Shown: positions 1 through 64,000 of the stretch, piece after piece
How the letters are laid out: every line of letters begins with the position of its first letter
How positions within the stretch are numbered: the stretch's first letter is position 1
NCBI GenBank assembly: GCA_016787605.1
Contig: JAEUUE010000015.1
Span: 21,225-85,224 of the forward strand
DNA: 64,000 bases
Direction of reading: 5' to 3'
Source: Cyclobacteriaceae bacterium
GTDB lineage: Bacteria > Bacteroidota > Bacteroidia > Cytophagales > Cyclobacteriaceae
Translations under genes and position numbers: made by a program
Notes under the pieces: generated by a model
Databases searched by the model: none
Seen by the model: only the letters and a program-made list of their open reading frames with translations
What the model was told of the DNA's origin: nothing

Positions 1-1488
1 CTTCATGTCATTATAGAACTTCTGTTTCAGCGCGATGGAATAGCCGCGCTGGTAAGTCGTGCCTTCAGGAACTTCACTGTCGGCCGTGAAGAAGGGTGAG
101 CGGATGCCTTCAAACTCGAATTCATGCCCGAGTCGTTCCTGGTTATAAAACTCCACAGCCAGCGGCATCCGTCCGACGAACGTCAGCATGGGGTTGGTCC
201 CGATGATAACACTGCGGTATTCCGGGAACCGCGGCTTGAAATAGTAGAAGCCGGAGCGGCGGGCAGTGCGTGCCGCCGGCGCAGGTGTCGCGGCAGCTTT
301 GGTCTTGTTTACCAGGAGCGTGATTTCCTTGGCCAGTTCGTCATTCTCATAGAAAGGCTTGTAATATCCTGACAGCGTGCCGTCCGGCTCGTACAACTCC
401 CAGGTGCCGACGCGCAGGCCGTCTTCCATGGGTCCCTTGGTCTGGATCGTACCGGTGGGGTAATAGCCCTTGTACTGACCCTTGCCTTCCTTGAAGTCAC
501 ATTCCCCTTCCAGCTTTCCGGTGGGAGCATAATACTCCCAATGCCCTTCATTCTTGCCATCAACGATGGTGCCTTTGACTTTAAGTTTCTTGCCGGGATA
601 GTACTCCCGGTACTCACCGGCTCCGTTGACGTAGTTGACTTCGCTCTTCAGCGAACCATCTTTTCCGGAAGTCGACCAATAGCCTTCTCTCTTGCCCCCG
701 ACATACTCCCCGGCCGAACTCACCGTTCCATCCTCGAAATAGTACGTCCATTTTCCGGATTCGGCGTCCCCGTCAAACGATCCGGATGATTGCATCTTGC
801 CCGACGGGTAATAGTACCTCCATTCCCCGGAGCGCTTGCCGCTCATATAGTCACCCTCACCTTGTAGTGTTCCGTCTTCCGCATACGTCCGCCAGTGCCC
901 GACATTGCGCCCGCCGGCTCGAGGCCCCTCGGCCTGCACTTTTCCGGAGTGATAGTATTCAACATGCCGGCCGTGATCGTCGGCATATTCGGTCTCACCC
1001 CGTTTGGACCCATCTTCAAAGTAAGTCACCCACAGTCCGCTCCGCTTATTCGCCTGGTACTCGCCCCGTTCTTTGAGTTTGCCGCTTTCGTAGTAAATCT
1101 TCCACTCCCCCTCCTTGTTCTTCCCGTTTACCAGGCCTTCCATGCTCTTGTTTCCATTTTCATAGAAGTACTCCCACATGCCATAGTTGGAGTTCTGGCG
1201 AAGAATCCCACGCATGCGGAGGTTTCCTGTCTCGTAATAAAACTCCCACATCCCGGCGGTCTCATTGTTGACGAACTGGCCCTTGGATTCGATTACGCCA
1301 TTAAGAAAATACGAGACATAACGTCCATGAAGCACATTTCGAATCGTGTCTTTGACCTGGTAGATTTCCTTGACGTGCTTCTTAGCCTCGTCATGGTAGG
1401 AATAGCGGGTGAAGCCTTGCCCGCTGCAAAGCCAGGGATAGGCAGAAATGATCAATATGAAGATAGCCCGTCTCACGATCGTTCGCAT
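1..1488 (-). CDS. Secreted MORN/YwqK-type repeat protein with C-terminal outer-membrane-like region (partial)
   Basis: The reading frame opens at the ATG at 1488 and runs off the left edge, giving 496 visible residues without the C-terminus. Residues 1-24 form a signal peptide ending near SGQ. From about residue 60 to 390 at least a dozen repeats of about 23 residues follow, with the pattern G.W.YYYE.G.L...G.Y..GK..G, typical of MORN/YwqK repeats. After an Ala/Pro-rich linker near residue 400, the sequence changes to alternating hydrophobic strands (starting GFYYFKPRFPEYRS), which suggests an outer-membrane beta structure. YwqK homologues are often named toxin-antitoxin immunity proteins, but that role is not supported here. 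Function is unknown; a cell-surface or periplasmic scaffold is an inference. The opposite-strand frames over this gene are shadows. Confidence 0.8.
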   Translation of the reverse strand, partial: MRTIVRRAIFILIISAYPWLCSGQGFTRYSYHDEAKKHVKEIYQVKDTIRNVLHGRYVSYFLNGVIESKGQFVNNETAGMWEFYYETGNLRMRGILRQNSNYGMWEYFYENGNKSMEGLVNGKNKEGEWKIYYESGKLKERGEYQANKRSGLWVTYFEDGSKRGETEYADDHGRHVEYYHSGKVQAEGPRAGGRNVGHWRTYAEDGTLQGEGDYMSGKRSGEWRYYYPSGKMQSSGSFDGDAESGKWTYYFEDGTVSSAGEYVGGKREGYWSTSGKDGSLKSEVNYVNGAGEYREYYPGKKLKVKGTIVDGKNEGHWEYYAPTGKLEGECDFKEGKGQYKGYYPTGTIQTKGPMEDGLRVGTWELYEPDGTLSGYYKPFYENDELAKEITLLVNKTKAAATPAPAARTARRSGFYYFKPRFPEYRSVIIGTNPMLTFVGRMPLAVEFYNQERLGHEFEFEGIRSPFFTADSEVPEGTTYQRGYSIALKQKFYNDMK

Positions 1489-1553
1489 CGGTGTCCTACA
1501 CCTGTCAGATGCAGGACAGAATCCTCAAATTTAGCGATTTAAAAGGCAACCCG

Positions 1554-2504
1554 TCAGGAATGATTCAGCGCCTTTTCCACGGCGGAACGGCCCCACTCGC
1601 CTTTCTCGGTCTCTGTCCACAGGGTCGGGAAAAAGTGAATCTTCTGGAAGCGTGGCGGAAGGTATTTCTGCCAGTTCGTTCCTCCCGTAGCCTTGATGTC
1701 TTCCGGGTCTTTCTTCAAGTACCTGGCTGCCGACTTCATGTGGGAGAGCGGCCAAAACACGTTGGCCAGCTGGTCAAACTCGCGGAGGCGGCGGATCACG
1801 TCCTGGTCGCCTGAAAACTTCGACTCGTAGATTCTCAACAGGTTCTTGCTGGCATGCTCGCGTGCAGTCTCCAGGAACGCGTGCTCGTACTTTTCCTCAA
1901 ACTGTCGCAACGTCAGGGTCTTCTTTCCCGACTTGAGTTCCGTGGCGCCACTGCGCCAATACAGTTTTTCCATCTGCTCTTCCAGCGGTTTGCCTTCCAG
2001 CGAAGGACGGCTTACCGGGTCCACCAGGTTGATCGCGTCGGTGGACCGCAACTCGATGAGGCGGTACTGGGCCGACTGAAACCCCGACGCCGGGAGCAGC
2101 GACATGCGGAACCCCAGGAACTGGTCACGCTCCATTCCCTCTGACATGATGTCGAAGCTGGAGCACAGGTTTTGAAAATACCGGATCATCCGGTCGAGGC
2201 GGGCGGTGAAGAACGTCTTGTCCAGGTCCGCTTTATTAACCAGTTGCTCGATCTCCCAGAGCACCAGGTTGAAATAGAGTTCCGTGATCTGGTGATAAAC
2301 GATGAATACTTTTTCGTCGGGGAACCGGGTCTTCGGGTTCTGCAGACTGAGCAAGGTATCCAGGTGGATGTAATCCCAGTATGTGAGGTAGTCGGCATGG
2401 AGCAGGCCGTCGAGGTAGGAATTCAGGTCCTGACCCATCACATCGTATTTCTGCTGGAGGCGAGTGAGCAAATCGCGCAGCCCGGGGTCGAGGGAACTGT
2501 CCAT
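1554..2504 (-). CDS. kynA: Tryptophan 2,3-dioxygenase
   Basis: Haem enzyme that opens the indole ring of L-tryptophan to N-formylkynurenine, the first step of the kynurenine pathway in the cytosol. The 316-aa product has YWDYIHLDTLLSLQNP near residue 43, followed by the distal-His segment YHQITELYFNLVLWEIE (His71), and near the C-terminus SHMKSAARYL, whose His255 fits the proximal haem ligand, then the TGGTNW loop. The start is placed at the ATG at 2504. An in-frame start at 2549 would overlap the divergent gcdH start, and AAGGA lies just upstream of the chosen codon. Only 38 bp separate it from gcdH, so their promoters must overlap the two 5' ends. Family assignment is firm. Confidence 0.9.
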   Translation of the reverse strand: MDSSLDPGLRDLLTRLQQKYDVMGQDLNSYLDGLLHADYLTYWDYIHLDTLLSLQNPKTRFPDEKVFIVYHQITELYFNLVLWEIEQLVNKADLDKTFFTARLDRMIRYFQNLCSSFDIMSEGMERDQFLGFRMSLLPASGFQSAQYRLIELRSTDAINLVDPVSRPSLEGKPLEEQMEKLYWRSGATELKSGKKTLTLRQFEEKYEHAFLETAREHASKNLLRIYESKFSGDQDVIRRLREFDQLANVFWPLSHMKSAARYLKKDPEDIKATGGTNWQKYLPPRFQKIHFFPTLWTETEKGEWGRSAVEKALNHS

Positions 2505-2542
2505 TCTTATCCTTAGATTTGAGGCCAAATTAATCAAATTGT

Positions 2543-3757
2543 ATGGCATCTGCAGCCGCCCCCCAAGCCAAGAAAAGCCTCAAGCAAGACGTTTACGATC
2601 ACCCCGATTTTTACCAGATCGACAGCCTGCTTACGGAAGAGCACAAGCTCATCCGCTCGTCCATCCGCGATTTCGTCAAGCGTGAGATCAGCCCCTATAT
2701 CGAAGACTGGGCGCAACGTGCGCACTTCCCCTATGAAATCGTGAAGAAATTCGGCGAGATCGGCGCCTTTGGACCTACCATTCCGCAGGAATATGGCGGC
2801 GGAGGATTGGACTACATTTCCTACGGCATCCTCATGCAGGAAATTGAGCGGGGAGATTCCGGCATGCGGTCTACTGCCTCTGTACAAGGTTCGCTGGTCA
2901 TGTACCCCATCTATAAGTTCGGCAGCGAAGCCCAGCGCAAGAAGTACCTGCCCAAGCTGGCCTCGGGCGAATGGCTCGGCTGCTTCGGCCTCACCGAGCC
3001 CGACCACGGTTCCAACCCCAGTGGCATGGTCACCAACTTCAAGGACATGGGTGATCACTACCTCCTGAATGGCGCCAAGATGTGGATCTCCAATTCCCCG
3101 AAAGCGGATGTCGCCGTCGTGTGGGCCAAGAATGAAGCGGGAAGAATCCACGGACTCATCGTGGAGCGCGGCATGCCCGGCTTCACCACGCCCGAGACCC
3201 ATGGCAAGTGGTCGCTCCGAGCCAGTGCTACCGGTGAACTCGTCTTCGACAATGTGAAGGTTCCCAAAGAAAACCTGTTGCCCGGAAAGAATGGACTGGG
3301 AGCCCCGCTGATGTGCCTTGACTCTGCGCGGTACGGTATCGCCTGGGGCGCGCTCGGCGCCGCCATGGACTGCTATGAATCCGCCCGCCGGTACGCCAAA
3401 GAGCGGATCCAGTTTGGCAAGCCCATCGGGTCGTTCCAGCTGGTGCAGAAGAAGCTGTCCGAAATGCTCACTGAAATTACCAAGGCCCAGTTGCTCGTTT
3501 GGCGGCTCGGCACCCTGATGAACGAAGGAAAGGCCACGACGCAGCAGATTTCACTGGCCAAGAGAAACAACGTGGCGATTGCCCTGGAGATTGCCCGCGA
3601 GGCGCGGCAGATTCACGGCGGGATGGGGATCACCGGTGAGTACTCCATCATGCGTCACATGATGAACCTCGAATCGGTCGTCACCTACGAGGGCACACAC
3701 GATATTCACTTGCTTATCCTGGGCCACGAGATTACCGGAATCCCAGCATTCGTTTAA
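2543..3757 (+). CDS. gcdH: Glutaryl-CoA dehydrogenase (acyl-CoA dehydrogenase family)
   Basis: FAD flavoprotein that oxidises and decarboxylates glutaryl-CoA to crotonyl-CoA in lysine and tryptophan breakdown. The 404-aa protein has the full acyl-CoA dehydrogenase fold: N-terminal helices, the FAD-binding segment GLTEPDHGSNPSGM near residue 150, and the C-terminal ARQIHGGMGI segment. The catalytic base is the Glu of VVTYEGTHDIH (Glu383). RGDSGMRS near residue 110 and the DHGSNPSGM context are characteristic of the glutaryl-CoA branch. It is divergent from tryptophan 2,3-dioxygenase, whose pathway can feed glutaryl-CoA, so co-regulation is plausible. Another short-chain acyl-CoA dehydrogenase is less likely. 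Confidence 0.88.
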   Translation: MASAAAPQAKKSLKQDVYDHPDFYQIDSLLTEEHKLIRSSIRDFVKREISPYIEDWAQRAHFPYEIVKKFGEIGAFGPTIPQEYGGGGLDYISYGILMQEIERGDSGMRSTASVQGSLVMYPIYKFGSEAQRKKYLPKLASGEWLGCFGLTEPDHGSNPSGMVTNFKDMGDHYLLNGAKMWISNSPKADVAVVWAKNEAGRIHGLIVERGMPGFTTPETHGKWSLRASATGELVFDNVKVPKENLLPGKNGLGAPLMCLDSARYGIAWGALGAAMDCYESARRYAKERIQFGKPIGSFQLVQKKLSEMLTEITKAQLLVWRLGTLMNEGKATTQQISLAKRNNVAIALEIAREARQIHGGMGITGEYSIMRHMMNLESVVTYEGTHDIHLLILGHEITGIPAFV

Positions 3758-3760
3758 AAA

Positions 3761-3833
3761 GTGCTAAAGTGTTGAGGTGTTAAGGTGTTAAGGTGAGTAA
3801 TTTCAACACTTTAACACTTTAACACCTTAGCAC
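3761..3833. repeat. Imperfect inverted repeat built of 8-bp units (possible bidirectional terminator)
   Basis: Left arm 3761-3788 and right arm 3806-3833 (28 nt each) pair with a few mismatches. Both arms are tandem units of the type GTGTTAAG/CTTAACAC around a short AT-rich loop. It lies between the convergent ends of gcdH and the zinc-ribbon membrane protein. It could terminate transcription from both sides, or it may be a repeat of the kind seen in other gaps of this window. Confidence 0.6.
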
Positions 3834-3851
3834 ATCAGCACCTTCACACCT

Positions 3852-4586
3852 TCAAGCGTTGGTCGAGAGTTTAGCGATAACCACTTCCCTGGCTTCGCGG
3901 TGCTTGCAATAGCTGCAGCGGTAGTGCTTGACCAGCAGTCCTTCTTCCGTCTGTGAGGGTTTGCGGGTAATTTCTTCCGAATCAATCTTCAGGGTATAGA
4001 ACCCGCACTCACTGCATTTTTCGGCGTGCTGAAAGCCCATGTATTTTTCCACGCGCTTGAACCCGGTCTTTTCGTCAACCCACACGTCGTATTCAACGGA
4101 ATGGATGACACTGGCTTGCGCGTCGATCTGGGTCTGATCCAGGTGCACGGACTCTTCCTCCTCACGGAGTTTGCGCATCACATTGCCCATGGGAGAAATC
4201 CGGGGCTTGTTGCGGATCCGGTTCAGGCGACGTTCGATCACTGGAGGGTACAGCAGCTTCACGCCGTTGGACAGTACCAGGTAGGCGATTACGACAAAGG
4301 CCGCCAGGAAGAATACACGTACTACCGGCAACGCTGACTCGGAAACCGGGATCATGGGACCCACCACCTTGTCGAGGTATAATCCCGCTGCGCCAATAAT
4401 AGCAATGACCGTATACCAGAAATACCGGATCTCATGGGTGTTCACATAGTCATAGCGGTCTTTGAGATCCTTGACCATGAAGGTGCGAACCTCGTGATAA
4501 ATGAATATGGCGATCGCCGCAACCAAACAGACCAGGGCGCCAATTTCCAGGAGGGAATTGACACTGAGTATTGAAGAGTTTTCCAT
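3852..4586 (-). CDS. Conserved hypothetical membrane protein with C-terminal zinc ribbon
   Basis: The 244-aa protein is not assigned to a named family. Three or four hydrophobic segments occupy the N-terminal half: about residues 12-30, 55-70 and 87-108. The C-terminal cytosolic part has two Cys pairs, CSECGF and CSYCKH, about 36 residues apart, forming a plausible rubredoxin/zinc-ribbon site. The middle (about 118-150) is charged. It is monocistronic, with convergent gcdH on one side and wecB divergent on the other. A role in membrane stress or redox sensing cannot be inferred beyond the metal site. Confidence 0.7.
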   Translation of the reverse strand: MENSSILSVNSLLEIGALVCLVAAIAIFIYHEVRTFMVKDLKDRYDYVNTHEIRYFWYTVIAIIGAAGLYLDKVVGPMIPVSESALPVVRVFFLAAFVVIAYLVLSNGVKLLYPPVIERRLNRIRNKPRISPMGNVMRKLREEEESVHLDQTQIDAQASVIHSVEYDVWVDEKTGFKRVEKYMGFQHAEKCSECGFYTLKIDSEEITRKPSQTEEGLLVKHYRCSYCKHREAREVVIAKLSTNA

Positions 4587-4719
4587 ATGAGGGGATTTTG
4601 CCGTTTAACTTCGATACCTTAATCAGCAAAAAATACCGCACCTGCGGAATGACATTAATCAGGGAACGCCAAGACATTTGAGCCCTGATCGTATCTTGCA
4701 GCCCAACTTCAAGTCTTTC

Positions 4720-5814
4720 ATGAAGATTGTCACCATCCTGGGCGCCCGCCCCCAGTTTATTAAAGCCGCCACCGTGTCCAGGGCTCTAAAAAAGGCAGGA
4801 ATTGCCGAATGCCTGGTCCATACCGGTCAGCATTTCGACAAGAACATGTCCGACGTTTTTTTCGAGGAAATGGAGATTCCCAGGCCTGATTACAACCTGG
4901 AAATCCACAGCCTCGGGCACGGCGCCATGACGGGCCGTATGCTGGAAAAGCTGGAAGAAGTACTTCAAAAGGAAAAGCCCGACGCGGTGATGGTCTATGG
5001 CGACACCAATTCAACCCTGGCCGGGGCCCTTGCCGCCGCTAAGCTGCACATTCCTGTAGCCCACGTCGAAGCCGGGCTGCGGAGTTTCAACATGCAAATG
5101 CCGGAGGAGATCAACCGCATTCTCACCGACCGGATCAGCCGGGTTCTTTTCTGCCCCACCTCGACGGCCGTTGCCAATCTCAAAAGGGAAGGCTTTAGCC
5201 GCTTTGATACGAAGATCGTAACCTGCGGCGATGTGATGTATGATGCCCTCAAGTACTATGCCGTCAGGGCCGAAAAGAAATCCTCCATCATTCAACAACT
5301 AGGCCTCAAACGCGGCGAATTTGTGCTGGCCACGCTGCACCGGGAGGAGAATACCAATAGTCCCGAGCGCTTGCGTTCCATCGCCTCGGCCTTGAATACG
5401 ATTCACGCGCAGTCACCGGTAGTACTTCCCCTCCACCCCCGCACACGCAAATATCTCGCCAGCCTCAACATCGAATTGAAAGCGCACGTCATCGACCCGG
5501 TCGGCTACTTCGACATGCTGATGCTGCTCAAGCATTGCCGGTTGGTGCTCACCGACAGCGGCGGGTTGCAAAAAGAAGCTTACCTCTCCGGGAAGTTTTG
5601 CATTACGCTGCGGGACCAGACGGAATGGGTTGAGCTTGTCCGGGCCGGAGCCAACGTGCTCACCGGGGCGGACTCCAAAAAGATTCTCAGCGCTTACCAG
5701 AAATACCGCTCCAAGAAAATAACCACCCGCGCACTGTACGGAAAGGGTGATGCGGCGGAGAAGATTGCGAGAGAGTTGAAGAAGATGCTCACGCCAAGGC
5801 GCGTAAGGCGCTAA
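4720..5814 (+). CDS. wecB: UDP-N-acetylglucosamine 2-epimerase (non-hydrolysing)
   Basis: Interconverts UDP-GlcNAc and UDP-ManNAc in the cytosol, supplying ManNAc-type sugars to surface glycans. The 364-aa GT-B fold protein starts MKIVTILGARPQFIKAA, the conserved family N-terminus, so the ATG at 4720 is preferred over an in-frame codon at 4678. Active-site residues expected in the family are present: Asp95 in YGDTNST, Glu117 in HVEAGLRS, Glu129-Glu130 in PEEINR, and His207 in HREEN. LTDSGGLQKEA is seen in the C-terminal half. It lies 12 kb from the polysaccharide locus but probably serves it. The tail is followed by a short CGCAAAGG-type repeat at about 5790-5826. Confidence 0.93.
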   Translation: MKIVTILGARPQFIKAATVSRALKKAGIAECLVHTGQHFDKNMSDVFFEEMEIPRPDYNLEIHSLGHGAMTGRMLEKLEEVLQKEKPDAVMVYGDTNSTLAGALAAAKLHIPVAHVEAGLRSFNMQMPEEINRILTDRISRVLFCPTSTAVANLKREGFSRFDTKIVTCGDVMYDALKYYAVRAEKKSSIIQQLGLKRGEFVLATLHREENTNSPERLRSIASALNTIHAQSPVVLPLHPRTRKYLASLNIELKAHVIDPVGYFDMLMLLKHCRLVLTDSGGLQKEAYLSGKFCITLRDQTEWVELVRAGANVLTGADSKKILSAYQKYRSKKITTRALYGKGDAAEKIARELKKMLTPRRVRR

Positions 5815-5830
5815 ACGGCGCAAAGGCAGA

Positions 5831-6901
5831 TCAATCGTTGATATAGACCGAGGCGCTGATCAACTGAACCGGGTTGCGGGGGTCGTTGGTGAAGAGGGTG
5901 ATGGCCTTCTGCTGGGTGCCGCCGCGGGTCTGCGGTTTGAAGAGAATCCGTATATACGTAGAGTCTCCTGCACGGAGTGATTGCTTGTCAGCCACGGCCG
6001 TGATGCAGGTGCAGTTACCCTGGAGGGCTTTGATCTTCAGCTCCTTCTTGCCTTTGTTCACTATGGTTATCTTCCGTTCCAGGGAGGCGCCCGGGGGATA
6101 CTGGCCGAAGTCTACCGATGACTCCTTCAAAAATGCCTGCGGAGCGCTCAGCAACTCCTCCGCGGTAGGCGGCGCATAGTATTCTTCCAGGGTGGCAAAA
6201 AGAGAAAAGCTCTTCACCTCCTCACCCGGGTCCGATGTCCTGATCAATACATTGTCAGACGCAAAGCCGTAGGTTCCTTTGGCCTTCCCGTCGTAGATAA
6301 TCCTGATCAATCCCTTCTGCCCCGGCTCCAGCGCCTCGGGCATTTCGATTTTTACATACGAAGGCTTCTCCACCGACAGGAAGTTCATCGGCACGTCACC
6401 GGCATTCATGATCGGGAATTGCTTCACCATAGGCTCGCGGTTCAGGTACACCGTACCCATACTGAGGGTCCGGGACTTGAGCTTCAGTTTTCCGACGGAG
6501 ACGGTAAACTCGGTATCCTCGCTCAGTTTGTTCACCACCGTTCCTTTGATCTGGAGAACGATAGGGTTGGCATCGAGATCGGTGACAAGGGTGAGTGTCT
6601 TGTTGAAGTACCCCGGCCTGCCTTTGGGATCGAAGCTGGCTTTCACAAAGCCGGTCTTGCCGGGTGGCACAGGTTCTTTGGTCCATCCCGGCGTGGTGCA
6701 GCCGCAGGAGGTGATCACATTGAGGATCTTGACCGGGCGGCCGCTGCCATTGGTGAACACAAACTCGTGATCGGCATCACCCTTGGTCTCCTGGATCTCG
6801 CCGAAGTCATAGACTTTCTCCCTGAAGATCAGGGGTTCGGTACTTTGGGCCGATGCCAGGCTGAATGCCAGGACCGCCAACACTGTGAGCAATCGCGTCA
6901 T
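5831..6901 (-). CDS. DUF1573 domain protein, exported
   Basis: The ATG at 6901 is chosen because MTRLLTVLAVLAFSLASAQ is a clean signal peptide; an upstream in-frame ATG at 6919 would weaken it. The 356-aa protein has an N-terminal DUF1573 module (YDFGEIQET, then CGCTTPGWTK, then PGKTGFVKASFDP) and a second copy near the C-terminus (VDFGQYPPG, then GNCTCITA, then RILFKPQTRGG). These Ig-like ASH-type domains are common in secreted Bacteroidota proteins. Location is probably periplasmic or outer membrane. Molecular role is unknown. It is divergent from trpS. Confidence 0.82.
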   Translation of the reverse strand: MTRLLTVLAVLAFSLASAQSTEPLIFREKVYDFGEIQETKGDADHEFVFTNGSGRPVKILNVITSCGCTTPGWTKEPVPPGKTGFVKASFDPKGRPGYFNKTLTLVTDLDANPIVLQIKGTVVNKLSEDTEFTVSVGKLKLKSRTLSMGTVYLNREPMVKQFPIMNAGDVPMNFLSVEKPSYVKIEMPEALEPGQKGLIRIIYDGKAKGTYGFASDNVLIRTSDPGEEVKSFSLFATLEEYYAPPTAEELLSAPQAFLKESSVDFGQYPPGASLERKITIVNKGKKELKIKALQGNCTCITAVADKQSLRAGDSTYIRILFKPQTRGGTQQKAITLFTNDPRNPVQLISASVYIND

Positions 6902-6916
6902 GGAACAATAATGGCG

Positions 6917-6924
6917 CAAAAATA
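6917..6924 (-). promoter_or_regulatory. Putative Bacteroidota -7 promoter element (TATTTTTG) for the DUF1573 gene
   Basis: Minus-strand TATTTTTG matches the TAnnTTTG -7 consensus of the Bacteroidota housekeeping sigma factor and lies 15 bp before the ATG at 6901. No good -33 TTG is visible at the usual spacing, so this is tentative. Confidence 0.35.
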
Positions 6925-6961
6925 AGGGGATTTAGGTTAACCCTGTTTTCTTTGCACCATT

Positions 6962-7933
6962 ATGGCACGAATTCTCACCGGTATCCAGAGCAGTGGCAGG
7001 CCGCACCTCGGCAACCTGCTGGGCGCCATCCTGCCCGGCATCGAGCTCTCGCGGAAACCGGGTAACGACTCACTCTTTTTCATTGCCGACCTCCATTCCC
7101 TCACCAGCTTGCGCGATGCAGAAATACGGAGGCAAAACACGCTGGCGGTAGCGGCCGCCTGGATTGCCTTTGGCTTCGATACCAGCAAGAATGTCCTGTA
7201 CCGGCAGAGCCGCATCCAGGAAGTCACGGAACTGACGTGGTACCTCAGCTGCTTCACCCCCTATCCGATGCTGGCGAACTCCCATGCGTTCAAAGACAAG
7301 GCCGACCGGCTTTCGGACGTGAATGCAGGCCTCTTTGTCTACCCGGTGCTGATGGCCGCCGACATCATTGGCTACGACGCCAACATCGTCCCGGTTGGCA
7401 AGGACCAGAAGCAGCACCTTGAAATCACCCGCGACATCGCGACGACCTTCAACAACCTGTACGGCGAAACCTTCGTGGTGCCTGAGGCCCAGATCGACGA
7501 GAGTGTGATGACCATACCGGGTGTGGATGGCAACAAGATGAGCAAGTCCTCCAACAACATCATCGACATCCTCGGGGATGAAAAGACGCTCAAGAAGCAG
7601 GTCATGTCGATTGTGACCGACAGCACGCCCATGGAGGCCCCCAAGAACCCCGACACCGATACCATTTTCGCGATTTACAGGCTCGTGGCTACCCCGGAGC
7701 AGACCGCGGAATTACGGAAGAAATACCTGGCCGGGAATTTCGGTTACGGGCACGCTAAAAATGAATTGCTAGCAGTCCTTATCGAAAAGTACAAGAACGA
7801 GCGCGCGCGTTTTCAGCACCTGATGGCCCACCCCCAGGAAATCAACCAGCAGTTGGAGCAAGGGGAAGAGAAAGCGAGGGAGATTATTCGCGCCGTCGTT
7901 GGAAGGGTCAGGGCTAAGCTTGGATTTGACTAG
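6962..7933 (+). CDS. trpS: Tryptophanyl-tRNA synthetase
   Basis: Class I aminoacyl-tRNA synthetase that charges tRNA-Trp with tryptophan. The 323-aa length is normal. The HIGH-type motif appears as PHLGN (residues 14-18) after GIQSSGR, the middle carries VPVGKDQKQHLEITRD, and KMSKS is at residues 192-196. It stands alone between the divergent DUF1573 gene and a convergent GxxExxY gene. No T-box or leader-peptide structure is visible upstream. Assignment is secure. Confidence 0.96.
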   Translation: MARILTGIQSSGRPHLGNLLGAILPGIELSRKPGNDSLFFIADLHSLTSLRDAEIRRQNTLAVAAAWIAFGFDTSKNVLYRQSRIQEVTELTWYLSCFTPYPMLANSHAFKDKADRLSDVNAGLFVYPVLMAADIIGYDANIVPVGKDQKQHLEITRDIATTFNNLYGETFVVPEAQIDESVMTIPGVDGNKMSKSSNNIIDILGDEKTLKKQVMSIVTDSTPMEAPKNPDTDTIFAIYRLVATPEQTAELRKKYLAGNFGYGHAKNELLAVLIEKYKNERARFQHLMAHPQEINQQLEQGEEKAREIIRAVVGRVRAKLGFD

Positions 7934-7964
7934 CCACGGGTTGCACGGATTTACACGGATGGAT
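7932..7964. repeat. Left arm of an inverted pair of CACGGATT arrays flanking the GxxExxY gene
   Basis: The stretch contains CCACGGG, CACGGATT and CACGGATG units that are the reverse complement of the longer array at 8434-8496. It begins at the trpS stop codon. The two arrays face each other across the GxxExxY gene. Confidence 0.6.
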
Positions 7965-7975
7965 TAACCTTGAGT

Positions 7976-8368
7976 TTAGAGTACGAGGCGTTTGTATTCT
8001 AGGCTTGAACGTCCAAAGTTGATGACCAGCCCCACTTTGCAGCCTGAGACTTTCAGATAGTTGATTGTCTGACGCTGACTGGCAGAATTGAGGCCACCTT
8101 CCTGGGCCTTTACTTCGAGGATAATCTTGTCATAAACCACGAAATCAGAGCGATATCGATGGCGCAGAACAGAGCCTTTGTACTCGATCTCGTAATCCTC
8201 TTCACGGCTGAAAGGAATTCCCTGCTCTGTAAACTCCAACTCAATCGCATCTTTGTAAACTACTTCAAGAAACCCATGCCCCAGTATCCGATGCACCTCC
8301 ATGCATATACCGATAATGGAATAGGTCTCATCTCTTAGATGAAATTCACTCACCCAGGCAATTTTCAA
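7976..8368 (-). CDS. GxxExxY protein (PD-(D/E)xK-like fold)
   Basis: Small 130-aa protein with the naming motif at Gly32, Glu35 and Tyr38 (GHGFLEVVY) and a nuclease-like core of Asp75 (YRSDF), Glu85 and Lys87 (ILEVKA). The fold suggests DNA binding or cleavage, but the family's function is unproven. The frame begins at a TTG at 8368. The first ATG is at residue 23, inside the conserved IIGICMEVHRILG segment, so the TTG is more likely. The gene is bracketed by inverted 9-bp repeat arrays, which suggests a small mobile or repeat-associated unit rather than a partner of trpS. Confidence 0.85.
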   Translation of the reverse strand: MKIAWVSEFHLRDETYSIIGICMEVHRILGHGFLEVVYKDAIELEFTEQGIPFSREEDYEIEYKGSVLRHRYRSDFVVYDKIILEVKAQEGGLNSASQRQTINYLKVSGCKVGLVINFGRSSLEYKRLVL

Positions 8369-8433
8369 CTACCGAACGTAACCGCCAAGACTTACCCTGA
8401 CGGAAAACCTGATAAAATTCTTTGGGGAGTACC

Positions 8434-8496
8434 TAATCCGTGTAATCTGTGTAATCCGTGTAATCTGTGTAATCCGTGTAATCTGTGTAATCCGTG
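8434..8496. repeat. Tandem array of seven 9-bp units TAATCCGTG/TAATCTGTG
   Basis: Seven perfect 9-mers alternate TAATCCGTG and TAATCTGTG without gaps. The array is the inverted counterpart of the shorter set at 7932-7964 beyond the GxxExxY gene. There are no spacers, so it is not CRISPR. Confidence 0.9.
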
Positions 8497-8498
8497 GC

Positions 8499-8906
8499 TC
8501 ACCTAGCCGTCCACACAATCTGCTGCTTCTCCGTGCCTATGGTGAGTGCGATGCGCGGGGGGCTGGGGAGGATGACGAGCTTGGTGTCTTTGCCGGGGAA
8601 GTCATCCATTTCTACGAAGACGCCTTCTGTGGGAGGCACTGAGTATTCGCCCTGGTCGCTCACCACGTATTTCTTGGCGATGTAGGCGATGGGCACCAAT
8701 ACATCGCTGTCGGGACAGTACTCATCGTGGATGTCCTGCAAGGCGCGCTCCAGGTCATCGCCAAAGTTCTCCATGAAATCGTCTTCCAGGTCGTGGAGCT
8801 TCTCTTCGAGGTCATCGTACTTCGGGTTGTTGTAGTCGATGGAGGCCAGTTCCTGGCGGCTATTGATGATTTCAAGGAGGGCGGTGTTCAACTTCGTGAC
8901 GTCCAT
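8499..8906 (-). CDS. Conserved hypothetical acidic protein
   Basis: 135 aa, strongly acidic in its first half (Asp/Glu-rich helices such as YDDLEEKLHDLEDDF), then a beta-rich second half (VLVPIAYIAKKY, GVFVEMDDFPGKDTKLVILPSPPRI). There is no signal peptide or membrane segment, so it is probably cytosolic. I do not recognise a named family. It ends beside the 9-bp array and is divergent from hppD. The coding bias looks normal, and the absence of stops over a GC-rich stretch together with the well-structured translation support a real gene. Confidence 0.7.
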   Translation of the reverse strand: MDVTKLNTALLEIINSRQELASIDYNNPKYDDLEEKLHDLEDDFMENFGDDLERALQDIHDEYCPDSDVLVPIAYIAKKYVVSDQGEYSVPPTEGVFVEMDDFPGKDTKLVILPSPPRIALTIGTEKQQIVWTAR

Positions 8907-9041
8907 GGGTAGAAATTTGAGGCAAGATAAAGAGAAATGCGCAACACGGCCGCTCTTTACCGAGTCAAATAATCCGGGGCGCTTTCCGGTCGCCGGAATA
9001 CGGGATGAATCACTAAATTTACCCTCTCATTTATCCCGACC

Positions 9042-10136
9042 ATGCAAAACGATTTCCTCCCCATCAACGGCACCGACCACATTGAATTCTACGTGGGCAA
9101 TGCCAAGCAGGCTTCCCTCTACTACCAGCATTGTTTCGGCTTCCAGCTTATTGCCTATGCAGGCCCGGAAACCGGCATCCGGGACCGCGCCTCCTACGTC
9201 CTCCAGCAGGACAAAATCCGGCTGGTGCTCACCACCTCCATCCAGCCCGGAACGGAAATTGCCGACCATGTTATCCGTCACGGCGACGGTGTCAAGGTAC
9301 TGGCCCTCTGGGTCGACGACGCCACCAAATCTTTTAACGAAACCGTGGCCCGCGGCGCCGTACCCGCCTTCCCCCCTCAGACCCGCAAAGACGAATTCGG
9401 GGAAGTCGTGGTGGCCGCCATCCACACGTACGGCGACACGATCCACACGTTCGTGGAGCGCAAGAACTACAAGGGCCCCTTCCTCCCGGGATACAAACCT
9501 GTGACCTCCGGCTTCAAGAGCACGCCGATCGGGTTGAAGTATGTCGACCACTGCGTGGGCAACGTGGAGCTCGGCAAGATGAACACCTGGGTGGACTTCT
9601 ACGAAAAAGTGATGGGCTTCAGCCTCCTGGTCACGTTCGACGACAAAGACATTAGCACCGAGTACAGCGCACTCATGTCGAAGGTCGTATCGAATGGAAA
9701 CGGGTACATCAAGTTCCCCATCAACGAGCCGGCCCAGGGAAAGAAGAAGTCGCAGATCGAAGAGTACCTCGATTTCTACAAGGGAGCCGGCGTCCAGCAC
9801 ATCGCCATCGCCACCGACGACATCATCCATACCGTCTCTGAACTGCGCCGCCGCGGCGTGGAATTCCTGTACGTGCCGGAGACGTACTACGAAGACGTAC
9901 TCGCCCGTGTCGGCAAGATCAGCGAGCCGCTGGAAGAATTGAAGAAACTGAACATTCTCATCGACCGCGACGAGGAAGGCTACCTCCTTCAGATCTTCAC
10001 GAAGCCCGTCCAGGACCGCCCCACGCTGTTCTTTGAGATCATCGAACGCAATGGGGCCAAGTCGTTCGGCAAAGGAAACTTCAAGGCCCTCTTCGAATCC
10101 ATCGAACGCGAGCAGGCCCTCCGCGGCAACCTATGA
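9042..10136 (+). CDS. hppD: 4-hydroxyphenylpyruvate dioxygenase
   Basis: Fe(II) enzyme that converts 4-hydroxyphenylpyruvate to homogentisate in tyrosine degradation. The 364-aa protein has two vicinal-oxygen-chelate domains. The metal triad is visible in the second: His170 (YVDHCVGNV), His253 (VQHIAIATDDI) and Glu332 (LFFEIIER). The C-terminal gate helix ends FKALFESIEREQALRGNL, as in the family. The stop overlaps the next start by 4 bp (ATGA), so a cupin protein is translationally coupled. A TAAATTTACC element lies 25-35 bp upstream and resembles TAAACTTACC before sucC. Confidence 0.95.
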   Translation: MQNDFLPINGTDHIEFYVGNAKQASLYYQHCFGFQLIAYAGPETGIRDRASYVLQQDKIRLVLTTSIQPGTEIADHVIRHGDGVKVLALWVDDATKSFNETVARGAVPAFPPQTRKDEFGEVVVAAIHTYGDTIHTFVERKNYKGPFLPGYKPVTSGFKSTPIGLKYVDHCVGNVELGKMNTWVDFYEKVMGFSLLVTFDDKDISTEYSALMSKVVSNGNGYIKFPINEPAQGKKKSQIEEYLDFYKGAGVQHIAIATDDIIHTVSELRRRGVEFLYVPETYYEDVLARVGKISEPLEELKKLNILIDRDEEGYLLQIFTKPVQDRPTLFFEIIERNGAKSFGKGNFKALFESIEREQALRGNL

Positions 10137-10459
10137 TGCCCACCGTCGAAGTACTGGCTTCCCAGGCACCCCGAGAGATATTTCCCGGGTTTCACGGACG
10201 CTTCGTGCATTCCGAACGGATGACATTTGCCTACTGGGACATCGAAAGTGGAAGTCTCGTACCCGAGCACTCCCATATGCACGAACAGGTGGTCAACATG
10301 CTGGAAGGACAACTTGAACTTACCGTCGATGGCCACACACGCATCCTTGACCCCGGACAGGTGTTGATCATTCCACCCCACGCCATACACTCCGGCAAAG
10401 CCCTGACCGCCTGCAAAGTTCTTGATGTATTCAGTCCTGTTCGAGAAGATTATCGTTAA
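10133..10459 (+). CDS. Cupin-domain protein
   Basis: A 108-aa single-domain cupin with motif 1 HSHMHEQVVNMLEGQLELTV (His ligands and Glu) and motif 2 PPHAIHSGKA. It is probably a small metal-binding cytosolic protein. The start overlaps the hppD stop by 4 bp, so it is likely involved in or regulating tyrosine catabolism, but no specific reaction can be assigned. Confidence 0.85.
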   Translation: MMPTVEVLASQAPREIFPGFHGRFVHSERMTFAYWDIESGSLVPEHSHMHEQVVNMLEGQLELTVDGHTRILDPGQVLIIPPHAIHSGKALTACKVLDVFSPVREDYR

Positions 10460-10476
10460 TTCACTCCCCTACGCCC

Positions 10477-12210
10477 ATGATCCAGATCTCCGAATTGCTT
10501 GCACAATCCACCGCCCGGGCCAAAGAATGGCTGGCAAGCAACATCGACGCCGACTCCAAGAAGCAGGTCGAGGCCTTGCTGAACCGCGAGGACCCCAAGC
10601 TTCTGATCGACAGTTTCTATAAAACGCTCGAGTTCGGAACCGGGGGTTTGCGGGGCATCATGGGCGTCGGCTCCAACTGCATCAACCGGTATACCATCGG
10701 CGCGGCCACCCAGGGGCTGGCCAACTACCTGAAAAAGTCCTTCCCTGGACAAGAGATCAGCGTGGCCGTTGCCTGCGACAGCCGGAACAACAGCTCCTAC
10801 TTCGCCCAGGTTACCGCCGACGTGTTTTCTGCCAACGGCATTAACGTGCACCTCTTTCCTGAGCTGCGCCCCACCCCGATTTTGTCGTTTGCCATCCGGC
10901 AACTGAAATGCCAGTCGGGCGTGGTCATTACCGCCTCCCACAACCCGAAGGAATACAACGGGTACAAGGCCTATTGGACGGATGGCGCCCAACTGGTGCC
11001 TCCCCATGACAAGAATGTCATCGACGAAGTCAACGCCATCACCAGCTTCGATCAGATCAAGTTCAACTCCGATCCTGCGCGAATCAAGCGGATCGGCCCC
11101 GAAGTAGAAGAAGCCTATTATACAGAGGTGCTCAAACTCATCCCCCGCCAGGAGAGCATTCGAAAGCAGTCCAAGATTTCCATCGTCTACTCCAGCCTCC
11201 ACGGCGCGGGCATCACGATGGTGCCGGAATGCCTGAAGCGGCTGGGGTTTGAAAACGTGACCATCGTCGAAGAGCAGAAAAAGCCCGACGGCAACTTCCC
11301 CACTGTGGAGTCGCCCAACCCCGAGGAGCGCTCGGCCATGGACCTGGCGCTGAAGAAGGCCAATGCCATCGGCGCCGACCTGGTCATGGCCACTGACCCG
11401 GACACCGACCGTGTAGGCATCGGCATCCGCAACAGCCGGGGCGAATTCTTCCTGCTCAACGGCAACCAGGCCCTCAGCCTGATGATCTGGTTCATCCTCA
11501 AGAACCTCAAGGACAAGAAGGACGCCTACATCGCCAAGACCATCGTCACTACCGACCTTATCGACCGAATGGCCGAACAGATGGGCGTGGAGTGCGTGAA
11601 CACCCTGACCGGGTTCAAATACATCGCCGAACTTATCCGTGACAACGAAGGCAAAAAGAAATTCATCGCCGCCGGTGAGGAAAGCTACGGCTACATGGTG
11701 GGCGACTTCGTCCGCGACAAGGACGCCGTGTCGGCCTGTGCCTTCTTCGCCGCCATGGCCGCCGCAGCCAAAGACGACGGTCGCAGCCTGTACCAGTGGA
11801 TGATAGAGATGTACCGCGAATACGGGCTTTATCGCGAAGGGCTGGTGAACGTCGTGCGCAAGGGCGCCGAAGGAGCCGCGCAGATCCGGTACATGATGGA
11901 CCGCTTCCGCAGCAACCCTCCCCACATCATTGCCGGCCAGAAAGTATTGCGCCTGCTGGACTACGAAAAACAGATTGACAGAAATCTGCTCAACGGGCAC
12001 GAACAGCCGATCACCTTACCTAAATCTGACGTCCTTCAGTTCCTGACCTGGGAGGGCGCCAAGATCTCTGTGCGGCCCTCGGGTACGGAGCCGAAGATCA
12101 AGTTCTATGTAAGCGTGAACCTACGGCTGTCGGATCCCAACAACTTCGAACTGGCAATGGAGCATCTGGGGGATAAGATTGCGGAGATTGAGAAGGATCT
12201 GGTGCGATAG
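10477..12210 (+). CDS. Phosphoglucomutase/phosphomannomutase (alpha-D-phosphohexomutase)
   Basis: Interconverts hexose 1- and 6-phosphates and so supplies NDP-sugar synthesis. The 577-aa length fits the long PgcA/PGM2-type branch. Seen are the N-terminal TGGLRGIMG, the phosphoserine loop TASHNPKEYNGYK with Ser154, the Mg-binding DPDTDR loop near residue 308, GEESYGYMVGDF near residue 392, and the phosphate-binding RPSGTEPKIKFY near the C-terminus. It follows the cupin gene by 17 bp and may be co-transcribed with it. A long opposite-strand open frame over this gene is a GC-bias artefact. Confidence 0.93.
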   Translation: MIQISELLAQSTARAKEWLASNIDADSKKQVEALLNREDPKLLIDSFYKTLEFGTGGLRGIMGVGSNCINRYTIGAATQGLANYLKKSFPGQEISVAVACDSRNNSSYFAQVTADVFSANGINVHLFPELRPTPILSFAIRQLKCQSGVVITASHNPKEYNGYKAYWTDGAQLVPPHDKNVIDEVNAITSFDQIKFNSDPARIKRIGPEVEEAYYTEVLKLIPRQESIRKQSKISIVYSSLHGAGITMVPECLKRLGFENVTIVEEQKKPDGNFPTVESPNPEERSAMDLALKKANAIGADLVMATDPDTDRVGIGIRNSRGEFFLLNGNQALSLMIWFILKNLKDKKDAYIAKTIVTTDLIDRMAEQMGVECVNTLTGFKYIAELIRDNEGKKKFIAAGEESYGYMVGDFVRDKDAVSACAFFAAMAAAAKDDGRSLYQWMIEMYREYGLYREGLVNVVRKGAEGAAQIRYMMDRFRSNPPHIIAGQKVLRLLDYEKQIDRNLLNGHEQPITLPKSDVLQFLTWEGAKISVRPSGTEPKIKFYVSVNLRLSDPNNFELAMEHLGDKIAEIEKDLVR

Positions 12211-12257
12211 TCTAAGAGGTCTAAGTTTAAGGTTGAAAGGCAAAAGTTTAAGGTTTT

Positions 12258-12707
12258 ATGAATTTGGCAACGCAGTCATTGTTGACGCTTTATAACCGGG
12301 ATCTGAACAAGTTGGCGGAGGAGATCAGGCTGTATCCCGGGGAGGAGGCGATCTGGAAGGTGGCGCCGGGGATTAGCAACTCAGCGGGCAACCTGTGTTT
12401 GCACTTGTGTGGCAACCTGCAGCATTTCATCGGCACCGTCCTGGGAAATACCGGGTACGTGAGAAACCGGGAGGCGGAGTTCTCCAGTAAGAATATTCCT
12501 CGCGAGAAGTTGCTGGAGGAGATTGAAAAGACGAAGGCGGCCATCGCGCAGGTGCTTCCCGACTTGCCGCACGAACAACTCCACGCCCCCTACCCTGTGG
12601 AGGTCTTCGGTCATCCCATGGCCACGGTGTTCTTCCTCATGCACCTGGCCACCCACCTCGGGTATCACCTGGGGCAGGTGAATTATCACCGAAGAATGAT
12701 TGCATAG
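12258..12707 (+). CDS. DinB-like putative metalloprotein (DUF1572-type)
   Basis: 149-aa four-helix-bundle protein of the DinB/YfiT superfamily. Candidate metal ligands are His49 and His56 in the NLCLHLCGNLQHFIG helix and His129, His133 and His137 in HLATHLGYHLGQ. Members are often thiol-dependent transferases or of unknown role. It lies downstream of the mutase across a short repeat (CTAAGTTTAAGG) and is convergent with mtaB. Confidence 0.85.
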   Translation: MNLATQSLLTLYNRDLNKLAEEIRLYPGEEAIWKVAPGISNSAGNLCLHLCGNLQHFIGTVLGNTGYVRNREAEFSSKNIPREKLLEEIEKTKAAIAQVLPDLPHEQLHAPYPVEVFGHPMATVFFLMHLATHLGYHLGQVNYHRRMIA

Positions 12708-12754
12708 TTAGTAGCCGGCAAGACGAGTTACCTGCCTTGCGGATGGAGCGAATA

Positions 12755-12833
12755 ACCACCCCAAAGGCACAAAGGCGCAAAGGGTCGCTAAGAACTTTGC
12801 GTTACTTCGCGTCTTAGCGTCTCCGCGGTGGTT
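12755..12833. repeat. Inverted repeat between convergent genes (terminator-like)
   Basis: Outer arms AACCACC (12755-12761) and GGTGGTT (12827-12833), and inner arms CGCTAAGA (12786-12793) and TCTTAGCG (12812-12819), form a nested inverted repeat with CAAAGG-type short units. It sits between the converging ends of the DinB and mtaB genes and may end transcription from both. There is no T-run, so Rho-independent termination is uncertain. Confidence 0.5.
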
Positions 12834-12866
12834 ACCAGATCTTTCTACGAAGAAGAGTGCTGGCTT

Positions 12867-14174
12867 TTATACCATAACTTCCAGTGATCCGATAGCCACT
12901 CCAGTCTGTGAAATCTCCCCGATCCTCACTACGCGGAGTTGGTTGATCAACTCCTCGTCGGCGGGGACAGCCACCCGGACGTAGTTTTCCGTAAAGCCGT
13001 GGATCATGCCATCTTCGATGTCTTTTTCAAACAGCACCGTGCGTGCCGACCCTACATTCTGCTCGTAGAACGCCCTCCGCTTTTTGTCAGAGAGAATGTG
13101 CAGCATCCGTGACCGCTCATTGCGCACGTTCTGGGGAACAGGGTCAGGCATGGTGGCCGCGAGGGTGTTCTCCCGTTCCGAATACGTGAAGACGTGCAGG
13201 TAGGAGATGTCGAGTTCGTTGAGGTAGTTGTACGTCTCCAGAAAATCTTCGTCTCTCTCCCCCGGGAAGCCCACGATGACGTCGACGCCGATGCAGGCAT
13301 GAGGCATCACCGATTTGATTTTGGCAACTCGCTCGGTATACAGTTCCCGCAGGTACCTGCGCCGCATGAGTTTGAGGATACGGTCGGAGCCGGACTGGAG
13401 GGGCACGTGGAAGTGCGGCACAAACCGGCGGGAGGCGGCCACGAACTCAATGATCTCGTTGGACAGCAAGTTGGGCTCGATGGAAGAAATGCGGATACGT
13501 TCGATTCGCTCCACCTGGTCCAGTGCGCGGGCCAGGTCGATAAACCGTTCCTTTCGCACGCCGTTCTGCAGGCCGAAGTCGCCGGTGTTCACGCCCGTGA
13601 GGACGATCTCTTTCACGCCCGTCTCCGCAATCTCATGGGCCGTCTTCACGATGTTGGCTACCGTATCGCTGCGGCTTCCTCCGCGGGCGCGGGGAATCGT
13701 GCAGAAGCTACAGGAATAGTCGCAACCGTCCTGCACCTTCAGAAACGTGCGCGTGCGGTCGTGCATGGAGTATGATGTATGGAACGACTGCACCGTGTCG
13801 ATGTCGCAGGAATACACGACCGGCTGCGGAGGGCGGACGAAGCCGTCCAGCAGTTCCACGAGCCGAAATTTCTCATTGGCGCCCAGCACGGCATCCACCC
13901 CCGGGATTGAGGCGATTTCCTTCGGCTTCAACTGAGCGTAGCAACCGATGATGGCGACAAAGGCATCGGGGGAAATGGCGCGGGCGTCGCGGACGAGTTT
14001 ATGGCACTTCTTGTCGGCGTTCTCGGTGACCGAGCAGGTGTTGATGATGAAGATGTCGGGGGTATCCGTAAACTCCACCTTCCGGTACCCCTTCTCCTCG
14101 AATTTCCGCGAAATCGTGGACGTTTCGGAGTAGTTGAGCTTGCAGCCGAGGGTGTAGAAGGCGACTTTTTTCAT
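12867..14174 (-). CDS. mtaB: tRNA t6A37 methylthiotransferase (MtaB-type)
   Basis: Radical-SAM enzyme that adds a methylthio group to t6A37 of tRNA. The 435-aa protein from the ATG at 14174 (preferred over 14186, because MKKVAFYTLGCKLNYSE is the conserved start) has the N-terminal UPF0004 domain with Cys11, Cys47 and Cys78. The radical-SAM CxxxCxxC is Cys151, Cys155 and Cys158 (CDYSCSFC). A C-terminal TRAM-like region follows. The LGCKLNYSET start and the 435-aa size favour MtaB over MiaB or RimO. Confidence 0.92.
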   Translation of the reverse strand: MKKVAFYTLGCKLNYSETSTISRKFEEKGYRKVEFTDTPDIFIINTCSVTENADKKCHKLVRDARAISPDAFVAIIGCYAQLKPKEIASIPGVDAVLGANEKFRLVELLDGFVRPPQPVVYSCDIDTVQSFHTSYSMHDRTRTFLKVQDGCDYSCSFCTIPRARGGSRSDTVANIVKTAHEIAETGVKEIVLTGVNTGDFGLQNGVRKERFIDLARALDQVERIERIRISSIEPNLLSNEIIEFVAASRRFVPHFHVPLQSGSDRILKLMRRRYLRELYTERVAKIKSVMPHACIGVDVIVGFPGERDEDFLETYNYLNELDISYLHVFTYSERENTLAATMPDPVPQNVRNERSRMLHILSDKKRRAFYEQNVGSARTVLFEKDIEDGMIHGFTENYVRVAVPADEELINQLRVVRIGEISQTGVAIGSLEVMV

Positions 14175-14251
14175 GAGCGGATGCAAAGATACCGAGGGGG
14201 GCGTTATACCTCAAAACTGGGGGCTCCTGCCGAGCGGCACTGGCGAGTGGA

Positions 14252-14908
14252 CTATCGACCATTCAGCACCCCATCTTTCATCTCCAGCTTCCGATCGGCC
14301 ATGTTGGCAAACTCCTGGTTGTGGGTGACGATGATGAAGGTCTGGCCCATCTTGGAGCGCAGGTTGAAGAAGAGCTGGTGCAGGTCGTGGGCGTTGCGCG
14401 AGTCAAGGTTGCCGCTGGGCTCGTCGGCGAGGATGATGTCGGGGGAGTTCATGAGGGCGCGGGCACAGGCGGCACGCTGCTGCTCCCCTCCCGACAACTC
14501 CGACGGCTTGTGGCTCATGCGGTCTTTGAGGCCCAGGTCTTCCAGCAGCGATGTGGCTCTCTCTGTGACTTCCCGGTCGGGCTTGCCGGACAGGAATCCC
14601 GGGATCATCACGTTCTCCAGGGCAGAGAACTCCGGAAGAAGGTTATGGAACTGGAAGACAAAACCGATATGGCGGTTGCGGAAGGCGGCGAGGGCGTTGG
14701 GTGCCTGCTGAAAGACGTTGATCCCATTGACCGTCACCGTTCCCCGGTCGGGCGTGTCAAGCGTGCCGAGCAGGTGGAGGAGCGTGCTTTTGCCGGCCCC
14801 CGAGGCACCCACAATGGAGACGATCTCCCCGCGGCTCACCGTAAGGTCGACGCCTTTGAGCACCTTGAGAGAGCCGTAGGATTTCTCGATACCTTTCGCT
14901 TCCAGCAT
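14252..14908 (-). CDS. lolD: ABC transporter ATP-binding protein, LolD-like
   Basis: 218-aa ATPase with Walker [10 protein letters not shown] (34-42), Q-loop [18 protein letters not shown], signature LSGGEQQR, Walker [12 protein letters not shown] and H-loop [23 protein letters not shown] is typical of the MacB/LolD/FtsE group; this subgroup powers lipoprotein release or MacB-type export. No permease gene is adjacent, so the LolCE partner must be elsewhere. It is divergent from sucC. Confidence 0.88.
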
Positions 14909-14969
14909 GGCGCAATTTCTTGAAATAAAGGTTTAAAAAAAGTAGATTGCCCGATAAACTTACCCTTTT

Positions 14970-16181
14970 ATGAACATTCACGAATACCAGGCTAAAGACA
15001 TCTTGAAGAAGTACGGTGTTGCCGTACAGGGCGGCATTGTTGCGGATACACCGGATCGTGCGGTGTCTGCCGCGAAGGAGCTGCATGCGGAGACCGGCAC
15101 CAAGTGGTTTGTCGTGAAGTCGCAGATTCACGCCGGCGGACGGGGTAAGGGTACCATCAAGGAAACAGGTTCCAAAGGTGTGGTGCTGGCCAAGAGCGTG
15201 GATGAGGTATTTGACAAATCGAAGGCCATCCTGGGCGGTACCCTGGTTACCCACCAGACCGGCCCTACCGGCAAGAAAGTGAACAAAGTCCTGATCGCCG
15301 AAGACGTGTACTACCCCGGCGAGTCGGAGCCCAAGGAATACTATATGAGCATCCTGCTCGACCGCTCGAAGAGCAAGCCGGTGATCATGGCGTCTACCGA
15401 GGGCGGGATGAACATCGAAGATGTGGCCGCCGCGACCCCGGAGAAGATCATTAAGGAATGGGTGGATCCGGCCATCGGCCTGCAGCCGTTCCAGGCCCGG
15501 AAGATTGCCTTCGCCCTGGGACTTGAGGGCAACGCCTTCAAGGAGATGGTCAAGTTTGTGAACGCCCTGTATGGCGCCTATATCGCCATCGATGCGTCGA
15601 TGTTTGAGATCAACCCGGTATTGAAAACTTCCGATAACCGGATTATTGCCGTTGACGGCAAGGTGAACCTGGACGACAACGCCCTATTCCGCCACAAGGA
15701 GCTGGCGGAACTCCGGGATATCTCCGAAGAAGACCCGCTGGAAGTTGAGGCCGGCAAGTCGGGGCTCAACTATGTGAAGTTGGATGGCAACGTAGGCTGC
15801 ATGGTGAATGGTGCGGGGCTGGCGATGGCCACGATGGACATCATCAAATTGTCGGGCGGTGAGCCTGCCAACTTCCTCGATGTTGGGGGTGGTGCCAATG
15901 CCGAGACTGTGGAGGCCGGTTTCCGGATTATCCTGAAGGACCCCCATGTCAAGGCCATTTTGATCAACATTTTCGGGGGTATTGTCCGGTGCGACCGGGT
16001 GGCCAGCGGGGTGGTTGAGGCGTATAAGAAGGTAGGCAACATCCCGGTGCCCATTATTGTGCGTTTGCAGGGCACTAATGCCGAGGAAGGGGCCAAAATC
16101 ATCCAGCAATCGGGTTTGAAGGTCTATTCCGCCATTATGTTGAAAGAGGCGGCCGAAAAAATCACGCAGGTTTTAGCCTGA
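14970..16181 (+). CDS. sucC: Succinyl-CoA ligase (ADP-forming) beta subunit
   Basis: TCA-cycle enzyme forming succinate and ATP (or GTP) from succinyl-CoA with SucD. 403 aa, an ATP-grasp N-terminal domain beginning [17 protein letters not shown], nucleotide loop IHAGGRGKG, and the C-terminal CoA-ligase segment [15 protein letters not shown]. sucD is not next to it, which is common in Bacteroidota. A TAAACTTACC element 14 bp upstream of the ATG resembles the one before hppD. Confidence 0.95.
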
Positions 16182-16202
16182 GGGGCGGTTTCCTTCTTGG
16201 CT

Positions 16203-16210
16203 TAATTTTG
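16203..16210 (+). promoter_or_regulatory. Putative -7 promoter element (TAATTTTG) for the DUF6089 gene
   Basis: TAATTTTG fits TAnnTTTG and lies 28 bp upstream of the ATG at 16239. There is no convincing -33 TTG, so the call is tentative. Confidence 0.35.
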
Positions 16211-16238
16211 ATAAATTGCCACAATTAAGGCCCTTTTG

Positions 16239-17126
16239 ATGAAGCGTATCCTTTTTGCCGGGCTGATGGCCCTGACCCTCCTTCCCGAGGTGGCCTCAAG
16301 CCAGAGCTTCTACGCCATGCGGCGGCCGAGGTCGCTCATCTTTGTGGGTGGGGTAGGCACCAGCACCTATCTTGGAGAGTTGGCCAATCCCGGCGATTAC
16401 CTGGATGCAAAGCCTACCATGAGTGTAGGTCTTCAATACTACCTGAACCGCCGGATTTCCGTCCGGGCCGATTTCACCTGGTTCCAGCTTTCGGGCGACG
16501 ATGCGAAGGCTGATGAGGGAAGCAGAAAAAAGAGGAACCTTAACTTCTACTCTAACAACTTTGAAATGACTGCCGTCGGGATAATTAACCTTTATCCTCA
16601 CGGCCGCACCTTCTATCAGCGACCGGCCTTCAACGTCTACGGTTTTGCCGGCATTGGCCTGCTTTACTTCAACCCCAAGACGGAGTACCAGGGTACAACT
16701 TATTCCCTGTCTGACCTGAAAACAGAGCTGGTCAGCTACAGCACGGTTACGCCTGTAATTCCCATGGGCCTCGGCTTGCGTTTTCGGCTAGGTCCTTTCA
16801 TGAACCTCTCGTTTGAAGGCGGGTATCGCAAGACGTTCACCGATTATCTGGATGACGTCAGCACCGTACACAATGCCGCCAGCAAGTTCTCCGATCCGAT
16901 CGCTGCTGCTCTGTCCGATCGCAGGCCTGAACTGGGCATCGCCCCCGCAGCAGATGGTACCCAACGAGGGAATCCCAGCGCGGATGATGCCTATATCCTG
17001 TACACGGTCAAGATCGAATACTACCTCCCCGGCAACTTCCTCCACAGCAGCAGTGGCCCCAAATCGATCAAGAAGAACCGCAAGGCGTTCTATCGCTATA
17101 ATAAGCGCGGTGGGTTGAGGAAGTGA
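16239..17126 (+). CDS. DUF6089-type outer-membrane protein
   Basis: 295 aa from the ATG at 16239 (a TTG directly before it is not needed). The signal peptide MKRILFAGLMALTLLPEVASSQ is followed by a beta-barrel-like chain: SLIFVGGVGTSTYLGEL, GLQYYLNRRISVRADFTWFQL, NVYGFAGIGLLYFNP, GLGLRFRLGPFMNLSFEGGYRKTFTDYLDDVS. This is the DUF6089/OmpA-like small-porin pattern of Bacteroidota. The C-terminus is basic (KSIKKNRKAFYRYNKRGG) and may be periplasmic. Function is unknown. The stop codon lies inside the first 7-bp repeat of the following island. Confidence 0.85.
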   Translation: MKRILFAGLMALTLLPEVASSQSFYAMRRPRSLIFVGGVGTSTYLGELANPGDYLDAKPTMSVGLQYYLNRRISVRADFTWFQLSGDDAKADEGSRKKRNLNFYSNNFEMTAVGIINLYPHGRTFYQRPAFNVYGFAGIGLLYFNPKTEYQGTTYSLSDLKTELVSYSTVTPVIPMGLGLRFRLGPFMNLSFEGGYRKTFTDYLDDVSTVHNAASKFSDPIAAALSDRRPELGIAPAADGTQRGNPSADDAYILYTVKIEYYLPGNFLHSSSGPKSIKKNRKAFYRYNKRGGLRK

Positions 17127-17231
17127 TCGGTGACCAGTGACCGGTAATCGGTGACCGGTAGTAATCCACAAGAAGTAGTTTGTTTGTAGTGCGCCTGAGG
17201 GTGATCGGTAATCAGTGATCGGTAATCGGTA
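17123..17231. repeat. Two blocks of 7-bp tandem units (GTGATCG/GTGACCG/GTAATCG)
   Basis: Units of exactly 7 bp run at 17123-17160 and again at 17201-17231. The first unit overlaps the stop codon of the DUF6089 gene. Such heptamer repeats behave as slippage-prone intergenic DNA; no function is seen. Confidence 0.8.
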
Positions 17232-17337
17232 GGTAGCAGGCGTAACTATGTTTGCCTCAGCGGGACGACCCGTTTGTAGCCCCGTCAGGTGTGGCCCGTT
17301 TGGGGCCGGGTCAGGGAATTGCAGAAGCGTCCAAGAG

Positions 17338-17846
17338 TTCCCCAGACCCCTTGCCCCTAAAGAGGGGACGAAGATTAGTGAAGAACTAGACGGGGTTCAT
17401 GTATAGCGGAGCGTAAGCCGCGAAGGGAGTAGAAGAAATTTCCACTTGTTCCCCAGGCCCCTTGCCCCTAAAGGGGGGACGAAGATTAGTGAAGAACCAA
17501 TAGAACGGGTAGTCTAGACCGGGTTCATGTATAGCGGAGCGTAAGCCGCGAAAGGAGTAGAAGAAATTTCCACTTGTTCCCCAGGCCCCTTGCCCCTAAA
17601 GGGGGAGAACGCTTGGTGGAAGAATCAAAGTAGGCTTGTCTGCAAGAGGTCATGCTGAGCGAAGCCGAAGCATGACCGGGTCCGTCAGCCTTCGACTTCC
17701 CTTCGACTCGCTCACGGCAGGCGTGGAATTACAAAACGCCCACTGGCTCCCCAGGCCCCTTGCCCCTAAAGGGGGAGAACGCTTGGTGGAAGAATCAAAG
17801 TAGGCTTGTCTGCAAGAGGTCATGCTGAGCGAAGTCGAAGCATGAC
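17338..17846. repeat. Repeat island: duplicated 88- and 99-bp blocks with hairpins
   Basis: No gene is seen between 17127 and 17852. Four copies of a block beginning TCCCCAGRCCCCTTGCCCC and ending in a CCCCTAAAGGGG-type hairpin start near 17338, 17449, 17576 and 17748. An approximately 88-bp stretch at 17391-17478 recurs at 17519-17606 (offset 128). A 99-bp stretch at 17578-17676 recurs at 17748-17846 (offset 170) with one visible substitution. Each 99-bp copy ends in the palindrome GTCATGCT...AGCATGAC (17649-17676, 17819-17846). The last copy abuts the end of the polysaccharide locus. Confidence 0.85.
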
Positions 17847-17852
17847 TGGTCG

Positions 17853-19775
17853 CTAGTTCAACTCGCTGAACCGCTGGGTATCCAGCACTTCGTAGCGGGA
17901 GTAGTTGCTCTTGTACTCAGGGACGAGCTCTTTCATGAGGGCTACCATCTTCAGCTCGTTGCGGTCGTTGATGAGGTCGTGGAAGAGTTCAACGAAGCGG
18001 TTGATTTCTTCGTAGCTGTACTCCTGAACCCGGGCGATCAGGATTTTCTTGTGGTGAGTGGGGATGGTGTTTTCCTGGTTGGACAGCAGTTCTTCGTAAA
18101 GCTTCTCCCCTTCCCGCAGGCCGGTGAAATGGATTTCGATGTCACGATCAGGCTCCAGGCCCGACAGCCAGATCATCTTGCGGGCGAGATCCAGGATCTT
18201 CATGGACTTGCCCATGTCGAACAGGAATATCTCTCCTCCTTTGCCCATGGTCCCTGCTTCCAGCACCAACTGGCAGGCTTCGGGGATGGTCATGAAGTAG
18301 CGGGTGATTTCCGGGTGGGTCACCGTTACAGGGCCACCACTCGCGATTTGCCTTTTGAAAAGAGGGATTACCGAACCATTGGACCCTAACACGTTGCCAA
18401 ACCGGGTAGTCACGAAGGCGGTACGGTGAGGCTTGCCTTCCTGAAAGTTGTTGAGTGACTGCACGTAGATCTCCGCGATGCGCTTTGAGCAACCCATCAC
18501 GTTGGTCGGGTTAACCGCCTTGTCGGTGGAGATCATCACGAACTTCTGCACTCCCACTTCGGCTGAAAGGTCGGCCAATAGTTTCGTACCCAGGATATTG
18601 CAGGCCACCGCCTCCGACGGATGGCTTTCCATCATCGGCACATGCTTGTAGGCCGCCGCATGGTAAACCACGTCGGGACGTTGCTCGGTAAAGATGGCCT
18701 GCATCCGCTCCTTGTTGGTGATATCGGCCAGGCAAATTATGAGCTTGATTCCTGGCGTCAGGGCGACCAGTTCGCGCTCGAGTTCGTAGAGGGCCGACTC
18801 GGCCTGATCAATGGCGATAATGGAATCCGGGTGGTACTGAATGACCTGGTGGACGAGTTCGCGGCCAATGGACCCTGCGGCGCCGGTCACACAGATTCTC
18901 TTACCCTTCAGGTCGCGCTCCACGTTCTCCTTGTTCAGGCGGATGGCTTCGCGCCCCAGGAGGTCTTCGATATTGATCTCCTTGATCTGGCTAAAGCTCA
19001 GTTCTCCCTTCGCCCACTTGTCGATAGGCGGAATGACCCGGACCCTTACCCGGTGCTGAACACAAAGGTCAACCAGCTCATTGCGCCGATCCGGGTCGAT
19101 GTCTTTGGCGGCAATCACCAACTCATCGAACGAACGGTCGCGCAGCAACTGCTCCAGTTCCGGCTTCCGCGCGCTGTAGATCCGCACGCCGTCGAGTACC
19201 TTCCCCACTTTGTCCGGGTTGTCTTCCAGGAAGCCCATGACCCGCATGCGTTTGGATGACTCCACCACATGCCGGGTGATGATCCCCGTCTGGCCCGCTC
19301 CGAAGATCAGCACCCGTGAACGCTTGAGCATCTGGTCTTCGTAATACGAGAAAATGTACTTGACCAGGAGCCGATAGTTGAACAGGAAGAGGAATGACGA
19401 CAGGAAGCTGATCATCACCACCGAGTACGGGACCGGGTAAGGCAGCTTGTTGGAGGCGTAGAACAGGTTGACCCCGACGACAAGGAACAGGTTCAGCATC
19501 ACCATGAAGAAGATGCGGGCGCCATCCTGCAAGCCGGTGTAACGGATGATGCCCTTATAGCTTCCGGTGAGCAGGATGGCAATCAGGCCGCCGACCGAGT
19601 AGACTACTATGCCCCGTTGGTACTCATGGAGGACCAGGTCGTTGAGCGCAAAATTGAATCGAAGGAGAAAACCCAGGAAGACCGAAAAGGAAATGAACGT
19701 CAGGTCGATGAAGATGATGACCCAACGAGGCAGGATCCGGAGGTTCCGGATAAGTTTAATCCACCACTGAATCAC
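17853..19775 (-). CDS. Membrane-bound NDP-sugar 4,6-dehydratase/epimerase (CapD/WbpM/PglF type)
   Basis: 640 aa. Four N-terminal membrane helices (about 18-135) are followed by a first Rossmann-like domain with GAGQTGIITRH (159-169) and a catalytic SDR domain with GAAGSIG (298-304). The active site STDKAV (416-421) with Met427 and Lys431 matches the WbpM/PglF class that makes UDP-4-keto-6-deoxy-GlcNAc. The start is a GTG at 19775, overlapping the stop of the 64-aa gene by 4 bp. Last gene of the polysaccharide locus. With the PglE-, PglD- and PglC-like genes nearby it could begin synthesis of a bacillosamine-type sugar. Confidence 0.92.
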   Translation of the reverse strand: MIQWWIKLIRNLRILPRWVIIFIDLTFISFSVFLGFLLRFNFALNDLVLHEYQRGIVVYSVGGLIAILLTGSYKGIIRYTGLQDGARIFFMVMLNLFLVVGVNLFYASNKLPYPVPYSVVMISFLSSFLFLFNYRLLVKYIFSYYEDQMLKRSRVLIFGAGQTGIITRHVVESSKRMRVMGFLEDNPDKVGKVLDGVRIYSARKPELEQLLRDRSFDELVIAAKDIDPDRRNELVDLCVQHRVRVRVIPPIDKWAKGELSFSQIKEINIEDLLGREAIRLNKENVERDLKGKRICVTGAAGSIGRELVHQVIQYHPDSIIAIDQAESALYELERELVALTPGIKLIICLADITNKERMQAIFTEQRPDVVYHAAAYKHVPMMESHPSEAVACNILGTKLLADLSAEVGVQKFVMISTDKAVNPTNVMGCSKRIAEIYVQSLNNFQEGKPHRTAFVTTRFGNVLGSNGSVIPLFKRQIASGGPVTVTHPEITRYFMTIPEACQLVLEAGTMGKGGEIFLFDMGKSMKILDLARKMIWLSGLEPDRDIEIHFTGLREGEKLYEELLSNQENTIPTHHKKILIARVQEYSYEEINRFVELFHDLINDRNELKMVALMKELVPEYKSNYSRYEVLDTQRFSELN

Positions 19776-19966
19776 TCTTTCTTCGTTGACCTGAACCGTG
19801 AAAGCAACTGACGGACACCCAGCAGCGCGCCCCCACCCAACAGGAACTCAATACCTGAAATCGGAACATCCGGGTCGGGAGGCGGTCCAGGCTGGGCTAT
19901 CCCAGTCATGGGTAGCATTACTATGGCCATTACGGCAACATAAGAGGTCAAAGGCCTGATCTTCAT
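19772..19966 (-). CDS. 64-aa exported protein with exosortase-type C-terminal sorting signal
   Basis: From the ATG at 19966 (a GTG three codons upstream is the alternative) the protein is a signal peptide (residues 1-25, ending TGIAQ), a Pro-rich motif PGPPPDPDVPISG (26-38), a hydrophobic Gly/Leu helix (39-55) and a basic tail (RFRSTKKE). That tripartite layout is the mark of exosortase or related sorting signals. The PI-x-G motif resembles the tiny PID-CTERM proteins of Bacteroidota, with Ser replacing Asp. Nothing else is present between signal peptide and sorting signal. It starts 19 bp after the T9SS cargo gene and overlaps the dehydratase start. An XrtF exosortase is encoded 6 kb upstream in the same locus. 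Confidence 0.72.
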   Translation of the reverse strand: MKIRPLTSYVAVMAIVMLPMTGIAQPGPPPDPDVPISGIEFLLGGGALLGVRQLLSRFRSTKKE

Positions 19967-19985
19967 TAGTGACACTTCCTAGCGG

Positions 19986-22900
19986 TCAATTCTTGATAAA
20001 CTTACGAACGTACACCCTGTTCCCTGCAAATACCTTTATCATGTAAACCCCTCCGGTAAGTGAACCAAGGTCCTTTGATCCGGTCAGCATTCCACTCTCT
20101 TCATGTAACATCATAGCACCCACTTCATTACCCATCAAATCCAGGATTATGACTTCCTTTGAAGCCGACTGATCGGTAACGATCACGGCAATATCTCTCA
20201 TTACCGGGTTCGGATATACTCTAACCACATCGATTGAAGGAGCGCTAATAGCCTTTTCTCCAAACACTATGTAGAATCTGTCAACTGGTTGTGATGCCAA
20301 TGACTCGCTGACATTAAATGTGTATGGACTGCTGTTCAAGTCGTAGACTTCACCTGTAAACTTATCGTGGAGCATTACTGTCTCAGAACTAAACAGACCT
20401 GAAAGTCTGGATTGCAGCATAAAGGAACCCATGCCAATGTCGGATATAGATAAGAAAACTGGGGTGCCATATGGAATCTCCTTTATCAAGTTGATTGCAA
20501 GAGGAACACCATCCCCAGACAGGAATGACAGGTTGAACGAGGGGCTTTTCCTTTTTACAGCGTCAAAGTTATCATAGGTCAAAGCAGCCTTATCATGGAG
20601 TTGAATGTAAGCATAATCCTCATCGGTGCTTCCAACTTCCTTAAGTGCAATTTCCAGGTAATCCGCCTCTTTCTCTGCATTCCGGAGAAATGCAGTAGAT
20701 GTGGATGTCTTTGCCTGCTCATGAATAGTAATTGCCGTCCCACTTACGCCATGAATCCAAAAGCCTTGACCTGCTGCTATTCGTCCGCTGCCAAGGTCAC
20801 CTGTACTGCCGTTCCATGTGCGGTATCCTCCGCTTGTACCTTTGGTTGGGTCCCATACAGAGATAGCATTACTGCCATAGTTGGTCTTTGTCCAGCCCGC
20901 AATTATGTCCCAATCTACTGCACTGGGGTAGGGATTGCCAACGAAATTCCATCCATCGTCTGCTGCACCGGCTGATGCGGTAAAGGTAACAGGAAGCACA
21001 ATACTGCCGGAATTAATCGTCCCGCTCAACGACATGGTTGGAGAGCCTAACACACTTCTTACCAATAAATTGTAACCGCGTCCCGGTGACAACGTGGAGG
21101 TTGTGCTATTGCCTCCGTTAGGAGGGTGTGCAACATAACCATTGGTGAGTACGCCAGCAGCGGCTTCGTTATAGAAGTACATTGACGAGCCGTTTGTTGC
21201 GCATTCCGTACACGGAAAACTTGTTCCTGTAAACGGACCGGTAATGGTAATTCCGCTTGCTATTATCTGACTCACGGTAGGATTTAGAACTTGGGCCGAA
21301 ATATCCCGATAGTGCCTTCCAACTCCTGTAATGAAGCGCTGTACGGCCACGGAACCTGTCACGCTGCCACCGCCGGAGAGATCGCCAATGGAGGCTGTAC
21401 CGGATCCATTAGATATCAATGTAAGGTTGCCCCCGGAGGCGACAGTAGTGGCCGATTGGATATTGAGAAGCCCTGTGAGGTTTACCGCTGAGGAAAGCGT
21501 AACGCTTCCACCGGACTTATTCACGGTGATATTGGCGAATGTCTTCCCTGCTCCTGCCACCACCTGCGCACCACTGCCATTGAGGTTTATCGTGCCGGTA
21601 TTGGCATTAAACGTTCCTCCTGAATTCAACTGCAGGTTCCCGGTAATGTTGACGGTTCCTGTTGGCATGGTAAGGGTAGAACCGCTGTTTGCTGTGACGT
21701 TGCTAAACGTGGGGGTTGATGATGCCGTGATGGTAACGCTGGCTCCACCGGCAATAATGACCGCACCTGTACCTCCTGTGAAGTTACCCGCTCCCTTGTT
21801 CCAAGTAGCTGAACTGCCGCCCATGGTAATGTTGAATCCGTTTGCATCCAAGGTCGAGCTAGTCAACTGCACATTGCCATCAGCCTTGGTGCTTTTGTCG
21901 AGGGTGACAGTCCCGCCATTTATGGTCAGGTTCAATAGCATGTCAGAGGCAACCGTTGGCAACTCAAGGCCAGTTGTCAAAGTGGATCCTGTATAAGTAA
22001 CGCTATAATGTTGCCCGGGGGGCAAATCAGTTGGCGGGTTCCCGCTAAGGGTTCCGTTGGAATTTCTAACCAGCGTTGATCCATTAGCCATTTGAAGGCC
22101 GCTGGTATTGGTAAAGGTACCATTCGTAAGATTGAATGTAGTATTTACAATTAGCTGACTATTCAGCGAGGCTGTACCTGAACTTGAGCGGTTGAAGGTG
22201 AGGGTACCCAACGTGCTATTTACTGAGTTTATTCTCAAGGTGCCAAAAGGGCCACTTCCTCCAATAGTTAGTGTTGAACTACTGCTTGGTGAAAGGTCAC
22301 CACTCCCGCTTCCGGAAAAAGTCCCATTGAGGGTGAGGGTCTGACCCGGAAATGATAGCGATCCGCTTGTAAGGGTCAGAACTCCGGTAATGGTCACATT
22401 ATTTGCAAAAGTCACCCCATTAGAATTGTCCAGCGTAAGATTAGTAAAGGTTTGAGCCCCGGAAGGAAAGGGGAATGTTCCAATTGAACCCGAACCGCTA
22501 ATGGTGATGCTTCCACCGGATCCGATGGTAATGAAGTTTCCACCAGCGGACAGGGTACCGTTGAGGGTTAACGCACCGTTTAGGATATTAAGGTTACCGG
22601 AAGTTAAGGTTAGGTTGGTGGTGATGATGACCGGGACGCCTACAATCAACGAAACACCGCTCGAGTTGTTGACGGTGGTATTGACCCCGGAAGTAGTGGG
22701 ATGGCCATTACCGATGAATTGTCCGGCCAAACCGTTGTAAACTATTGTACATCCTGAATTGTAGGTCCGGCTACCCGATACCCGCACGTTACCGCTCAAT
22801 GTCCCTGTTTGCATTGCACCGCTTGAACTAGTGGATGCTATCTGAAGAGTGCCGTCGACCGTCAGGGTTCCGCTCCCTGCAAGAAAACTTGTTGCCGGGA

Positions 22901-24056
22901 TACTTACCACCGACAAGGCGCTGACATAATAGTTCACAGACCCCGAGGGGACAAGCGATGACGTATAAATTTGAGTTCCTGAGGTGCCCACAAAGTTCAA
23001 GGTTCCTGAACCGGTAGGAGCTGCACTTACCAAAATATCACCTCCGGTAAAATCAACGTTTCCTTGTGCGTTGATTACACCAACAGCCGAAAAAAAAGAA
23101 AAATCGAAAATGCCTCCAGAAATTGAAATATCACCAACGACGTTAATGGAAGCATCAACATCTTCCGCTAACTGAAAATATCCACCGGCGAGGATCATGT
23201 CTCCCGTGATGGTCATTGTACCCGGCGTCGCTGTCTGCGCGATGAAACCTGCCACTCCACCATTGACCACAAAATTGCCACCGATATTCAAGGTCGTATT
23301 GGCGCCACCCATTTGGTTCCAATAGAATCCTCCCACCCCAGTATCATCAATCTGAAAATTACCTGTCACGTTGGACGGAGCTCCGGCCAAGTCAACAAAC
23401 TGATCCCAGTTGGGTGTATTCCATACAAAGTTCCCGAAAGTCTGACTCAGCCCGGTTGGCACGTTAGCGCCACCTGCCCCCAACCCGGTAATTGACATGG
23501 TTGAAGTTGCGTCCCAACCAGCCACAGGGATCGCATTGGCCGTGGTGCCATCAAAAAGATGGAAATAGCTAGAGCCTGCTCGGAAAGTGAGTTTTACGGC
23601 AGTTGAGTTTATGATAGAGCCAGCATTATTAAGCGTGCCATCCACCCTCAAGCGGTTTGAATTGCCTGGAAGGCCCGCAACCATTTGTATAGTCCCATTC
23701 ACATTCAACACACCACCCGAATTAACGCTAATGTCGTCACCTGCTCCCGGCCCAAGCGTCACAGTCACTCCAGCATTAATTGTGAGGGTACCACCGTTTT
23801 GCACGGTGGTTTGGTCTGTTGTGAGAATCGCGGCAACCGTCACAACATGTCCGTTGCGGATGGTTATTGTACCTGAAGTTGAAGTAGGCGCTACCGTTGA
23901 AGGACTTTCCTCGAACGAACCATTCAAGTCAGCATCCCGCTCCCAGGTACCCGGTGTACCCCATGTACCCGATCCTAAAGACCGATAATTACCTGCCTGA
24001 CCAAAGGAAAAGGCATATATCAATTGGAAGGCAACAACCAATAGTTTTGACTTCAT
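19986..24056 (-). CDS. Large secreted beta-solenoid/adhesin-like protein with T9SS type A sorting domain
   Basis: 1356 aa. The signal peptide ends near AFSFGQ. A long Thr/Ser/Gly/Asn-rich region (about 50-1000) follows, made of repeated strands of the type GTLTI..GVTVT.GNL and LTLNGTLSGSG, indicating a right-handed beta-helix or solenoid. A globular module begins near SVAVQRFITGVGRHYRDI. The last 77 residues (from VYPNP at 1280 to VRKFIKN) are a type A T9SS C-terminal domain with the ..GGVYMIKV... strand. The protein should be exported by T9SS and anchored or released at the cell surface. It sits inside the polysaccharide locus, has its own 229-bp upstream gap, and may bind the glycan; that role is inferred. 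Confidence 0.88.
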   Translation of the reverse strand: MKSKLLVVAFQLIYAFSFGQAGNYRSLGSGTWGTPGTWERDADLNGSFEESPSTVAPTSTSGTITIRNGHVVTVAAILTTDQTTVQNGGTLTINAGVTVTLGPGAGDDISVNSGGVLNVNGTIQMVAGLPGNSNRLRVDGTLNNAGSIINSTAVKLTFRAGSSYFHLFDGTTANAIPVAGWDATSTMSITGLGAGGANVPTGLSQTFGNFVWNTPNWDQFVDLAGAPSNVTGNFQIDDTGVGGFYWNQMGGANTTLNIGGNFVVNGGVAGFIAQTATPGTMTITGDMILAGGYFQLAEDVDASINVVGDISISGGIFDFSFFSAVGVINAQGNVDFTGGDILVSAAPTGSGTLNFVGTSGTQIYTSSLVPSGSVNYYVSALSVVSIPATSFLAGSGTLTVDGTLQIASTSSSGAMQTGTLSGNVRVSGSRTYNSGCTIVYNGLAGQFIGNGHPTTSGVNTTVNNSSGVSLIVGVPVIITTNLTLTSGNLNILNGALTLNGTLSAGGNFITIGSGGSITISGSGSIGTFPFPSGAQTFTNLTLDNSNGVTFANNVTITGVLTLTSGSLSFPGQTLTLNGTFSGSGSGDLSPSSSSTLTIGGSGPFGTLRINSVNSTLGTLTFNRSSSGTASLNSQLIVNTTFNLTNGTFTNTSGLQMANGSTLVRNSNGTLSGNPPTDLPPGQHYSVTYTGSTLTTGLELPTVASDMLLNLTINGGTVTLDKSTKADGNVQLTSSTLDANGFNITMGGSSATWNKGAGNFTGGTGAVIIAGGASVTITASSTPTFSNVTANSGSTLTMPTGTVNITGNLQLNSGGTFNANTGTINLNGSGAQVVAGAGKTFANITVNKSGGSVTLSSAVNLTGLLNIQSATTVASGGNLTLISNGSGTASIGDLSGGGSVTGSVAVQRFITGVGRHYRDISAQVLNPTVSQIIASGITITGPFTGTSFPCTECATNGSSMYFYNEAAAGVLTNGYVAHPPNGGNSTTSTLSPGRGYNLLVRSVLGSPTMSLSGTINSGSIVLPVTFTASAGAADDGWNFVGNPYPSAVDWDIIAGWTKTNYGSNAISVWDPTKGTSGGYRTWNGSTGDLGSGRIAAGQGFWIHGVSGTAITIHEQAKTSTSTAFLRNAEKEADYLEIALKEVGSTDEDYAYIQLHDKAALTYDNFDAVKRKSPSFNLSFLSGDGVPLAINLIKEIPYGTPVFLSISDIGMGSFMLQSRLSGLFSSETVMLHDKFTGEVYDLNSSPYTFNVSESLASQPVDRFYIVFGEKAISAPSIDVVRVYPNPVMRDIAVIVTDQSASKEVIILDLMGNEVGAMMLHEESGMLTGSKDLGSLTGGVYMIKVFAGNRVYVRKFIKN

Positions 24057-24092
24057 TCTCTATTTCTTAATTGCTTTCCGTTATCAAAGATT

Positions 24093-24100
24093 CAAAAATA
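24093..24100 (-). promoter_or_regulatory. Putative -7 promoter element (TATTTTTG) for the T9SS cargo gene
   Basis: Minus-strand TATTTTTG lies 36 bp before the ATG at 24056, in the largest non-coding gap of the distal locus (24057-24285). It is identical to the element before the DUF1573 gene. No clear -33 TTG. It suggests that the last three genes can be transcribed separately. Confidence 0.4.
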
Positions 24101-24285
24101 GGTAAAACCTTACATGATTCATACCAGACAACCAGCAACTGTAACCCGAAATTTGGCGAAAACTTGATGTCAGAAGAAGTGATGAACGGTCAAAATCAAT
24201 ACCAACTTAAGTGACTGTAAATCAATAATCTACATCATTTAAAGCCAAGTCTTGGAAATCGAATCGCTAAAAAACTGAAAATCAA

Positions 24286-25383
24286 TTACTTAAGGGCGGA
24301 AAGAACTTCTGAAACAACCGCCGGCGGGGTCACATTATCCGGCCCCATGGGCAATACCAATCCCCTGTCAAATAGGTGGCTAGATAGCGCTAAGCCATGA
24401 CTCTCCGCATGCCGAAATGCAGGCTGTGCATGAAGTGGTTTCCAGAGCCTTCTGCCCTCAATTCCGGCACTGTTCAACTTATCCAGTACATTCTTTGGCA
24501 GCAGACTACCTGGCAGCAAGCAAGCAGTCAGCCATGGCTGAAATCCTCCTAACTCAAGAATTCCTTGAAAAATCAGCCCCTGCTTCTTCCCTTCAGCCCT
24601 ATAGACGCCGTCGATTGAGCGTCGCCTTTCGAAAAGCAGCGGCATTATTTGGAGCTGAGTCATGACATATGCGGCCGTAATTGGGCTCATGCGATAGTTA
24701 TATCCCACCACTTCGTGTTGGTAATATGGCAGATTGGACCGCGCATGCGCCGCGAGGTATCGGGCCTTGGCGATCCAGTCGGCATTCGACGAAACCAATG
24801 CGCCTCCGCCAAAACCTGTTATCGTCTTGTTGCTGTTGAATGAATACACACCGATGTCGCCAATCGTACCGGTCCACTTGCCCCGCCAGGTTGAACCAAA
24901 TGACTCCGCGGCATCTTCAATGACCGGCACGCTGAACTCCCGGCCAATCGCTGCCAGCTCATCCATGTCGGCAGGCACGCCGTAGTTGTGCACGACCACC
25001 ATAGCTCCCACCCTTTTCCCTTCATGTTTGAGTTTCTCCACCGCCCGTCGAACCAGTACCGGGTCGATGTTCCAGGTTTTGGTCTCCGAGTCGACCAACA
25101 CTAAGCGGGCACCGACGTATATCGCCGGGCTTACGGTTGCCACGTACGCGAATGTCGGCGCGATCACATAATCACCTGCATTAACACCAGCCACCTGGAG
25201 GGCCAGGTGCATGGCTGAGGTTCCCGATGTGACCGCCAGCACATTCGGACTGCCTGTCACCACCGACAATTTCTGCTCCAGGTCCCTGATAATCTCTTCG
25301 TGATGACGACCGGCGTATGATTTGAGCACCCGGCTGAGGGTGTCGGGGCCGATCTCGTTGTAGGAAAGGGGGACGGTGATCAA
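24286..25383 (-). CDS. PLP-dependent sugar aminotransferase (DegT/DnrJ/EryC1/StrS, PglE-like)
   Basis: 365 aa. Transfers an amino group to a keto sugar nucleotide. TSGTSAMHLAL near residue 52, the IEDAAESFGS segment near 155 and the Schiff-base Lys186 in YSFNSNKTITGFGGG are all present. The start is a TTG at 25383, as MITVPLSYNEIG fits the family N-terminus and no ATG is close. With the 4,6-dehydratase and PglD-like acetyltransferase it fits the PglF-PglE-PglD series. It follows the exosortase partner gene across a 9-bp repeat array. Confidence 0.9.
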   Translation of the reverse strand: MITVPLSYNEIGPDTLSRVLKSYAGRHHEEIIRDLEQKLSVVTGSPNVLAVTSGTSAMHLALQVAGVNAGDYVIAPTFAYVATVSPAIYVGARLVLVDSETKTWNIDPVLVRRAVEKLKHEGKRVGAMVVVHNYGVPADMDELAAIGREFSVPVIEDAAESFGSTWRGKWTGTIGDIGVYSFNSNKTITGFGGGALVSSNADWIAKARYLAAHARSNLPYYQHEVVGYNYRMSPITAAYVMTQLQIMPLLFERRRSIDGVYRAEGKKQGLIFQGILELGGFQPWLTACLLPGSLLPKNVLDKLNSAGIEGRRLWKPLHAQPAFRHAESHGLALSSHLFDRGLVLPMGPDNVTPPAVVSEVLSALK

Positions 25384-25420
25384 GGTCTTAAATCGAAGGT
25401 TCGAAGATGGCTGATGAGAA

Positions 25421-25492
25421 AGTTCCTAGGGTTCCTGAGGTTCCAAGGGTTCCAAAGGCTCCTAGGGTTCCAGGGGTTGCAAGAGTTCCTGA
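25421..25492. repeat. Array of eight 9-bp GGTTCCNNN units
   Basis: Eight direct 9-bp units (AGTTCCTAG, GGTTCCTGA, GGTTCCAAG, GGTTCCAAA and variants) fill the gap between the exosortase partner gene and the aminotransferase. An open frame across it gives a GTL-rich peptide that is an artefact of the repeat. Confidence 0.9.
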
Positions 25493-25509
25493 AGTTGGGT
25501 GACTCGTAT

Positions 25510-25944
25510 TCAACGGTTTGATTCGTGGCGGCGCTGGTAGTACATGCCGGCGATCAAGATAATCATTAGCAGCGGATTGACGATCATCCGGTGGAGGGGC
25601 TGGAAGACCGGGGAGGAAAGTTCGGTGGGGCCTTCGGCCGAGAGTTTCAGGATGAGGTACAAGGGCAACAGCACGAACAACTCGAACAAGAACACCCACC
25701 AGGCTAACCGGGTGAAGCGCTGGTCCCGGAAGAAGGCCGACACCAGGGCGACGCAGAGTAAGTCGTTGATTACCAGACGGGTCACACGGTTCACAACAAA
25801 CGAACTGGTCTCGGATGGCGATTGGCCTGCCCAGCCCGCCACCCATCCCAGGTAATCGATGCGCTGAAATATATAGACCAGGAACAGGCCGAGAAAAGCA
25901 CCCGCCACGATGATGTTCCGCCGGCTAAACCACTCAGGCCGCAT
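25510..25944 (-). CDS. Exosortase F system-associated membrane protein
   Basis: 144-aa protein with four hydrophobic stretches: about residues 10-26, 58-72, 80-100 and 120-137. The C-terminal pattern R.IVNPLLMIILIAGMYYQRR matches what I recall of the small protein always found beside XrtF. It overlaps the end of the exosortase gene by 11 bp, so the two are translationally coupled. The role is unknown; it may help the exosortase in the inner membrane. Confidence 0.75.
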   Translation of the reverse strand: MRPEWFSRRNIIVAGAFLGLFLVYIFQRIDYLGWVAGWAGQSPSETSSFVVNRVTRLVINDLLCVALVSAFFRDQRFTRLAWWVFLFELFVLLPLYLILKLSAEGPTELSSPVFQPLHRMIVNPLLMIILIAGMYYQRRHESNR

Positions 25945-26476
25945 GATGCTCGACTGGTTTGCCGTTCCACCGCGTCACCCAAAACCACCAAAGCACAAAT
26001 ACGATGACATAGATAACGGCGGTGAAAAAGTATTTGTGGAAGTAATAGAACAACCGCTCGTTGAAGGCCGACAGCCCGAACAGCCAGAGAATGCGTCCGA
26101 GGTTGGCCAGGTGAATGACCAGGAACCCTATGGGTATGAACCAAAGTACCCGTTCGCGACGACCACCATAGGCCAGCACGAAGGACAGGAACACGATCAT
26201 CACATTCAGGCCGTTGCAGCCTTCAAAGACATTCAGCACTTTCCTGGTGCCCTCGAAGACAAACACCGTGGGACCGTCCGGGTTAGGATTTTGGGATGCG
26301 TCTGCGCCGAAGAACGATAGGATAGCCACCACTTCCCGGCTCACCTCCGAGGTCATAAAATCCGGAACCTTGCCGAGGGACTCAATCCAAAACCCATACA
26401 GCAGGCTGAGCACCAGGTAGCACCCCAGGAAGATGCCCAGGAAGCGGAGCGCGGGTTTTACTTCACCCAGCTTCAT
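25934..26476 (-). CDS. xrtF: Exosortase family protein, XrtF type
   Basis: Inner-membrane cysteine transpeptidase-like enzyme expected to cut and transfer proteins with a C-terminal sorting signal. 180 aa from the ATG at 26476. Four to five membrane helices. Catalytic residues of the family are visible: Cys87 in VFEGCNGLNVMIVFLSF, Arg128 in HLANLGRIL, and His147 in YYFHKYFFTAVIY. Length and the coupled partner gene favour XrtF rather than the larger XrtN, XrtX or XrtY. The start overlaps the PglD-like stop by 4 bp. The gene sits inside the sugar-precursor set, unlike a free-standing sortase. Confidence 0.85.
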   Translation of the reverse strand: MKLGEVKPALRFLGIFLGCYLVLSLLYGFWIESLGKVPDFMTSEVSREVVAILSFFGADASQNPNPDGPTVFVFEGTRKVLNVFEGCNGLNVMIVFLSFVLAYGGRRERVLWFIPIGFLVIHLANLGRILWLFGLSAFNERLFYYFHKYFFTAVIYVIVFVLWWFWVTRWNGKPVEHHAA

Positions 26477-27117
26477 GAAGCGGAAGGGACATGTTGTGCC
26501 GGCACCCCGATGAGACGGCTGGAGGCCGGAAACGACTTGGTGACTACCGCACCGGCACCGATCACGCTTTTTTCCCCCAACGTGATGCCCTGAAGGATGC
26601 GTGCGCCCGCCCCCACAAAGACTTCTTCCCCGAAGAGCACATTGCCTGAGATGCTGCACTGGGGCATTACGGAGCAGTAATCACTTAAACGACTGTCGTG
26701 ACCCACTGTTGTAGCCAGGTTGATGATGGAAAATTCCCCTACAGAAATACCCGTGGTGAGGATCACACCGGCCGTGATGATACAGCCACGGCCGAACTTG
26801 TTGGAAGGTGAGCCGAGTCGTGCTGTTGGATGAACTACTTGTGGGAATGATATCTTTCGATTGGTAATGGATGTCACTACCTTCTTTCTCGTCGCCGGAT
26901 CGGCAATTGCGACAACGACATCTATCGTCTCCGTCGTGGCATTCAGTTCCGTCATTCCGCCCAAGACAGGTAGCCCCTCAATTACAGCTCCCCTCTTCTC
27001 CCCGTCATCAAAAAAGCCTACCAGGTTCCACGTGTCAGCAGCCTGATTGATCTCCTGGATGAGCCAGGCCGTCTCCCGGCCGAATCCGCCGGCGCCGTAA
27101 ACTGCGATGTCTTTCAT
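26473..27117 (-). CDS. Sugar O/N-acetyltransferase, NeuD/PglD family
   Basis: 214 aa. The N-terminal Rossmann-like part MKDIAVYGAGGFGRETAW binds the sugar nucleotide. The C-terminal left-handed beta-helix of hexapeptide repeats (from GCIITAGVILTTG to GAGAVVTKSFPASSRLIGVPA) has the acetyl-CoA site; His100 or His126 (TTVGHDS) is a candidate catalytic base. With the PglE-like aminotransferase it probably acetylates an aminosugar. Confidence 0.9.
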   Translation of the reverse strand: MKDIAVYGAGGFGRETAWLIQEINQAADTWNLVGFFDDGEKRGAVIEGLPVLGGMTELNATTETIDVVVAIADPATRKKVVTSITNRKISFPQVVHPTARLGSPSNKFGRGCIITAGVILTTGISVGEFSIINLATTVGHDSRLSDYCSVMPQCSISGNVLFGEEVFVGAGARILQGITLGEKSVIGAGAVVTKSFPASSRLIGVPAQHVPSAS

Positions 27118-27129
27118 GAGCTCAGAAGG

Positions 27130-27200
27130 GAATTCCTAGAGTTCCAGAGGTTCCAAGGGTTCGAAAAGTTCCAGAGGTTCAACGGTTCAAGGTTCAACAG
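27130..27200. repeat. Array of 9-bp GGTTCCAAN units
   Basis: About six to seven 9-bp units (GAGTTCCAG, AGGTTCCAA, AAGTTCCAG, AGGTTCAAC) decay toward the sugar-transferase end. Same unit and orientation as the array at 25421. The rest of the gap (27201-27277) shows nothing recognisable. Confidence 0.8.
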
Positions 27201-27277
27201 TTGGAAAGTTAGGGGATTTGTTTGGGAGGGCGAAACTCCGGAATGAAAACGTGGAGGCCGCGGACGTGGAGAACCAG

Positions 27278-27865
27278 TCAGTTGGAGCCGGTGAATGGTA
27301 GCTCTTCGAGGGAGGTGTCTTTCCGGAACGAAAGCAGCAGTTGAAAGGTCTTGAAGATGATCTTCAGGTCCACCCAGAAGGACTGGTGGTCGACGTACCA
27401 GTTATCCAGTTCGAACTTCTTCGTCCAGGGGATGCCGTGGCGGCCATTGACCTGGGCCCAGCCGGTGATCCCGGGCCTGACCGCAAATCGCTTCCGCTGT
27501 TCAGCCGAAAAGAGGGGTTGATAGGCGACCGGCAAAGGCCTCGGGCCCACCAGCGACATCTCCCCTTTCAGGACATTCCAGAGTTGGGGAAGCTCATCGA
27601 GGCTGAGAAACCGGAGCATGGATCCCAAGACGAACTTCCTCTTATCCAGGGGCAGCTGCTCATCTTGTTTCAGGGTCCGGAATTTGTAAAGCACAAATGC
27701 CCTCTCATTCTTACCTAACCGCTCCTGCCGGAAGAACAGGGATCGCTCGCCGGTGAGGAGGTAAAGAAGTCCAACGAGCAGAAAGAGCCAGCTCAGCAGC
27801 ACCAGCAGAATCGCTGCTGCGAGGGTATCCCCCAAACTCTTTATAAAAGAGTAGACTGAACTCAT
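27278..27865 (-). CDS. Initiating sugar-phosphate transferase (PglC/WcaJ-C type)
   Basis: 195 aa. Transfers a sugar phosphate from an NDP-sugar to undecaprenyl phosphate. A single N-terminal re-entrant helix (about 12-38), then the FFRQERLGK, YKFRTLK and DELPQLWNVLKGEMSLVGPRPL blocks with the Asp-Glu catalytic pair, and GITGWAQVNGRHGI. Size and the ITGWAQVNGR block fit PglC-type enzymes. It neighbours the PglD- and PglE-like genes, so the acceptor sugar may be bacillosamine-like. Confidence 0.93.
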   Translation of the reverse strand: MSSVYSFIKSLGDTLAAAILLVLLSWLFLLVGLLYLLTGERSLFFRQERLGKNERAFVLYKFRTLKQDEQLPLDKRKFVLGSMLRFLSLDELPQLWNVLKGEMSLVGPRPLPVAYQPLFSAEQRKRFAVRPGITGWAQVNGRHGIPWTKKFELDNWYVDHQSFWVDLKIIFKTFQLLLSFRKDTSLEELPFTGSN

Positions 27866-27907
27866 CTCTGCGCCTCCGCGCCTCTGCGGTTTACTACTTG
27901 CCTCATC

Positions 27908-28498
27908 CTATTTAAAGATATGAACGATTGTCAGCACAATGATCCTCACATCCGTCCAGAACGACTGCTCCCGGATGTATTTGAGGTTCAGCTCCAGTTT
28001 CTTCGGGAGAATCTCCTTCACATAGAAGTCAATGGGATCCTGCTTCCCTTCGAGCAGCTCGTTTTCATTCCGGAACTCCAGGGAGGCATAATCCGTAATC
28101 CCGGGGGTGACCTCGATTACCTTACGCTGATCTCCCTGGTAGAGATCCACAAATCGCTTCAACTCCGGCCGGGGGCCCACCAGCGACATCTCCCCTTTCA
28201 AGACATTGATCAGCTGGGGCAATTCATCCAGTTTAAACCGGCGCAGGAAGTACCCGACGGAGGTGATCCGTGGATCCCGCTGACCCACGGTAATCGCCGT
28301 GGCCTTGTCGGCCCCCACCCGCATAGTGCGGAACTTGAATAACCGGAAGATCATACCTCCCCTGCCCACCCGTTCCTGGAGGTAGAACACCGGGCCGCGG
28401 CTATCGACCTTGATAGCGGCGGCGAAAACCAAAAAAAATGGAGCCAGTATCACCAGCCCCACCGCGGAGACTACCAGGTCGAGAAGTCGTTTAGCCAT
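27908..28498 (-). CDS. Second initiating sugar-phosphate transferase
   Basis: 196 aa. Blocks FYLQERVGRGG, FKFRTMR, DELPQLINVLKGEMSLVGPRPE and ITDYASLEF mark the same superfamily as the preceding entry, but with YASLEFRNE replacing the WAQVNGR block. The paralogues are not a simple duplication: they differ in C-terminal half and probably in donor sugar. It overlaps the aminotransferase gene by 8 bp. Confidence 0.92.
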   Translation of the reverse strand: MAKRLLDLVVSAVGLVILAPFFLVFAAAIKVDSRGPVFYLQERVGRGGMIFRLFKFRTMRVGADKATAITVGQRDPRITSVGYFLRRFKLDELPQLINVLKGEMSLVGPRPELKRFVDLYQGDQRKVIEVTPGITDYASLEFRNENELLEGKQDPIDFYVKEILPKKLELNLKYIREQSFWTDVRIIVLTIVHIFK

Positions 28499-29714
28499 TC
28501 CTCATCACCCCGTTGTATGCATCGACAACGGCATTCACAATGTATTCAATTTTTTTCTGATCCAGTTCGGGATAGACCGGCAACGAGATTTCCCGCGAAT
28601 ACGAATCGTAGGCCACCGGGTATTCATGGATGGCATAGCCCCGCTCCCTGAAAACCGTAAGCAAGGGAAGCGGCTGGAAATGCACATTCACCGAAGCGCC
28701 CGTCGTTGAGATGCGGTCAATCATGGCATCCCGCTGCGACTCTGTAATTCCTTTTATTCGCAAGGCGTAGACATGGCAAGAAGAGGACTTCACCTCCGAC
28801 TGGAACGGCGGAAGTTCGGACCAGGGATGTGGCGACAGCAAGGCATTATAGGTTTTGAAGACCCGTTCCCGCTCGGGCAGAATAAGCGATTGGTATTTGC
28901 GAAGTTGCGCCAGTCCGATGGCCGCACAGATATCGGGCATGTTCATCTTGAACCCAGGGTACACGATATCGTACTTCCAGCCGGCCCCCTGCGACTTGGC
29001 CAGCGCATCTTTGGTCTGGCCATTGAGAGACCAGAGCTTCAGGGTACGGTACACCTCCTCGTGGTCAAAGTCGGCCGCGGGGAGGTTGATACACATGGCG
29101 CCGCCTTCCGCCGTGGTGACGTTCTTCACCGCATGGAAGGAGAACACCGTGAAGTCGGCCCAGTTGCCCGTGGGCTTTCCGTGGTACGATGCGCCGATGC
29201 TGTGCGCCGCGTCGGAGAGGATCATCACCCGTCCGAGTTTTCGCTGGGTTTCAGTAGCCGGCGCAAACTGCTTTCGTATGGCAGGTTCGTTGACGATCTC
29301 AAGGATGGTCGTGTAGTCGCAGGGCCACCCGGCGATATCGACGGGGATAATAGCTTTCGTCCGTGCCGTGATCGCCTTCCGGACCGCTGCCGTATCCATA
29401 TTGAAGTCTGTGCCGCAATCGACCATGACCGGTGTGGCACCCAGGTGCATGACGGCGAGTGCGGTGGCGGCATACGTATAGGCCGGGACAATCACCTCAT
29501 CGCCGCGGGTAACCCCGTACCAATGAAGAAGCAACAGGAGGCCCGAGGTGGCCGAGTTGCAGCAGGCGACAGAGGAAACTCCGGTCTGCTCAGCGACCAG
29601 CTGTTCCAACGCCTTCACCCGCGGCCCGGAGGTGATCCATCCGGAATCCAGGGCGTCCATGACCTCCTTGCGGATGTCGTCGTCGATGAAGGGGGGTGAG
29701 AAGGAGATAATCAC
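28491..29714 (-). CDS. PLP-dependent sugar aminotransferase (DegT/DnrJ family)
   Basis: 407 aa from a GTG at 29714. NSATSGLLLLLHWYGV, SDAAHSIGASYHGK and Lys197 in FSFHAVKNVTTAEGG mark the ArnB/PseC-type group. It is distinct from the PglE-like paralogue at 24286. It probably builds a second aminosugar for one of the two initiating transferases. Its stop overlaps the following transferase by 8 bp. Confidence 0.92.
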   Translation of the reverse strand: MIISFSPPFIDDDIRKEVMDALDSGWITSGPRVKALEQLVAEQTGVSSVACCNSATSGLLLLLHWYGVTRGDEVIVPAYTYAATALAVMHLGATPVMVDCGTDFNMDTAAVRKAITARTKAIIPVDIAGWPCDYTTILEIVNEPAIRKQFAPATETQRKLGRVMILSDAAHSIGASYHGKPTGNWADFTVFSFHAVKNVTTAEGGAMCINLPAADFDHEEVYRTLKLWSLNGQTKDALAKSQGAGWKYDIVYPGFKMNMPDICAAIGLAQLRKYQSLILPERERVFKTYNALLSPHPWSELPPFQSEVKSSSCHVYALRIKGITESQRDAMIDRISTTGASVNVHFQPLPLLTVFRERGYAIHEYPVAYDSYSREISLPVYPELDQKKIEYIVNAVVDAYNGVMRNG

Positions 29715-29756
29715 GCTTTCTTAACGAGTAGAATTTAACGAATGCGAACTCAATTC

Positions 29757-30128
29757 CTAGAAGGGGTTCTCAAGGTCCTTAGCTTCAAAAGTCCGGTGTC
29801 GCTGCCGAAACAGCGTTGGCGCATCTCGTAAATGTATTTGCAGTGGATCTCCCTTCCTGAACAAGCTTGATACTCCTGCAATCGGCCAGAGAAACAAAAA
29901 GAAAACGAGCGTCAGTAGTATGTTGGGAATAATTAATCCAAGAATGTGGGCCAGTTTCATCCAGACCGAATCAATGTGCTGTGCGATACGGCTTGACAAA
30001 AGGGAAACTATACCGACAGAAAGACTTGCATAAAGCCAACCGGGATGTTGCGTTACCCAAAAAACAAGCATCAACCCAACGGTAATCACGAGTACCGTCT
30101 GAATCGCCTTCTGTTCCTTGTTTTTCAT
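29757..30128 (-). CDS. SxtJ-like membrane protein
   Basis: 123 aa from the ATG at 30128, which is chosen because a longer frame to 30260 would run through the 49-aa gene. Hydrophobic segments about 12-26, 32-45 and 60-86, and a polar C-terminus. I recall SxtJ-like proteins as companions of carbamoyltransferases in glycan and toxin clusters. Function is unknown. It starts 2 bp after the stop of the DUF5989-like gene. Confidence 0.75.
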   Translation of the reverse strand: MKNKEQKAIQTVLVITVGLMLVFWVTQHPGWLYASLSVGIVSLLSSRIAQHIDSVWMKLAHILGLIIPNILLTLVFFLFLWPIAGVSSLFRKGDPLQIHLRDAPTLFRQRHRTFEAKDLENPF

Positions 30129-30130
30129 TA

Positions 30131-30280
30131 CTAAAACAGTGTGTAAATAAAAGGAGCTAAAGCACTTCCGCCGCCGAAGACAATCAATAACCCCAAGAGT
30201 AACAACACAATGATAATCGGTGTAAGCCAGTACTTTTTCCTGTGCTTCATAAACATCCACAAATCTTCAAGGAATTCCAT
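30131..30280 (-). CDS. DUF5989-type small membrane protein (49 aa)
   Basis: A 49-codon gene reads MEFLEDLWMFMKHRKKYWL, then a single membrane helix (about 20-38) and a short Gly/Ser tail ending FIYTLF. It starts 1 bp after the carbamoyltransferase stop and ends 2 bp before the SxtJ-like start, so it is in the same operon. The LWxFxKxRKKYWLxPI pattern and the context match the DUF5989 family. The proposed role is a membrane subunit or anchor for the carbamoyltransferase; that is inference. Confidence 0.85.
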   Translation of the reverse strand: MEFLEDLWMFMKHRKKYWLTPIIIVLLLLGLLIVFGGGSALAPFIYTLF

Positions 30281-30281
30281 T

Positions 30282-32147
30282 TTAATCAGGTTTAAAATTA
30301 TGCCTCCAGCGTTCGCGATTATGCCAATCCGGTTGATCCTCTTTCAGGTAAACATACTGGCCAATGACAAGAACATCCATCTCGGTGCTCATAAAGCAGC
30401 GATAAGCGTCTTCCGGGGTGCACACAATAGGCTCGCCACGCACATTAAAGCTAGTATTGACGACTACTCCATAGCCCGTAAGCTCTTTGAATGAATTGAT
30501 TAGCTGCCAATACAGAGGATTTGTTTCGCGATGTACCGTTTGAACACGTGCGGAGAAATCAAGATGGGTAACCGACTGGATATCGCTGCGCATGTAATAC
30601 AACCGATCCCATAGGGACTGCTTATGGTAATCAGCTGGCAAAGGGAATCTCCTTCTTTCCTGAACCGGCGCCACGAGCAGCATATACGGAGAAGGGGAAC
30701 TTAACGTAAAGTAGGCCTCTGTATCTTCCGCCAATACGGACGGCGCAAAAGGACGGAAGCCTTCACGATACTTGATTTTGAGGTTAAGTTTCCTTTGCAT
30801 TTCCGGATTGCGTGGGTCTCCCAAAATGCTACGATTGCCCAAGGCGCGGGGACCGAACTCCATTCTTCCCTGGAACCAGCCCACAACATTTCCCTGTGCG
30901 AGTTTATTGGCGGTCAACCGGGTCAACTCCCCAGAATCCTGAATCCGGGTATACACAGCTTTCACTTTTCGACTCATCAACTCAATCTCCTTATCGGAAT
31001 AGGAAGGCCCCAAATACGAACCCTTCATAGTGTCATAAAATCCTGGCTGTACGCGCTCTTCACCGAAATAGATGTGACTTGCCGCCAGGGCTGCTCCTAA
31101 AGCGCCCCCGGCATCTCCTGCGGCCGGTTGAATGTAGATGTCATGAAACAGATTCTCTCGCAAAAGCTTACCATTAGCCACACAGTTGAGGGCTACTCCT
31201 CCTGCCAAACAAACCTTATCAGCCCCCGTCAACCGCTTTGCCTCGTGGGCCAACTTCAGGACAATTTCCTCCGTTACCTGTTGGATCGCAAGGGCCAGAT
31301 TACAATGACGTTGCTGCAACTCACCTTCCGGGGTCCTTCGGGGGAAACCGAACAGCTTCTGCCACTTCCTTTCATGCACCATACGTAGGCCGGTAGCATA
31401 ATTGAACATGGATTGATTTAACCAAACCGATCCGTCCTCTTTAATGGCCACTACGTGCGCCTTGATCAGATCCACAAACTTTCGGGTTTCATCGGCATTC
31501 GGATTGCCATAAGGCGCAAGGCCCATCAATTTGTACTCGCCTGAGTTGACGGTAAACCCGAGGTAATAGGTAAACGCACTATATAATAGTCCCACAGAAT
31601 GGGGAAACTCTAATTCTCTAAAAAACTCAATCTTCCTTCCTTGGCCCCTGCCGATAGCTGTTGTACACCATTCCCCCACCCCGTCAACCGTTACGATAGC
31701 AGCTGTGTCAAAGCCGGAGGCGTAGAATGCACTGGCAGCATGTGATAGGTGATGCTCAGGAAAAAGTAACTTCAATTTGTTACGATCGTAGGGCTCAACT
31801 TCCCGGAGGCCCTGATAGAGCAACCTCTTTAAGAACATTTTTTCGCGCAGCCAAACCGGAATAGCTTTGAGAAAAGAAACCAGGCCCCTAGGAGAAAAAG
31901 CATAGTAGGTTTCAAGCAATCGCTCAAATTTCAATAACGGCTTGTCGTAAAATACAACAGCATCCAATTCATTGATATGAAGTCCAGCCTCATCAAGACA
32001 ATACTGAACTGAATTTCGAGGAAAACTGGGAGTGTGTTTTTCTCGTGTAAACCGTTCTTCCTGCGCAGCTGCAATAATCTCCCCACCCACTACAACAGCA
32101 GCTGCTGAATCGTGATAGAAGGCCGAAATTCCCAGAATTTTTTTCAT
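30282..32147 (-). CDS. Carbamoyltransferase (NodU/CmcH family)
   Basis: 621 aa. Uses carbamoyl phosphate and ATP to O-carbamoylate a sugar hydroxyl. N-terminal Kae1-like domain: MKKILGISAFYHDSAAAVV, the EERFTREKHTPSFP loop, and HHLSHAASAFYASGF with metal-binding His residues. The C-terminal YrdC-like domain has RMEFGPRALGNRSIL and FNVRGEPIVCTPEDAYRCF. The start overlaps the methyltransferase stop by 4 bp. A carbamoylated polysaccharide is the simplest reading, followed by the DUF5989 and SxtJ-like genes. Confidence 0.92.
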   Translation of the reverse strand: MKKILGISAFYHDSAAAVVVGGEIIAAAQEERFTREKHTPSFPRNSVQYCLDEAGLHINELDAVVFYDKPLLKFERLLETYYAFSPRGLVSFLKAIPVWLREKMFLKRLLYQGLREVEPYDRNKLKLLFPEHHLSHAASAFYASGFDTAAIVTVDGVGEWCTTAIGRGQGRKIEFFRELEFPHSVGLLYSAFTYYLGFTVNSGEYKLMGLAPYGNPNADETRKFVDLIKAHVVAIKEDGSVWLNQSMFNYATGLRMVHERKWQKLFGFPRRTPEGELQQRHCNLALAIQQVTEEIVLKLAHEAKRLTGADKVCLAGGVALNCVANGKLLRENLFHDIYIQPAAGDAGGALGAALAASHIYFGEERVQPGFYDTMKGSYLGPSYSDKEIELMSRKVKAVYTRIQDSGELTRLTANKLAQGNVVGWFQGRMEFGPRALGNRSILGDPRNPEMQRKLNLKIKYREGFRPFAPSVLAEDTEAYFTLSSPSPYMLLVAPVQERRRFPLPADYHKQSLWDRLYYMRSDIQSVTHLDFSARVQTVHRETNPLYWQLINSFKELTGYGVVVNTSFNVRGEPIVCTPEDAYRCFMSTEMDVLVIGQYVYLKEDQPDWHNRERWRHNFKPD

Positions 32148-32983
32148 CCTTTATCTAAAACTACCATGATATTGCCAGCCGTCAACTCCTCCTCCGAAAA
32201 TATCCTAAAATCCTCATGGATCCTTTCCGGCAATTTTTGCCCAGGGCGAGCCGACTTGTACGATAGGTAACGAACCCGGAATCCGCAATGCTTAAACATG
32301 TCGATATACTGAGGGAGCCGCCATCGGTTATGATAATCAAAACGCGTTTGAATGCTATCCCACATCCCCTGTGAATATCGGAGAAAATCCCAAAGCGACA
32401 GCGAGTGATCGGAATAAGCCCGGTGATCGCTCGGTGAAATCTGATGTATAACAAATCCTCCATGCTTCAAATAGGAGTAGGCCTGTTGATGAATTGACTT
32501 CAGATCAGCAGGCGAAACGTGCTCGAGTACATTGCGCGAAACCAGCACATCCAAGTCGGATAAGTCTGCCATCTCCAGAATGTTGGTTTGAGGGAAGTAC
32601 CGGACCGAGCGAGGAAGATGATTTGGTAACGAAATACCCTTTCTACTGCTAATGAAACGATTATACTCTCTGATTCTTCCGGCCTGGAAATGGGCGTTAA
32701 TATCAAAAGTCAAAACTTCTGCTGCCTGGTGATCAAAAACAAGTTCATACGGCAACACGGGTAGCCAACCTGATCCTATTTCCACGACCCGCTTACCAGC
32801 AAAAGCAAATCCCTGCTCGGCCGCCAGCTTAACAAATCGGTTGACTGTATCCATCTGGCTCGTATACTCTGCTTCAATCGACTTTGCTATCGCGTTCTGA
32901 AACCGGTGATAGATATAATCGCCCCACTTTGTAGGGAGTTGTTGCAGCAACTTAAAAACTAGGCTCTTCAGACGGTGGTTCAT
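32144..32983 (-). CDS. Class I SAM-dependent methyltransferase
   Basis: 279 aa from the ATG at 32983, which overlaps the upstream glycosyltransferase stop by 4 bp; the longer frame into that gene is rejected. Motif I is VVEIGSGWLPVLPYELVF, post-I EVLTFDINAHF, and motif IV-like LDVLVSRNVLEHVSP. The GSGWLP glycine loop and a DLxVSRxxLEHV block mark a methyltransferase. Probably methylates the glycan or a lipid-linked sugar; target unknown. Confidence 0.85.
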   Translation of the reverse strand: MNHRLKSLVFKLLQQLPTKWGDYIYHRFQNAIAKSIEAEYTSQMDTVNRFVKLAAEQGFAFAGKRVVEIGSGWLPVLPYELVFDHQAAEVLTFDINAHFQAGRIREYNRFISSRKGISLPNHLPRSVRYFPQTNILEMADLSDLDVLVSRNVLEHVSPADLKSIHQQAYSYLKHGGFVIHQISPSDHRAYSDHSLSLWDFLRYSQGMWDSIQTRFDYHNRWRLPQYIDMFKHCGFRVRYLSYKSARPGQKLPERIHEDFRIFSEEELTAGNIMVVLDKG

Positions 32984-33927
32984 AATGTTGGCTTTCGGAA
33001 CAACCCAACCCAGAAACCTAATCCGTAGGCGATATGTAATGTGGGGTATACGGCAATCATCGCAATTCGAACAGGCCACGAGTCTCCGCGCCGGACATAG
33101 CCAATTGTAAACAAAACATACGTGACCAGTGGAGAAAAGGCCCACGCTCGTAGTAGCCCAATCAAGAAAGGCAATGACAGCAAATAGGCAACAAATAGTG
33201 CAGGTATAAGATGCCGCAACCGAAGTTGTGATCTTACTTTTTGCAAAACCAGGGGTTTAAACAACCCGTAGCCAAAATACTGGGTAAAGAGGCTACGCAC
33301 TGAATTGCGTGGATAATAGATCGATCGAATAACGGGGCTCTGGTAAATTTTGAGGCCAGCAGCCTTCGCCCGGTAATGAAATTCATCGTCTTGGTTACGC
33401 CACATCTGCTCATCAAAATGACCAATCTTCTCAAACACGCTCCGCTTCCACGCCCCCAGATAAACAGAATCGGTCAGACCTTCATACTCTTCAAAATGGA
33501 AACTGCTGTTGCCCACCCCAAAACGGGAAGAAGTGGCTTTAGCCACCGCTCTTTGAAACGAATTCTCGCCCACTGCGCGCATCGGTCCACCGACTATATC
33601 GGCTCCAGTCCTTGCAAACGTGGCAAGCACAGCCGTCAGGTAGTCGGGCGCATAGGCGGTGTGGGCATCCCAGCGAACTATGTAATCACCCTTGCAGTGT
33701 GGTAGAGCAAGATTGAGAGCATAAGGAACATACCGGTTCGGATTCTCCAGCAGTCGTACCGACGAATCTTTCCGCATATAATCGGAAACAATCGCGCATG
33801 TCCGGTCGGTAGACCCGCCGTCTATTACAAGCAACTCCTTTTCCACAGGCGCCATTTTCGAGTACGTCTCAAGCAGGAAACCTACGTAACCCTCTTCATT
33901 AAAAACAGGACAGATTATACTGATCAT
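32980..33927 (-). CDS. Glycosyltransferase family 2
   Basis: 315 aa. GT-A fold: MISIICPVFNEEGYVGFLLE, then LLVIDGGSTDRTCAIV and the DAHTAYAPDYL region (DxD replaced by WDAHTA). After the catalytic part, C-terminal hydrophobic helices (about 240-310, LFVAYLLSLPFLIGLL and AYGLGFWVGLF) anchor it to the membrane. The ExoM/ succinoglycan-type GT2 with membrane tail fits. It is coupled to the methyltransferase downstream. Confidence 0.88.
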   Translation of the reverse strand: MISIICPVFNEEGYVGFLLETYSKMAPVEKELLVIDGGSTDRTCAIVSDYMRKDSSVRLLENPNRYVPYALNLALPHCKGDYIVRWDAHTAYAPDYLTAVLATFARTGADIVGGPMRAVGENSFQRAVAKATSSRFGVGNSSFHFEEYEGLTDSVYLGAWKRSVFEKIGHFDEQMWRNQDDEFHYRAKAAGLKIYQSPVIRSIYYPRNSVRSLFTQYFGYGLFKPLVLQKVRSQLRLRHLIPALFVAYLLSLPFLIGLLRAWAFSPLVTYVLFTIGYVRRGDSWPVRIAMIAVYPTLHIAYGLGFWVGLFRKPTL

Positions 33928-33930
33928 TCC

Positions 33931-34659
33931 TTACTTGCTCGCAACACCGCCACCCACATAGCACCAACGCTTTGGAAGAAACACAATAGCCGTCTTATTG
34001 ACAACGTTAATAATCCAGGAAAAGAGGCTACTTTTTCCTCCAAAAGAAAGAAAGCCAAATGGGACAAAATCAAACGAACGAAAATCCGAAAATAAATACC
34101 GGTATTCTTCTAATGATAAATACCTCCAATTCCTACGCAGCCTCCTGTCCCTATGCAATAGCATGTGCAGTGGTGACCCCTGGAGATTTTCGGCCGACAA
34201 AAAGACTCCACCTGTTTTAAGAATTCGTCTAATCTCCGCAACCGCTCGATATTGATTCTCAAGTGTTCGACTCCCCCTATCCTGATAGTGAAACTTGAGT
34301 CCGCCTAATACTGATTTTGCTGCTACTATATCGAAAGAATCCTTGCCAAATGGCAGCCGGAATACATCTAACTGTTCATACTGAATTCTATCTTGAACAT
34401 TGTATTTCGCATGCAGCTCCTTTGCCCGAACAGAGGGGGGCTTTATATCCGAACAAACCACCTGAAACCCGAGCAGGGCAAACCAGAGACTCAAACCACC
34501 ATTTCGCTCACCAATACATAAAACTCTTGTATTCATTACATCAAACTGTTGGAGTGTCGGTGTCCATACGGCAAGGCATTGTGCCCACACGTTGACGTCC
34601 CATTCGATGATGTCATGGATCAACTCTTGCGTTAAAGAAACTGGCAAAGGTCTAATCAT
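33931..34659 (-). CDS. Class I SAM-dependent methyltransferase
   Basis: 242 aa from the ATG at 34659; a TTG at 34674 is possible. Motif I is VLCIGERNGGLSLWFALLGFQ, an unusual variant with CIGERNGG instead of a plain GxGxG. FDIVAAKSVLGGLK and RRILKTGGVFLSAENLQG follow. C-terminal hydrophobic residues (about 200-235, LFSWIINVVNKTAIVFL) suggest peripheral membrane contact. It overlaps the CapK-like gene by 8 bp, so the two may modify the same substrate. Confidence 0.8.
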   Translation of the reverse strand: MIRPLPVSLTQELIHDIIEWDVNVWAQCLAVWTPTLQQFDVMNTRVLCIGERNGGLSLWFALLGFQVVCSDIKPPSVRAKELHAKYNVQDRIQYEQLDVFRLPFGKDSFDIVAAKSVLGGLKFHYQDRGSRTLENQYRAVAEIRRILKTGGVFLSAENLQGSPLHMLLHRDRRLRRNWRYLSLEEYRYLFSDFRSFDFVPFGFLSFGGKSSLFSWIINVVNKTAIVFLPKRWCYVGGGVASK

Positions 34660-35965
34660 GGATTTCAGACACAAAATGCCGAAGCTTCATACTTGGAGTT
34701 GTGGGTATTTCAGTCACATACCGAAACTCAACACTAAACTCTTCACCCAAATAGTGACAAACGGTTTTTGCAATTATCTCCTCCTCTGACCTTGATAAAT
34801 GACGTTTGGCTACCACATCAAAGACAAAATGATCCAATCGTGTCTGCCGCACTCTAAACTCATTCATCAACACACCATACCGCTCTAACAAACTTCTGGA
34901 GATATAATAGAATGAAAAGCCTGCAGCTATCTTGCCCGATGGGAAGCGGATCACATCATTTGTTCGCCCCTGTAACGAAGTGATCACAGACCTGCCCTTG
35001 TGCTTTGATAAAGTTACCAGATCACCGAGGCGGTAGCGGATCAATGGGAAGGCCGTATTAAATAGTGAAGTACATACAATCTCCGGAAGGCCGTCAGGCC
35101 CGTCCAACTGTTCGAAGAGAAATAACTCGTCTACACACTCAAGCGATTCAAGAGAATTGCCAAAAGCAAGTAGGCCCAACTCGGAAGCTCCATATTCGAT
35201 GAAAACCGGAACCCCCATCTGCTGTTCGATGATCAATTTATCATATGCGCCACATGTCTCTGATGTCACTATCACCGATCGTAACGACTTTACATATTCT
35301 GCACACACAATCCCCTTACGCTTTAGAAACTCAGCAAAAAGCACAATGGCAGAAGTATAGCCGTATATAAACTCGATCTCCCGGGCTTGAATAGACTCGA
35401 GAAACTTGTTAAAAGCACCATCAGAAAGGTCGTACACCGGAAGCCGGATACGATCCATCACACGATCCTTCAAATGTTCAAAACTTCTATCCAAAAAACT
35501 CTTCGGCACACCATACAACCGACCTTGGGGCGAGGACAATCTGAGCCCAGCTCTCTCATACCAATAGGCAATCGAAGCCCATGTTAGGCCATGGCTAAAC
35601 TTGTCCTTTGCAAAGAAGAACGGATGACCGGATGAACCCGAAGTACTCGAAACATAAAGCGAGTGTTGCCGCTTTCTCGCAGGTAGCGATAGAAGATCGG
35701 TTAACGGACGTTGAAAATCACCTTTCTTCAAAAAGGGTAAATCATCCCATTGTCTAACCTCGGAAATTCCGGCTATGGATCGATAGAACTCATTGTTCCG
35801 TAAATGATAGTTAGCAATCATAATGGAACGATCTTTTTGCCAGCCAATGAAATCATCCGGAGACAGAGAACGGATTCTCGCGAATTCATCCACCGCAGAA
35901 GAAAACGAAAAACCCCTTACCTCTAGAAGCAACTCAAATAAACTCACGCCAAAATGGGTTGCCAT
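34652..35965 (-). CDS. CapK/phenylacetate-CoA-ligase-like adenylate-forming protein
   Basis: 437 aa. The ATP-binding loop YVSSTSGSSGHPFFF near residue 100, YGYTSAIVLFAEFLK, EYGASELGLLA and FPLIRYRLGDLVTL match the PaaK/CapK adenylate-forming superfamily. In capsule loci such proteins are thought to activate a carboxylic acid for addition to the glycan; the substrate is unknown. It overlaps glycosyltransferase and methyltransferase genes at both ends, which argues for a glycan-decoration role rather than phenylacetate catabolism. Confidence 0.88.
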   Translation of the reverse strand: MATHFGVSLFELLLEVRGFSFSSAVDEFARIRSLSPDDFIGWQKDRSIMIANYHLRNNEFYRSIAGISEVRQWDDLPFLKKGDFQRPLTDLLSLPARKRQHSLYVSSTSGSSGHPFFFAKDKFSHGLTWASIAYWYERAGLRLSSPQGRLYGVPKSFLDRSFEHLKDRVMDRIRLPVYDLSDGAFNKFLESIQAREIEFIYGYTSAIVLFAEFLKRKGIVCAEYVKSLRSVIVTSETCGAYDKLIIEQQMGVPVFIEYGASELGLLAFGNSLESLECVDELFLFEQLDGPDGLPEIVCTSLFNTAFPLIRYRLGDLVTLSKHKGRSVITSLQGRTNDVIRFPSGKIAAGFSFYYISRSLLERYGVLMNEFRVRQTRLDHFVFDVVAKRHLSRSEEEIIAKTVCHYLGEEFSVEFRYVTEIPTTPSMKLRHFVSEIHD

Positions 35966-36960
35966 TGTGAGTACACTCTGTCCTCATCGAATTCCTCTAC
36001 GGTAGCACGGGCATTTCGGGCAAGCCGAAGTGCGAGCGTGCCATCACTACATAGTTGGATAACTGCATCCACCATAGCCTTTCTATCTTCCGATGGGACG
36101 AGCAAACCATTAAACCCATGGTCAATCAGAAAAGGAATTCCTCCAACATTTGTAGAAACAACCGGGAGGCCCAAAGCCATAGCCTCCATGACACTCACAG
36201 GTATATTGTCAAAACGTGCAGTATTGATAAAAATATCGTACTCGGCCGATCTCTGAATCCAAGCTTCTTTTGCCATCAGGCCGGGAAAATGCACATTAGT
36301 CAAACTCTTAGATTTACAAAAAGATATGCACTGCTCCAATGTATCGTCTTTAGCCGGACCGATCATTGCGAGGGTCGCATTAGGATAAACCTTTTTCAAT
36401 TCGTGGAAAACCTCTACTGCCAGCAAGGGGTTATAAATTTCATGAAATGACCGGACCCAAAGAAGCCTGGGACGCGGTAAAGCACGAACTGAAAATGGGC
36501 AAATGGCAAGTCGTACCGGATTCGGAATATACTGAAGATTACTAATCCCTTGCTCACCAAAAAAGGAGTATAAATATTTGGATGGTGACACGACCCATTT
36601 AGCAGAACTGAAAATAATCCTACAAAAAGACGGATTTCTTTTCCATCGGGCAGGCAAATCCCCACCTCGCAAAATCGGAATGTAGTGAATCCCGAACATC
36701 TTGCAAGCAAGGCTACAAACCAATCCATAGTAGAAGGCTGAAGTACTATAGAGATCAATTACTACCACATTCACTGTCTTGCGATATCTGAAAATGGAGA
36801 CCACCATTTCAAAAAGCCGGCCGGGCTTCCATTGCCTTGAGCCCGCATAGTAAACCTGATGATGATACCTCTCGAAAAGCGCACCCAGAAAGTCAATACC
36901 AGTAGGTGTTCGCCCATGCCTACTCAATCTGTTTCCAATATATAAAATACCGGGTAGCAT
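35944..36960 (-). CDS. Glycosyltransferase family 4
   Basis: 338 aa GT-B protein. The acceptor-binding N-terminal half begins MLPGILYIGNRLSRHG. The C-terminal half has RLLWVRSFHEIYNPLLAVEVF, the FINTARFDNIPVSVMEAMALGLPVV block with the Glu of the EX7E motif, and GGIPFLIDHGFNGLLVPSED. It probably adds one sugar from an NDP-donor in the cytosol. Its start lies 3 bp after the O-antigen-ligase-like gene stop. Donor and linkage are unknown. Confidence 0.9.
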   Translation of the reverse strand: MLPGILYIGNRLSRHGRTPTGIDFLGALFERYHHQVYYAGSRQWKPGRLFEMVVSIFRYRKTVNVVVIDLYSTSAFYYGLVCSLACKMFGIHYIPILRGGDLPARWKRNPSFCRIIFSSAKWVVSPSKYLYSFFGEQGISNLQYIPNPVRLAICPFSVRALPRPRLLWVRSFHEIYNPLLAVEVFHELKKVYPNATLAMIGPAKDDTLEQCISFCKSKSLTNVHFPGLMAKEAWIQRSAEYDIFINTARFDNIPVSVMEAMALGLPVVSTNVGGIPFLIDHGFNGLLVPSEDRKAMVDAVIQLCSDGTLALRLARNARATVEEFDEDRVYSQWQPILA

Positions 36961-36963
36961 CCC

Positions 36964-38280
36964 CTACGTCCTCGATCGCTTTGCAAATGTCAACGCGAGA
37001 CCATAATAGAACCCCGGAAGAGCAAGACGCATAGCCGAATGCGACATCGTAATTAATGCCAATACATAGAGCCCAACCAATACAGGCAGGGCCCCCGGGG
37101 GCACCTCGCGAAAATGAAACAAGGGAAACGTAATGAGCAAGAGAATTGCCCCCAACCCAAAAACACCGTGCTCCGCCAGTGTCCGCGAGTACTCAGAGTG
37201 CGTATTAGAGAAAAAAAGTCCGCTGACCGCTTGTTCACGTATCATACCGGGCCCTATGCCAAACACTGGATTACTCAAAAACAAACCAATCTCATGCTCC
37301 AGGATCAAAACCCGGTTGGACGTAATGTCCTTTTGCTGCCCCGTTCGATAGTTAATCCCTTGATAGCGATATGTTAACCTTCCTTGGGACAAATTGTCGA
37401 CGTAAATCCATGAAAGTACTAGCAATGCAGATCCAAATGCAAAAAAGACAACACTTTTGCCCTTCTGGACAACACCCGACGTACGAAACAGAAAAACAAT
37501 AAAGAATACAAGGAGGGCCAGCACTCCAGCTATCAACCCACCGCGTGAAAATGTGGCAAGACCTCGGATGCTAAATGCAAAAACAAGCACAATATCAAAC
37601 AGAAAAGATCCAGTGACGTATTGCTTTGTGAATAGAAAAAATACCAAACAAAAAATGCAGGCCCCAATCATCGTGGAAACCTGATTAGGCCCGAATCCAG
37701 CAGTAGCCTGAAAATTAGACTGTGTTCCATATTCAATTTCAGACAAATCAGGCGTAACCAATGCCAAATAAACCAGCATGGTGACTAATGGAAATACCAT
37801 CGACCTCAGAATAGATACAAATCGTGATGGCGATAATGCTCTTCGAAAAAAATACCAACTTGCAATTATTAAGCTCAATGGCCCTGATAAATTAAAAGAG
37901 ACAGCCTGACGGAAACGCTCGAAGTCCGGAAATTCTACAACCGAAAACGAGGGGACTAGTAGAGCCGCATACAACAAAATTTGAACGGGAATGCTCTTCC
38001 TCGACTCCTGTACGAGCAAGCCAAGAGCTAGAAAAATACAGATTACATATTTACCCATCTCCCAAAAAACGAATCCGCCCGTCATGCGGAGAACGACTTC
38101 GAGGCCGACAAAATACGCACTCCATATGGCCGCCTCGTCCTTTCCATTTTTAGAGTACACAATGTGTACTAAGGCGACAAAAAAAATAAAAATGCCGAGG
38201 GGGCCTGTCAGTTGTCGATATTGAGCAAGCAAAAGGCCAAGTAATGCATGGATGATAACAAGAATGACTTGGCGACTCAT
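36964..38280 (-). CDS. O-antigen ligase/polymerase-like membrane protein (WaaL/Wzy)
   Basis: 438 aa with ten or more membrane helices. The periplasmic loop between residues about 320-370 holds the GIGPGMIREQ and NTHSEYSRTLAEHGVFGLGAILL block, the H-x(n)-G-x-x-G signature of the O-antigen ligase/polymerase superfamily. An ABC exporter (Wzm/Wzt) in the same locus would suit WaaL, whereas Wza/Wzc would suit Wzy. Sequence alone does not decide. Only one such protein is seen in the window. Confidence 0.87.
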   Translation of the reverse strand: MSRQVILVIIHALLGLLLAQYRQLTGPLGIFIFFVALVHIVYSKNGKDEAAIWSAYFVGLEVVLRMTGGFVFWEMGKYVICIFLALGLLVQESRKSIPVQILLYAALLVPSFSVVEFPDFERFRQAVSFNLSGPLSLIIASWYFFRRALSPSRFVSILRSMVFPLVTMLVYLALVTPDLSEIEYGTQSNFQATAGFGPNQVSTMIGACIFCLVFFLFTKQYVTGSFLFDIVLVFAFSIRGLATFSRGGLIAGVLALLVFFIVFLFRTSGVVQKGKSVVFFAFGSALLVLSWIYVDNLSQGRLTYRYQGINYRTGQQKDITSNRVLILEHEIGLFLSNPVFGIGPGMIREQAVSGLFFSNTHSEYSRTLAEHGVFGLGAILLLITFPLFHFREVPPGALPVLVGLYVLALITMSHSAMRLALPGFYYGLALTFAKRSRT

Positions 38281-38282
38281 GG

Positions 38283-39479
38283 CTATTGGCTTGCTTGCAT
38301 TCCACGAACTAGGTCCGCAACGCCAGATGCGAATTGGTCAGCAGTATATTGAACAGCCTCCGTACGACCCAAATACCTGAGCCGTCGAATTTCAGATGGC
38401 GAAAGTGCGGATACTTGAATGAGTGCTTGAGACAACCCCTCGGGGCTAGCCTTGAAAAGAAATCCGTTTTCACCATGCCGAATGATTGTAGGCAGGAGAC
38501 CTGCACTCACACACACTGGAATTGCACCCGCACACCAAGCCTCGACCACTACCTTCGGCCATCCCTCTTTTTCTCCTGGCATTAGTACCACATCTGCAAA
38601 ATTCAGTAGACGCATGGCCTCCATGTAGGGACGAGAGCCAATGAAGCTCACTTTGCTTTCTACACCAAGTTCGCAGGCTAGCCGCCGAAGATGACTCTCC
38701 TCTGGACCATCACCAACAATGAAATAGTGCCAATCTGTGGCGGGAGTAAGTTGAGACAACAAAGCCAATCCCTCGATAGCCAGAGAAAAACCCTTTTCAG
38801 GTAATAGTCGGCCCAATGAGTAGACTCGCAACTTCCCAGTTAGATCATTCTCCCTTCCATCCTCTATCCGCTCGCCTCCAAAGATCTCATCCTTCTCCTT
38901 TTTTGACATAAGGAGTGGAAAGAAACTAATCAAATGAGGTTGCTGATACTGTCCGTAGACCAGAACCCGGTTATCGGCACCCAACCAATTTCGAACTATG
39001 TATCGCTCGAAAATGGAAGGAATACGCTCCCCCTTAAAGTGTCCAAAGTAGCCAGCAAACTTAGTAATACTCTTCTTTCTCAGAGAGACAACAAGCATAT
39101 GAGCGAGCAGAGAAAAATGCCCAGGGCTACGGATAAGCAGGAAGTCGTGGCGCCAGATGAAAGCTGCCATTTGAAAGAACACGATCGGTAGCTGCAAAAA
39201 ACGCACCACAAAACCTAGCCGAAAGACTCGAGTATCATAGCGCACAAAGCGGAAGAAGACATTGGATCGATTATACGTAGATAGACTTCCCTTTTTGGGT
39301 GATGCTGTTAATGGAGTAAAAATTTCCACCTCTTGAAACAAATCTGCCCAAATGCGCATTTCACGAACGTATGGCTCATATGCGACTACTTCTCCTGTGG
39401 ATTCGATCCAGTGGTTGGTTTGAGTAATCGTACCCAACCTTGAATTAAGTACCTGACTATCTACCTCTTCACTTGCCAT
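38283..39479 (-). CDS. Glycosyltransferase family 4
   Basis: 398 aa. GT-B with LRVYSLGRLLPEKGFSLAIEGL, WHYFIVGDGPEESHLRRLA and VVLMPGEKEGWPKVVVEAWCAGAIPV (Glu-rich donor site). The N-terminal ~60 residues (MASEEVDSQVL to EVEIF) are less typical. It overlaps the WbqC gene by 19 bp and ends 2 bp before the O-antigen-ligase gene. Substrates are unknown. Confidence 0.9.
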   Translation of the reverse strand: MASEEVDSQVLNSRLGTITQTNHWIESTGEVVAYEPYVREMRIWADLFQEVEIFTPLTASPKKGSLSTYNRSNVFFRFVRYDTRVFRLGFVVRFLQLPIVFFQMAAFIWRHDFLLIRSPGHFSLLAHMLVVSLRKKSITKFAGYFGHFKGERIPSIFERYIVRNWLGADNRVLVYGQYQQPHLISFFPLLMSKKEKDEIFGGERIEDGRENDLTGKLRVYSLGRLLPEKGFSLAIEGLALLSQLTPATDWHYFIVGDGPEESHLRRLACELGVESKVSFIGSRPYMEAMRLLNFADVVLMPGEKEGWPKVVVEAWCAGAIPVCVSAGLLPTIIRHGENGFLFKASPEGLSQALIQVSALSPSEIRRLRYLGRTEAVQYTADQFASGVADLVRGMQASQ

Positions 39480-40168
39480 GCTGCTTCAATCAACCTCCGA
39501 GCTTCATCAATGCCTGTATTAAAAAGGCAGTCGACAATCGATAGTCCAGGAATAAACTTTTCACCTTGTTGCGCGTACACCGTATTATTCGGCTCAAACT
39601 CTTGCCACACAACTTCAATACCGGATGTATTCCAACGATCCACATCGATGTAATTCTTACCCCCCCTGCCGGCAATGTAATGGGTGGCTTCTAACTTATT
39701 GCAAATATCAATCAGGCGTTGATTGGGCTCTTCACTTAGCGGCAAAAGTTCTTCCGCCCGCAAGATTTTACCCGGGTACTTCAGTGCCTTTAGAATCAAA
39801 TCAAGAAACTCGTAGTTAAGTTTATCCAGGTTAGCATCGCAGGAAAGAATCAGGTTGATAAGCTCAGGACCCAATTCGTGAAAGTAAGGTGCTCTCCCAT
39901 AGAACTGCTCCATCGTTCTTGCCATTGGCTTACGCCAACCATTGCTTACCTCCTCCACTTCATCAATGGATATACCTAACGAGGCTCGTACGGGCACTGT
40001 TAGCCAAAATTCTAGGAGCGTATTGGGGTTTTTAACCTTTGTGCGGTTTTGAAAGTAGTTCTTACGGAACTGCACATTGTGTAGCCACACAAATACATCA
40101 CTGTTCCAAACTTTATTGAAATATCCAAGCCATGGTAAAAAGTGCGGCTGGTGAATGCTCACGATCAT
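39461..40168 (-). CDS. WbqC family protein
   Basis: 235 aa from the ATG at 40168, where MIVSIHQPHFLPWLGYFNKV is the family start; it overlaps the PIG-L stop by 4 bp. Conserved WLHNVQFRKNYFQNRTKV and THYIAGRGGKNYID are seen. WbqC-like proteins occur in O-antigen loci and are thought to help acylate an amino sugar; biochemical proof is limited. The GNAT-PIG-L-WbqC order suggests a deacylation/re-acylation cassette. Confidence 0.88.
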   Translation of the reverse strand: MIVSIHQPHFLPWLGYFNKVWNSDVFVWLHNVQFRKNYFQNRTKVKNPNTLLEFWLTVPVRASLGISIDEVEEVSNGWRKPMARTMEQFYGRAPYFHELGPELINLILSCDANLDKLNYEFLDLILKALKYPGKILRAEELLPLSEEPNQRLIDICNKLEATHYIAGRGGKNYIDVDRWNTSGIEVVWQEFEPNNTVYAQQGEKFIPGLSIVDCLFNTGIDEARRLIEAAWQVKR

Positions 40169-40785
40169 AGAATCATCCGGATTACCTCGAAACACTCAGC
40201 ATACTCTTTGCCAATTTGCTTGCCACGGACACGGGCTAAATCACCTACAATGTCGTTTGAAAAAAACATTCGCCCTTTTTGCGTTTCGTATGCATTTATC
40301 GCCTGCACTTTTGCATCAACAGATTCTTTACTGAGTTCGATAAACAGATCCATCTTAAAGTCAAAACTATTCCATGGCAACTCATAACCCAATATAGAAG
40401 AATACTTAAAAGCACGCCTGCCTTCAGCAAACACCACTTCATGCGATTGGTGAATGTCTCTACTATTAGGGAGAAAAACCAAATCAGGCTTGTATTGCAT
40501 GCTTAGATCGTAGAAAAACTGAAGGATCTCCATCCGCACATCGAACAAATTGCGTGGATCGTACGACTTTAGAAGAACATGATCGGGCTTAATGCCCAGT
40601 ATAGATGCGCTGCGGTGAAACTCGCTTAGCAGCGTACCACTATTAACCAATGGAGGCAATGACAAGCCAACATAAAAAACCCGGTTTGTCTTCCCCAATT
40701 GATAGATTGTGCCACCCGCACCCAATTCAACATCATCAACATGAGGTGCAATGGCAAAAATGGTTTTGTCTCTCAGATTAATCAT
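40165..40785 (-). CDS. PIG-L family deacetylase
   Basis: 206 aa. Zinc-dependent N-deacetylase fold with FAIAPHVDDVELGAGG (His-x-Asp-Asp-x-Glu) and the second metal/His block RDIHQSHEVVFAEGRRAF. The likely job is removal of an acetyl group from GlcNAc or a related glycan intermediate. The gene sits between the GNAT and WbqC genes with a 3-bp gap and a 4-bp overlap, so all three are probably expressed together. Confidence 0.9.
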   Translation of the reverse strand: MINLRDKTIFAIAPHVDDVELGAGGTIYQLGKTNRVFYVGLSLPPLVNSGTLLSEFHRSASILGIKPDHVLLKSYDPRNLFDVRMEILQFFYDLSMQYKPDLVFLPNSRDIHQSHEVVFAEGRRAFKYSSILGYELPWNSFDFKMDLFIELSKESVDAKVQAINAYETQKGRMFFSNDIVGDLARVRGKQIGKEYAECFEVIRMIL

Positions 40786-40788
40786 TTT

Positions 40789-41217
40789 CTATTGACGTAA
40801 TCGCTTCATTTCAGTTCTGTCGTTGTCTTGATGTACCACGGAGAATCCCAATCGAATGTAAAAGGAGACCGCCCGAGCATTGTGTGTGTCCACTTTAAGC
40901 GTGATTGGTAGGTGGGCATAACGGGTCTCTTCGAAAAGCCTCCTTATCAAGGTCTCCCCTATTCCCTTAGACTGCCATTGACTTCTCACCGCAAGACGAT
41001 GGATGTGAATGGACGTAATCTTTCTAGATGCTATCAGAAAACCGACCAACAAGCCACCATTGAGTGCCATAAAAGACAACTCCCATTTTTCCGGTAATTC
41101 AACAAGAAAATTGTCGATGATCCAAAAGTCACGGCCGATTACTTCGTCAACCTTCAGAAACTCCTCTATATTGCTTCGAAGGAACTCTTTTGTCATAGGC
41201 AAAATGGAGAGGCTCAT
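40789..41217 (-). CDS. GNAT family N-acetyltransferase
   Basis: 142 aa from the ATG at 41217, which overlaps the upstream glycosyltransferase stop by 4 bp. The acetyl-CoA-binding motif A is HRLAVRSQWQSKGIGETLIRRLF (Q/RxxGxG/A), and motif B follows as ARAVSFYIRLGFSVVHQ. A sugar amine or amide is a probable acceptor given the flanking PIG-L deacetylase; direct evidence is lacking. Confidence 0.88.
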   Translation of the reverse strand: MSLSILPMTKEFLRSNIEEFLKVDEVIGRDFWIIDNFLVELPEKWELSFMALNGGLLVGFLIASRKITSIHIHRLAVRSQWQSKGIGETLIRRLFEETRYAHLPITLKVDTHNARAVSFYIRLGFSVVHQDNDRTEMKRLRQ

Positions 41218-42290
41218 CAATCTATTATTGTGTGATAGAGATGAAAAACTTGATCTTGATACCTCTTAACCGAGTACAAATCTTCAAACAAGAGGCCAAT
41301 CCGTCTCTTTAGAGCACCCAAATCCGATCGTAGCAATGATATTCGGTGGATCCACTCCTGAACAGAGAAATCAGAAACTATAAGTTGCGGAAGGTACTCA
41401 GACACATCCGCTGACACTCCTCCACTATTAGATGCAACAAAAGGCAACCCACCGCACATAAACTCCAACAAAACCAAGGGCCCTGTCTCAGCTCTCGAGC
41501 AATGAATACCCAAGCTATAAGCTGGAATTATGCTACTTATATCAGATATATCCTCGCGGATTTGAATTCTATCTGAAAGACCAAGCGACCTAATCATGGT
41601 ACTAATCTCAATATAGTAGATTTTGTCCAGCGGTTTACCCACAATATCCAATGTTACATTCATATTCCTTTCAATCATTTCAGCAACTAACGCTACTGCA
41701 AACTCAATATTCTTGATGCGTCTGAAATTACTAACTAGCAATAATTTGACTACATCTGCCTCTTTTCGCTCCTCCACCATCGGCTTGCATTCAATAGCAT
41801 TGCCTAACGAATGGGCCCGAACAGGGTTAAGTCCAAAGTTGGCAACCGCCCATTGCAGCAACTGTTCACTCACGGCCAGGTAATGCTGCTTGCGCAACCA
41901 CCACACTACAAAAAAAGGAAGCTCTGTTTTGGATAGTCCCTCCACCAATACTTCAGCCGAATGATCATGCAAAAGCACCGGCACCGGAACACCAAAAAGA
42001 AGGTGTACCACATACACATATTTGGCATTATGTTTCTGATGCACGTGGAGTAAATCATACTGCCTCGCTAAAGAGGCTAAGGCTCTGAGCGCCCTCCAAT
42101 CGAATCGCCATTGGCGATTCAACTCATACACCTGAACCCGGCTGTCCAATTGAGTGGCCAATGGCCCCCTGTTTACCAGCAGGCACACACCCACCGTATG
42201 CCCCGCCTGAACGGATGCATTGGCAATGGTCACCACCATTTTTTCGGCTCCGCCTACTTCCAGGCTACTTATCACATGTAAAATCCGCAT
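41217..42290 (-). CDS. Glycosyltransferase family 4
   Basis: 357 aa. MRILHVISSLEVGGAEKMVV is a textbook GT4 N-terminus. The C-terminal half has LLLVSNFRRIKNIEFAVAL, then the GIHCSRAETGPLVLLEFMCGGLPFV block with the donor-binding Glu, and GGVSADVSEYLP. It probably acts at the inner face of the inner membrane on the lipid-linked glycan. It follows the GT2 fusion gene by 20 bp. Confidence 0.92.
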   Translation of the reverse strand: MRILHVISSLEVGGAEKMVVTIANASVQAGHTVGVCLLVNRGPLATQLDSRVQVYELNRQWRFDWRALRALASLARQYDLLHVHQKHNAKYVYVVHLLFGVPVPVLLHDHSAEVLVEGLSKTELPFFVVWWLRKQHYLAVSEQLLQWAVANFGLNPVRAHSLGNAIECKPMVEERKEADVVKLLLVSNFRRIKNIEFAVALVAEMIERNMNVTLDIVGKPLDKIYYIEISTMIRSLGLSDRIQIREDISDISSIIPAYSLGIHCSRAETGPLVLLEFMCGGLPFVASNSGGVSADVSEYLPQLIVSDFSVQEWIHRISLLRSDLGALKRRIGLLFEDLYSVKRYQDQVFHLYHTIID

Positions 42291-42310
42291 ACCTAAAGTC
42301 CGCCAGTTAA

Positions 42311-43891
42311 TTATACATACCCTGTAGATGCCTCTGAATAGATTCGTGAAGCCATCGCAGAACGTCGACGTATTTCCAGCAGATTACCAGGCAAACAAAG
42401 AAACGCCCACACTACCTTTGTTAACTTCATAAGTATACTTCCGCGAATACTAAAGGTTCCCACTATACTATGCCACAGGTATTCGCGCTGCTGCACCGCA
42501 TCCAGATTCTTCAGATTAAAATAAAGCTCAGTTACATGGGGCAACCGGAAATGCGTAACTGTGGTGCGACTGCTGGCGTACGTTACCTTGCGCACATTAT
42601 GCTTTCGCAAACCCCCACTGGGCGCCCGATGATGAAGTACCTTGATTTCAGGATTTATCACCATCAGGGCCCCAGACCGGTATAAGCGAGCTCCCAAATC
42701 ACCATCGGCCTTTTGACCGCGATCATAGGCCATATCAAAACTCCCGGCATGCTCTAGGACGTTGCGCTTTACCATTCCATTATTGGTAGAAAAAATATCC
42801 GCCATTCGGATCATACGAAACCGAACAGGAGCCTCACCAATGCCTGGCTCCTGGCATAGCCCGCACGAAACATCAGCATTGAAATAAGCAATATTCCGCA
42901 AATGATCCTCAATCAATTCAGGATAAACCTCATCATCGTCATCCAAAAACAAAATGTATTCACCAGTGGCGTGCTGCAGACCAAGATTCCGTGACCGGCA
43001 CTGACCTGTCTCATCCATGGTGAGTACCCGCAAAGGCACTTCGTCCAGTGCAATAGCTCTTCGAGACTCCTCCTGCGTTTGGTCAATAACCAATATCTCA
43101 AACGGCTTGAGCGTTTGAAGTTTTAACTGTTCCAACATCTTGAACAAATACGGATAACGATCAACAGTTGGAATGAGGATAGAAACCTTTGGGCTTGACG
43201 GTAAGTTCGCCTTGCGCCAGCCGCTAAAATCAATTGTACTTACGAGCAAGGGCTGATCCGACTTCATTTTTAGAAGGGTCCGGATACCCCGAAACCCGCT
43301 AAAGCACTTACCAGTCATTATCAAGCGGAGGCATGTCCAAAAAGCCCACTTATGCCCCATGAAATACCTCACGATACGCAACTGATCACTGAGAGGAATG
43401 GGTTGAATTTCCTGTTGATGCCTCAGTATTGGTGTGCTGCGGATAATTGCACCCGAAAACAATTGCTGAAATGACCACCACGCTCCAGCCCCAGCTAGCG
43501 AATCAAATCGTGTATCGAGAAAATTGGACTTTAGCAGTGACTTATCAATCAGGCAATTCTCCAGGGATACCAACCAGGTTGAAAACTCTTCTGTGCCCCC
43601 AAAGGGTTTGAAGTTAAAAAAGGACAACGGCACAGAGTAACTTAAAAGATCTGGAAATGCGACACAGTTGCCGCAATAGACACGGTTAGGTCTCTCTGTG
43701 CATTTCAGAATGCTGACAATTCCCTCAGGCAAAATATCCCCCTTATAAAGGTATAAGTATCCAGTGTCTGACTGCTCCAGGACTTTGTTTACCACCCTTT
43801 TCAATGCAGGTATAGAAAACTCGCTTTTGTAAACCTGTCCTAAAGCCCATTCCCCCTGCCAAGCCGTATTCGCAATCAGATCAACCGTCAT
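42311..43891 (-). CDS. Two-domain glycosyltransferase (degenerate N-terminal GT region plus GT2)
   Basis: 526 aa. The C-terminal half (from about 235) is GT2: KVSILIPTVDRYPYLFKML, ILVIDQTQEESRR, GQCRSRNLGLQHATGEYILF and a DDDDE metal site. The first 230 residues resemble a GT2-type fold without a clear DxD (segments YLYLYKGDILPEG and RFDSLAGAGAWWS). They could be an inactive or acceptor-binding domain, or a second catalytic unit of unknown type. Its stop and the next start overlap by 4 bp with the gene at 43888. Confidence 0.88.
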   Translation of the reverse strand: MTVDLIANTAWQGEWALGQVYKSEFSIPALKRVVNKVLEQSDTGYLYLYKGDILPEGIVSILKCTERPNRVYCGNCVAFPDLLSYSVPLSFFNFKPFGGTEEFSTWLVSLENCLIDKSLLKSNFLDTRFDSLAGAGAWWSFQQLFSGAIIRSTPILRHQQEIQPIPLSDQLRIVRYFMGHKWAFWTCLRLIMTGKCFSGFRGIRTLLKMKSDQPLLVSTIDFSGWRKANLPSSPKVSILIPTVDRYPYLFKMLEQLKLQTLKPFEILVIDQTQEESRRAIALDEVPLRVLTMDETGQCRSRNLGLQHATGEYILFLDDDDEVYPELIEDHLRNIAYFNADVSCGLCQEPGIGEAPVRFRMIRMADIFSTNNGMVKRNVLEHAGSFDMAYDRGQKADGDLGARLYRSGALMVINPEIKVLHHRAPSGGLRKHNVRKVTYASSRTTVTHFRLPHVTELYFNLKNLDAVQQREYLWHSIVGTFSIRGSILMKLTKVVWAFLCLPGNLLEIRRRSAMASRIYSEASTGYV

Positions 43892-44760
43892 TCCGCCTTC
43901 TGTTCAATTCTAACAAAGAAAGAGTCTCGTTTTTTTCTTGCTTTTATGCCAAGCGAGGCCTTGATCTTTCTCTTGACATTGAATGGGCTCCAGCTAAACG
44001 GGATAATGCCTACGTAAGGAATGATCAAACGCTTACATGTTTGCCGATTAATTCGCTTGGCTAGCTTATCCATATACACGAAATCAGCCATGTGCGGACG
44101 TAAATTGTTCCACTTCTCCCCAAGCCTGTCATGTATAATTCGCACCGTAGTGTAGGCGGTAACCATGCTTTTGATTCCAGTGAAATTGTATTCGTGCGGC
44201 AATACGCCAATGCGCACAGGCCTTTTCAGAAATGCTTCACGAAAGGTGGGCATATCCGCATACATACCCAGTTCACGATGGGTTTGTAGCCACGTGTCAA
44301 AAAATTCATTCACCTCTTTACTTCGAACAAACCCAACTACTCCCGTATTGAATTCATGCAAGGTATCCTTTAATTTTAAATGATAATCGGGTTGATACTG
44401 TCGCCAAAAGGAAATGCTATGACCGTTCATATCGAGCGTCATGGCAAAATCAAAATAATCGAGAAATTCAAAAATCGAATCGATGCTAGCACACACAAAG
44501 GTGTCGGTATCCAGAAAAACCGTGCGCTGAAAAGGCGAGCGCATCATACCTGTGATCTTAACCTCAAAACTACGTCCCAGGTCATTTGCCAATATAACAT
44601 CATCAAAATAAACGGACTTGTAGCTCTCGTCATCGGTTATCAGGACTACTGGATAGCTTGTGAATCGTTTAAGCGAGCGACAGGATTGCTCAGCTTCATG
44701 CCGGAACATCTCGCCAATGGCGATGTAGACATACCCACGCGAATTCGACTCTACTTCCAT
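43888..44760 (-). CDS. Putative nucleotide-diphospho-sugar transferase (GT8/GT-A-like)
   Basis: 290 aa. GT-A features: AIGEMFRHEAEQSCRSLKRF, LITDDESYKSV, then the metal-binding DTD (Asp84, Asp86) in RTVFLDTDTFVC and HEFNTGVVGFVRS. This resembles GT8-like sugar transferases, but the family is uncertain. A basic C-terminus (KRKIKASLGIKARKKR) may bind membrane phospholipids. It overlaps the FkbM methyltransferase by 10 bp. Confidence 0.8.
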   Translation of the reverse strand: MEVESNSRGYVYIAIGEMFRHEAEQSCRSLKRFTSYPVVLITDDESYKSVYFDDVILANDLGRSFEVKITGMMRSPFQRTVFLDTDTFVCASIDSIFEFLDYFDFAMTLDMNGHSISFWRQYQPDYHLKLKDTLHEFNTGVVGFVRSKEVNEFFDTWLQTHRELGMYADMPTFREAFLKRPVRIGVLPHEYNFTGIKSMVTAYTTVRIIHDRLGEKWNNLRPHMADFVYMDKLAKRINRQTCKRLIIPYVGIIPFSWSPFNVKRKIKASLGIKARKKRDSFFVRIEQKAE

Positions 44761-45578
44761 GCAAACACCAATTCATTTTTACGATCGTTACTCGGAACAG
44801 ACTGAATGGTGAAGGAGAACCCTTTAAGGTATTCTAATACTTCCTCACGGCTGGAGCTAAATCCGACTAAGTCTCTCGGATGAATTTCGATCAACAACTT
44901 CAGACTACTACTTTTCAGCAATTTCTTCATTCCCTGCAGCACTTTCATCTCAGCACCCTCCACATCGATCTTTACAAATGTTGGATTCTTAGCTTTTGAT
45001 GCAAAGAAGTCGTCAAGTGAAACCGATTCCACTTTTACCACATCCGGATCAATATCCCTATTTTCTTCCATAATCTTAAGTACGGCACTTCCAACAGCAG
45101 AATCCTGATGAAATAGCGTACCGGAACAGTCAGCAACGGCGGCTTCAAACATCTCTACGGTTGTTAGGCCATTTAACTTGATATTTCTCTCAAGAATCCG
45201 AAAGTTTTCATGCCCCATCTCAAATGCAACTATTTTGGTATCTGGCAAGCAAACCCCGACTACAACCGTGAAATAGCCAATATTAGCCCCAACATCTACA
45301 AATACATCATTCGGACTCAGTTGCTGCATGAGTAACTCAACCGCTTCCGGTTCATACACTTTACTATTCAGATAATATCCGACAAAAGATGCAGAATACG
45401 GGTCTTCGACTGAAAATTTGGCTATGCGGTCCCGGATTTTGTACTCATAATGCGATACCCCTTCAAAAGCTGCTAGAAAACTTCTCTTACTCCTGCTGTA
45501 CAGTACTTTCCTAATCCATTTCAACAGCCCCAGCTTGCGGAGTGTGCTTTTTGCGAATTCTTTAAAGACCTTCTTCAA
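44751..45578 (-). CDS. FkbM family methyltransferase
   Basis: 275 aa. Motif I is VFVDVGANIGYFTVVVGV, the family hallmark, with IVAFEMGHENFRILERNI and VKIDVEGAEMKVLQGM following. The frame opens with TTG at 45578: there is an upstream stop at 45591-45593 and no usable ATG before the domain, so a TTG start is needed. It probably O-methylates a sugar. Its end overlaps the GT-A gene. Confidence 0.9.
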   Translation of the reverse strand: MKKVFKEFAKSTLRKLGLLKWIRKVLYSRSKRSFLAAFEGVSHYEYKIRDRIAKFSVEDPYSASFVGYYLNSKVYEPEAVELLMQQLSPNDVFVDVGANIGYFTVVVGVCLPDTKIVAFEMGHENFRILERNIKLNGLTTVEMFEAAVADCSGTLFHQDSAVGSAVLKIMEENRDIDPDVVKVESVSLDDFFASKAKNPTFVKIDVEGAEMKVLQGMKKLLKSSSLKLLIEIHPRDLVGFSSSREEVLEYLKGFSFTIQSVPSNDRKNELVFAWK

Positions 45579-45596
45579 AATATCGATCGGTTAATT

Positions 45597-46784
45597 TCAT
45601 AATTCATAAAACGACTTCCATTGCAACAAGTGGCTATCCATTTGAAAGTGCGATGAAGCACGTTGACGGGCTTGCGAGGAAATAGTAATCCTCTCTTCCA
45701 TCGACAGGCCCATTAGCCTTATCACTGCCTCTGAACAAGCAAGAGGATTGCGCGGCTCAAAAAGCCAACCAGTGACACCATGCTCTATGTTTTCGACAAG
45801 TCCACCTACCCGGCTGGCTATACATAGACACCCCACAGCCTGAGCTTCCAATACCGCATTACAAAATCCTTCATTCAAACTAGGCTGCACATAAATATCC
45901 GATTTAAGCATCCGGTTCACGGTGTCGGAATGAGAAAGCCTTCCTGCGAAAGTAACGTCGTCAGTCAACCCCAGCGCATGAATTTCATGCAGCAGATGTT
46001 CCCGATCAGGCCCATCGCCCACAATGGTATAGTGAATATCAACCCCTTGCGTCTTTAAAATGGCAACCGCCTGCAGAGTATACGATAGTCCCTTAATCCA
46101 GGTGAGCCGGGCTACTGTCATTAGGTGTAGGGGTTGCCCAAACTCAAAATTAGTCTTTATAGGTAAGTTAGGGCTGACGGCAGGGGTAATCATTTGGGTG
46201 GTTATGGAATCCGGCAGTCCGTATACCCTAGCACGGTCCATCAGGTACTGTGAAATGGAATGAACTTTGTCCAACCGTTTCCACAGACTAAGATAACAAT
46301 CAGGATGTTTGAGCGGGTAAACATTAATATCATAGCCGCGGAAACTCACGGCCAGTTTGGCTTCAATCGCTTTGGCTACATTTTCCTTGCCCGTGCACAA
46401 AGTGGCAAACCCAAAATGAAGCCAGTCGAGGTCATATGGTAGAATGTGCGCGTTCAGGTAAAGTATCTTGACAATCGCAGTCCAACTTTTTCCCTCCTTT
46501 CTCTCCAACTGCCACAACCGGAGAATAATACGAGGTGCCCGTAGAAATAGGGCGGGCAATACTACGACCAAACTCACCCAGCGCAGGAACGTACTTTCAA
46601 ATACGGGGTAAGGCTGTATAACCCGACAGCGCAGGTTGGCCTCCTTTACCCCTCGTGCAAAGACAATGATTTCATAGCCCATGCCAGTTAAGCCATTTAT
46701 CTTGGAGGTGAAGAAAGTCTCAGAATACGCCGGGACGGACGAAAGCACCAAGCCTATGCGGATACCTTTAATTCTCTTTTTCAA
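45597..46784 (-). CDS. Glycosyltransferase family 4
   Basis: 395 aa. GIRIGLVLSSVPAYSETFF begins a GT4 N-terminus, and HLMTVARLTWIKGLSYTLQAV, YTIVGDGPDREHLLHEI and IYVQPSLNEGFCNAVLEAQAVGCLC form the C-terminal donor site. The start is a TTG at 46784, the second such start in a row; the first internal ATG (residue 31) would remove part of the first strand. WaaG/PimA-like family; substrates unknown. Confidence 0.9.
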   Translation of the reverse strand: MKKRIKGIRIGLVLSSVPAYSETFFTSKINGLTGMGYEIIVFARGVKEANLRCRVIQPYPVFESTFLRWVSLVVVLPALFLRAPRIILRLWQLERKEGKSWTAIVKILYLNAHILPYDLDWLHFGFATLCTGKENVAKAIEAKLAVSFRGYDINVYPLKHPDCYLSLWKRLDKVHSISQYLMDRARVYGLPDSITTQMITPAVSPNLPIKTNFEFGQPLHLMTVARLTWIKGLSYTLQAVAILKTQGVDIHYTIVGDGPDREHLLHEIHALGLTDDVTFAGRLSHSDTVNRMLKSDIYVQPSLNEGFCNAVLEAQAVGCLCIASRVGGLVENIEHGVTGWLFEPRNPLACSEAVIRLMGLSMEERITISSQARQRASSHFQMDSHLLQWKSFYEL

Positions 46785-46813
46785 ATGATTCCGGATGAAG
46801 CCTCGCCTTCTGC

Positions 46814-48187
46814 CTATTGAGAATCACTTTGGGAAGGCCGCCCCTGGGTAGCGATTCTTTCCTGTAGCAACTCCTTGATCTCTGCTGCGAGTCGTGAAGC
46901 TGCACAAACACCCCCTTCTCGATTGTAGTGAATAAGATCACGGAAGGCTTCCATTCTTCCCGAACAAGCGGAAGACAAATCAAAGAAGGGTGTAGAAAAT
47001 CGATCCGCCTCTGACGACAAAACAGAGTCACATTTCTGAGTGGCTTGAAGAAGGGCTGACAAGGAAAGACCTGTAGATGTTGAGAATCGCCCGGAGGCTG
47101 TGATTTCGTCCAGATTATTGGGCGTCAACAGGCGCGGCTCAGTAGCCAGAATTGGATGAATACCGGCAGCCTGACAAGTGGCAAGAAATACCTGAATATT
47201 GAGTCGAAATTGATCGAGTGCCGCTTGTTGAATATCCTCGGCCTCGTCCGGTTGATATGTATAGTCCTGATCCTGAGCTAATTGTGGCTGCGTCCGACTG
47301 TTCAAGAGAGCGTCGCGGATGTACAAATAGATCTGGAACTGCTCTAATGTTCGTATCCAAAAACTCACATGAGGATGAGTAGGATGCCCAAGTTTGGGTA
47401 ATGTATGGAAGGGGGTTGAGTCCGGGCCTGCCCACGAAAAATATTTTAGGTCGTTGTAGGTCTGGCAAAGAATGATATAGTCAGGCTCATAGTAGTGCAC
47501 TTCGGCCATAATCCGGCCAATCATGTCAAATGTTCGCCATCCAGGTACGCCAGCATTGATGATGGAAATGTGGGAATAGCCCTCCGCATGTAGATTCTTC
47601 TCCGCCCTTGAGGGCCAATCAAGACCGAGTGGAGCATTTAGATCAAATACGTGGGAGCCACCCATCACAAAAAATCGTATCTCGCCAGCACGTTTGGGTG
47701 CCCTGAAACGACTTGTGGAGAATCCTCCCGAGAGAATCCGTATCGTATCCTTTGTGCTGCCTGACACAATAAACTGGTCGTTCGGATCCAGCCGATGTTG
47801 CGATACGGGTGAAGGCAGGTAAGCAGGGGATGCCCGTTGAACGTCTAAAGTAGTATATCGTGGGTTTATCCGAAGCAAGAGTTCAACCACGGTGAGTGAC
47901 CAAATCAGGGTGATCAATAGGACCGGCCTCTCTGGTGAGATCTGCCACTTGCTGAATCGCATGCGCATGGCAACCAGTGATAGCAACAACATACTACCAC
48001 CGACAGCCCAAAAAAGTCTGCGGGTAGCATAAATACGGGCCACATTGGCAGCGTCAATCTCTCCATCACTTGCAAATGCCACCAACACTGCAGGGTGAAT
48101 GAACAACGATAATAGCAACATAACCCCTGAAAGCAGGGCTATGAATGCAAACACAAGACCGAGGCTCTTATCTCCCTTTATTTCCAT
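46814..48187 (-). CDS. Membrane-anchored SGNH-type hydrolase/acyltransferase
   Basis: 457 aa from the ATG at 48187, just after the asparagine-synthase-like gene stop. Three membrane segments in the N-terminal 107 residues (about 9-38, 58-75 and 88-106), then an SGNH-like domain: FFVMGGSHVFDL with Ser178, INAGVPGW near 210, LCQTYND and DLIHYNREGG (Asp417, His420) near the end, which fit the Ser/Asp/His triad. It may acetylate or hydrolyse glycan esters in the periplasm; the target is unknown. A long loop rich in Gln/Asp (about 285-315) is unusual. Confidence 0.83.
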   Translation of the reverse strand: MEIKGDKSLGLVFAFIALLSGVMLLLSLFIHPAVLVAFASDGEIDAANVARIYATRRLFWAVGGSMLLLSLVAMRMRFSKWQISPERPVLLITLIWSLTVVELLLRINPRYTTLDVQRASPAYLPSPVSQHRLDPNDQFIVSGSTKDTIRILSGGFSTSRFRAPKRAGEIRFFVMGGSHVFDLNAPLGLDWPSRAEKNLHAEGYSHISIINAGVPGWRTFDMIGRIMAEVHYYEPDYIILCQTYNDLKYFSWAGPDSTPFHTLPKLGHPTHPHVSFWIRTLEQFQIYLYIRDALLNSRTQPQLAQDQDYTYQPDEAEDIQQAALDQFRLNIQVFLATCQAAGIHPILATEPRLLTPNNLDEITASGRFSTSTGLSLSALLQATQKCDSVLSSEADRFSTPFFDLSSACSGRMEAFRDLIHYNREGGVCAASRLAAEIKELLQERIATQGRPSQSDSQ

Positions 48188-48191
48188 AGAG

Positions 48192-49607
48192 TTACAAAAA
48201 CGATCTATTCGAGCCGAAAAAACGATCAAAACATGAAAGAGTCAATAACATCGTAACCGCATGAACATAGTCCTTTCCCTGCCGTTGGAACTTCGAGAAG
48301 TATTCCACTGATATTTCCTTAGGGATAAATTCCGAATTCCATTGATCGACAAGATATCTTCTTAGGTTATTGACGTTTGCTTCACCGACGAACTGCAACT
48401 CCCAATTGTTGGCATCAGCCCGTTTGCCCAACACGTGACTTCTAAATTGACGTTTACCCTTCAGCCAGGCACGAGCAATTCTTATCCCAAGTGAGTTGAA
48501 TTCGCTGTAGTTATACAAATTGCAAGGATAGACTTTTTGCCAAGGGATTTTAGCAAGTGATGAGCTCTTTCTTTTTATGTATTCGATTTCAAGTTTGCGA
48601 CCACTCAAATGAGCTTCCGGCGTAGTACAAATCCATCTGCAGATCTCATCCTGAAAAAAAGGTACTGAAACAGGAAGCTGCTGCTGGAAAAGTTCGAGAT
48701 TCACGGCTGTCCAGCGCGCTACATAATACTCTGTTTTAAAGGCCCTCAGGCGAGCATTCGCATTATTAATTTCTATTCCTCGAAGCAACTCCAGTATTCG
48801 GGCAGTTAAATACTCTTTGAAATCACCAACAATACCCCAGGCCTTCCACAAGCTTTCGCCCAATTGCCAGCCCGCAGGCTTGATTAACTTCTTTATCAGA
48901 TACTCAAGCTGTTCTCTCTCCGTAAGATTATCCAAGACACCCATACCGTCAAAGAACAAATCACCACCATGCCCAAGTAAATAAATATCTCCCTTGTGAG
49001 CTAATTGACCATATACTGCCATTTGTCGCGGATTGAGAAATTCCGCATAACATCCATTCAGTTGTGCCAACTGGTCAATCACGCTCCATAAGTAACCCCT
49101 TGAGAGAGTAAAGCCCTGGTGCGGAAAAGATAATGCCGTTGCCACTGCAGATCCGAAAAGACTCTCCGATATCCCGTCTTCAAACTGATAGCTGTAACAG
49201 AATACATCGCTTCGATGGGCTACAGCAGCCGCCAATGTGCGGCTATCTAGTCCACCCGAAATAGGCAAAACAATCTTTTTGTTGGCCGTGTCCCGCTCAA
49301 CAATTCCTTCGAGCAAATCAGAAAATTCATTCAATGCTTGATCAAAAGTAATTTCACGCGGTAGATAATTCCAATGAAAATACCGGCCTTTAGAAACCAC
49401 CTTACCGGAAGCATCAAACCTGTACTCGGTTGCAGGCCGAAACGCTTTTCGATTCGTGTAATATGTATCCTCATTCAGAAAAAAACCCAGTGCAGAAAAA
49501 CAACAGATGGCAGGGTAATCCAATTTTACTTCACCTGGCAGGGTATAATAAGAAACCACCGGAGGTACAATGGGTAACTTAGTGGTTCGATTGCTATAAG
49601 CCGACAT
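48192..49607 (-). CDS. Asparagine-synthase-like protein lacking the glutaminase nucleophile
   Basis: 471 aa. The synthetase domain is clear: ISGGLDSRTLAAAVA (SGGLDS at 117-122) and, C-terminal, PVSVPFFQDEICRW. The N-terminal part (1-80) keeps the Ntn fold landmark ALGFFLNEDTYYTNRK but begins MSAYS, so the Cys2 needed for glutamine hydrolysis is missing. It likely uses ammonia or another amine to amidate a carboxyl group on the glycan or an acceptor. It overlaps the GT2 gene by 14 bp. Homologues in polysaccharide loci modify uronic acids or peptides. Confidence 0.85.
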   Translation of the reverse strand: MSAYSNRTTKLPIVPPVVSYYTLPGEVKLDYPAICCFSALGFFLNEDTYYTNRKAFRPATEYRFDASGKVVSKGRYFHWNYLPREITFDQALNEFSDLLEGIVERDTANKKIVLPISGGLDSRTLAAAVAHRSDVFCYSYQFEDGISESLFGSAVATALSFPHQGFTLSRGYLWSVIDQLAQLNGCYAEFLNPRQMAVYGQLAHKGDIYLLGHGGDLFFDGMGVLDNLTEREQLEYLIKKLIKPAGWQLGESLWKAWGIVGDFKEYLTARILELLRGIEINNANARLRAFKTEYYVARWTAVNLELFQQQLPVSVPFFQDEICRWICTTPEAHLSGRKLEIEYIKRKSSSLAKIPWQKVYPCNLYNYSEFNSLGIRIARAWLKGKRQFRSHVLGKRADANNWELQFVGEANVNNLRRYLVDQWNSEFIPKEISVEYFSKFQRQGKDYVHAVTMLLTLSCFDRFFGSNRSFL

Positions 49608-50589
49608 CTGAAAGACTAAACTGTTTATAAGGATTGTGTCGAATGCGTCTAATTAACTTGCTTCCCAACTCCATCAGCATGGTTACCTTGTCGGTAAAGG
49701 TTGCTGACATGTGCCAGGCATGATAGAAATAAGTACTAAATCCCTGCCAATCAAGAAGACTGACACAAGCCACCGCTGTACCCACCAATAGCGAACGCTT
49801 TTCGCGCGCATGGGTAGGCGTGAGCAAGCCCTCCTGCAACCAAACCTGAAGGTCAATTTTTTCACCGCGCTCAATAGCATCAAAGCCCGACTGTTTCCGT
49901 TGTTGAGCCAACACACGGGGCACCTGATTGATGAGTGCCGTCTCAGGTTTGAATATTAACGAACCGGGCTCCAAACGTTTACCAAACAAAGGTGTAGTAA
50001 TGGTGACACACGGCCCAAATCTCTCCATTAACCGTAACCACAAGTCTACATCCATACCCGAACGCTGAAACGCACGGTAGCCGCCTACCGAAAGCACTTT
50101 CTCCTTTTCCACCATCACAGAAGGATCGGTAAATAGTCGATGGTTAGTGATCAAGTCCTCCCAAGTCTCTATCTTGTATTTATCGTTGGTTAGATTTCGG
50201 TCACAATACAATTTGTTACCCGGAGTGATGCGATACCGGTTAAGTCCGCAGAAGGCAGCCTCCGGATGGAGCTCAAGCGCCTTAAGTTGCTCTTCCAAGC
50301 GAGTAGGTAAGCATACATCATCCGCATCCATACGGGCAATGTATTTTCCCCGGGCAAGCGCAATACCGGCATTCATGGCTGTGGGATAGCCGCTGTTCAC
50401 GTCAAGTGAAAGAACTCTAATTCTGTCATCTTGATAAGAACGGATCACACTTAATGAGCTATCGGTTGAAGCATCATCTACTACGATAAGCTCCCAGTTA
50501 TTGGTGGTCTGTTTCAGAATGCTCTGAATAGCATCCCTTACAAGATTTTCAGCATTATAACAAGGAAGTATAACAGAGATTGACAGCAT
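49594..50589 (-). CDS. Glycosyltransferase family 2
   Basis: 331 aa. MLSISVILPCYNAENLVRDA, ELIVVDDASTDSSLSVI and the DxD equivalent in YIARMDADDVCLP are canonical. FQRSGMDVDLWLRLMERFG follows. A C-terminal hydrophobic stretch is absent. It starts 1 bp after the methyltransferase stop. Donor and linkage are unknown. Confidence 0.92.
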   Translation of the reverse strand: MLSISVILPCYNAENLVRDAIQSILKQTTNNWELIVVDDASTDSSLSVIRSYQDDRIRVLSLDVNSGYPTAMNAGIALARGKYIARMDADDVCLPTRLEEQLKALELHPEAAFCGLNRYRITPGNKLYCDRNLTNDKYKIETWEDLITNHRLFTDPSVMVEKEKVLSVGGYRAFQRSGMDVDLWLRLMERFGPCVTITTPLFGKRLEPGSLIFKPETALINQVPRVLAQQRKQSGFDAIERGEKIDLQVWLQEGLLTPTHAREKRSLLVGTAVACVSLLDWQGFSTYFYHAWHMSATFTDKVTMLMELGSKLIRRIRHNPYKQFSLSDVGL

Positions 50590-51288
50590 TTACTTGATAA
50601 AGAGCACTCCATTACCAGTTTTGGTAGAGGGGCCAATTATCTCCCTGTGCTCATACTGTTGTTTAACTTCTGCCCAGAAATTCTTGACCTGATGATTGGA
50701 CTTCATATTTTGGATATCGTGAAAAGCAATCAATCCACCTTTCCGCACCATGGGTGAGTAAAGTTGAAAATCTGCTTTCACCCCCTCATAGGTGTGGTCC
50801 GCATCGATGTACAAGAAATCAATAAAGCGACCATTCAAAGCTCCCTTTAAACGCGCTGCTGTTTCAGGTAAATGTGAGTTACCTCGTATAAATTCCATGT
50901 GTGTCTTGGGCCTGTCGTGAGCAAACAATCTATAAAGCTTCTCTCTGCTAGAATCGTACCCTCCACCATATTGCCCCCCCGGCAGATCAACACTTACGAT
51001 CAATTCTGCCTGAGGGTTAGTTCTGGTCCATATAAATAATGTGCCTCCCTTATAAGTACCTATTTCAACTATTACTTTTGGCATAATGCTATGAACCAGC
51101 TTCGCCATCTCGCGGATTTCTACCGGGTCCTGTTCAGCATGAATACGATCATAAAGGCCCCTGCCCACAAATGTATTCGGTATCTCTACGATATCTTCAA
51201 AATCACTTGACTTCATTAGCTTAAGCAAGGCGTGCTTTGATAGCAGCCAGGCGGGTATATTAAATACTTTTCTTCGAAATGTCTTCAT
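50590..51288 (-). CDS. Class I SAM methyltransferase (Methyltransf_24/CmcI-like)
   Basis: 232 aa. VIVEIGTYKGGTLFIWTR (motif I), VSVDLPGGQYGGGY and DFLYIDADHTYEGVKADFQLY, then GGLIAFHDI form the Methyltransf_24 signature. The metal-binding IDADH and FHDI residues (Asp, His) are present. It overlaps the GT2 at 51285 by 4 bp. The gene at 56445 is a second member of the same family. Target hydroxyl is unknown. Confidence 0.88.
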   Translation of the reverse strand: MKTFRRKVFNIPAWLLSKHALLKLMKSSDFEDIVEIPNTFVGRGLYDRIHAEQDPVEIREMAKLVHSIMPKVIVEIGTYKGGTLFIWTRTNPQAELIVSVDLPGGQYGGGYDSSREKLYRLFAHDRPKTHMEFIRGNSHLPETAARLKGALNGRFIDFLYIDADHTYEGVKADFQLYSPMVRKGGLIAFHDIQNMKSNHQVKNFWAEVKQQYEHREIIGPSTKTGNGVLFIK

Positions 51289-52220
51289 TGTACTATTTTA
51301 ACGTATCCAGTAGCCATCTTCCAGCTAGCCTCGCGAACATTCCATACGAGGTATCGTCCATCACCCTTGCACCAAACAGAACGTAGCACTTTTCGTAATA
51401 CCGGAACTTTGTAAAGATTGAACATTAACTTTCTGTATTCATAGTTGGATAAACCATACGCGATACTCTTCCGACTTATTTCAACCTCAGCAATATTAAT
51501 GTTACGGCTTTTTTGGTCTGCATGCAGACGCATAAGGGCCAATATGGCCTCAACACTTACCAGTTCGGAATATTTTGACATGCGAATCCACATGTCAATA
51601 TCCATCGCGTGGTTAAAGGACTCATCAAACCTCCGGCCCACTTGGTCAAATAGTTTGGAGCTCCAGAAAGTGGAACACTGTTGATTCCATCCAAACAACG
51701 AACCTACATGGTAGCCTTTCCGATAAAGTTCTCTGCTGAAGAGCTTGACCGCATCACGCTTGGGGGAAAGAACATTCTCCGCTACCAACCTCGATTGAAT
51801 CCCTGTCAGCCAATTTAAAGAATGGGCGATAAACAGCTCGGCTACCAAGCGAAAAGTATAAGGCATATATACATCATCGCTGTTGATGTAGGCCAAGATA
51901 TCACCCGTAGCCCTTTCAAACCCCTTGTTTATTGCATGCGTTTGCCCGCTGTCCTTTTCGCTTACCCAATAAGCAATGTGTTTCTCATATTTTCGGATTA
52001 TGTCCACTGTTCCATCCTTGCTTCCCCCATCGATAATTATATACTCAAGGTTAGGGTATCCCTGCATAATAACAGATCGGATTGTCTCCTCAATGTAGCT
52101 GACTTGGTTAAAGGAAGGAGTTACTATACTGATTTTCGGCCAAGCCGTACCGGTTGACATTCTGTCCTTAATTTGGAAGGGTGCTTCCCGCCAGACCCAG
52201 AGTAAGTTGTTACCATCCAT
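51285..52220 (-). CDS. Glycosyltransferase family 2
   Basis: 311 aa from the ATG at 52220; a TTG at 52256 would add 12 residues. KISIVTPSFNQVSYIEETI, EYIIIDGGSKDGTVDII, SEKDSGQTHAINKGFERATGDI and AYINSDDVYMP are all canonical GT2 blocks with the SDD metal site. Members with the SGQTHAINKG block work on surface glycans. The next upstream gene ends 45 bp away. Confidence 0.9.
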   Translation of the reverse strand: MDGNNLLWVWREAPFQIKDRMSTGTAWPKISIVTPSFNQVSYIEETIRSVIMQGYPNLEYIIIDGGSKDGTVDIIRKYEKHIAYWVSEKDSGQTHAINKGFERATGDILAYINSDDVYMPYTFRLVAELFIAHSLNWLTGIQSRLVAENVLSPKRDAVKLFSRELYRKGYHVGSLFGWNQQCSTFWSSKLFDQVGRRFDESFNHAMDIDMWIRMSKYSELVSVEAILALMRLHADQKSRNINIAEVEISRKSIAYGLSNYEYRKLMFNLYKVPVLRKVLRSVWCKGDGRYLVWNVREASWKMATGYVKIVQ

Positions 52221-52265
52221 GTTTTGTGCCTTCGAAAAGTATCGCGGAATCGCCAACCATACGCT

Positions 52266-53669
52266 TTAAGCAGTTCTTATAATAATCTTGTGGAACCAAT
52301 CCAAATATGCCTTAATCATCAAATCAGCGGAGAATCTACTCCTCGCGTCTACTACTGCATTTCGGCTTAGTGTTCCCCTCAAGTCATCATTGGAAAAAAG
52401 CAACTTCATTGCTGTTGCAAACCCGTCAACATCACCAGGTTTTACTAGAATTCCAGTTGCCTCTTCATCCTCCCAGTTGTGCTGCATATCGCCTCGCACT
52501 TTGGATGGTTTGTAGCATTTGACCTGTTCAGGAATACCCCCAACATCTGTGGCAATCACTGGCAGTCCGCAAGACAAAGCTTCCAGAATGGAAGTTGGAA
52601 ATGTGTCCACCTTCGCAGCATGAAGGTATACATCAGCCGCCCTGTAAAAGTTGGCTACAATATTTTGATCTGCATTAAAAGGCCTAAATTCAATGCAAAC
52701 ATTGCTTGAAAAATACTCACTGGGTCGACTATCTCCTAAAGCAAGGAAAATCACTCTTCTGCCATGAAAGTCAGGTTCTACCCGCAACAATGCATTTCTC
52801 ATGAGCTCAAAATCCTTCCAACGATTTCGACTTGCGGCATTCGCTGAAAACAAAAAGACAAAGGCTTCTTGGTCGATCTGCGTCAGAGTCCTGGCAGATC
52901 CCCTATCTCCGGGACAGAAAACACGCTGATCAACCCCATGCGGAATAACCCGCCTTTCTATACAGGCCTGAGCTAGCATTGACTGATCCACCTTGTCCAT
53001 TAACCACTTGCAAGGTGTCGCAACATAGAGCTTGCTTCTCTTGTAAATACTATCTTTCCTCATCCAGTTTATCCTTGATCCATCCCGTTTTATGGCCACC
53101 GGAATTGATAGATCAGGGCACTTACCACATCCCGTCTTCCATCTCTCACAATCAAATGAATGAGCACAATGACCAGCCAGCAACCATGCTCCATGAAGTG
53201 TATAAATCACTGGAAAACGATGGCTCAACTCAGGAAGGTATCTCAAGTCAAAGAAGCCACCCCTAGGCATATGAAGATGAATCACATCAGTAGCTATCCT
53301 ACTTGATGCAAAGAAATTTTTAACAGCCGGAAAATCAAACTCCTCTAAGCCCAGCTCATATCTAATTCTACTTAAAGGATCTTCAATCCAAAGTAAAATA
53401 GAAGTTATAAACCTTCTTACTTGGTTTGATCCTTTCAAATGCCCAGTTACTCTCCATCGTAAGTGCGCGACCTTCCTCCGCCAAAAACTATAATTATCAA
53501 TGTCTCTTACTTCAATGACACCATCCCCTCCCTTTACTTTTTGCCCAACCAAAAAATAAGATCCATGACCAAATGCGGAATACCCTTCAAATAGGGCTCG
53601 TGAAATCCCAGCAGCGCCACCTCCAAAGTCAGAATGATTAACAGAAATAATATTAATCTTCTGCTCCAT
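52266..53669 (-). CDS. Glycosyltransferase family 4
   Basis: 467 aa from the ATG at 53669 (MEQKINIISVNHSDFGGGAAG); the longer frame reaches into the FkbM gene. FDCERWKTGCGKCPDL is a Cys-rich insert seen in a subset of GT4. HVCIEFRPF, DVYLHAAKVDTFPTSILEALSCGLPVIA and GGIPEQVKC complete the donor half. The Cys cluster in the N-terminal half (HCAHSFDCERW and CGKC) may bind a metal or form disulfides. It overlaps the FkbM gene by 17 bp. Confidence 0.9.
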   Translation of the reverse strand: MEQKINIISVNHSDFGGGAAGISRALFEGYSAFGHGSYFLVGQKVKGGDGVIEVRDIDNYSFWRRKVAHLRWRVTGHLKGSNQVRRFITSILLWIEDPLSRIRYELGLEEFDFPAVKNFFASSRIATDVIHLHMPRGGFFDLRYLPELSHRFPVIYTLHGAWLLAGHCAHSFDCERWKTGCGKCPDLSIPVAIKRDGSRINWMRKDSIYKRSKLYVATPCKWLMDKVDQSMLAQACIERRVIPHGVDQRVFCPGDRGSARTLTQIDQEAFVFLFSANAASRNRWKDFELMRNALLRVEPDFHGRRVIFLALGDSRPSEYFSSNVCIEFRPFNADQNIVANFYRAADVYLHAAKVDTFPTSILEALSCGLPVIATDVGGIPEQVKCYKPSKVRGDMQHNWEDEEATGILVKPGDVDGFATAMKLLFSNDDLRGTLSRNAVVDARSRFSADLMIKAYLDWFHKIIIRTA

Positions 53670-54501
53670 AACTACGCTTAGGTATAAACAAATAGTCTTG
53701 GGAGTCATCACTGTGCTCAACAAATGAAACCAATTTGCCGTGCTGAAACACAAAAGCTATATAGCCTATTTCAATCAAATAATTGACAAGTACTTTGGAG
53801 TCCTTCTTTGAGTTCCTCTCACAAATCTCACATAATATAACCGGCCTAAATCTTTTGATACTCTCTGATGCGCCCTCGACAACCTCAGCCTCAAGTCCCT
53901 CCACGTCAATCTTCAAGAAATCCAGCCTATCCAGCCTCAAGGTAAGAATGATATCATCAACTGTGCAGCCCAAAACTTTGCGCTCGGTCTGCACCACCCC
54001 ACGACCAGTCTGCTGCAATGATGAATACGCCGAATCAATATTCTCATAAAAACTCAACAACCCCGATTGATTCGACAAAGCAATATTCAATGGAATAACA
54101 TTAGGCAGACTGGCAACATTCTTGACCAATAGATTAAACACACGCTTACCAGGTTCAAAAGCAAGCACCAATCCGCTCCTACACATTGGGGCATAGTGAC
54201 ATGCATACACTCCAATATTCGCACCAACATCTAGAACAACACTGCCTTCACCAATAAATCTTCGGCAGTATTGAAGTGGCTCGAACTCGAATGCTCCATG
54301 GAAGAACAGCTGGAATCCAATTGTTGAGTTCAATTCATAGCGCAAGAACAACTGATCGTCAATTGCCACCATTGGTCTCCTTATCAAGCGGCTTAGAATC
54401 CCGGTGACTTTCCTTTTGAAGTCATTCTTGGATGCTGACACTCCCGGTAGTGACCGCCAGGCACGAAATGCCAGATTGAAAAGAGACAATCGAAAGTTCA
54501 T
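53653..54501 (-). CDS. FkbM family methyltransferase
   Basis: 282 aa. SVVLDVGANIGVYACHYAPM is motif I of the FkbM family, with LVLAFEPGKRVFNLLVKN and LDFLKIDVEGLEAEVVEGA. It is a second FkbM member beside the gene at 44751. The first 40 residues carry no signal peptide. It starts 21 bp after the class I methyltransferase stop and overlaps the GT4 by 17 bp. Confidence 0.9.
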   Translation of the reverse strand: MNFRLSLFNLAFRAWRSLPGVSASKNDFKRKVTGILSRLIRRPMVAIDDQLFLRYELNSTIGFQLFFHGAFEFEPLQYCRRFIGEGSVVLDVGANIGVYACHYAPMCRSGLVLAFEPGKRVFNLLVKNVASLPNVIPLNIALSNQSGLLSFYENIDSAYSSLQQTGRGVVQTERKVLGCTVDDIILTLRLDRLDFLKIDVEGLEAEVVEGASESIKRFRPVILCEICERNSKKDSKVLVNYLIEIGYIAFVFQHGKLVSFVEHSDDSQDYLFIPKRSYGAED

Positions 54502-54522
54502 TCAAAAGAATTAAACTATTAC

Positions 54523-55473
54523 CTACTGCTTGATCTTGCGTAATACCAGATACATTTCGCTTCCTACACGCCCTTTCAGCATTCTAAATTCAATTGAACT
54601 TAGGAGCTTCACCACAAAATCTGGAACCATCGCAAAAGGTAACATCAAAACACATAATAGGAAAGAAACACGATACAGCAATCTCTTCTTGTACCGGGAG
54701 CGGTAATGAGAGTAACGGGTAACAGGAAAGCGAGCAGCAAAAAGCAAAATGAGAATGGATCGAAGCAACAAGACAGGCAATACATAATTTCTGCTTCTTA
54801 GGGCCCTAATGCCAGTGAATTTACTTATCAACTCTACACTCGAAGTCGTAATCCACTCAATCGATCCAAAAACCTTGTTCGCATATCGAAGTGAAACCGC
54901 TCTGCACCCTACTAATTCAAACTTGGATACAAGCTGTTCTGCCGTTAGCCTTCGATGGTGTTCAGCGTGCTCAAAAAACATCCTACATCCCCGATTTACA
55001 TCAAAGCCATCCGAGCGCCACTCGCAGATAAGGTTTTCAAGACTTCCTTTGCCCCCCGAAGGCAAAATGTGGAGCATTAGAGCACCAGGCTTGCACATCT
55101 CAGCAATTTGACTAATGGTCGAATCAATATCTTCAACATGCTCCAAAACATGGTGACTAAAAATAAAATCATACTGCCCTTTATCCGATGACTCAACATT
55201 AAGCACAAAGAATCGACAGTCAGGCACGTTATTATGGGCAATGCTGACCGCGACACCACTAACATCAGCCCCGTCAATTCGCCAATCAGGAAGCTCGTCT
55301 TTTATGATTCGCGTAAACTCACCACGACCACATCCAAAATCTAAGCCTCGTTGCTCTCCACTCTTCAACCCTAGGCTACTCAGAATCTTTCTGACCCTTG
55401 CTTTTTTCCAAGCAGGCCATGATTCCAAATACCCAGAACTAAATCTTCGATCATACTTTTCAGACTGCTTCAT
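54523..55473 (-). CDS. Class I SAM methyltransferase with C-terminal membrane helices
   Basis: 316 aa. RGLDFGCGRGEFTRIIKD (motif I), DGADVSGVAVSIA and FDFIFSHHVLEHVEDIDS-type block (here YDFIFSHHVLEHVED) are clear UbiG-like features. The C-terminal third has two hydrophobic helices (about 213-228 and 254-281) beside a basic segment, so membrane association is likely. Methyl transfer to a lipid-linked glycan is plausible, as in O-antigen capping enzymes, but unproven. Confidence 0.88.
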   Translation of the reverse strand: MKQSEKYDRRFSSGYLESWPAWKKARVRKILSSLGLKSGEQRGLDFGCGRGEFTRIIKDELPDWRIDGADVSGVAVSIAHNNVPDCRFFVLNVESSDKGQYDFIFSHHVLEHVEDIDSTISQIAEMCKPGALMLHILPSGGKGSLENLICEWRSDGFDVNRGCRMFFEHAEHHRRLTAEQLVSKFELVGCRAVSLRYANKVFGSIEWITTSSVELISKFTGIRALRSRNYVLPVLLLRSILILLFAARFPVTRYSHYRSRYKKRLLYRVSFLLCVLMLPFAMVPDFVVKLLSSIEFRMLKGRVGSEMYLVLRKIKQ

Positions 55474-55503
55474 TTGAATTCCAAGAATGCTGCACCAATG
55501 TCG

Positions 55504-56448
55504 TCACCAAAAATAACATCTGTGGAAAAGGCGCCAGAAAAGCCCATAACCTAACATTTGCCATCCAACAATCAGCCGAATGAGTGCCATAATCCGTCTG
55601 TCAAAAGTAATACTGCGCATATGATTATGTTTATCAAGAAACACCTCCACAAGATTCATGAATGCATCTATATCTTTCCCGGATAATCTTGCTCCACTAC
55701 GAACAGATTGACGGATACGTCCGACTGACTCGTTAGACAATTTAACCAGATTCTGCATCGCCTTTTTTGAAACCTCTAAACTCGCTTGAACTTGCTCATT
55801 GGACTTCGAATAGGTCCAACTTCTGGAATTAATACGGTATTGAATCAGGCGAGAAGGTAACACGGCAATCCTAGTAACCTTTGCCATCTCAACCCATAAA
55901 TCGTAGTCCTCAGCGTACCTTCTTTCATAATTCAACGAATAAGTAGTGAGGATATTACGACGTAACAATACAGTAGAATGAATGATCGGATTCTTGAAGA
56001 GTAATTCCCAACGCAAATCAATTTCAGACTTTATTCTATTGGTACCCTTCGAAACAGATACTCCAAGTTCGTCAACAATGTCAGCATTACTAGCTAGCAA
56101 TCCAACGGATGCATCACTATCCATGAAGGAGACTTGTCGTGCCAATCGATAGGGATAAGCAATGTCATCGGCGTCTAATCGAACCACATATTCACCGCGC
56201 ACTGCACGGAGGCCTGCCCGCAGAGCACCGGTCACACCTTGGTTCTTTGCCAAATGAATCTGGACTACTCTAGGATCCGTCAGCGAGTCAAGGTACTGCG
56301 TCGTGCCATCCACAGAGCAATCGTTGACGATTATAAATTCAAAATCACGATATGATTGATTCAGGATACTATTTACTGCCTCCGGTAAGAAAGGCATGCC
56401 ATTATGCACAGGCATGAGAACCGATACACGGGGGCTTACTGTCATCAT
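55504..56448 (-). CDS. Glycosyltransferase family 2
   Basis: 314 aa. RVSVLMPVHNGMPFLPEAV, FEFIIVNDCSVDGTTQYL, GEYVVRLDADDIAYPYRLA and YAEDYDLWVEMAK are canonical blocks. The C-terminus (from about 245) holds a helical region with no membrane spans. It overlaps the methyltransferase stop by 4 bp. Sugar specificity is unknown. Confidence 0.92.
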   Translation of the reverse strand: MMTVSPRVSVLMPVHNGMPFLPEAVNSILNQSYRDFEFIIVNDCSVDGTTQYLDSLTDPRVVQIHLAKNQGVTGALRAGLRAVRGEYVVRLDADDIAYPYRLARQVSFMDSDASVGLLASNADIVDELGVSVSKGTNRIKSEIDLRWELLFKNPIIHSTVLLRRNILTTYSLNYERRYAEDYDLWVEMAKVTRIAVLPSRLIQYRINSRSWTYSKSNEQVQASLEVSKKAMQNLVKLSNESVGRIRQSVRSGARLSGKDIDAFMNLVEVFLDKHNHMRSITFDRRIMALIRLIVGWQMLGYGLFWRLFHRCYFW

Positions 56449-57080
56449 ATCTTATAACCAAAACCCAAGCTGCTGACCGTGCCAAAACGGCTCAGATAAC
56501 CTGATCTCTGTACTTCATTCCAATAGCGAATCACCCCATCCCATTTCCCTTTGATGTCATGGAAGGCAATTATTCCGTTCCTTTTAACATGAGGATAGAA
56601 CGCGTGGAAATCAGCCTTAACATCTTCATATTCATGCGACCCGTCAATGAATAGAATATCAATGGGCCGAGTCCAGGATTGAGCCACCGTCAGCGAGTGA
56701 CTGCGTATATCGGTAACGTAAGATTCCACCCCGCATCGACGTACGTTGCCGCGAAACTGCTGTTGGAAGTCCCCCTGCCCATACATGTCCCCATCACCTT
56801 CGAACAGGTCAATCGCGTAAACATGCTTACTCGTTCCTTTGCAACCCAAGGCAAAACTGACCGTGCTCCGGCCGAGGAATGAACCAATTTCAACTATGAC
56901 AGCACCCTCAGGCGCATTACGGGCAGCATTGAAGAACCATCGTTCCTGCATCGGTGACTTGAGGTAACCGGACACCTGGTCGATTTGGATGTAGGCTGCC
57001 TTGAAGTCTTCTAGATTCGGATCCAAACGATCAACCCACCAACGCCTGGCTCTCTCTGTAAATTTTCGGATACTATGCAT
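56445..57080 (-). CDS. Class I SAM methyltransferase (Methyltransf_24)
   Basis: 211 aa. VIVEIGSFLGRSTVSFALG (motif I), HVYAIDLFEGDG, DILFIDGSHEYEDVKADFHAFYPHVKRNGIIAFHDI. It shares the DGSHEYEDVKADF and AFHDI blocks with the gene at 50590, so the locus carries two copies of this family. It directly follows the Wzt gene with no gap, so it may act on the chain end that Wzt recognises; that link is inferred. Confidence 0.9.
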   Translation of the reverse strand: MHSIRKFTERARRWWVDRLDPNLEDFKAAYIQIDQVSGYLKSPMQERWFFNAARNAPEGAVIVEIGSFLGRSTVSFALGCKGTSKHVYAIDLFEGDGDMYGQGDFQQQFRGNVRRCGVESYVTDIRSHSLTVAQSWTRPIDILFIDGSHEYEDVKADFHAFYPHVKRNGIIAFHDIKGKWDGVIRYWNEVQRSGYLSRFGTVSSLGFGYKI

Positions 57081-58367
57081 CTATTGTACTGTTGTCCAAC
57101 TACCGGAAAGCAGGAAACTGGGTCGCGCACGGGTTAACTTCCTGACATGGACACCGGTCCCATAAAAATCCCCGGACACCATGTCCAGGTAACCTACTCC
57201 ACGTTCAGGAAAATCCAAGACCTCCCCGTTGCGCATGACCTGGGCTTTGACCAGGTACCTACCTTCTGGGATTGGCAAGGACTCGATCCTGCACTTGACT
57301 GTTATTCGATCGCCGTCAAGTATAAAAGTCTGCCCTACATATGAACTGTACAGGATCGTAACGAGACTGTCTTCCTCGGTGCTGTGAATGGAAAAACCAA
57401 TATCGAGGTTGTCCAACTCTACTGCCTGTTCGCTTGAGAGGCTGAAACGGAGTTCGACTGAAGCGCCGGTGGCTGCCACGGAAACAGGAGCCCCGTACCC
57501 GTCAAATAACTCAAAGGACTCGATCCGAACCAAACCTGTTCCCTTTCTCGATACCCCGGTATGAAGAAACCCTGAATCTTCAGGCTCAAATCCGGCCAGG
57601 TAAGCGCGGACAGTACTCGAAACGGTATCATCAATACTCACTCGACCGTGATGCAGCAGCAGCGCCCGAGAGCAGAGACTCTGAATGGCAGCCATCTGAT
57701 GGCTTACGAACAGGATGGTCTTGCCGCTCCCGGAAACCTCGCCCATCTTTCCAATACACTTCCTTTGAAATCCGATATCACCCACGGCAAGAACTTCATC
57801 AACAATCAGGATCTCTGGATCTAGGTGGGCCGCCACAGCAAATCCAAGGCGAACCTTCATCCCGCTGGAATAGAACTTCACCGGCGTATCGATGTGCTTT
57901 TCCACCCCGCTGAAGTCTACAATCTCAGCAAACTTGGAGTCAATTTCTCTCCTCCTCATCCCCAGAATGGTGCCATTCATGTACACATTCTCCCGGCCTG
58001 TCAATTCAGGATGAAATCCGGTCCCTACTTCCAAAAGCGAAGCCACTCTTCCCCGCAACAGAACCTCCCCTTCACTGGGATCAGTAATCTGGCTCAGAAT
58101 CTTGAGCAACGTACTCTTACCAGCCCCGTTATGCCCGATAATGCCCAAAACTTCACCTTTCTCCACGGAAAAAGAAACATCACGCAACGCCCAGAAGATT
58201 GAATCTTCATTGCTGCTCAGCGCCGACAAATCGCGAATCCTTCTGAAGTTGCGAACGGGTGCCAAAAGGCTGTTCCAAGCTGCAGACACCAGGGTTTCTT
58301 CTTTCTTCTCCCTGACGCCAAGCCTGTACTTCTTGCTCAGCCCTTTTACTTCCACTACCGAACCCAC
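57081..58367 (-). CDS. wzt: ABC transporter ATPase for polysaccharide export, with C-terminal carbohydrate-binding domain
   Basis: 428 aa from a GTG at 58367. N-terminal NBD: Walker A GHNGAGKST (78-86), signature YSSGMKVRLGFA, Walker B LIVDEVLAVGD, H-loop SHQM. The C-terminal part (from about 260) is a Wzt_C/TagH-like beta-sandwich (RIESFELFDGYGAPVS, GFSIHSTEEDSLV, GRYLVKAQVM), which in known Wzt proteins recognises the O-antigen end group. It pairs with the permease upstream. A class I methyltransferase directly follows, consistent with a methyl cap. Confidence 0.93.
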   Translation of the reverse strand: MGSVVEVKGLSKKYRLGVREKKEETLVSAAWNSLLAPVRNFRRIRDLSALSSNEDSIFWALRDVSFSVEKGEVLGIIGHNGAGKSTLLKILSQITDPSEGEVLLRGRVASLLEVGTGFHPELTGRENVYMNGTILGMRRREIDSKFAEIVDFSGVEKHIDTPVKFYSSGMKVRLGFAVAAHLDPEILIVDEVLAVGDIGFQRKCIGKMGEVSGSGKTILFVSHQMAAIQSLCSRALLLHHGRVSIDDTVSSTVRAYLAGFEPEDSGFLHTGVSRKGTGLVRIESFELFDGYGAPVSVAATGASVELRFSLSSEQAVELDNLDIGFSIHSTEEDSLVTILYSSYVGQTFILDGDRITVKCRIESLPIPEGRYLVKAQVMRNGEVLDFPERGVGYLDMVSGDFYGTGVHVRKLTRARPSFLLSGSWTTVQ

Positions 58368-58376
58368 GCTCTTTGT

Positions 58377-59198
58377 TTAGGCTACGTCTGAGAAAACGCG
58401 CTCCATCCGTTTAAAAAAAAACAATCCGAAGACAAAAAGTCCTGCCGAAACCGCGGTCCCCGTCCACATCCATTCGTAAGGAAAACTAATGGTACCGAGA
58501 AACACCGACCGGAAGCCTTCAATAACCCCCACCATGGGATTCAGTGAATAGGCCATTCGAAACTCCTGGGGTACGTTGGTGGTCGGGTAGACAACCGGGG
58601 CTGCATACATGAGCAGCTGAACGAGGAAGGTCAGGGCGTACTTGATGTCGCGGTACTGTACCGCCAGTGCTGAAAGGATCATCCCCGTACCCAAAGAGGT
58701 CATCAGCAGGATGAGGATAAGCCAAGGAAGAAGTATCACGGTCGTGCTTGGTACAATTCCGTAGACCAACAACATACCCATTAGAAGGACAAAACCAATG
58801 ATAAAGTCCACCCCCTTTGAAAACACAGAGGAAAGTGGCAGGACAAGCCGGGGAAAATAAACCTTGGTCACCAGGTTGGCATTGGTGATCAAACTGGACG
58901 CGGAATCGGTCAGGGTATTGGAGAAGAAAGTCCAGGGTACAAGAGCGACAAGGCTAAAGAGGAAGTAAGGAACTCCGTTGGAATCGATCCTGGCCAGGTT
59001 GCCAAAAACCACCGTATAAACCAACGTCGAAAATAATGGCTGGATCACGGCCCAACCGACCCCAAGCACTGACTGGGCATACTTGGCCTTGATTCCACGC
59101 AACGTAAGGAACCAGAGAAGATCCTTGTAGCGGAACAACTCCTTGAAATTAATCTGCACCCAACCTCGTCGCGGAGTAATCTTTACTTCTTGAAACAT
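58377..59198 (-). CDS. wzm: ABC transporter permease for polysaccharide export
   Basis: 273 aa from the ATG at 59198 (overlaps the Wzc stop by 4 bp; the codon before is a GTG). Six membrane helices, with the ABC2-type block VYFPRLVLPLSSVFSKGVDF, GTGMILSALAVQYRDIKYAL and NPMVGVIEGFRSVFLG. This is the Wzm/TagG permease for polysaccharide translocation across the inner membrane. It pairs with Wzt at 57081-58367. Confidence 0.93.
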   Translation of the reverse strand: MFQEVKITPRRGWVQINFKELFRYKDLLWFLTLRGIKAKYAQSVLGVGWAVIQPLFSTLVYTVVFGNLARIDSNGVPYFLFSLVALVPWTFFSNTLTDSASSLITNANLVTKVYFPRLVLPLSSVFSKGVDFIIGFVLLMGMLLVYGIVPSTTVILLPWLILILLMTSLGTGMILSALAVQYRDIKYALTFLVQLLMYAAPVVYPTTNVPQEFRMAYSLNPMVGVIEGFRSVFLGTISFPYEWMWTGTAVSAGLFVFGLFFFKRMERVFSDVA

Positions 59199-61576
59199 CA
59201 CTCTTCGTAGTAGCCACCCTTGCTGCGCTTTCCATACGGATAACCGTAAGAATAGCCGTAATGGTACGCATAACCCTGGCCATAACCGTACCCAAGACCG
59301 GACTTATAGATATCGTTCAACAGAATACTGATGTTCTTGAGTTTGCCGGACTCATAGTATTCGTGAATGCTTCGCACAAACTCCTTGGGTGAGTAATTCT
59401 GTCGCAGCACAAACACGGAATGATTGACAAACTTAGAAATGACGAAGGCATCTGTAACCAGCGCCAAGGGGGGAGTGTCGATGATAACGTAATCAAATCG
59501 TTCTAATGCCTCGCGAACAAATGACTCAAACCGGTCCGTAAGCAGAAGCTCCGATGGGTTTGGCGGCACCGGTCCGCCACTGACGAGGAATAAGTTGTCT
59601 ATATCTGTCTTCTGGACGACCGCATCAAATTCATTGAGTCCGGACAAATAAGTGCTCAGGCCCACATCATTCTTTCGGTTAAAGTCTTCGAAAATCTTGG
59701 GCCTTCTCATGTCGGCACCCACGATGAGCGTCTTCTTACCTGACAGGGAGAACACGGTGGACAGGTTGATGGTCGTAAATGTCTTGCCCTCTCCGCTGAT
59801 GGAACTGGTTACCATGAAGACCTGCTTAGTCTTGTTGCCGGTGAAATAGTTCAGGTTCGACCGCATCGCCCGGAAGGATTCGGCGACTCCCGACTTCGGC
59901 CGTTCGCTGACTGTCAGGTTACCGCCGGAAGTTTTATGCCCCACGCCGCCGATGAAGGGAATGGTGGTCATCTTGTCAATATCTTCCTTCGACTGCACCT
60001 TATTGTTCATCAGCTCGAAGGCCACGAAAATGATAAAGGGAACCAAAAGGCCGATGAAAGCGGCAATGGCATAGTTCCGGGAAGGCACCGGTGAAATCTG
60101 GCCACCACGCATCGGCGGGTTAATAGAAATCACATCCGAAGTGTTGGAGGCTTTGGAGATTCCAGCCTCGGAGAGCTTTTGCATCAGGAATACGTAGAGG
60201 TTCTCCAAAAGCGAATAATTCCGTTGAATGGCAATCAGTTGCCTCTCCGAGGCCGGCAACATCGCCGACTGCCGCTCAATTTCCCGTATTTCCTTATTGA
60301 GAAAATCCAGCTTTATCTTATCCGTCGATTTCAGGGTACGGACTGCTTCAACAATGTCACGTTTAATCGCATTGATCCGATCCACCTTTGCAGCCACGAG
60401 GGGATTCTGTCCGCGCTCCGGATCAGTCGCCATCCGGATCTCCAACTGCAGGTCAATCATTTTGGTGATCAGCGATCCCAAGACCGGATCATTCATTCCC
60501 ACCGATGAAGGCAAAATGATCTGATCAAGGCTAGCCCTGTTGTCCTTGAGGTACTCATCCAGGTACTTGTAATAGTTTTCCCTGATGAGTAGTTCAGCGC
60601 GCTGAACCTCAAATCCTTCTGCTTTCTCCAACAATCGCTGGGCAGCAATGCTCATGTCTTTTACCCTCCCGCTGCTTCCGTACCTTTCCAACTGGAACTC
60701 TACCGTGCGTAGTGAATCCTTGATGCTTCTCAACTGGGACTGGATAAAGGCGATGGTGCGCTCAGCAGCCTCATTCTTCTTCTTCAGATCCCGTTCCTGA
60801 TAGGTGGCAACAAGGGCTTCCAGGAAGTCCATGTCCTTCTCGGGGTTTGTACCGGTAAGACTCAGGTTTATCACCCCGGATCCAGGCTCAGCCCAATCCA
60901 CTTTCAATCGGGATGCATAACCACCTGCCACTGAAAGCGGTCGCTGAATAGATAGCAAGAAGGGTACACCGATGTAGTTCAAGAGATTGCGCCCATTGAT
61001 GGCGCTAACACAAAGGCTGAAGCTATTATACTGAACGGAATCATCCAGTTGGAACGTCTGTCTGTTTGCTTCGGAAAGATCTTCCACATAAGTGGAGAGC
61101 GTGAATGTTGTATCCGGATTCAGCACCAGTATAAATTGGGCTGCCCGAATTTCTTTGGGATCGCATAAAACAGCCCTTAAAGGCACATAAGCATATGCCT
61201 CGGTGGTCATAAAGTACCCTTCACGATAGAAGGAGACATTGAAGTGATTGGTACGGACCACTTCCTCAATCAAGGGATAGGAGCGGATGATATACGGTTC
61301 GTTCAGGTAGTTTCTGTAGGGATCAATTAGGGCATTCTTATATAAGAGTTCTGCACCACCTGTTTCCTGCGTTTCCCTTATCATGATGGAGGCGGTTACC
61401 GGGTAGACCCTCTCGCTGTACCGGGTTTGATAAACCGCCGTAGCCATGGTGGCACCGAAGAAGATGACAACTACGTACCAAAAACGAAGGGCGCGGGCAA
61501 GAACCCGCTTAAAGTCGAGTGTAAAACCCGGAGGGGTCTGCTGATCTGGTGTGGAGAAGAAATCAGATGTGGCCAC
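59198..61576 (-). CDS. wzc: Polysaccharide co-polymerase with tyrosine autokinase domain (Wzc-like)
   Basis: 792 aa from a GTG at 61576. Two membrane helices (about 32-49 and 501-522) enclose a periplasmic Wzz region with a long coiled coil (about 255-470). The C-terminal BY-kinase has Walker A SSISGEGKT (591-599), Walker A' GADMRRPKI (620-628) and Walker B YVIIDTPP. The last 34 residues (759-792) are a Tyr/Gly tail with about eleven tyrosines, the autophosphorylation cluster. It controls chain length and export together with the Wza-like lipoprotein; here it shares the operon with an ABC exporter. Confidence 0.93.
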   Translation of the reverse strand: MATSDFFSTPDQQTPPGFTLDFKRVLARALRFWYVVVIFFGATMATAVYQTRYSERVYPVTASIMIRETQETGGAELLYKNALIDPYRNYLNEPYIIRSYPLIEEVVRTNHFNVSFYREGYFMTTEAYAYVPLRAVLCDPKEIRAAQFILVLNPDTTFTLSTYVEDLSEANRQTFQLDDSVQYNSFSLCVSAINGRNLLNYIGVPFLLSIQRPLSVAGGYASRLKVDWAEPGSGVINLSLTGTNPEKDMDFLEALVATYQERDLKKKNEAAERTIAFIQSQLRSIKDSLRTVEFQLERYGSSGRVKDMSIAAQRLLEKAEGFEVQRAELLIRENYYKYLDEYLKDNRASLDQIILPSSVGMNDPVLGSLITKMIDLQLEIRMATDPERGQNPLVAAKVDRINAIKRDIVEAVRTLKSTDKIKLDFLNKEIREIERQSAMLPASERQLIAIQRNYSLLENLYVFLMQKLSEAGISKASNTSDVISINPPMRGGQISPVPSRNYAIAAFIGLLVPFIIFVAFELMNNKVQSKEDIDKMTTIPFIGGVGHKTSGGNLTVSERPKSGVAESFRAMRSNLNYFTGNKTKQVFMVTSSISGEGKTFTTINLSTVFSLSGKKTLIVGADMRRPKIFEDFNRKNDVGLSTYLSGLNEFDAVVQKTDIDNLFLVSGGPVPPNPSELLLTDRFESFVREALERFDYVIIDTPPLALVTDAFVISKFVNHSVFVLRQNYSPKEFVRSIHEYYESGKLKNISILLNDIYKSGLGYGYGQGYAYHYGYSYGYPYGKRSKGGYYEE

Positions 61577-61579
61577 GAT

Positions 61580-62374
61580 CTATTGCCTGGCTAGAGTTAT
61601 TACCAAGATCACCAAACTGAGGGTAGAAACAAGCAAGGCCATGTTCTTGCCAAAATAAGTCTGGTAGGGACGCTGCTTCAGGGCAGGAACAATCAGGATA
61701 TCACCCTGGTAGATAAAATAGTTAGGAGAATTAATAAAATTCTCATCGAGAAGATCGATATACTGGACCGAAGTCACCCCATCTTTCTTTCGAATCAACT
61801 TCACATTCCTCTTGTCCGCTAAATCCGTTAAGCCCCCTGCCCACCCAATAGCCTCCAGCATCGTAACTTTATTGTTTGCCAGCAGCACAGTTCCTTCCTG
61901 CTTTGCTTCACCCAATAATGTAAATCGAAAGTTCACCAGGCGAACCTTTACCACAGGAGAATCCAGGTATTGCTGGGCAATCTTCTGCAACTTATCCTGG
62001 ATTTCAAACACTGAAAGCCCGCTTACTTTGACTTTGCCTATAAACGGAAAGGGTATTTCACCGTTTGGATCAACCAACTCGCCGATGAGAAGGGCATTAC
62101 CACCAGGGACTCCTGTATTCGCCGCTACACCAGAACTTTCCTGTTTCAGGAAGTCAAGGTCCTTGGGCGTCAGGCTCTCAAATCGGACTGATACGATGTC
62201 TTCCGGTTGAATCTTGTATTCAGGGGCTTCAACAAAATACTTCCGCACAACGGAATCAACCGGAAGCCCTTCCTTGTTCACGTCGTCCTTCTGCATTAGC
62301 ACATACTTCTTGTTCGAGACACACGAACTCGCCGCGAAGACCAGGATCAGGAAGCCAAGAAGGCGGAAACGCAT
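61580..62374 (-). CDS. wza: Polysaccharide export lipoprotein (Wza-like)
   Basis: 264 aa. Lipobox-like AASSC with Cys18 after a signal helix, then the poly_export segment YKIQPEDIVSVRFESL and FPFIGKVKVSGLSVFEIQDKL, an SLBB-type repeat around LLGEAKQEGTVLLANNKVTML, and a final membrane helix (about 244-262, ALLVSTLSLVILVITLA). Forms the outer-membrane exit channel for the exopolysaccharide. Gap to Wzc is 3 bp; gap to the regulator upstream holds a 9-bp repeat array. Confidence 0.93.
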   Translation of the reverse strand: MRFRLLGFLILVFAASSCVSNKKYVLMQKDDVNKEGLPVDSVVRKYFVEAPEYKIQPEDIVSVRFESLTPKDLDFLKQESSGVAANTGVPGGNALLIGELVDPNGEIPFPFIGKVKVSGLSVFEIQDKLQKIAQQYLDSPVVKVRLVNFRFTLLGEAKQEGTVLLANNKVTMLEAIGWAGGLTDLADKRNVKLIRKKDGVTSVQYIDLLDENFINSPNYFIYQGDILIVPALKQRPYQTYFGKNMALLVSTLSLVILVITLARQ

Positions 62375-62430
62375 GAATTCAGGGGTGTTGAAGGGGTAAA
62401 AATAAGGAAAAACGCTGTAGATACAGTTTC

Positions 62431-62493
62431 TTAGGTTCCTGGGGGTTCCCTGGGTTCCTAAAGTTCCAGAGGTTTAAGGGTTCCAGATGTTCC
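62431..62493. repeat. Array of 9-bp GGTTCC units upstream of the Wza gene
   Basis: About seven imperfect 9- to 10-bp units (TTAGGTTCC, TGGGGGTTCC, CTGGGTTCC, TAAAGTTCC, AGATGTTCC) in the gap between the Wza gene and the regulator gene. A small CTCAGTCCCATTGGGATGAG hairpin lies at 62521-62540. Confidence 0.8.
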
Positions 62494-62571
62494 ATCGCAT
62501 GGTTTCCACAGCTCCGCCTCCTCAGTCCCATTGGGATGAGTAGGATTAGCAGGAATGAGTTGCCCGACCGG

Positions 62572-63117
62572 TTACTCCTCCCTCCAAAGCCACAGGGCCT
62601 TGTCGGGGTTTAGGCTGGCGCGGGTCTTTTCAAACTCGGGCACAGAGAGGATCAGCGACCGGACGCGCCGGTTGATGAGCTTCTCCACTTTGTCCACGCA
62701 CTGCTTAAAATACTCCTGGTCGATGTCGCCCACGACGACGAGATCAATGATCCCGCTGTCGCGGCCCTCGGCGTAGTCGCCAGTGATGAATGCCATCTCC
62801 AGCTTGCCCAGCCGCTTCAGGACTTTGTGGACCACATCTTCCAATATCTTATCGATGCCCAGGTACTTGTGTACCAGGCTTTTAAGTTCATTATACAAGG
62901 GATGGCCGGTGTTGGCCTTATAATAGATAGAACGCCCCTTCTCCTCGGCCACGAGGTAACCGGCCTTTGACAGGTTGTTCAACTCCAGGCGGATGCTGTT
63001 GGTGGATTCCCCGAACTCCTTCGCCATCTCCCGCAAATAGCCCTGCGAGCTGCTGTTCGAGAAGAACTTGAGCAGCATCTTGATCCTGGTCTTGGATGTT
63101 ATCAGGGTATCTAGCAC
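62572..63117 (-). CDS. Winged-helix regulator fused to a nucleotidyltransferase-like domain
   Basis: 181 aa from a GTG at 63117. Residues 1-70 form an ArsR-like winged helix (TSKTRIKMLLKFF, YLREMAKEFGESTNSIRLELNNLSKAGYL). Residues 80-180 resemble a MNT-type nucleotidyltransferase: ITGDYAEGRDSGIIDLVVVGD. The usual catalytic pair Asp-x-Asp is reduced to Ile123-x-Asp125, so activity is doubtful. It is the second gene of the locus, the place UpxZ holds in Bacteroides capsule loci. It may regulate the polysaccharide operon. Confidence 0.82.
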   Translation of the reverse strand: MLDTLITSKTRIKMLLKFFSNSSSQGYLREMAKEFGESTNSIRLELNNLSKAGYLVAEEKGRSIYYKANTGHPLYNELKSLVHKYLGIDKILEDVVHKVLKRLGKLEMAFITGDYAEGRDSGIIDLVVVGDIDQEYFKQCVDKVEKLINRRVRSLILSVPEFEKTRASLNPDKALWLWREE

Positions 63118-63471
63118 AGAATTCCGTTCAATGTCCGGTCAGGGGTTCATTAGGTTCCAATAGTTCCAAGGGTTCCAGGGGTTCAAGGGGAATAAATATA
63201 GGGTGAAGAATTGATTATAGAGTAAAAAAATTACTCGAATTAATACTTTAAGCGGTGGATTAGGTGACCAGGGCAGGCCAAAACACGGTTAATTTGCTGA
63301 TGATCAAGTAAATGGATTGCCTAAGCCCCAAGAATCCCAGGGGATTGAGTACCACTCGGACTGCAATCGAGGGAACCCCTGAGCAACCTGTGGAACCCTG
63401 GAACCTGTGGAACCCTGGAACCTGTGGAACCTTGGAACCTAAGGAACCACTTGAACCTTTGAATTCAGCCC
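63118..63471. other. Leader-like non-coding region with facing GGTTCC/GGAACC repeat arrays
   Basis: No gene is seen in this 354-bp gap. 63151-63190 holds a short GGTTCC array (TAGGTTCCAATAGTTCC...); 63384-63461 holds a longer array of GGAACCTGTG-type units in reverse orientation, three of them as 17-bp GAACCTGTGGAACCCTG copies. The arrays are inverted to each other, so the transcript could fold into a long imperfect hairpin. The AT-rich centre (63190-63290) may hold a promoter, but no TAnnTTTG element was identified. It lies downstream of the UpxY gene, where a leader target would be expected. Confidence 0.6.
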
Positions 63472-63987
63472 TCAGACTTTCCGGACAACAAGTGGTTTCA
63501 CTTCGACTCTCATCGCCCGTCCCAACGCCTGCAACACCACAATGAACTTCCCGCTGCCCTTGCCTTCGACCTGGCCGATCAGTCCCTTCAGCGGGCCGTC
63601 CATGACCTCGACCTGCTCGCCGATCTCGATGCTCTCGGCGGGGAGGTCCTCGATGAGCAGGCCGGTCTCAATGAACCGGACGATGGTTTCGTACTCCCTG
63701 GGCTGCAGCTCCGCGGGCTTGTCGTTATGCCGGATCGCCCAGGCAACCCCAGGCACCTGGAGCACTTCCTCAGCGCGGTGGTACGGAATCCTCACGAAGA
63801 TGTAGGAATTGAACAACGGCACCTCCACCCTCTTCTTCCGGTCGCTCCACTGGCGCAACACTTTCTGCATGGGAAGGAATACATCGAAGCCGCGGCGCGT
63901 CAATAAGTCGCGGACCTTCTTTTCGTGTCGGGCTTTGGTGTAGAAAACTAGCCAGCGGAAATCAGAAACTACTCGGGACAAACTCAA
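63472..63987 (-). CDS. UpxY-like NusG-family transcription antiterminator (5' end uncertain)
   Basis: 171 aa from a TTG at 63987. In-frame codons remain open to the right edge, so the true start may be outside the window. The NGN domain is clear (WLVFYTKARHEKKVRDLL, VPLFNSYIFVRIPYHRAEEVLQVPGV) with a C-terminal KOW motif (QVEVMDGPLKGLIGQVEG). In Bacteroides such UpxY proteins lead capsule operons and bind the leader transcript to permit elongation. It is the first gene of the locus here, and it should support transcription of the long operon. Confidence 0.9.
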   Translation of the reverse strand: MSLSRVVSDFRWLVFYTKARHEKKVRDLLTRRGFDVFLPMQKVLRQWSDRKKRVEVPLFNSYIFVRIPYHRAEEVLQVPGVAWAIRHNDKPAELQPREYETIVRFIETGLLIEDLPAESIEIGEQVEVMDGPLKGLIGQVEGKGSGKFIVVLQALGRAMRVEVKPLVVRKV

Positions 63988-64000
63988 TTCTGTTTTTGCA

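Follow-up and report, generated by a model that had tools for sequence, protein, structure and literature searches.

A 64-residue protein encoded downstream of an XrtF-type exosortase on the same strand, its start 6.0 kb from the xrtF stop, is very probably a dedicated substrate of that enzyme, a reading drawn from sequence comparison in which the two are mostly present or missing together over hundreds of Bacteroidia genomes. Both genes lie in a 64,000-nucleotide stretch of a Cyclobacteriaceae genome (the window; Table 1). The first-pass annotation had suggested this pairing from the letters alone, and it is now well supported by comparison, through co-occurrence and conserved linkage. The result puts forward a family of candidate XrtF substrates whose phylogenetic match to the enzyme is strong, together with a new signal variant whose window member is not called by the present NCBIfam model, and points to a possible link between exosortases and type IX secretion. 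Since a 2025 paper (PMC12188702), in its accessible part, still gives the target proteins of XrtF as not yet known, an open question becomes directly testable.

The exosortase locus and its small gene

The exosortase scores above the curated cut-off of the XrtF family, and it also scores 126.5 bits to the XrtX model, under the XrtX cut-off of 170. Its Cys87, Arg128 and His147, which the first-pass annotation had read as intact, are invariant in 28 aligned exosortases and likewise in 47 aligned sequences. The predicted structure has a pLDDT of 88.5 and a pTM of 0.82; among solved structures the protein had no sequence match at E up to 1 and the model had no fold match at E up to 0.001. The adjacent partner gene, which passes its own family cut-off, overlaps xrtF by 11 bp (25934-25944), as had been described, and its stop lies 5.5 kb from the start of the small gene.

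The small open reading frame is counted from an ATG, and would encode 67 residues if an upstream GTG were used. Its start lies 19 bp past the T9SS stop codon, and the following gene begins with a GTG that overlaps the stop of the small frame (GTGA, 19772-19775), both as read from the sequence. The product has the layout already proposed for it, a signal peptide, QPGPPPDPDVPISGIE, a hydrophobic stretch and a basic tail. It is a real coding gene, because its homologues recur in conserved order and Kn/Ks is 0.09-0.28 in 10 of 13 close pairs (those with finite Ks). P35, G38 and G46 are invariant in the 25 sequences of alignment A1, and a simple ad hoc cleavage rule puts Gln at +1 in 64 of 127 homologues. 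Motif parsing of 130 sequences of the family (2 gave no motif) placed a variable Pro/Gly/Asp-rich segment, median 16 aa, before the motif, with 36% Pro, 18% Gly and 10% Asp in the 13 residues up to and including the motif Pro, and the idea that the entire mature part is the recognition signal was therefore abandoned.

Table 1. Features of the exosortase locus in window coordinates, with the basis of each assignment.
Feature	Position	Strand	Basis
Nucleotide-sugar 4,6-dehydratase, 640 aa, PglF/CapD-like by resemblance	17853..19775	-	PseB model 188 bits, below cut-off 407.75
Candidate XrtF substrate, 64 aa, PID-CTERM-like	19772..19966	-	homologues; NF046080 13.1-13.2 bits, below cut-off 26
Basic C-terminal tail, residues 56-64	19775..19801	-	read from sequence
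Hydrophobic helix of sorting signal, residues 41-55	19802..19846	-	sequence reading; aligned in A1
PISGIE sorting motif, residues 35-40	19847..19864	-	alignment A1, 25 sequences
Pro-rich mature segment QPGPPPDPDVP, residues 25-35	19862..19894	-	read from sequence
Signal peptide, residues 1-24, predicted cut before Gln25	19895..19966	-	read from sequence
Repetitive protein with T9SS type A sorting domain, 1356 aa	19986..24056	-	TIGR04183 35.6 bits (cut-off 23); PF18962 33.9 bits (cut-off 27)
DegT-type sugar aminotransferase, PglE-like by resemblance	24286..25383	-	LegC family 280 bits, below cut-off 420
XrtF-associated membrane protein (partner), 144 aa	25510..25944	-	TIGR04127 41.1 bits, cut-off 35
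XrtF exosortase, 180 aa	25934..26476	-	TIGR04128 116.6 bits, curated cut-off 90
XrtF His147 codon	26036-26038	-	
XrtF Arg128 codon	26093-26095	-	
XrtF Cys87 codon	26216-26218	-	
Sugar acetyltransferase, NeuD/PglB/VioB family	26473..27117	-	TIGR03570 197.6 bits, cut-off 160.8
Polyprenyl-phosphate sugar transferase, PglC-like by resemblance	27278..27865	-	TIGR03025 217.6 bits, below cut-off 295.55
Second polyprenyl-phosphate sugar transferase	27908..28498	-	TIGR03025 231.9 bits, below cut-off 295.55

Co-occurrence and gene order across Bacteroidia

Among 396 Bacteroidia genomes searched with the small-protein profile A5, homologues were found in 209 of the 227 with an XrtF-family match and in 5 of the 169 without one (18 exosortase only, 164 neither), where the exosortase count includes XrtX-like relatives and just 57 of the 396 genomes pass the XrtF cut-off. 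The Fisher p value for this co-occurrence is 1e-82, a significance inflated by kinship between the genomes, since shared ancestry makes p values overstate their independence. G138 drops out of the 209 as a false match to an exosortase frame, leaving 208, and the narrower profile A1 gave 192 genomes with both, 35 with the exosortase only, 4 with the small protein only and 165 with neither. Thus the link held in the co-occurrence test that the first-pass annotation had named, and the outcome it had named as refuting, homologues being common where no exosortase is found, was not seen.

The 58 near relatives divide into 32 with both, 4 with the small protein only, 4 with XrtF only and 18 with neither. 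None of eight small-only genomes (G289, G306, G390, G449, G034, G029, G010, G004) had an exosortase match over the cut-off. The contig of the small gene starts inside the preceding T9SS gene in G034, G029 and G010, and in G004 it starts about 0.95 kb ahead of the small gene, so xrtF may lie off the contig in these four. As for the relatives with XrtF only, the enzyme of G021 is split across two contigs, and the contig runs on past xrtF for 4.6 kb in G012, 5.2 kb in G022 and 6.8 kb in G013; the last exceeds the usual distance, so the small gene may truly be absent from that place in G013. Each of the 28 same-genus genomes having any strong small-protein match, the window genome included, has one. 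Some genomes carry several copies, five in the case of G047.

Of 80 named XrtF loci, 50 carry the small gene no more than 10 kb from xrtF: in 49 it is downstream, at 3.0-8.2 kb and on the same strand, and in one it is upstream. The other 30 lack it in the fetched DNA. Eight of these have about 10 kb of downstream DNA, and all eight carry a copy elsewhere in the genome; the remaining 22 have less, three of them showing 5.2-7.1 kb without the small gene. A full set of pglD, xrtF, partner, pglE, T9SS, small-gene and pglF homologues is kept in 46 of the 50 linked loci, all 50 of which have a DegT-type aminotransferase homologue and 47 a PglF-like homologue no more than 2 kb after the small gene. 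The small gene can also stand directly before an exosortase gene, as it does in other families in 17 of 60 class loci. Among 20 XrtF loci from other families, mostly Flavobacteriaceae, none was found to have the small gene near xrtF; pglC/D/E homologues flank xrtF in one of these loci (L240) and a pglF homologue occurs in two more.

Two features of the neighbourhood had been overlooked in the first-pass annotation, the pgl-like block and the T9SS gene that immediately precedes the small gene. By a scan of C-termini, a T9SS type A gene lies immediately upstream of the small gene in all 50 cluster loci, and 50 of 66 further C-termini, window included, match TIGR04183. The T9SS protein of the window had no sequence match among solved structures at E up to 0.01. 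We rejected the notion that the upstream giants form one class-wide family, because only 9 of 54 proteins of at least 350 aa match the cluster-giant profile, which covers the first 700 residues and was compared with some giants cut by the fetched stretches; their recurrent features are the T9SS C-terminus and position. The pgl-like block holds sugar genes resembling pglC/D/E/F, and as the acetyltransferase alone passes its family cut-off, the sugar pathway is assigned by resemblance. Further upstream in the window, open reading frames that read by eye as glycan genes continue up to about 50 kb.

The sorting signal and the enzyme type

The window protein has the PID-CTERM architecture of a C-terminal motif, helix and basic tail, and scores about half the cut-off of NF046080 (PID_CTERM). 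In its genome, NF046080 at E up to 10 found, besides the small protein, just two weak matches within long frames, and none of the three reached the cut-off. Among members of the family, 74 of 87 match NF046080 at E up to 10, an E-value threshold and not the curated cut-off, and a single alignable family spans PISGIE to PIDGG with intermediates such as PIDGV in L156. Judged by this comparison, the window signal is related to PID-CTERM and forms a variant branch of that family, with PI-[ST]-G as its motif. It is not a PEP-CTERM signal, as the small protein has no PEP and NF046080 was the sole model listed for it. The first-pass view that XrtF has no firmly assigned sorting signal stands in part: the targets are given as unknown in the accessible parts of two papers (PMC10936215, PMC12188702), but PID_CTERM is already named in NCBIfam, so the signal is not wholly new, even with this branch member below the cut-off.

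The motif also varies with the enzyme. Ser or Thr stands at motif position 3 in 56 of 68 rows with an EGC-type enzyme vs none of 24 other rows, in a set where some genomes were entered twice and three loci (L120, L121, L123) are near-identical. In the loci compared, the PI-[ST]-G-[IVL] variant is limited to EGCN-type enzymes. The active-site context of one enzyme (L317) reads HVCN.

A possible pathway, its alternatives and known systems

We infer the cleavage, acceptor and function of the small protein as follows. It would be exported by Sec and trimmed by signal peptidase before Gln25, with the C-terminal helix holding it in the inner membrane. XrtF, through Cys87, Arg128 and His147, would then cut at or near PI-S-G and hand the new C-terminus of the short peptide (approximately QPGPPPDPDVP with one or two residues more) to an acceptor. 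The likeliest acceptor is a glycan, lipid-linked or extracellular, with a sugar from the adjoining pgl-like enzymes. The surface polymer that carries the peptide might then cooperate with the neighboring T9SS-secreted protein in surface adhesion or matrix formation. We are much less sure of the glycan acceptor and of the T9SS partnership than of the enzyme-substrate relation, and our literature search found no link between exosortases and type IX secretion in the accessible parts of its sources. More speculatively, XrtF could be a peptide-tagging enzyme whose sole cargo is a ribosomal Pro-rich peptide of about 12 residues, joined to a surface glycan or glycolipid and matched to the upstream T9SS surface protein. 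If this tentative idea were true, an exosortase and the T9SS would, in much of the Bacteroidia, jointly produce a single surface structure of two parts.

The small protein could instead stay uncleaved, as a bitopic membrane accessory of XrtF or of the T9SS export of its giant neighbor, in which case co-occurrence would reflect membership in a complex. The constant T9SS neighbor in the cluster loci and the TIGR04183 matches among the further C-termini fit such a role, as does the fact that processing would leave almost no folded mature domain. We nevertheless consider it improbable, because the protein ends in three parts as sortase and exosortase signals do, its relatives match a curated sorting model, and its motif covaries with the active-site context of the enzyme. 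Moreover, of the 17 class loci with the exosortase gene just downstream of the small gene, 12 are without a T9SS neighbor and 5 have one too.

Granting that the small protein is a substrate, it might be one of several, the others longer. The multi-copy genomes lean this way, and our full-length profiles favor small signal-peptide proteins, so longer carriers of the C-terminal signal alone could be missed; against it, the same-genus genomes have one strong family match each, and the long-frame matches to NF046080 in the window genome are weak. Additional substrates of this kind therefore seem to us the less likely case. Doubt is greater over the acceptor: that it is not a pgl-type sugar, the block being a general polysaccharide locus linked to XrtF incidentally, we rate as somewhat short of an even chance. 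In the other-family loci xrtF lies mostly away from pgl genes, and the glycan-like frames run on well upstream in the window, but most linked loci keep the whole gene set and pglC, pglD and pglE homologues also flank xrtF in the distant family of L240.

Among known systems, PID-CTERM (NF046080) with exosortase X (NF046081) is similar in its short proteins with a signal peptide, PI motif, helix and basic tail; neighboring accession numbers lead us to infer that NF046080 was intended for XrtX. The two differ in that the motif is PIDGG there, whereas the window branch has PI-[ST]-G-[IVL] and an EGCN-type enzyme. The XrtF of F. johnsoniae (TIGR04128, Fjoh_1448) belongs to the same family above the cut-off and has the same kind of adjoining TIGR04127 partner. 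According to the accessible part of PMC10936215, it is needed for biofilm and surface colonization, and mutants of xrtF and of the partner lose zorbs and most biofilm; deletions of both genes exist in the laboratory strain UW101/CJ1827. A conceivable member of the small-protein family in that species is Fjoh_0651, given in the same paper as a hypothetical gene that was complemented with a 434-bp fragment including the promoter. The row of its mutant is identical to that of the xrtF mutant, as are the rows of the porU, porZ, Fjoh_0334 and Fjoh_1449 mutants. Substrates are unnamed in the accessible text of that paper and of PMC12188702, whereas the window copy lies in a pgl-like block together with its candidate substrate. 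PEP-CTERM with its exosortase and GlyGly-CTERM with rhombosortase share the three-part C-terminal signal. The idea of a dedicated pair, one enzyme and one target encoded close together, comes from PMC3237569, and we found one target per genome in the 28 same-genus genomes and its gene near the enzyme in 50 of the 80 loci. PEP-CTERM species often have twenty or more such proteins, according to the accessible part of the same paper, in contrast to the usually single, very short protein that accompanies XrtF here.

Exosortase block and its gene order

The minus-strand block in the window runs from a PglC-like sugar transferase through a PglD-type acetyltransferase, xrtF, its partner and a PglE-like aminotransferase to a 1356-aa type IX secretion system (T9SS) type A protein, the small gene and a PglF-like dehydratase. 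The first-pass annotation had described an XrtF-type exosortase with intact catalytic Cys87, Arg128 and His147 and an 11-bp overlap with its partner gene; the three residues are invariant in an alignment of 28 exosortases, and the overlap was borne out on the window sequence. The AlphaFold2 model of XrtF is confident and chiefly helical (pLDDT 88.5, pTM 0.82), and neither a sequence search nor a fold search of solved structures found a relative of it. The small gene starts 19 bp after the stop of the T9SS gene and, at its other end, its stop codon shares bases with the GTG that starts the dehydratase gene, a spacing that suggests one transcript. Beyond the block, further open reading frames look by eye like glycan genes, among them a 621-aa protein resembling NodU (129 bits, below the cut-off of 1000) and a 471-aa protein with below-cut-off resemblance to asparagine synthase; the latter also scores weakly, 20.1 bits and again below cut-off, with the model of the XrtA/PEP-CTERM amidotransferase.

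Located features of the window and of one locus in another genome
Feature	Location	Strand	Length	Family score
Small gene (PISGIE motif)	19772-19966	-	64 aa	PID_CTERM (NF046080), 13.2 bits, below cut-off 26
Partner	25510-25944	-	144 aa	TIGR04127, 41.1 bits, above cut-off 35
xrtF	25934-26476	-	180 aa	XrtF family, 116.6 bits, above cut-off 90
Frames resembling glycan genes by eye	28491-50589			
T9SS gene, short frames and exosortase-like gene of genome G013	L071:91-4114 (G013:C3)			

Small-protein family and its association with exosortases

A scan of the DNA surrounding XrtF in relatives repeatedly found the same kind of small protein: its signal peptide, which often has A-Q as its last residues, is followed by a segment rich in Pro, Gly and Asp, then by the motif P-[ILVF]-[DSTG]-G, a helix and finally a basic end. 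Among 130 members examined, the 128 distinct ones with a parsed motif have precursors of 56-92 aa (median 67), and the segment from the signal-peptide cut, predicted by our own rule, to the motif Pro measures 7-35 aa (median 16; 127 members). A Cys pair, which may form a disulfide, lies in the mature segment of 36 of these 127; in many class-wide members (L246, L253, L257 and others) such a pair, e.g. CWPPPC, directly precedes PIDGG. Close pairs of the family are under purifying selection, with a Kn/Ks of 0.09-0.28 in 10 of 13 (Ks is saturated in the other three).

The best 80 of 92 XrtF loci from one scan of named genomes were compared for the gene order around xrtF; they are mainly from Cyclobacteriaceae and from relatives, for example Marivirga, Fulvivirga and Chryseolinea. 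In 50 of them the small gene is no more than 10 kb from xrtF, and in 49 of these it is on the same strand, 3.0-8.2 kb downstream (median 6.5 kb), the exception (L125) having it upstream. Homologues of pglD, xrtF, the partner, pglE, the T9SS protein, the small gene and pglF are all present in 46 linked loci, 38 of which keep the window order with pglC within the locus; in some linked loci pglE stands ahead of xrtF instead. The downstream DNA of the 30 unlinked loci is shorter than 5 kb in 19, 5.2-7.1 kb in three and about 10 kb in eight. In each of the last eight the small gene sits at another place in the genome, which in L106 and L109 is just past 10 kb.

The association extends to whole genomes. 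Among 58 near relatives (XrtF at E up to 1e-3, strong small-protein match at E up to 1e-8), 32 carry both, 18 neither and eight are split, most of the split cases possibly being explained by contig ends. In 396 Bacteroidia genomes, evenly drawn at a requested completeness of 90% or more, exosortases were counted with TIGR04128 at E up to 1e-5, a count that includes XrtX-like relatives; the XrtF cut-off itself is passed in 57. The narrower small-protein profile, whose seeds came from loci close to XrtF but which was searched against whole genomes including exosortase-negative ones, gave 192 genomes with both, 35 with the exosortase only, four with the small protein only and 165 with neither. 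The co-occurrence of the 64-aa family with XrtF-family exosortases, which the first-pass annotation had proposed to test, was found again with the broader profile (209, 18, five and 164, the 209 including a false small-protein match in G138). Its five small-only genomes are four of one genus (G289, G306, G390, G407), whose assemblies have about 210-420 contigs, and G449. At genus level, 111 of 198 have an exosortase match and 103 the small protein.

T9SS neighbour and signal variants

In each of the 50 linked loci, the gene directly upstream of the small gene codes for a protein longer than 500 aa, and the C-terminus of this protein matches TIGR04183 in every one. In 80 further loci (60 hand-picked among the class matches listed, 20 targeted), 65 have an upstream frame that is 90 aa or longer and no more than 400 bp away, and by a profile of the upstream proteins from the 50 linked loci 44 of these 65 are T9SS-like, versus 11 of 348 other frames of 150 aa or more from the same stretches. 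When the C-termini of the 65 and that from the window are taken together, TIGR04183 itself matches 50 of the 66. The 60 class loci show a T9SS neighbour in 30, an exosortase directly downstream in 17, both in five and neither in 18. With only 22 T9SS type A matches across the 4.0 Mb of the window genome, a T9SS gene is unlikely to stand beside the small gene by chance. In L071, a T9SS type A gene and a different exosortase-like gene (196 aa, nearest the XrtX and XrtY models, below both cut-offs) adjoin a short Pro-rich frame; the short frames there are two overlapping ones, kept separate, one with a signal peptide and the Pro-rich part, the other with an APLDPLSW tail and basic end.

PID_CTERM matches 74 of 87 family members at E up to 10, a count made irrespective of the model's cut-off, and the window signal belongs to a variant branch of this curated sorting signal. 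In same-locus motif-enzyme pairs, with some genomes counted twice, Ser/Thr follows PI in 56 of 68 with EGC at the exosortase Cys and in none of 24 with another active-site context, 21 of which carry DGG. All 20 enzymes read in a set of Flavobacteriaceae and other genomes are EGCN, and the small proteins of that set include PIDGG, PIDDG and PINEN types, so the rule leading from Ser/Thr after PI to an EGC enzyme holds in one direction only.

Proposed role and comparison with known systems

The pairing, gene order, conservation and signal architecture established here make the small protein as XrtF substrate a well-supported enzyme-substrate prediction. The precursor would be exported by Sec and cut by signal peptidase ahead of Gln25; XrtF would then cleave near PI-S-G and hand the short peptide on to an acceptor. 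That acceptor may contain a di-N-acetylbacillosamine-type sugar, as the pgl-like genes suggest; this pathway is a lead only, because among the sugar genes of the block the acetyltransferase alone passes its family cut-off.

Those who built the NCBIfam models may already be aware of the pairing. In the open-licence literature no paper on PID-CTERM was found, nor, among the matches listed, any with exosortase X or Y in its title (a search that also catches 'exosortase XrtF'). The available passages of one study predict exosortase substrates unlike PEP-CTERM, still to be studied (PMC10936215), and those of another discuss exosortases alongside T9SS sugar linking without naming XrtF (PMC7468200).

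Three genomes (L313, L335, L338; family f71) have the small gene about 360-380 bp behind a methylmalonyl-CoA-epimerase-like frame (one named, two read by eye), a position that may help to locate the gene in F. johnsoniae. For the hypothetical gene Fjoh_0651, which a 434-bp fragment complements, the mutant's phenotype row, in the part of the study available, equals that of the xrtF mutant and of several T9SS mutants (PMC10936215); Fjoh_0651 could therefore encode the substrate in F. johnsoniae. In the same passages, deletion of xrtF or its partner leaves much less biofilm and no zorbs, and deletions of porU, porV, porZ and sprA have the same effect (PMC10936215). The link to type IX secretion merits testing, and a surface-adhesion role would fit the F. 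johnsoniae xrtF and partner phenotypes.
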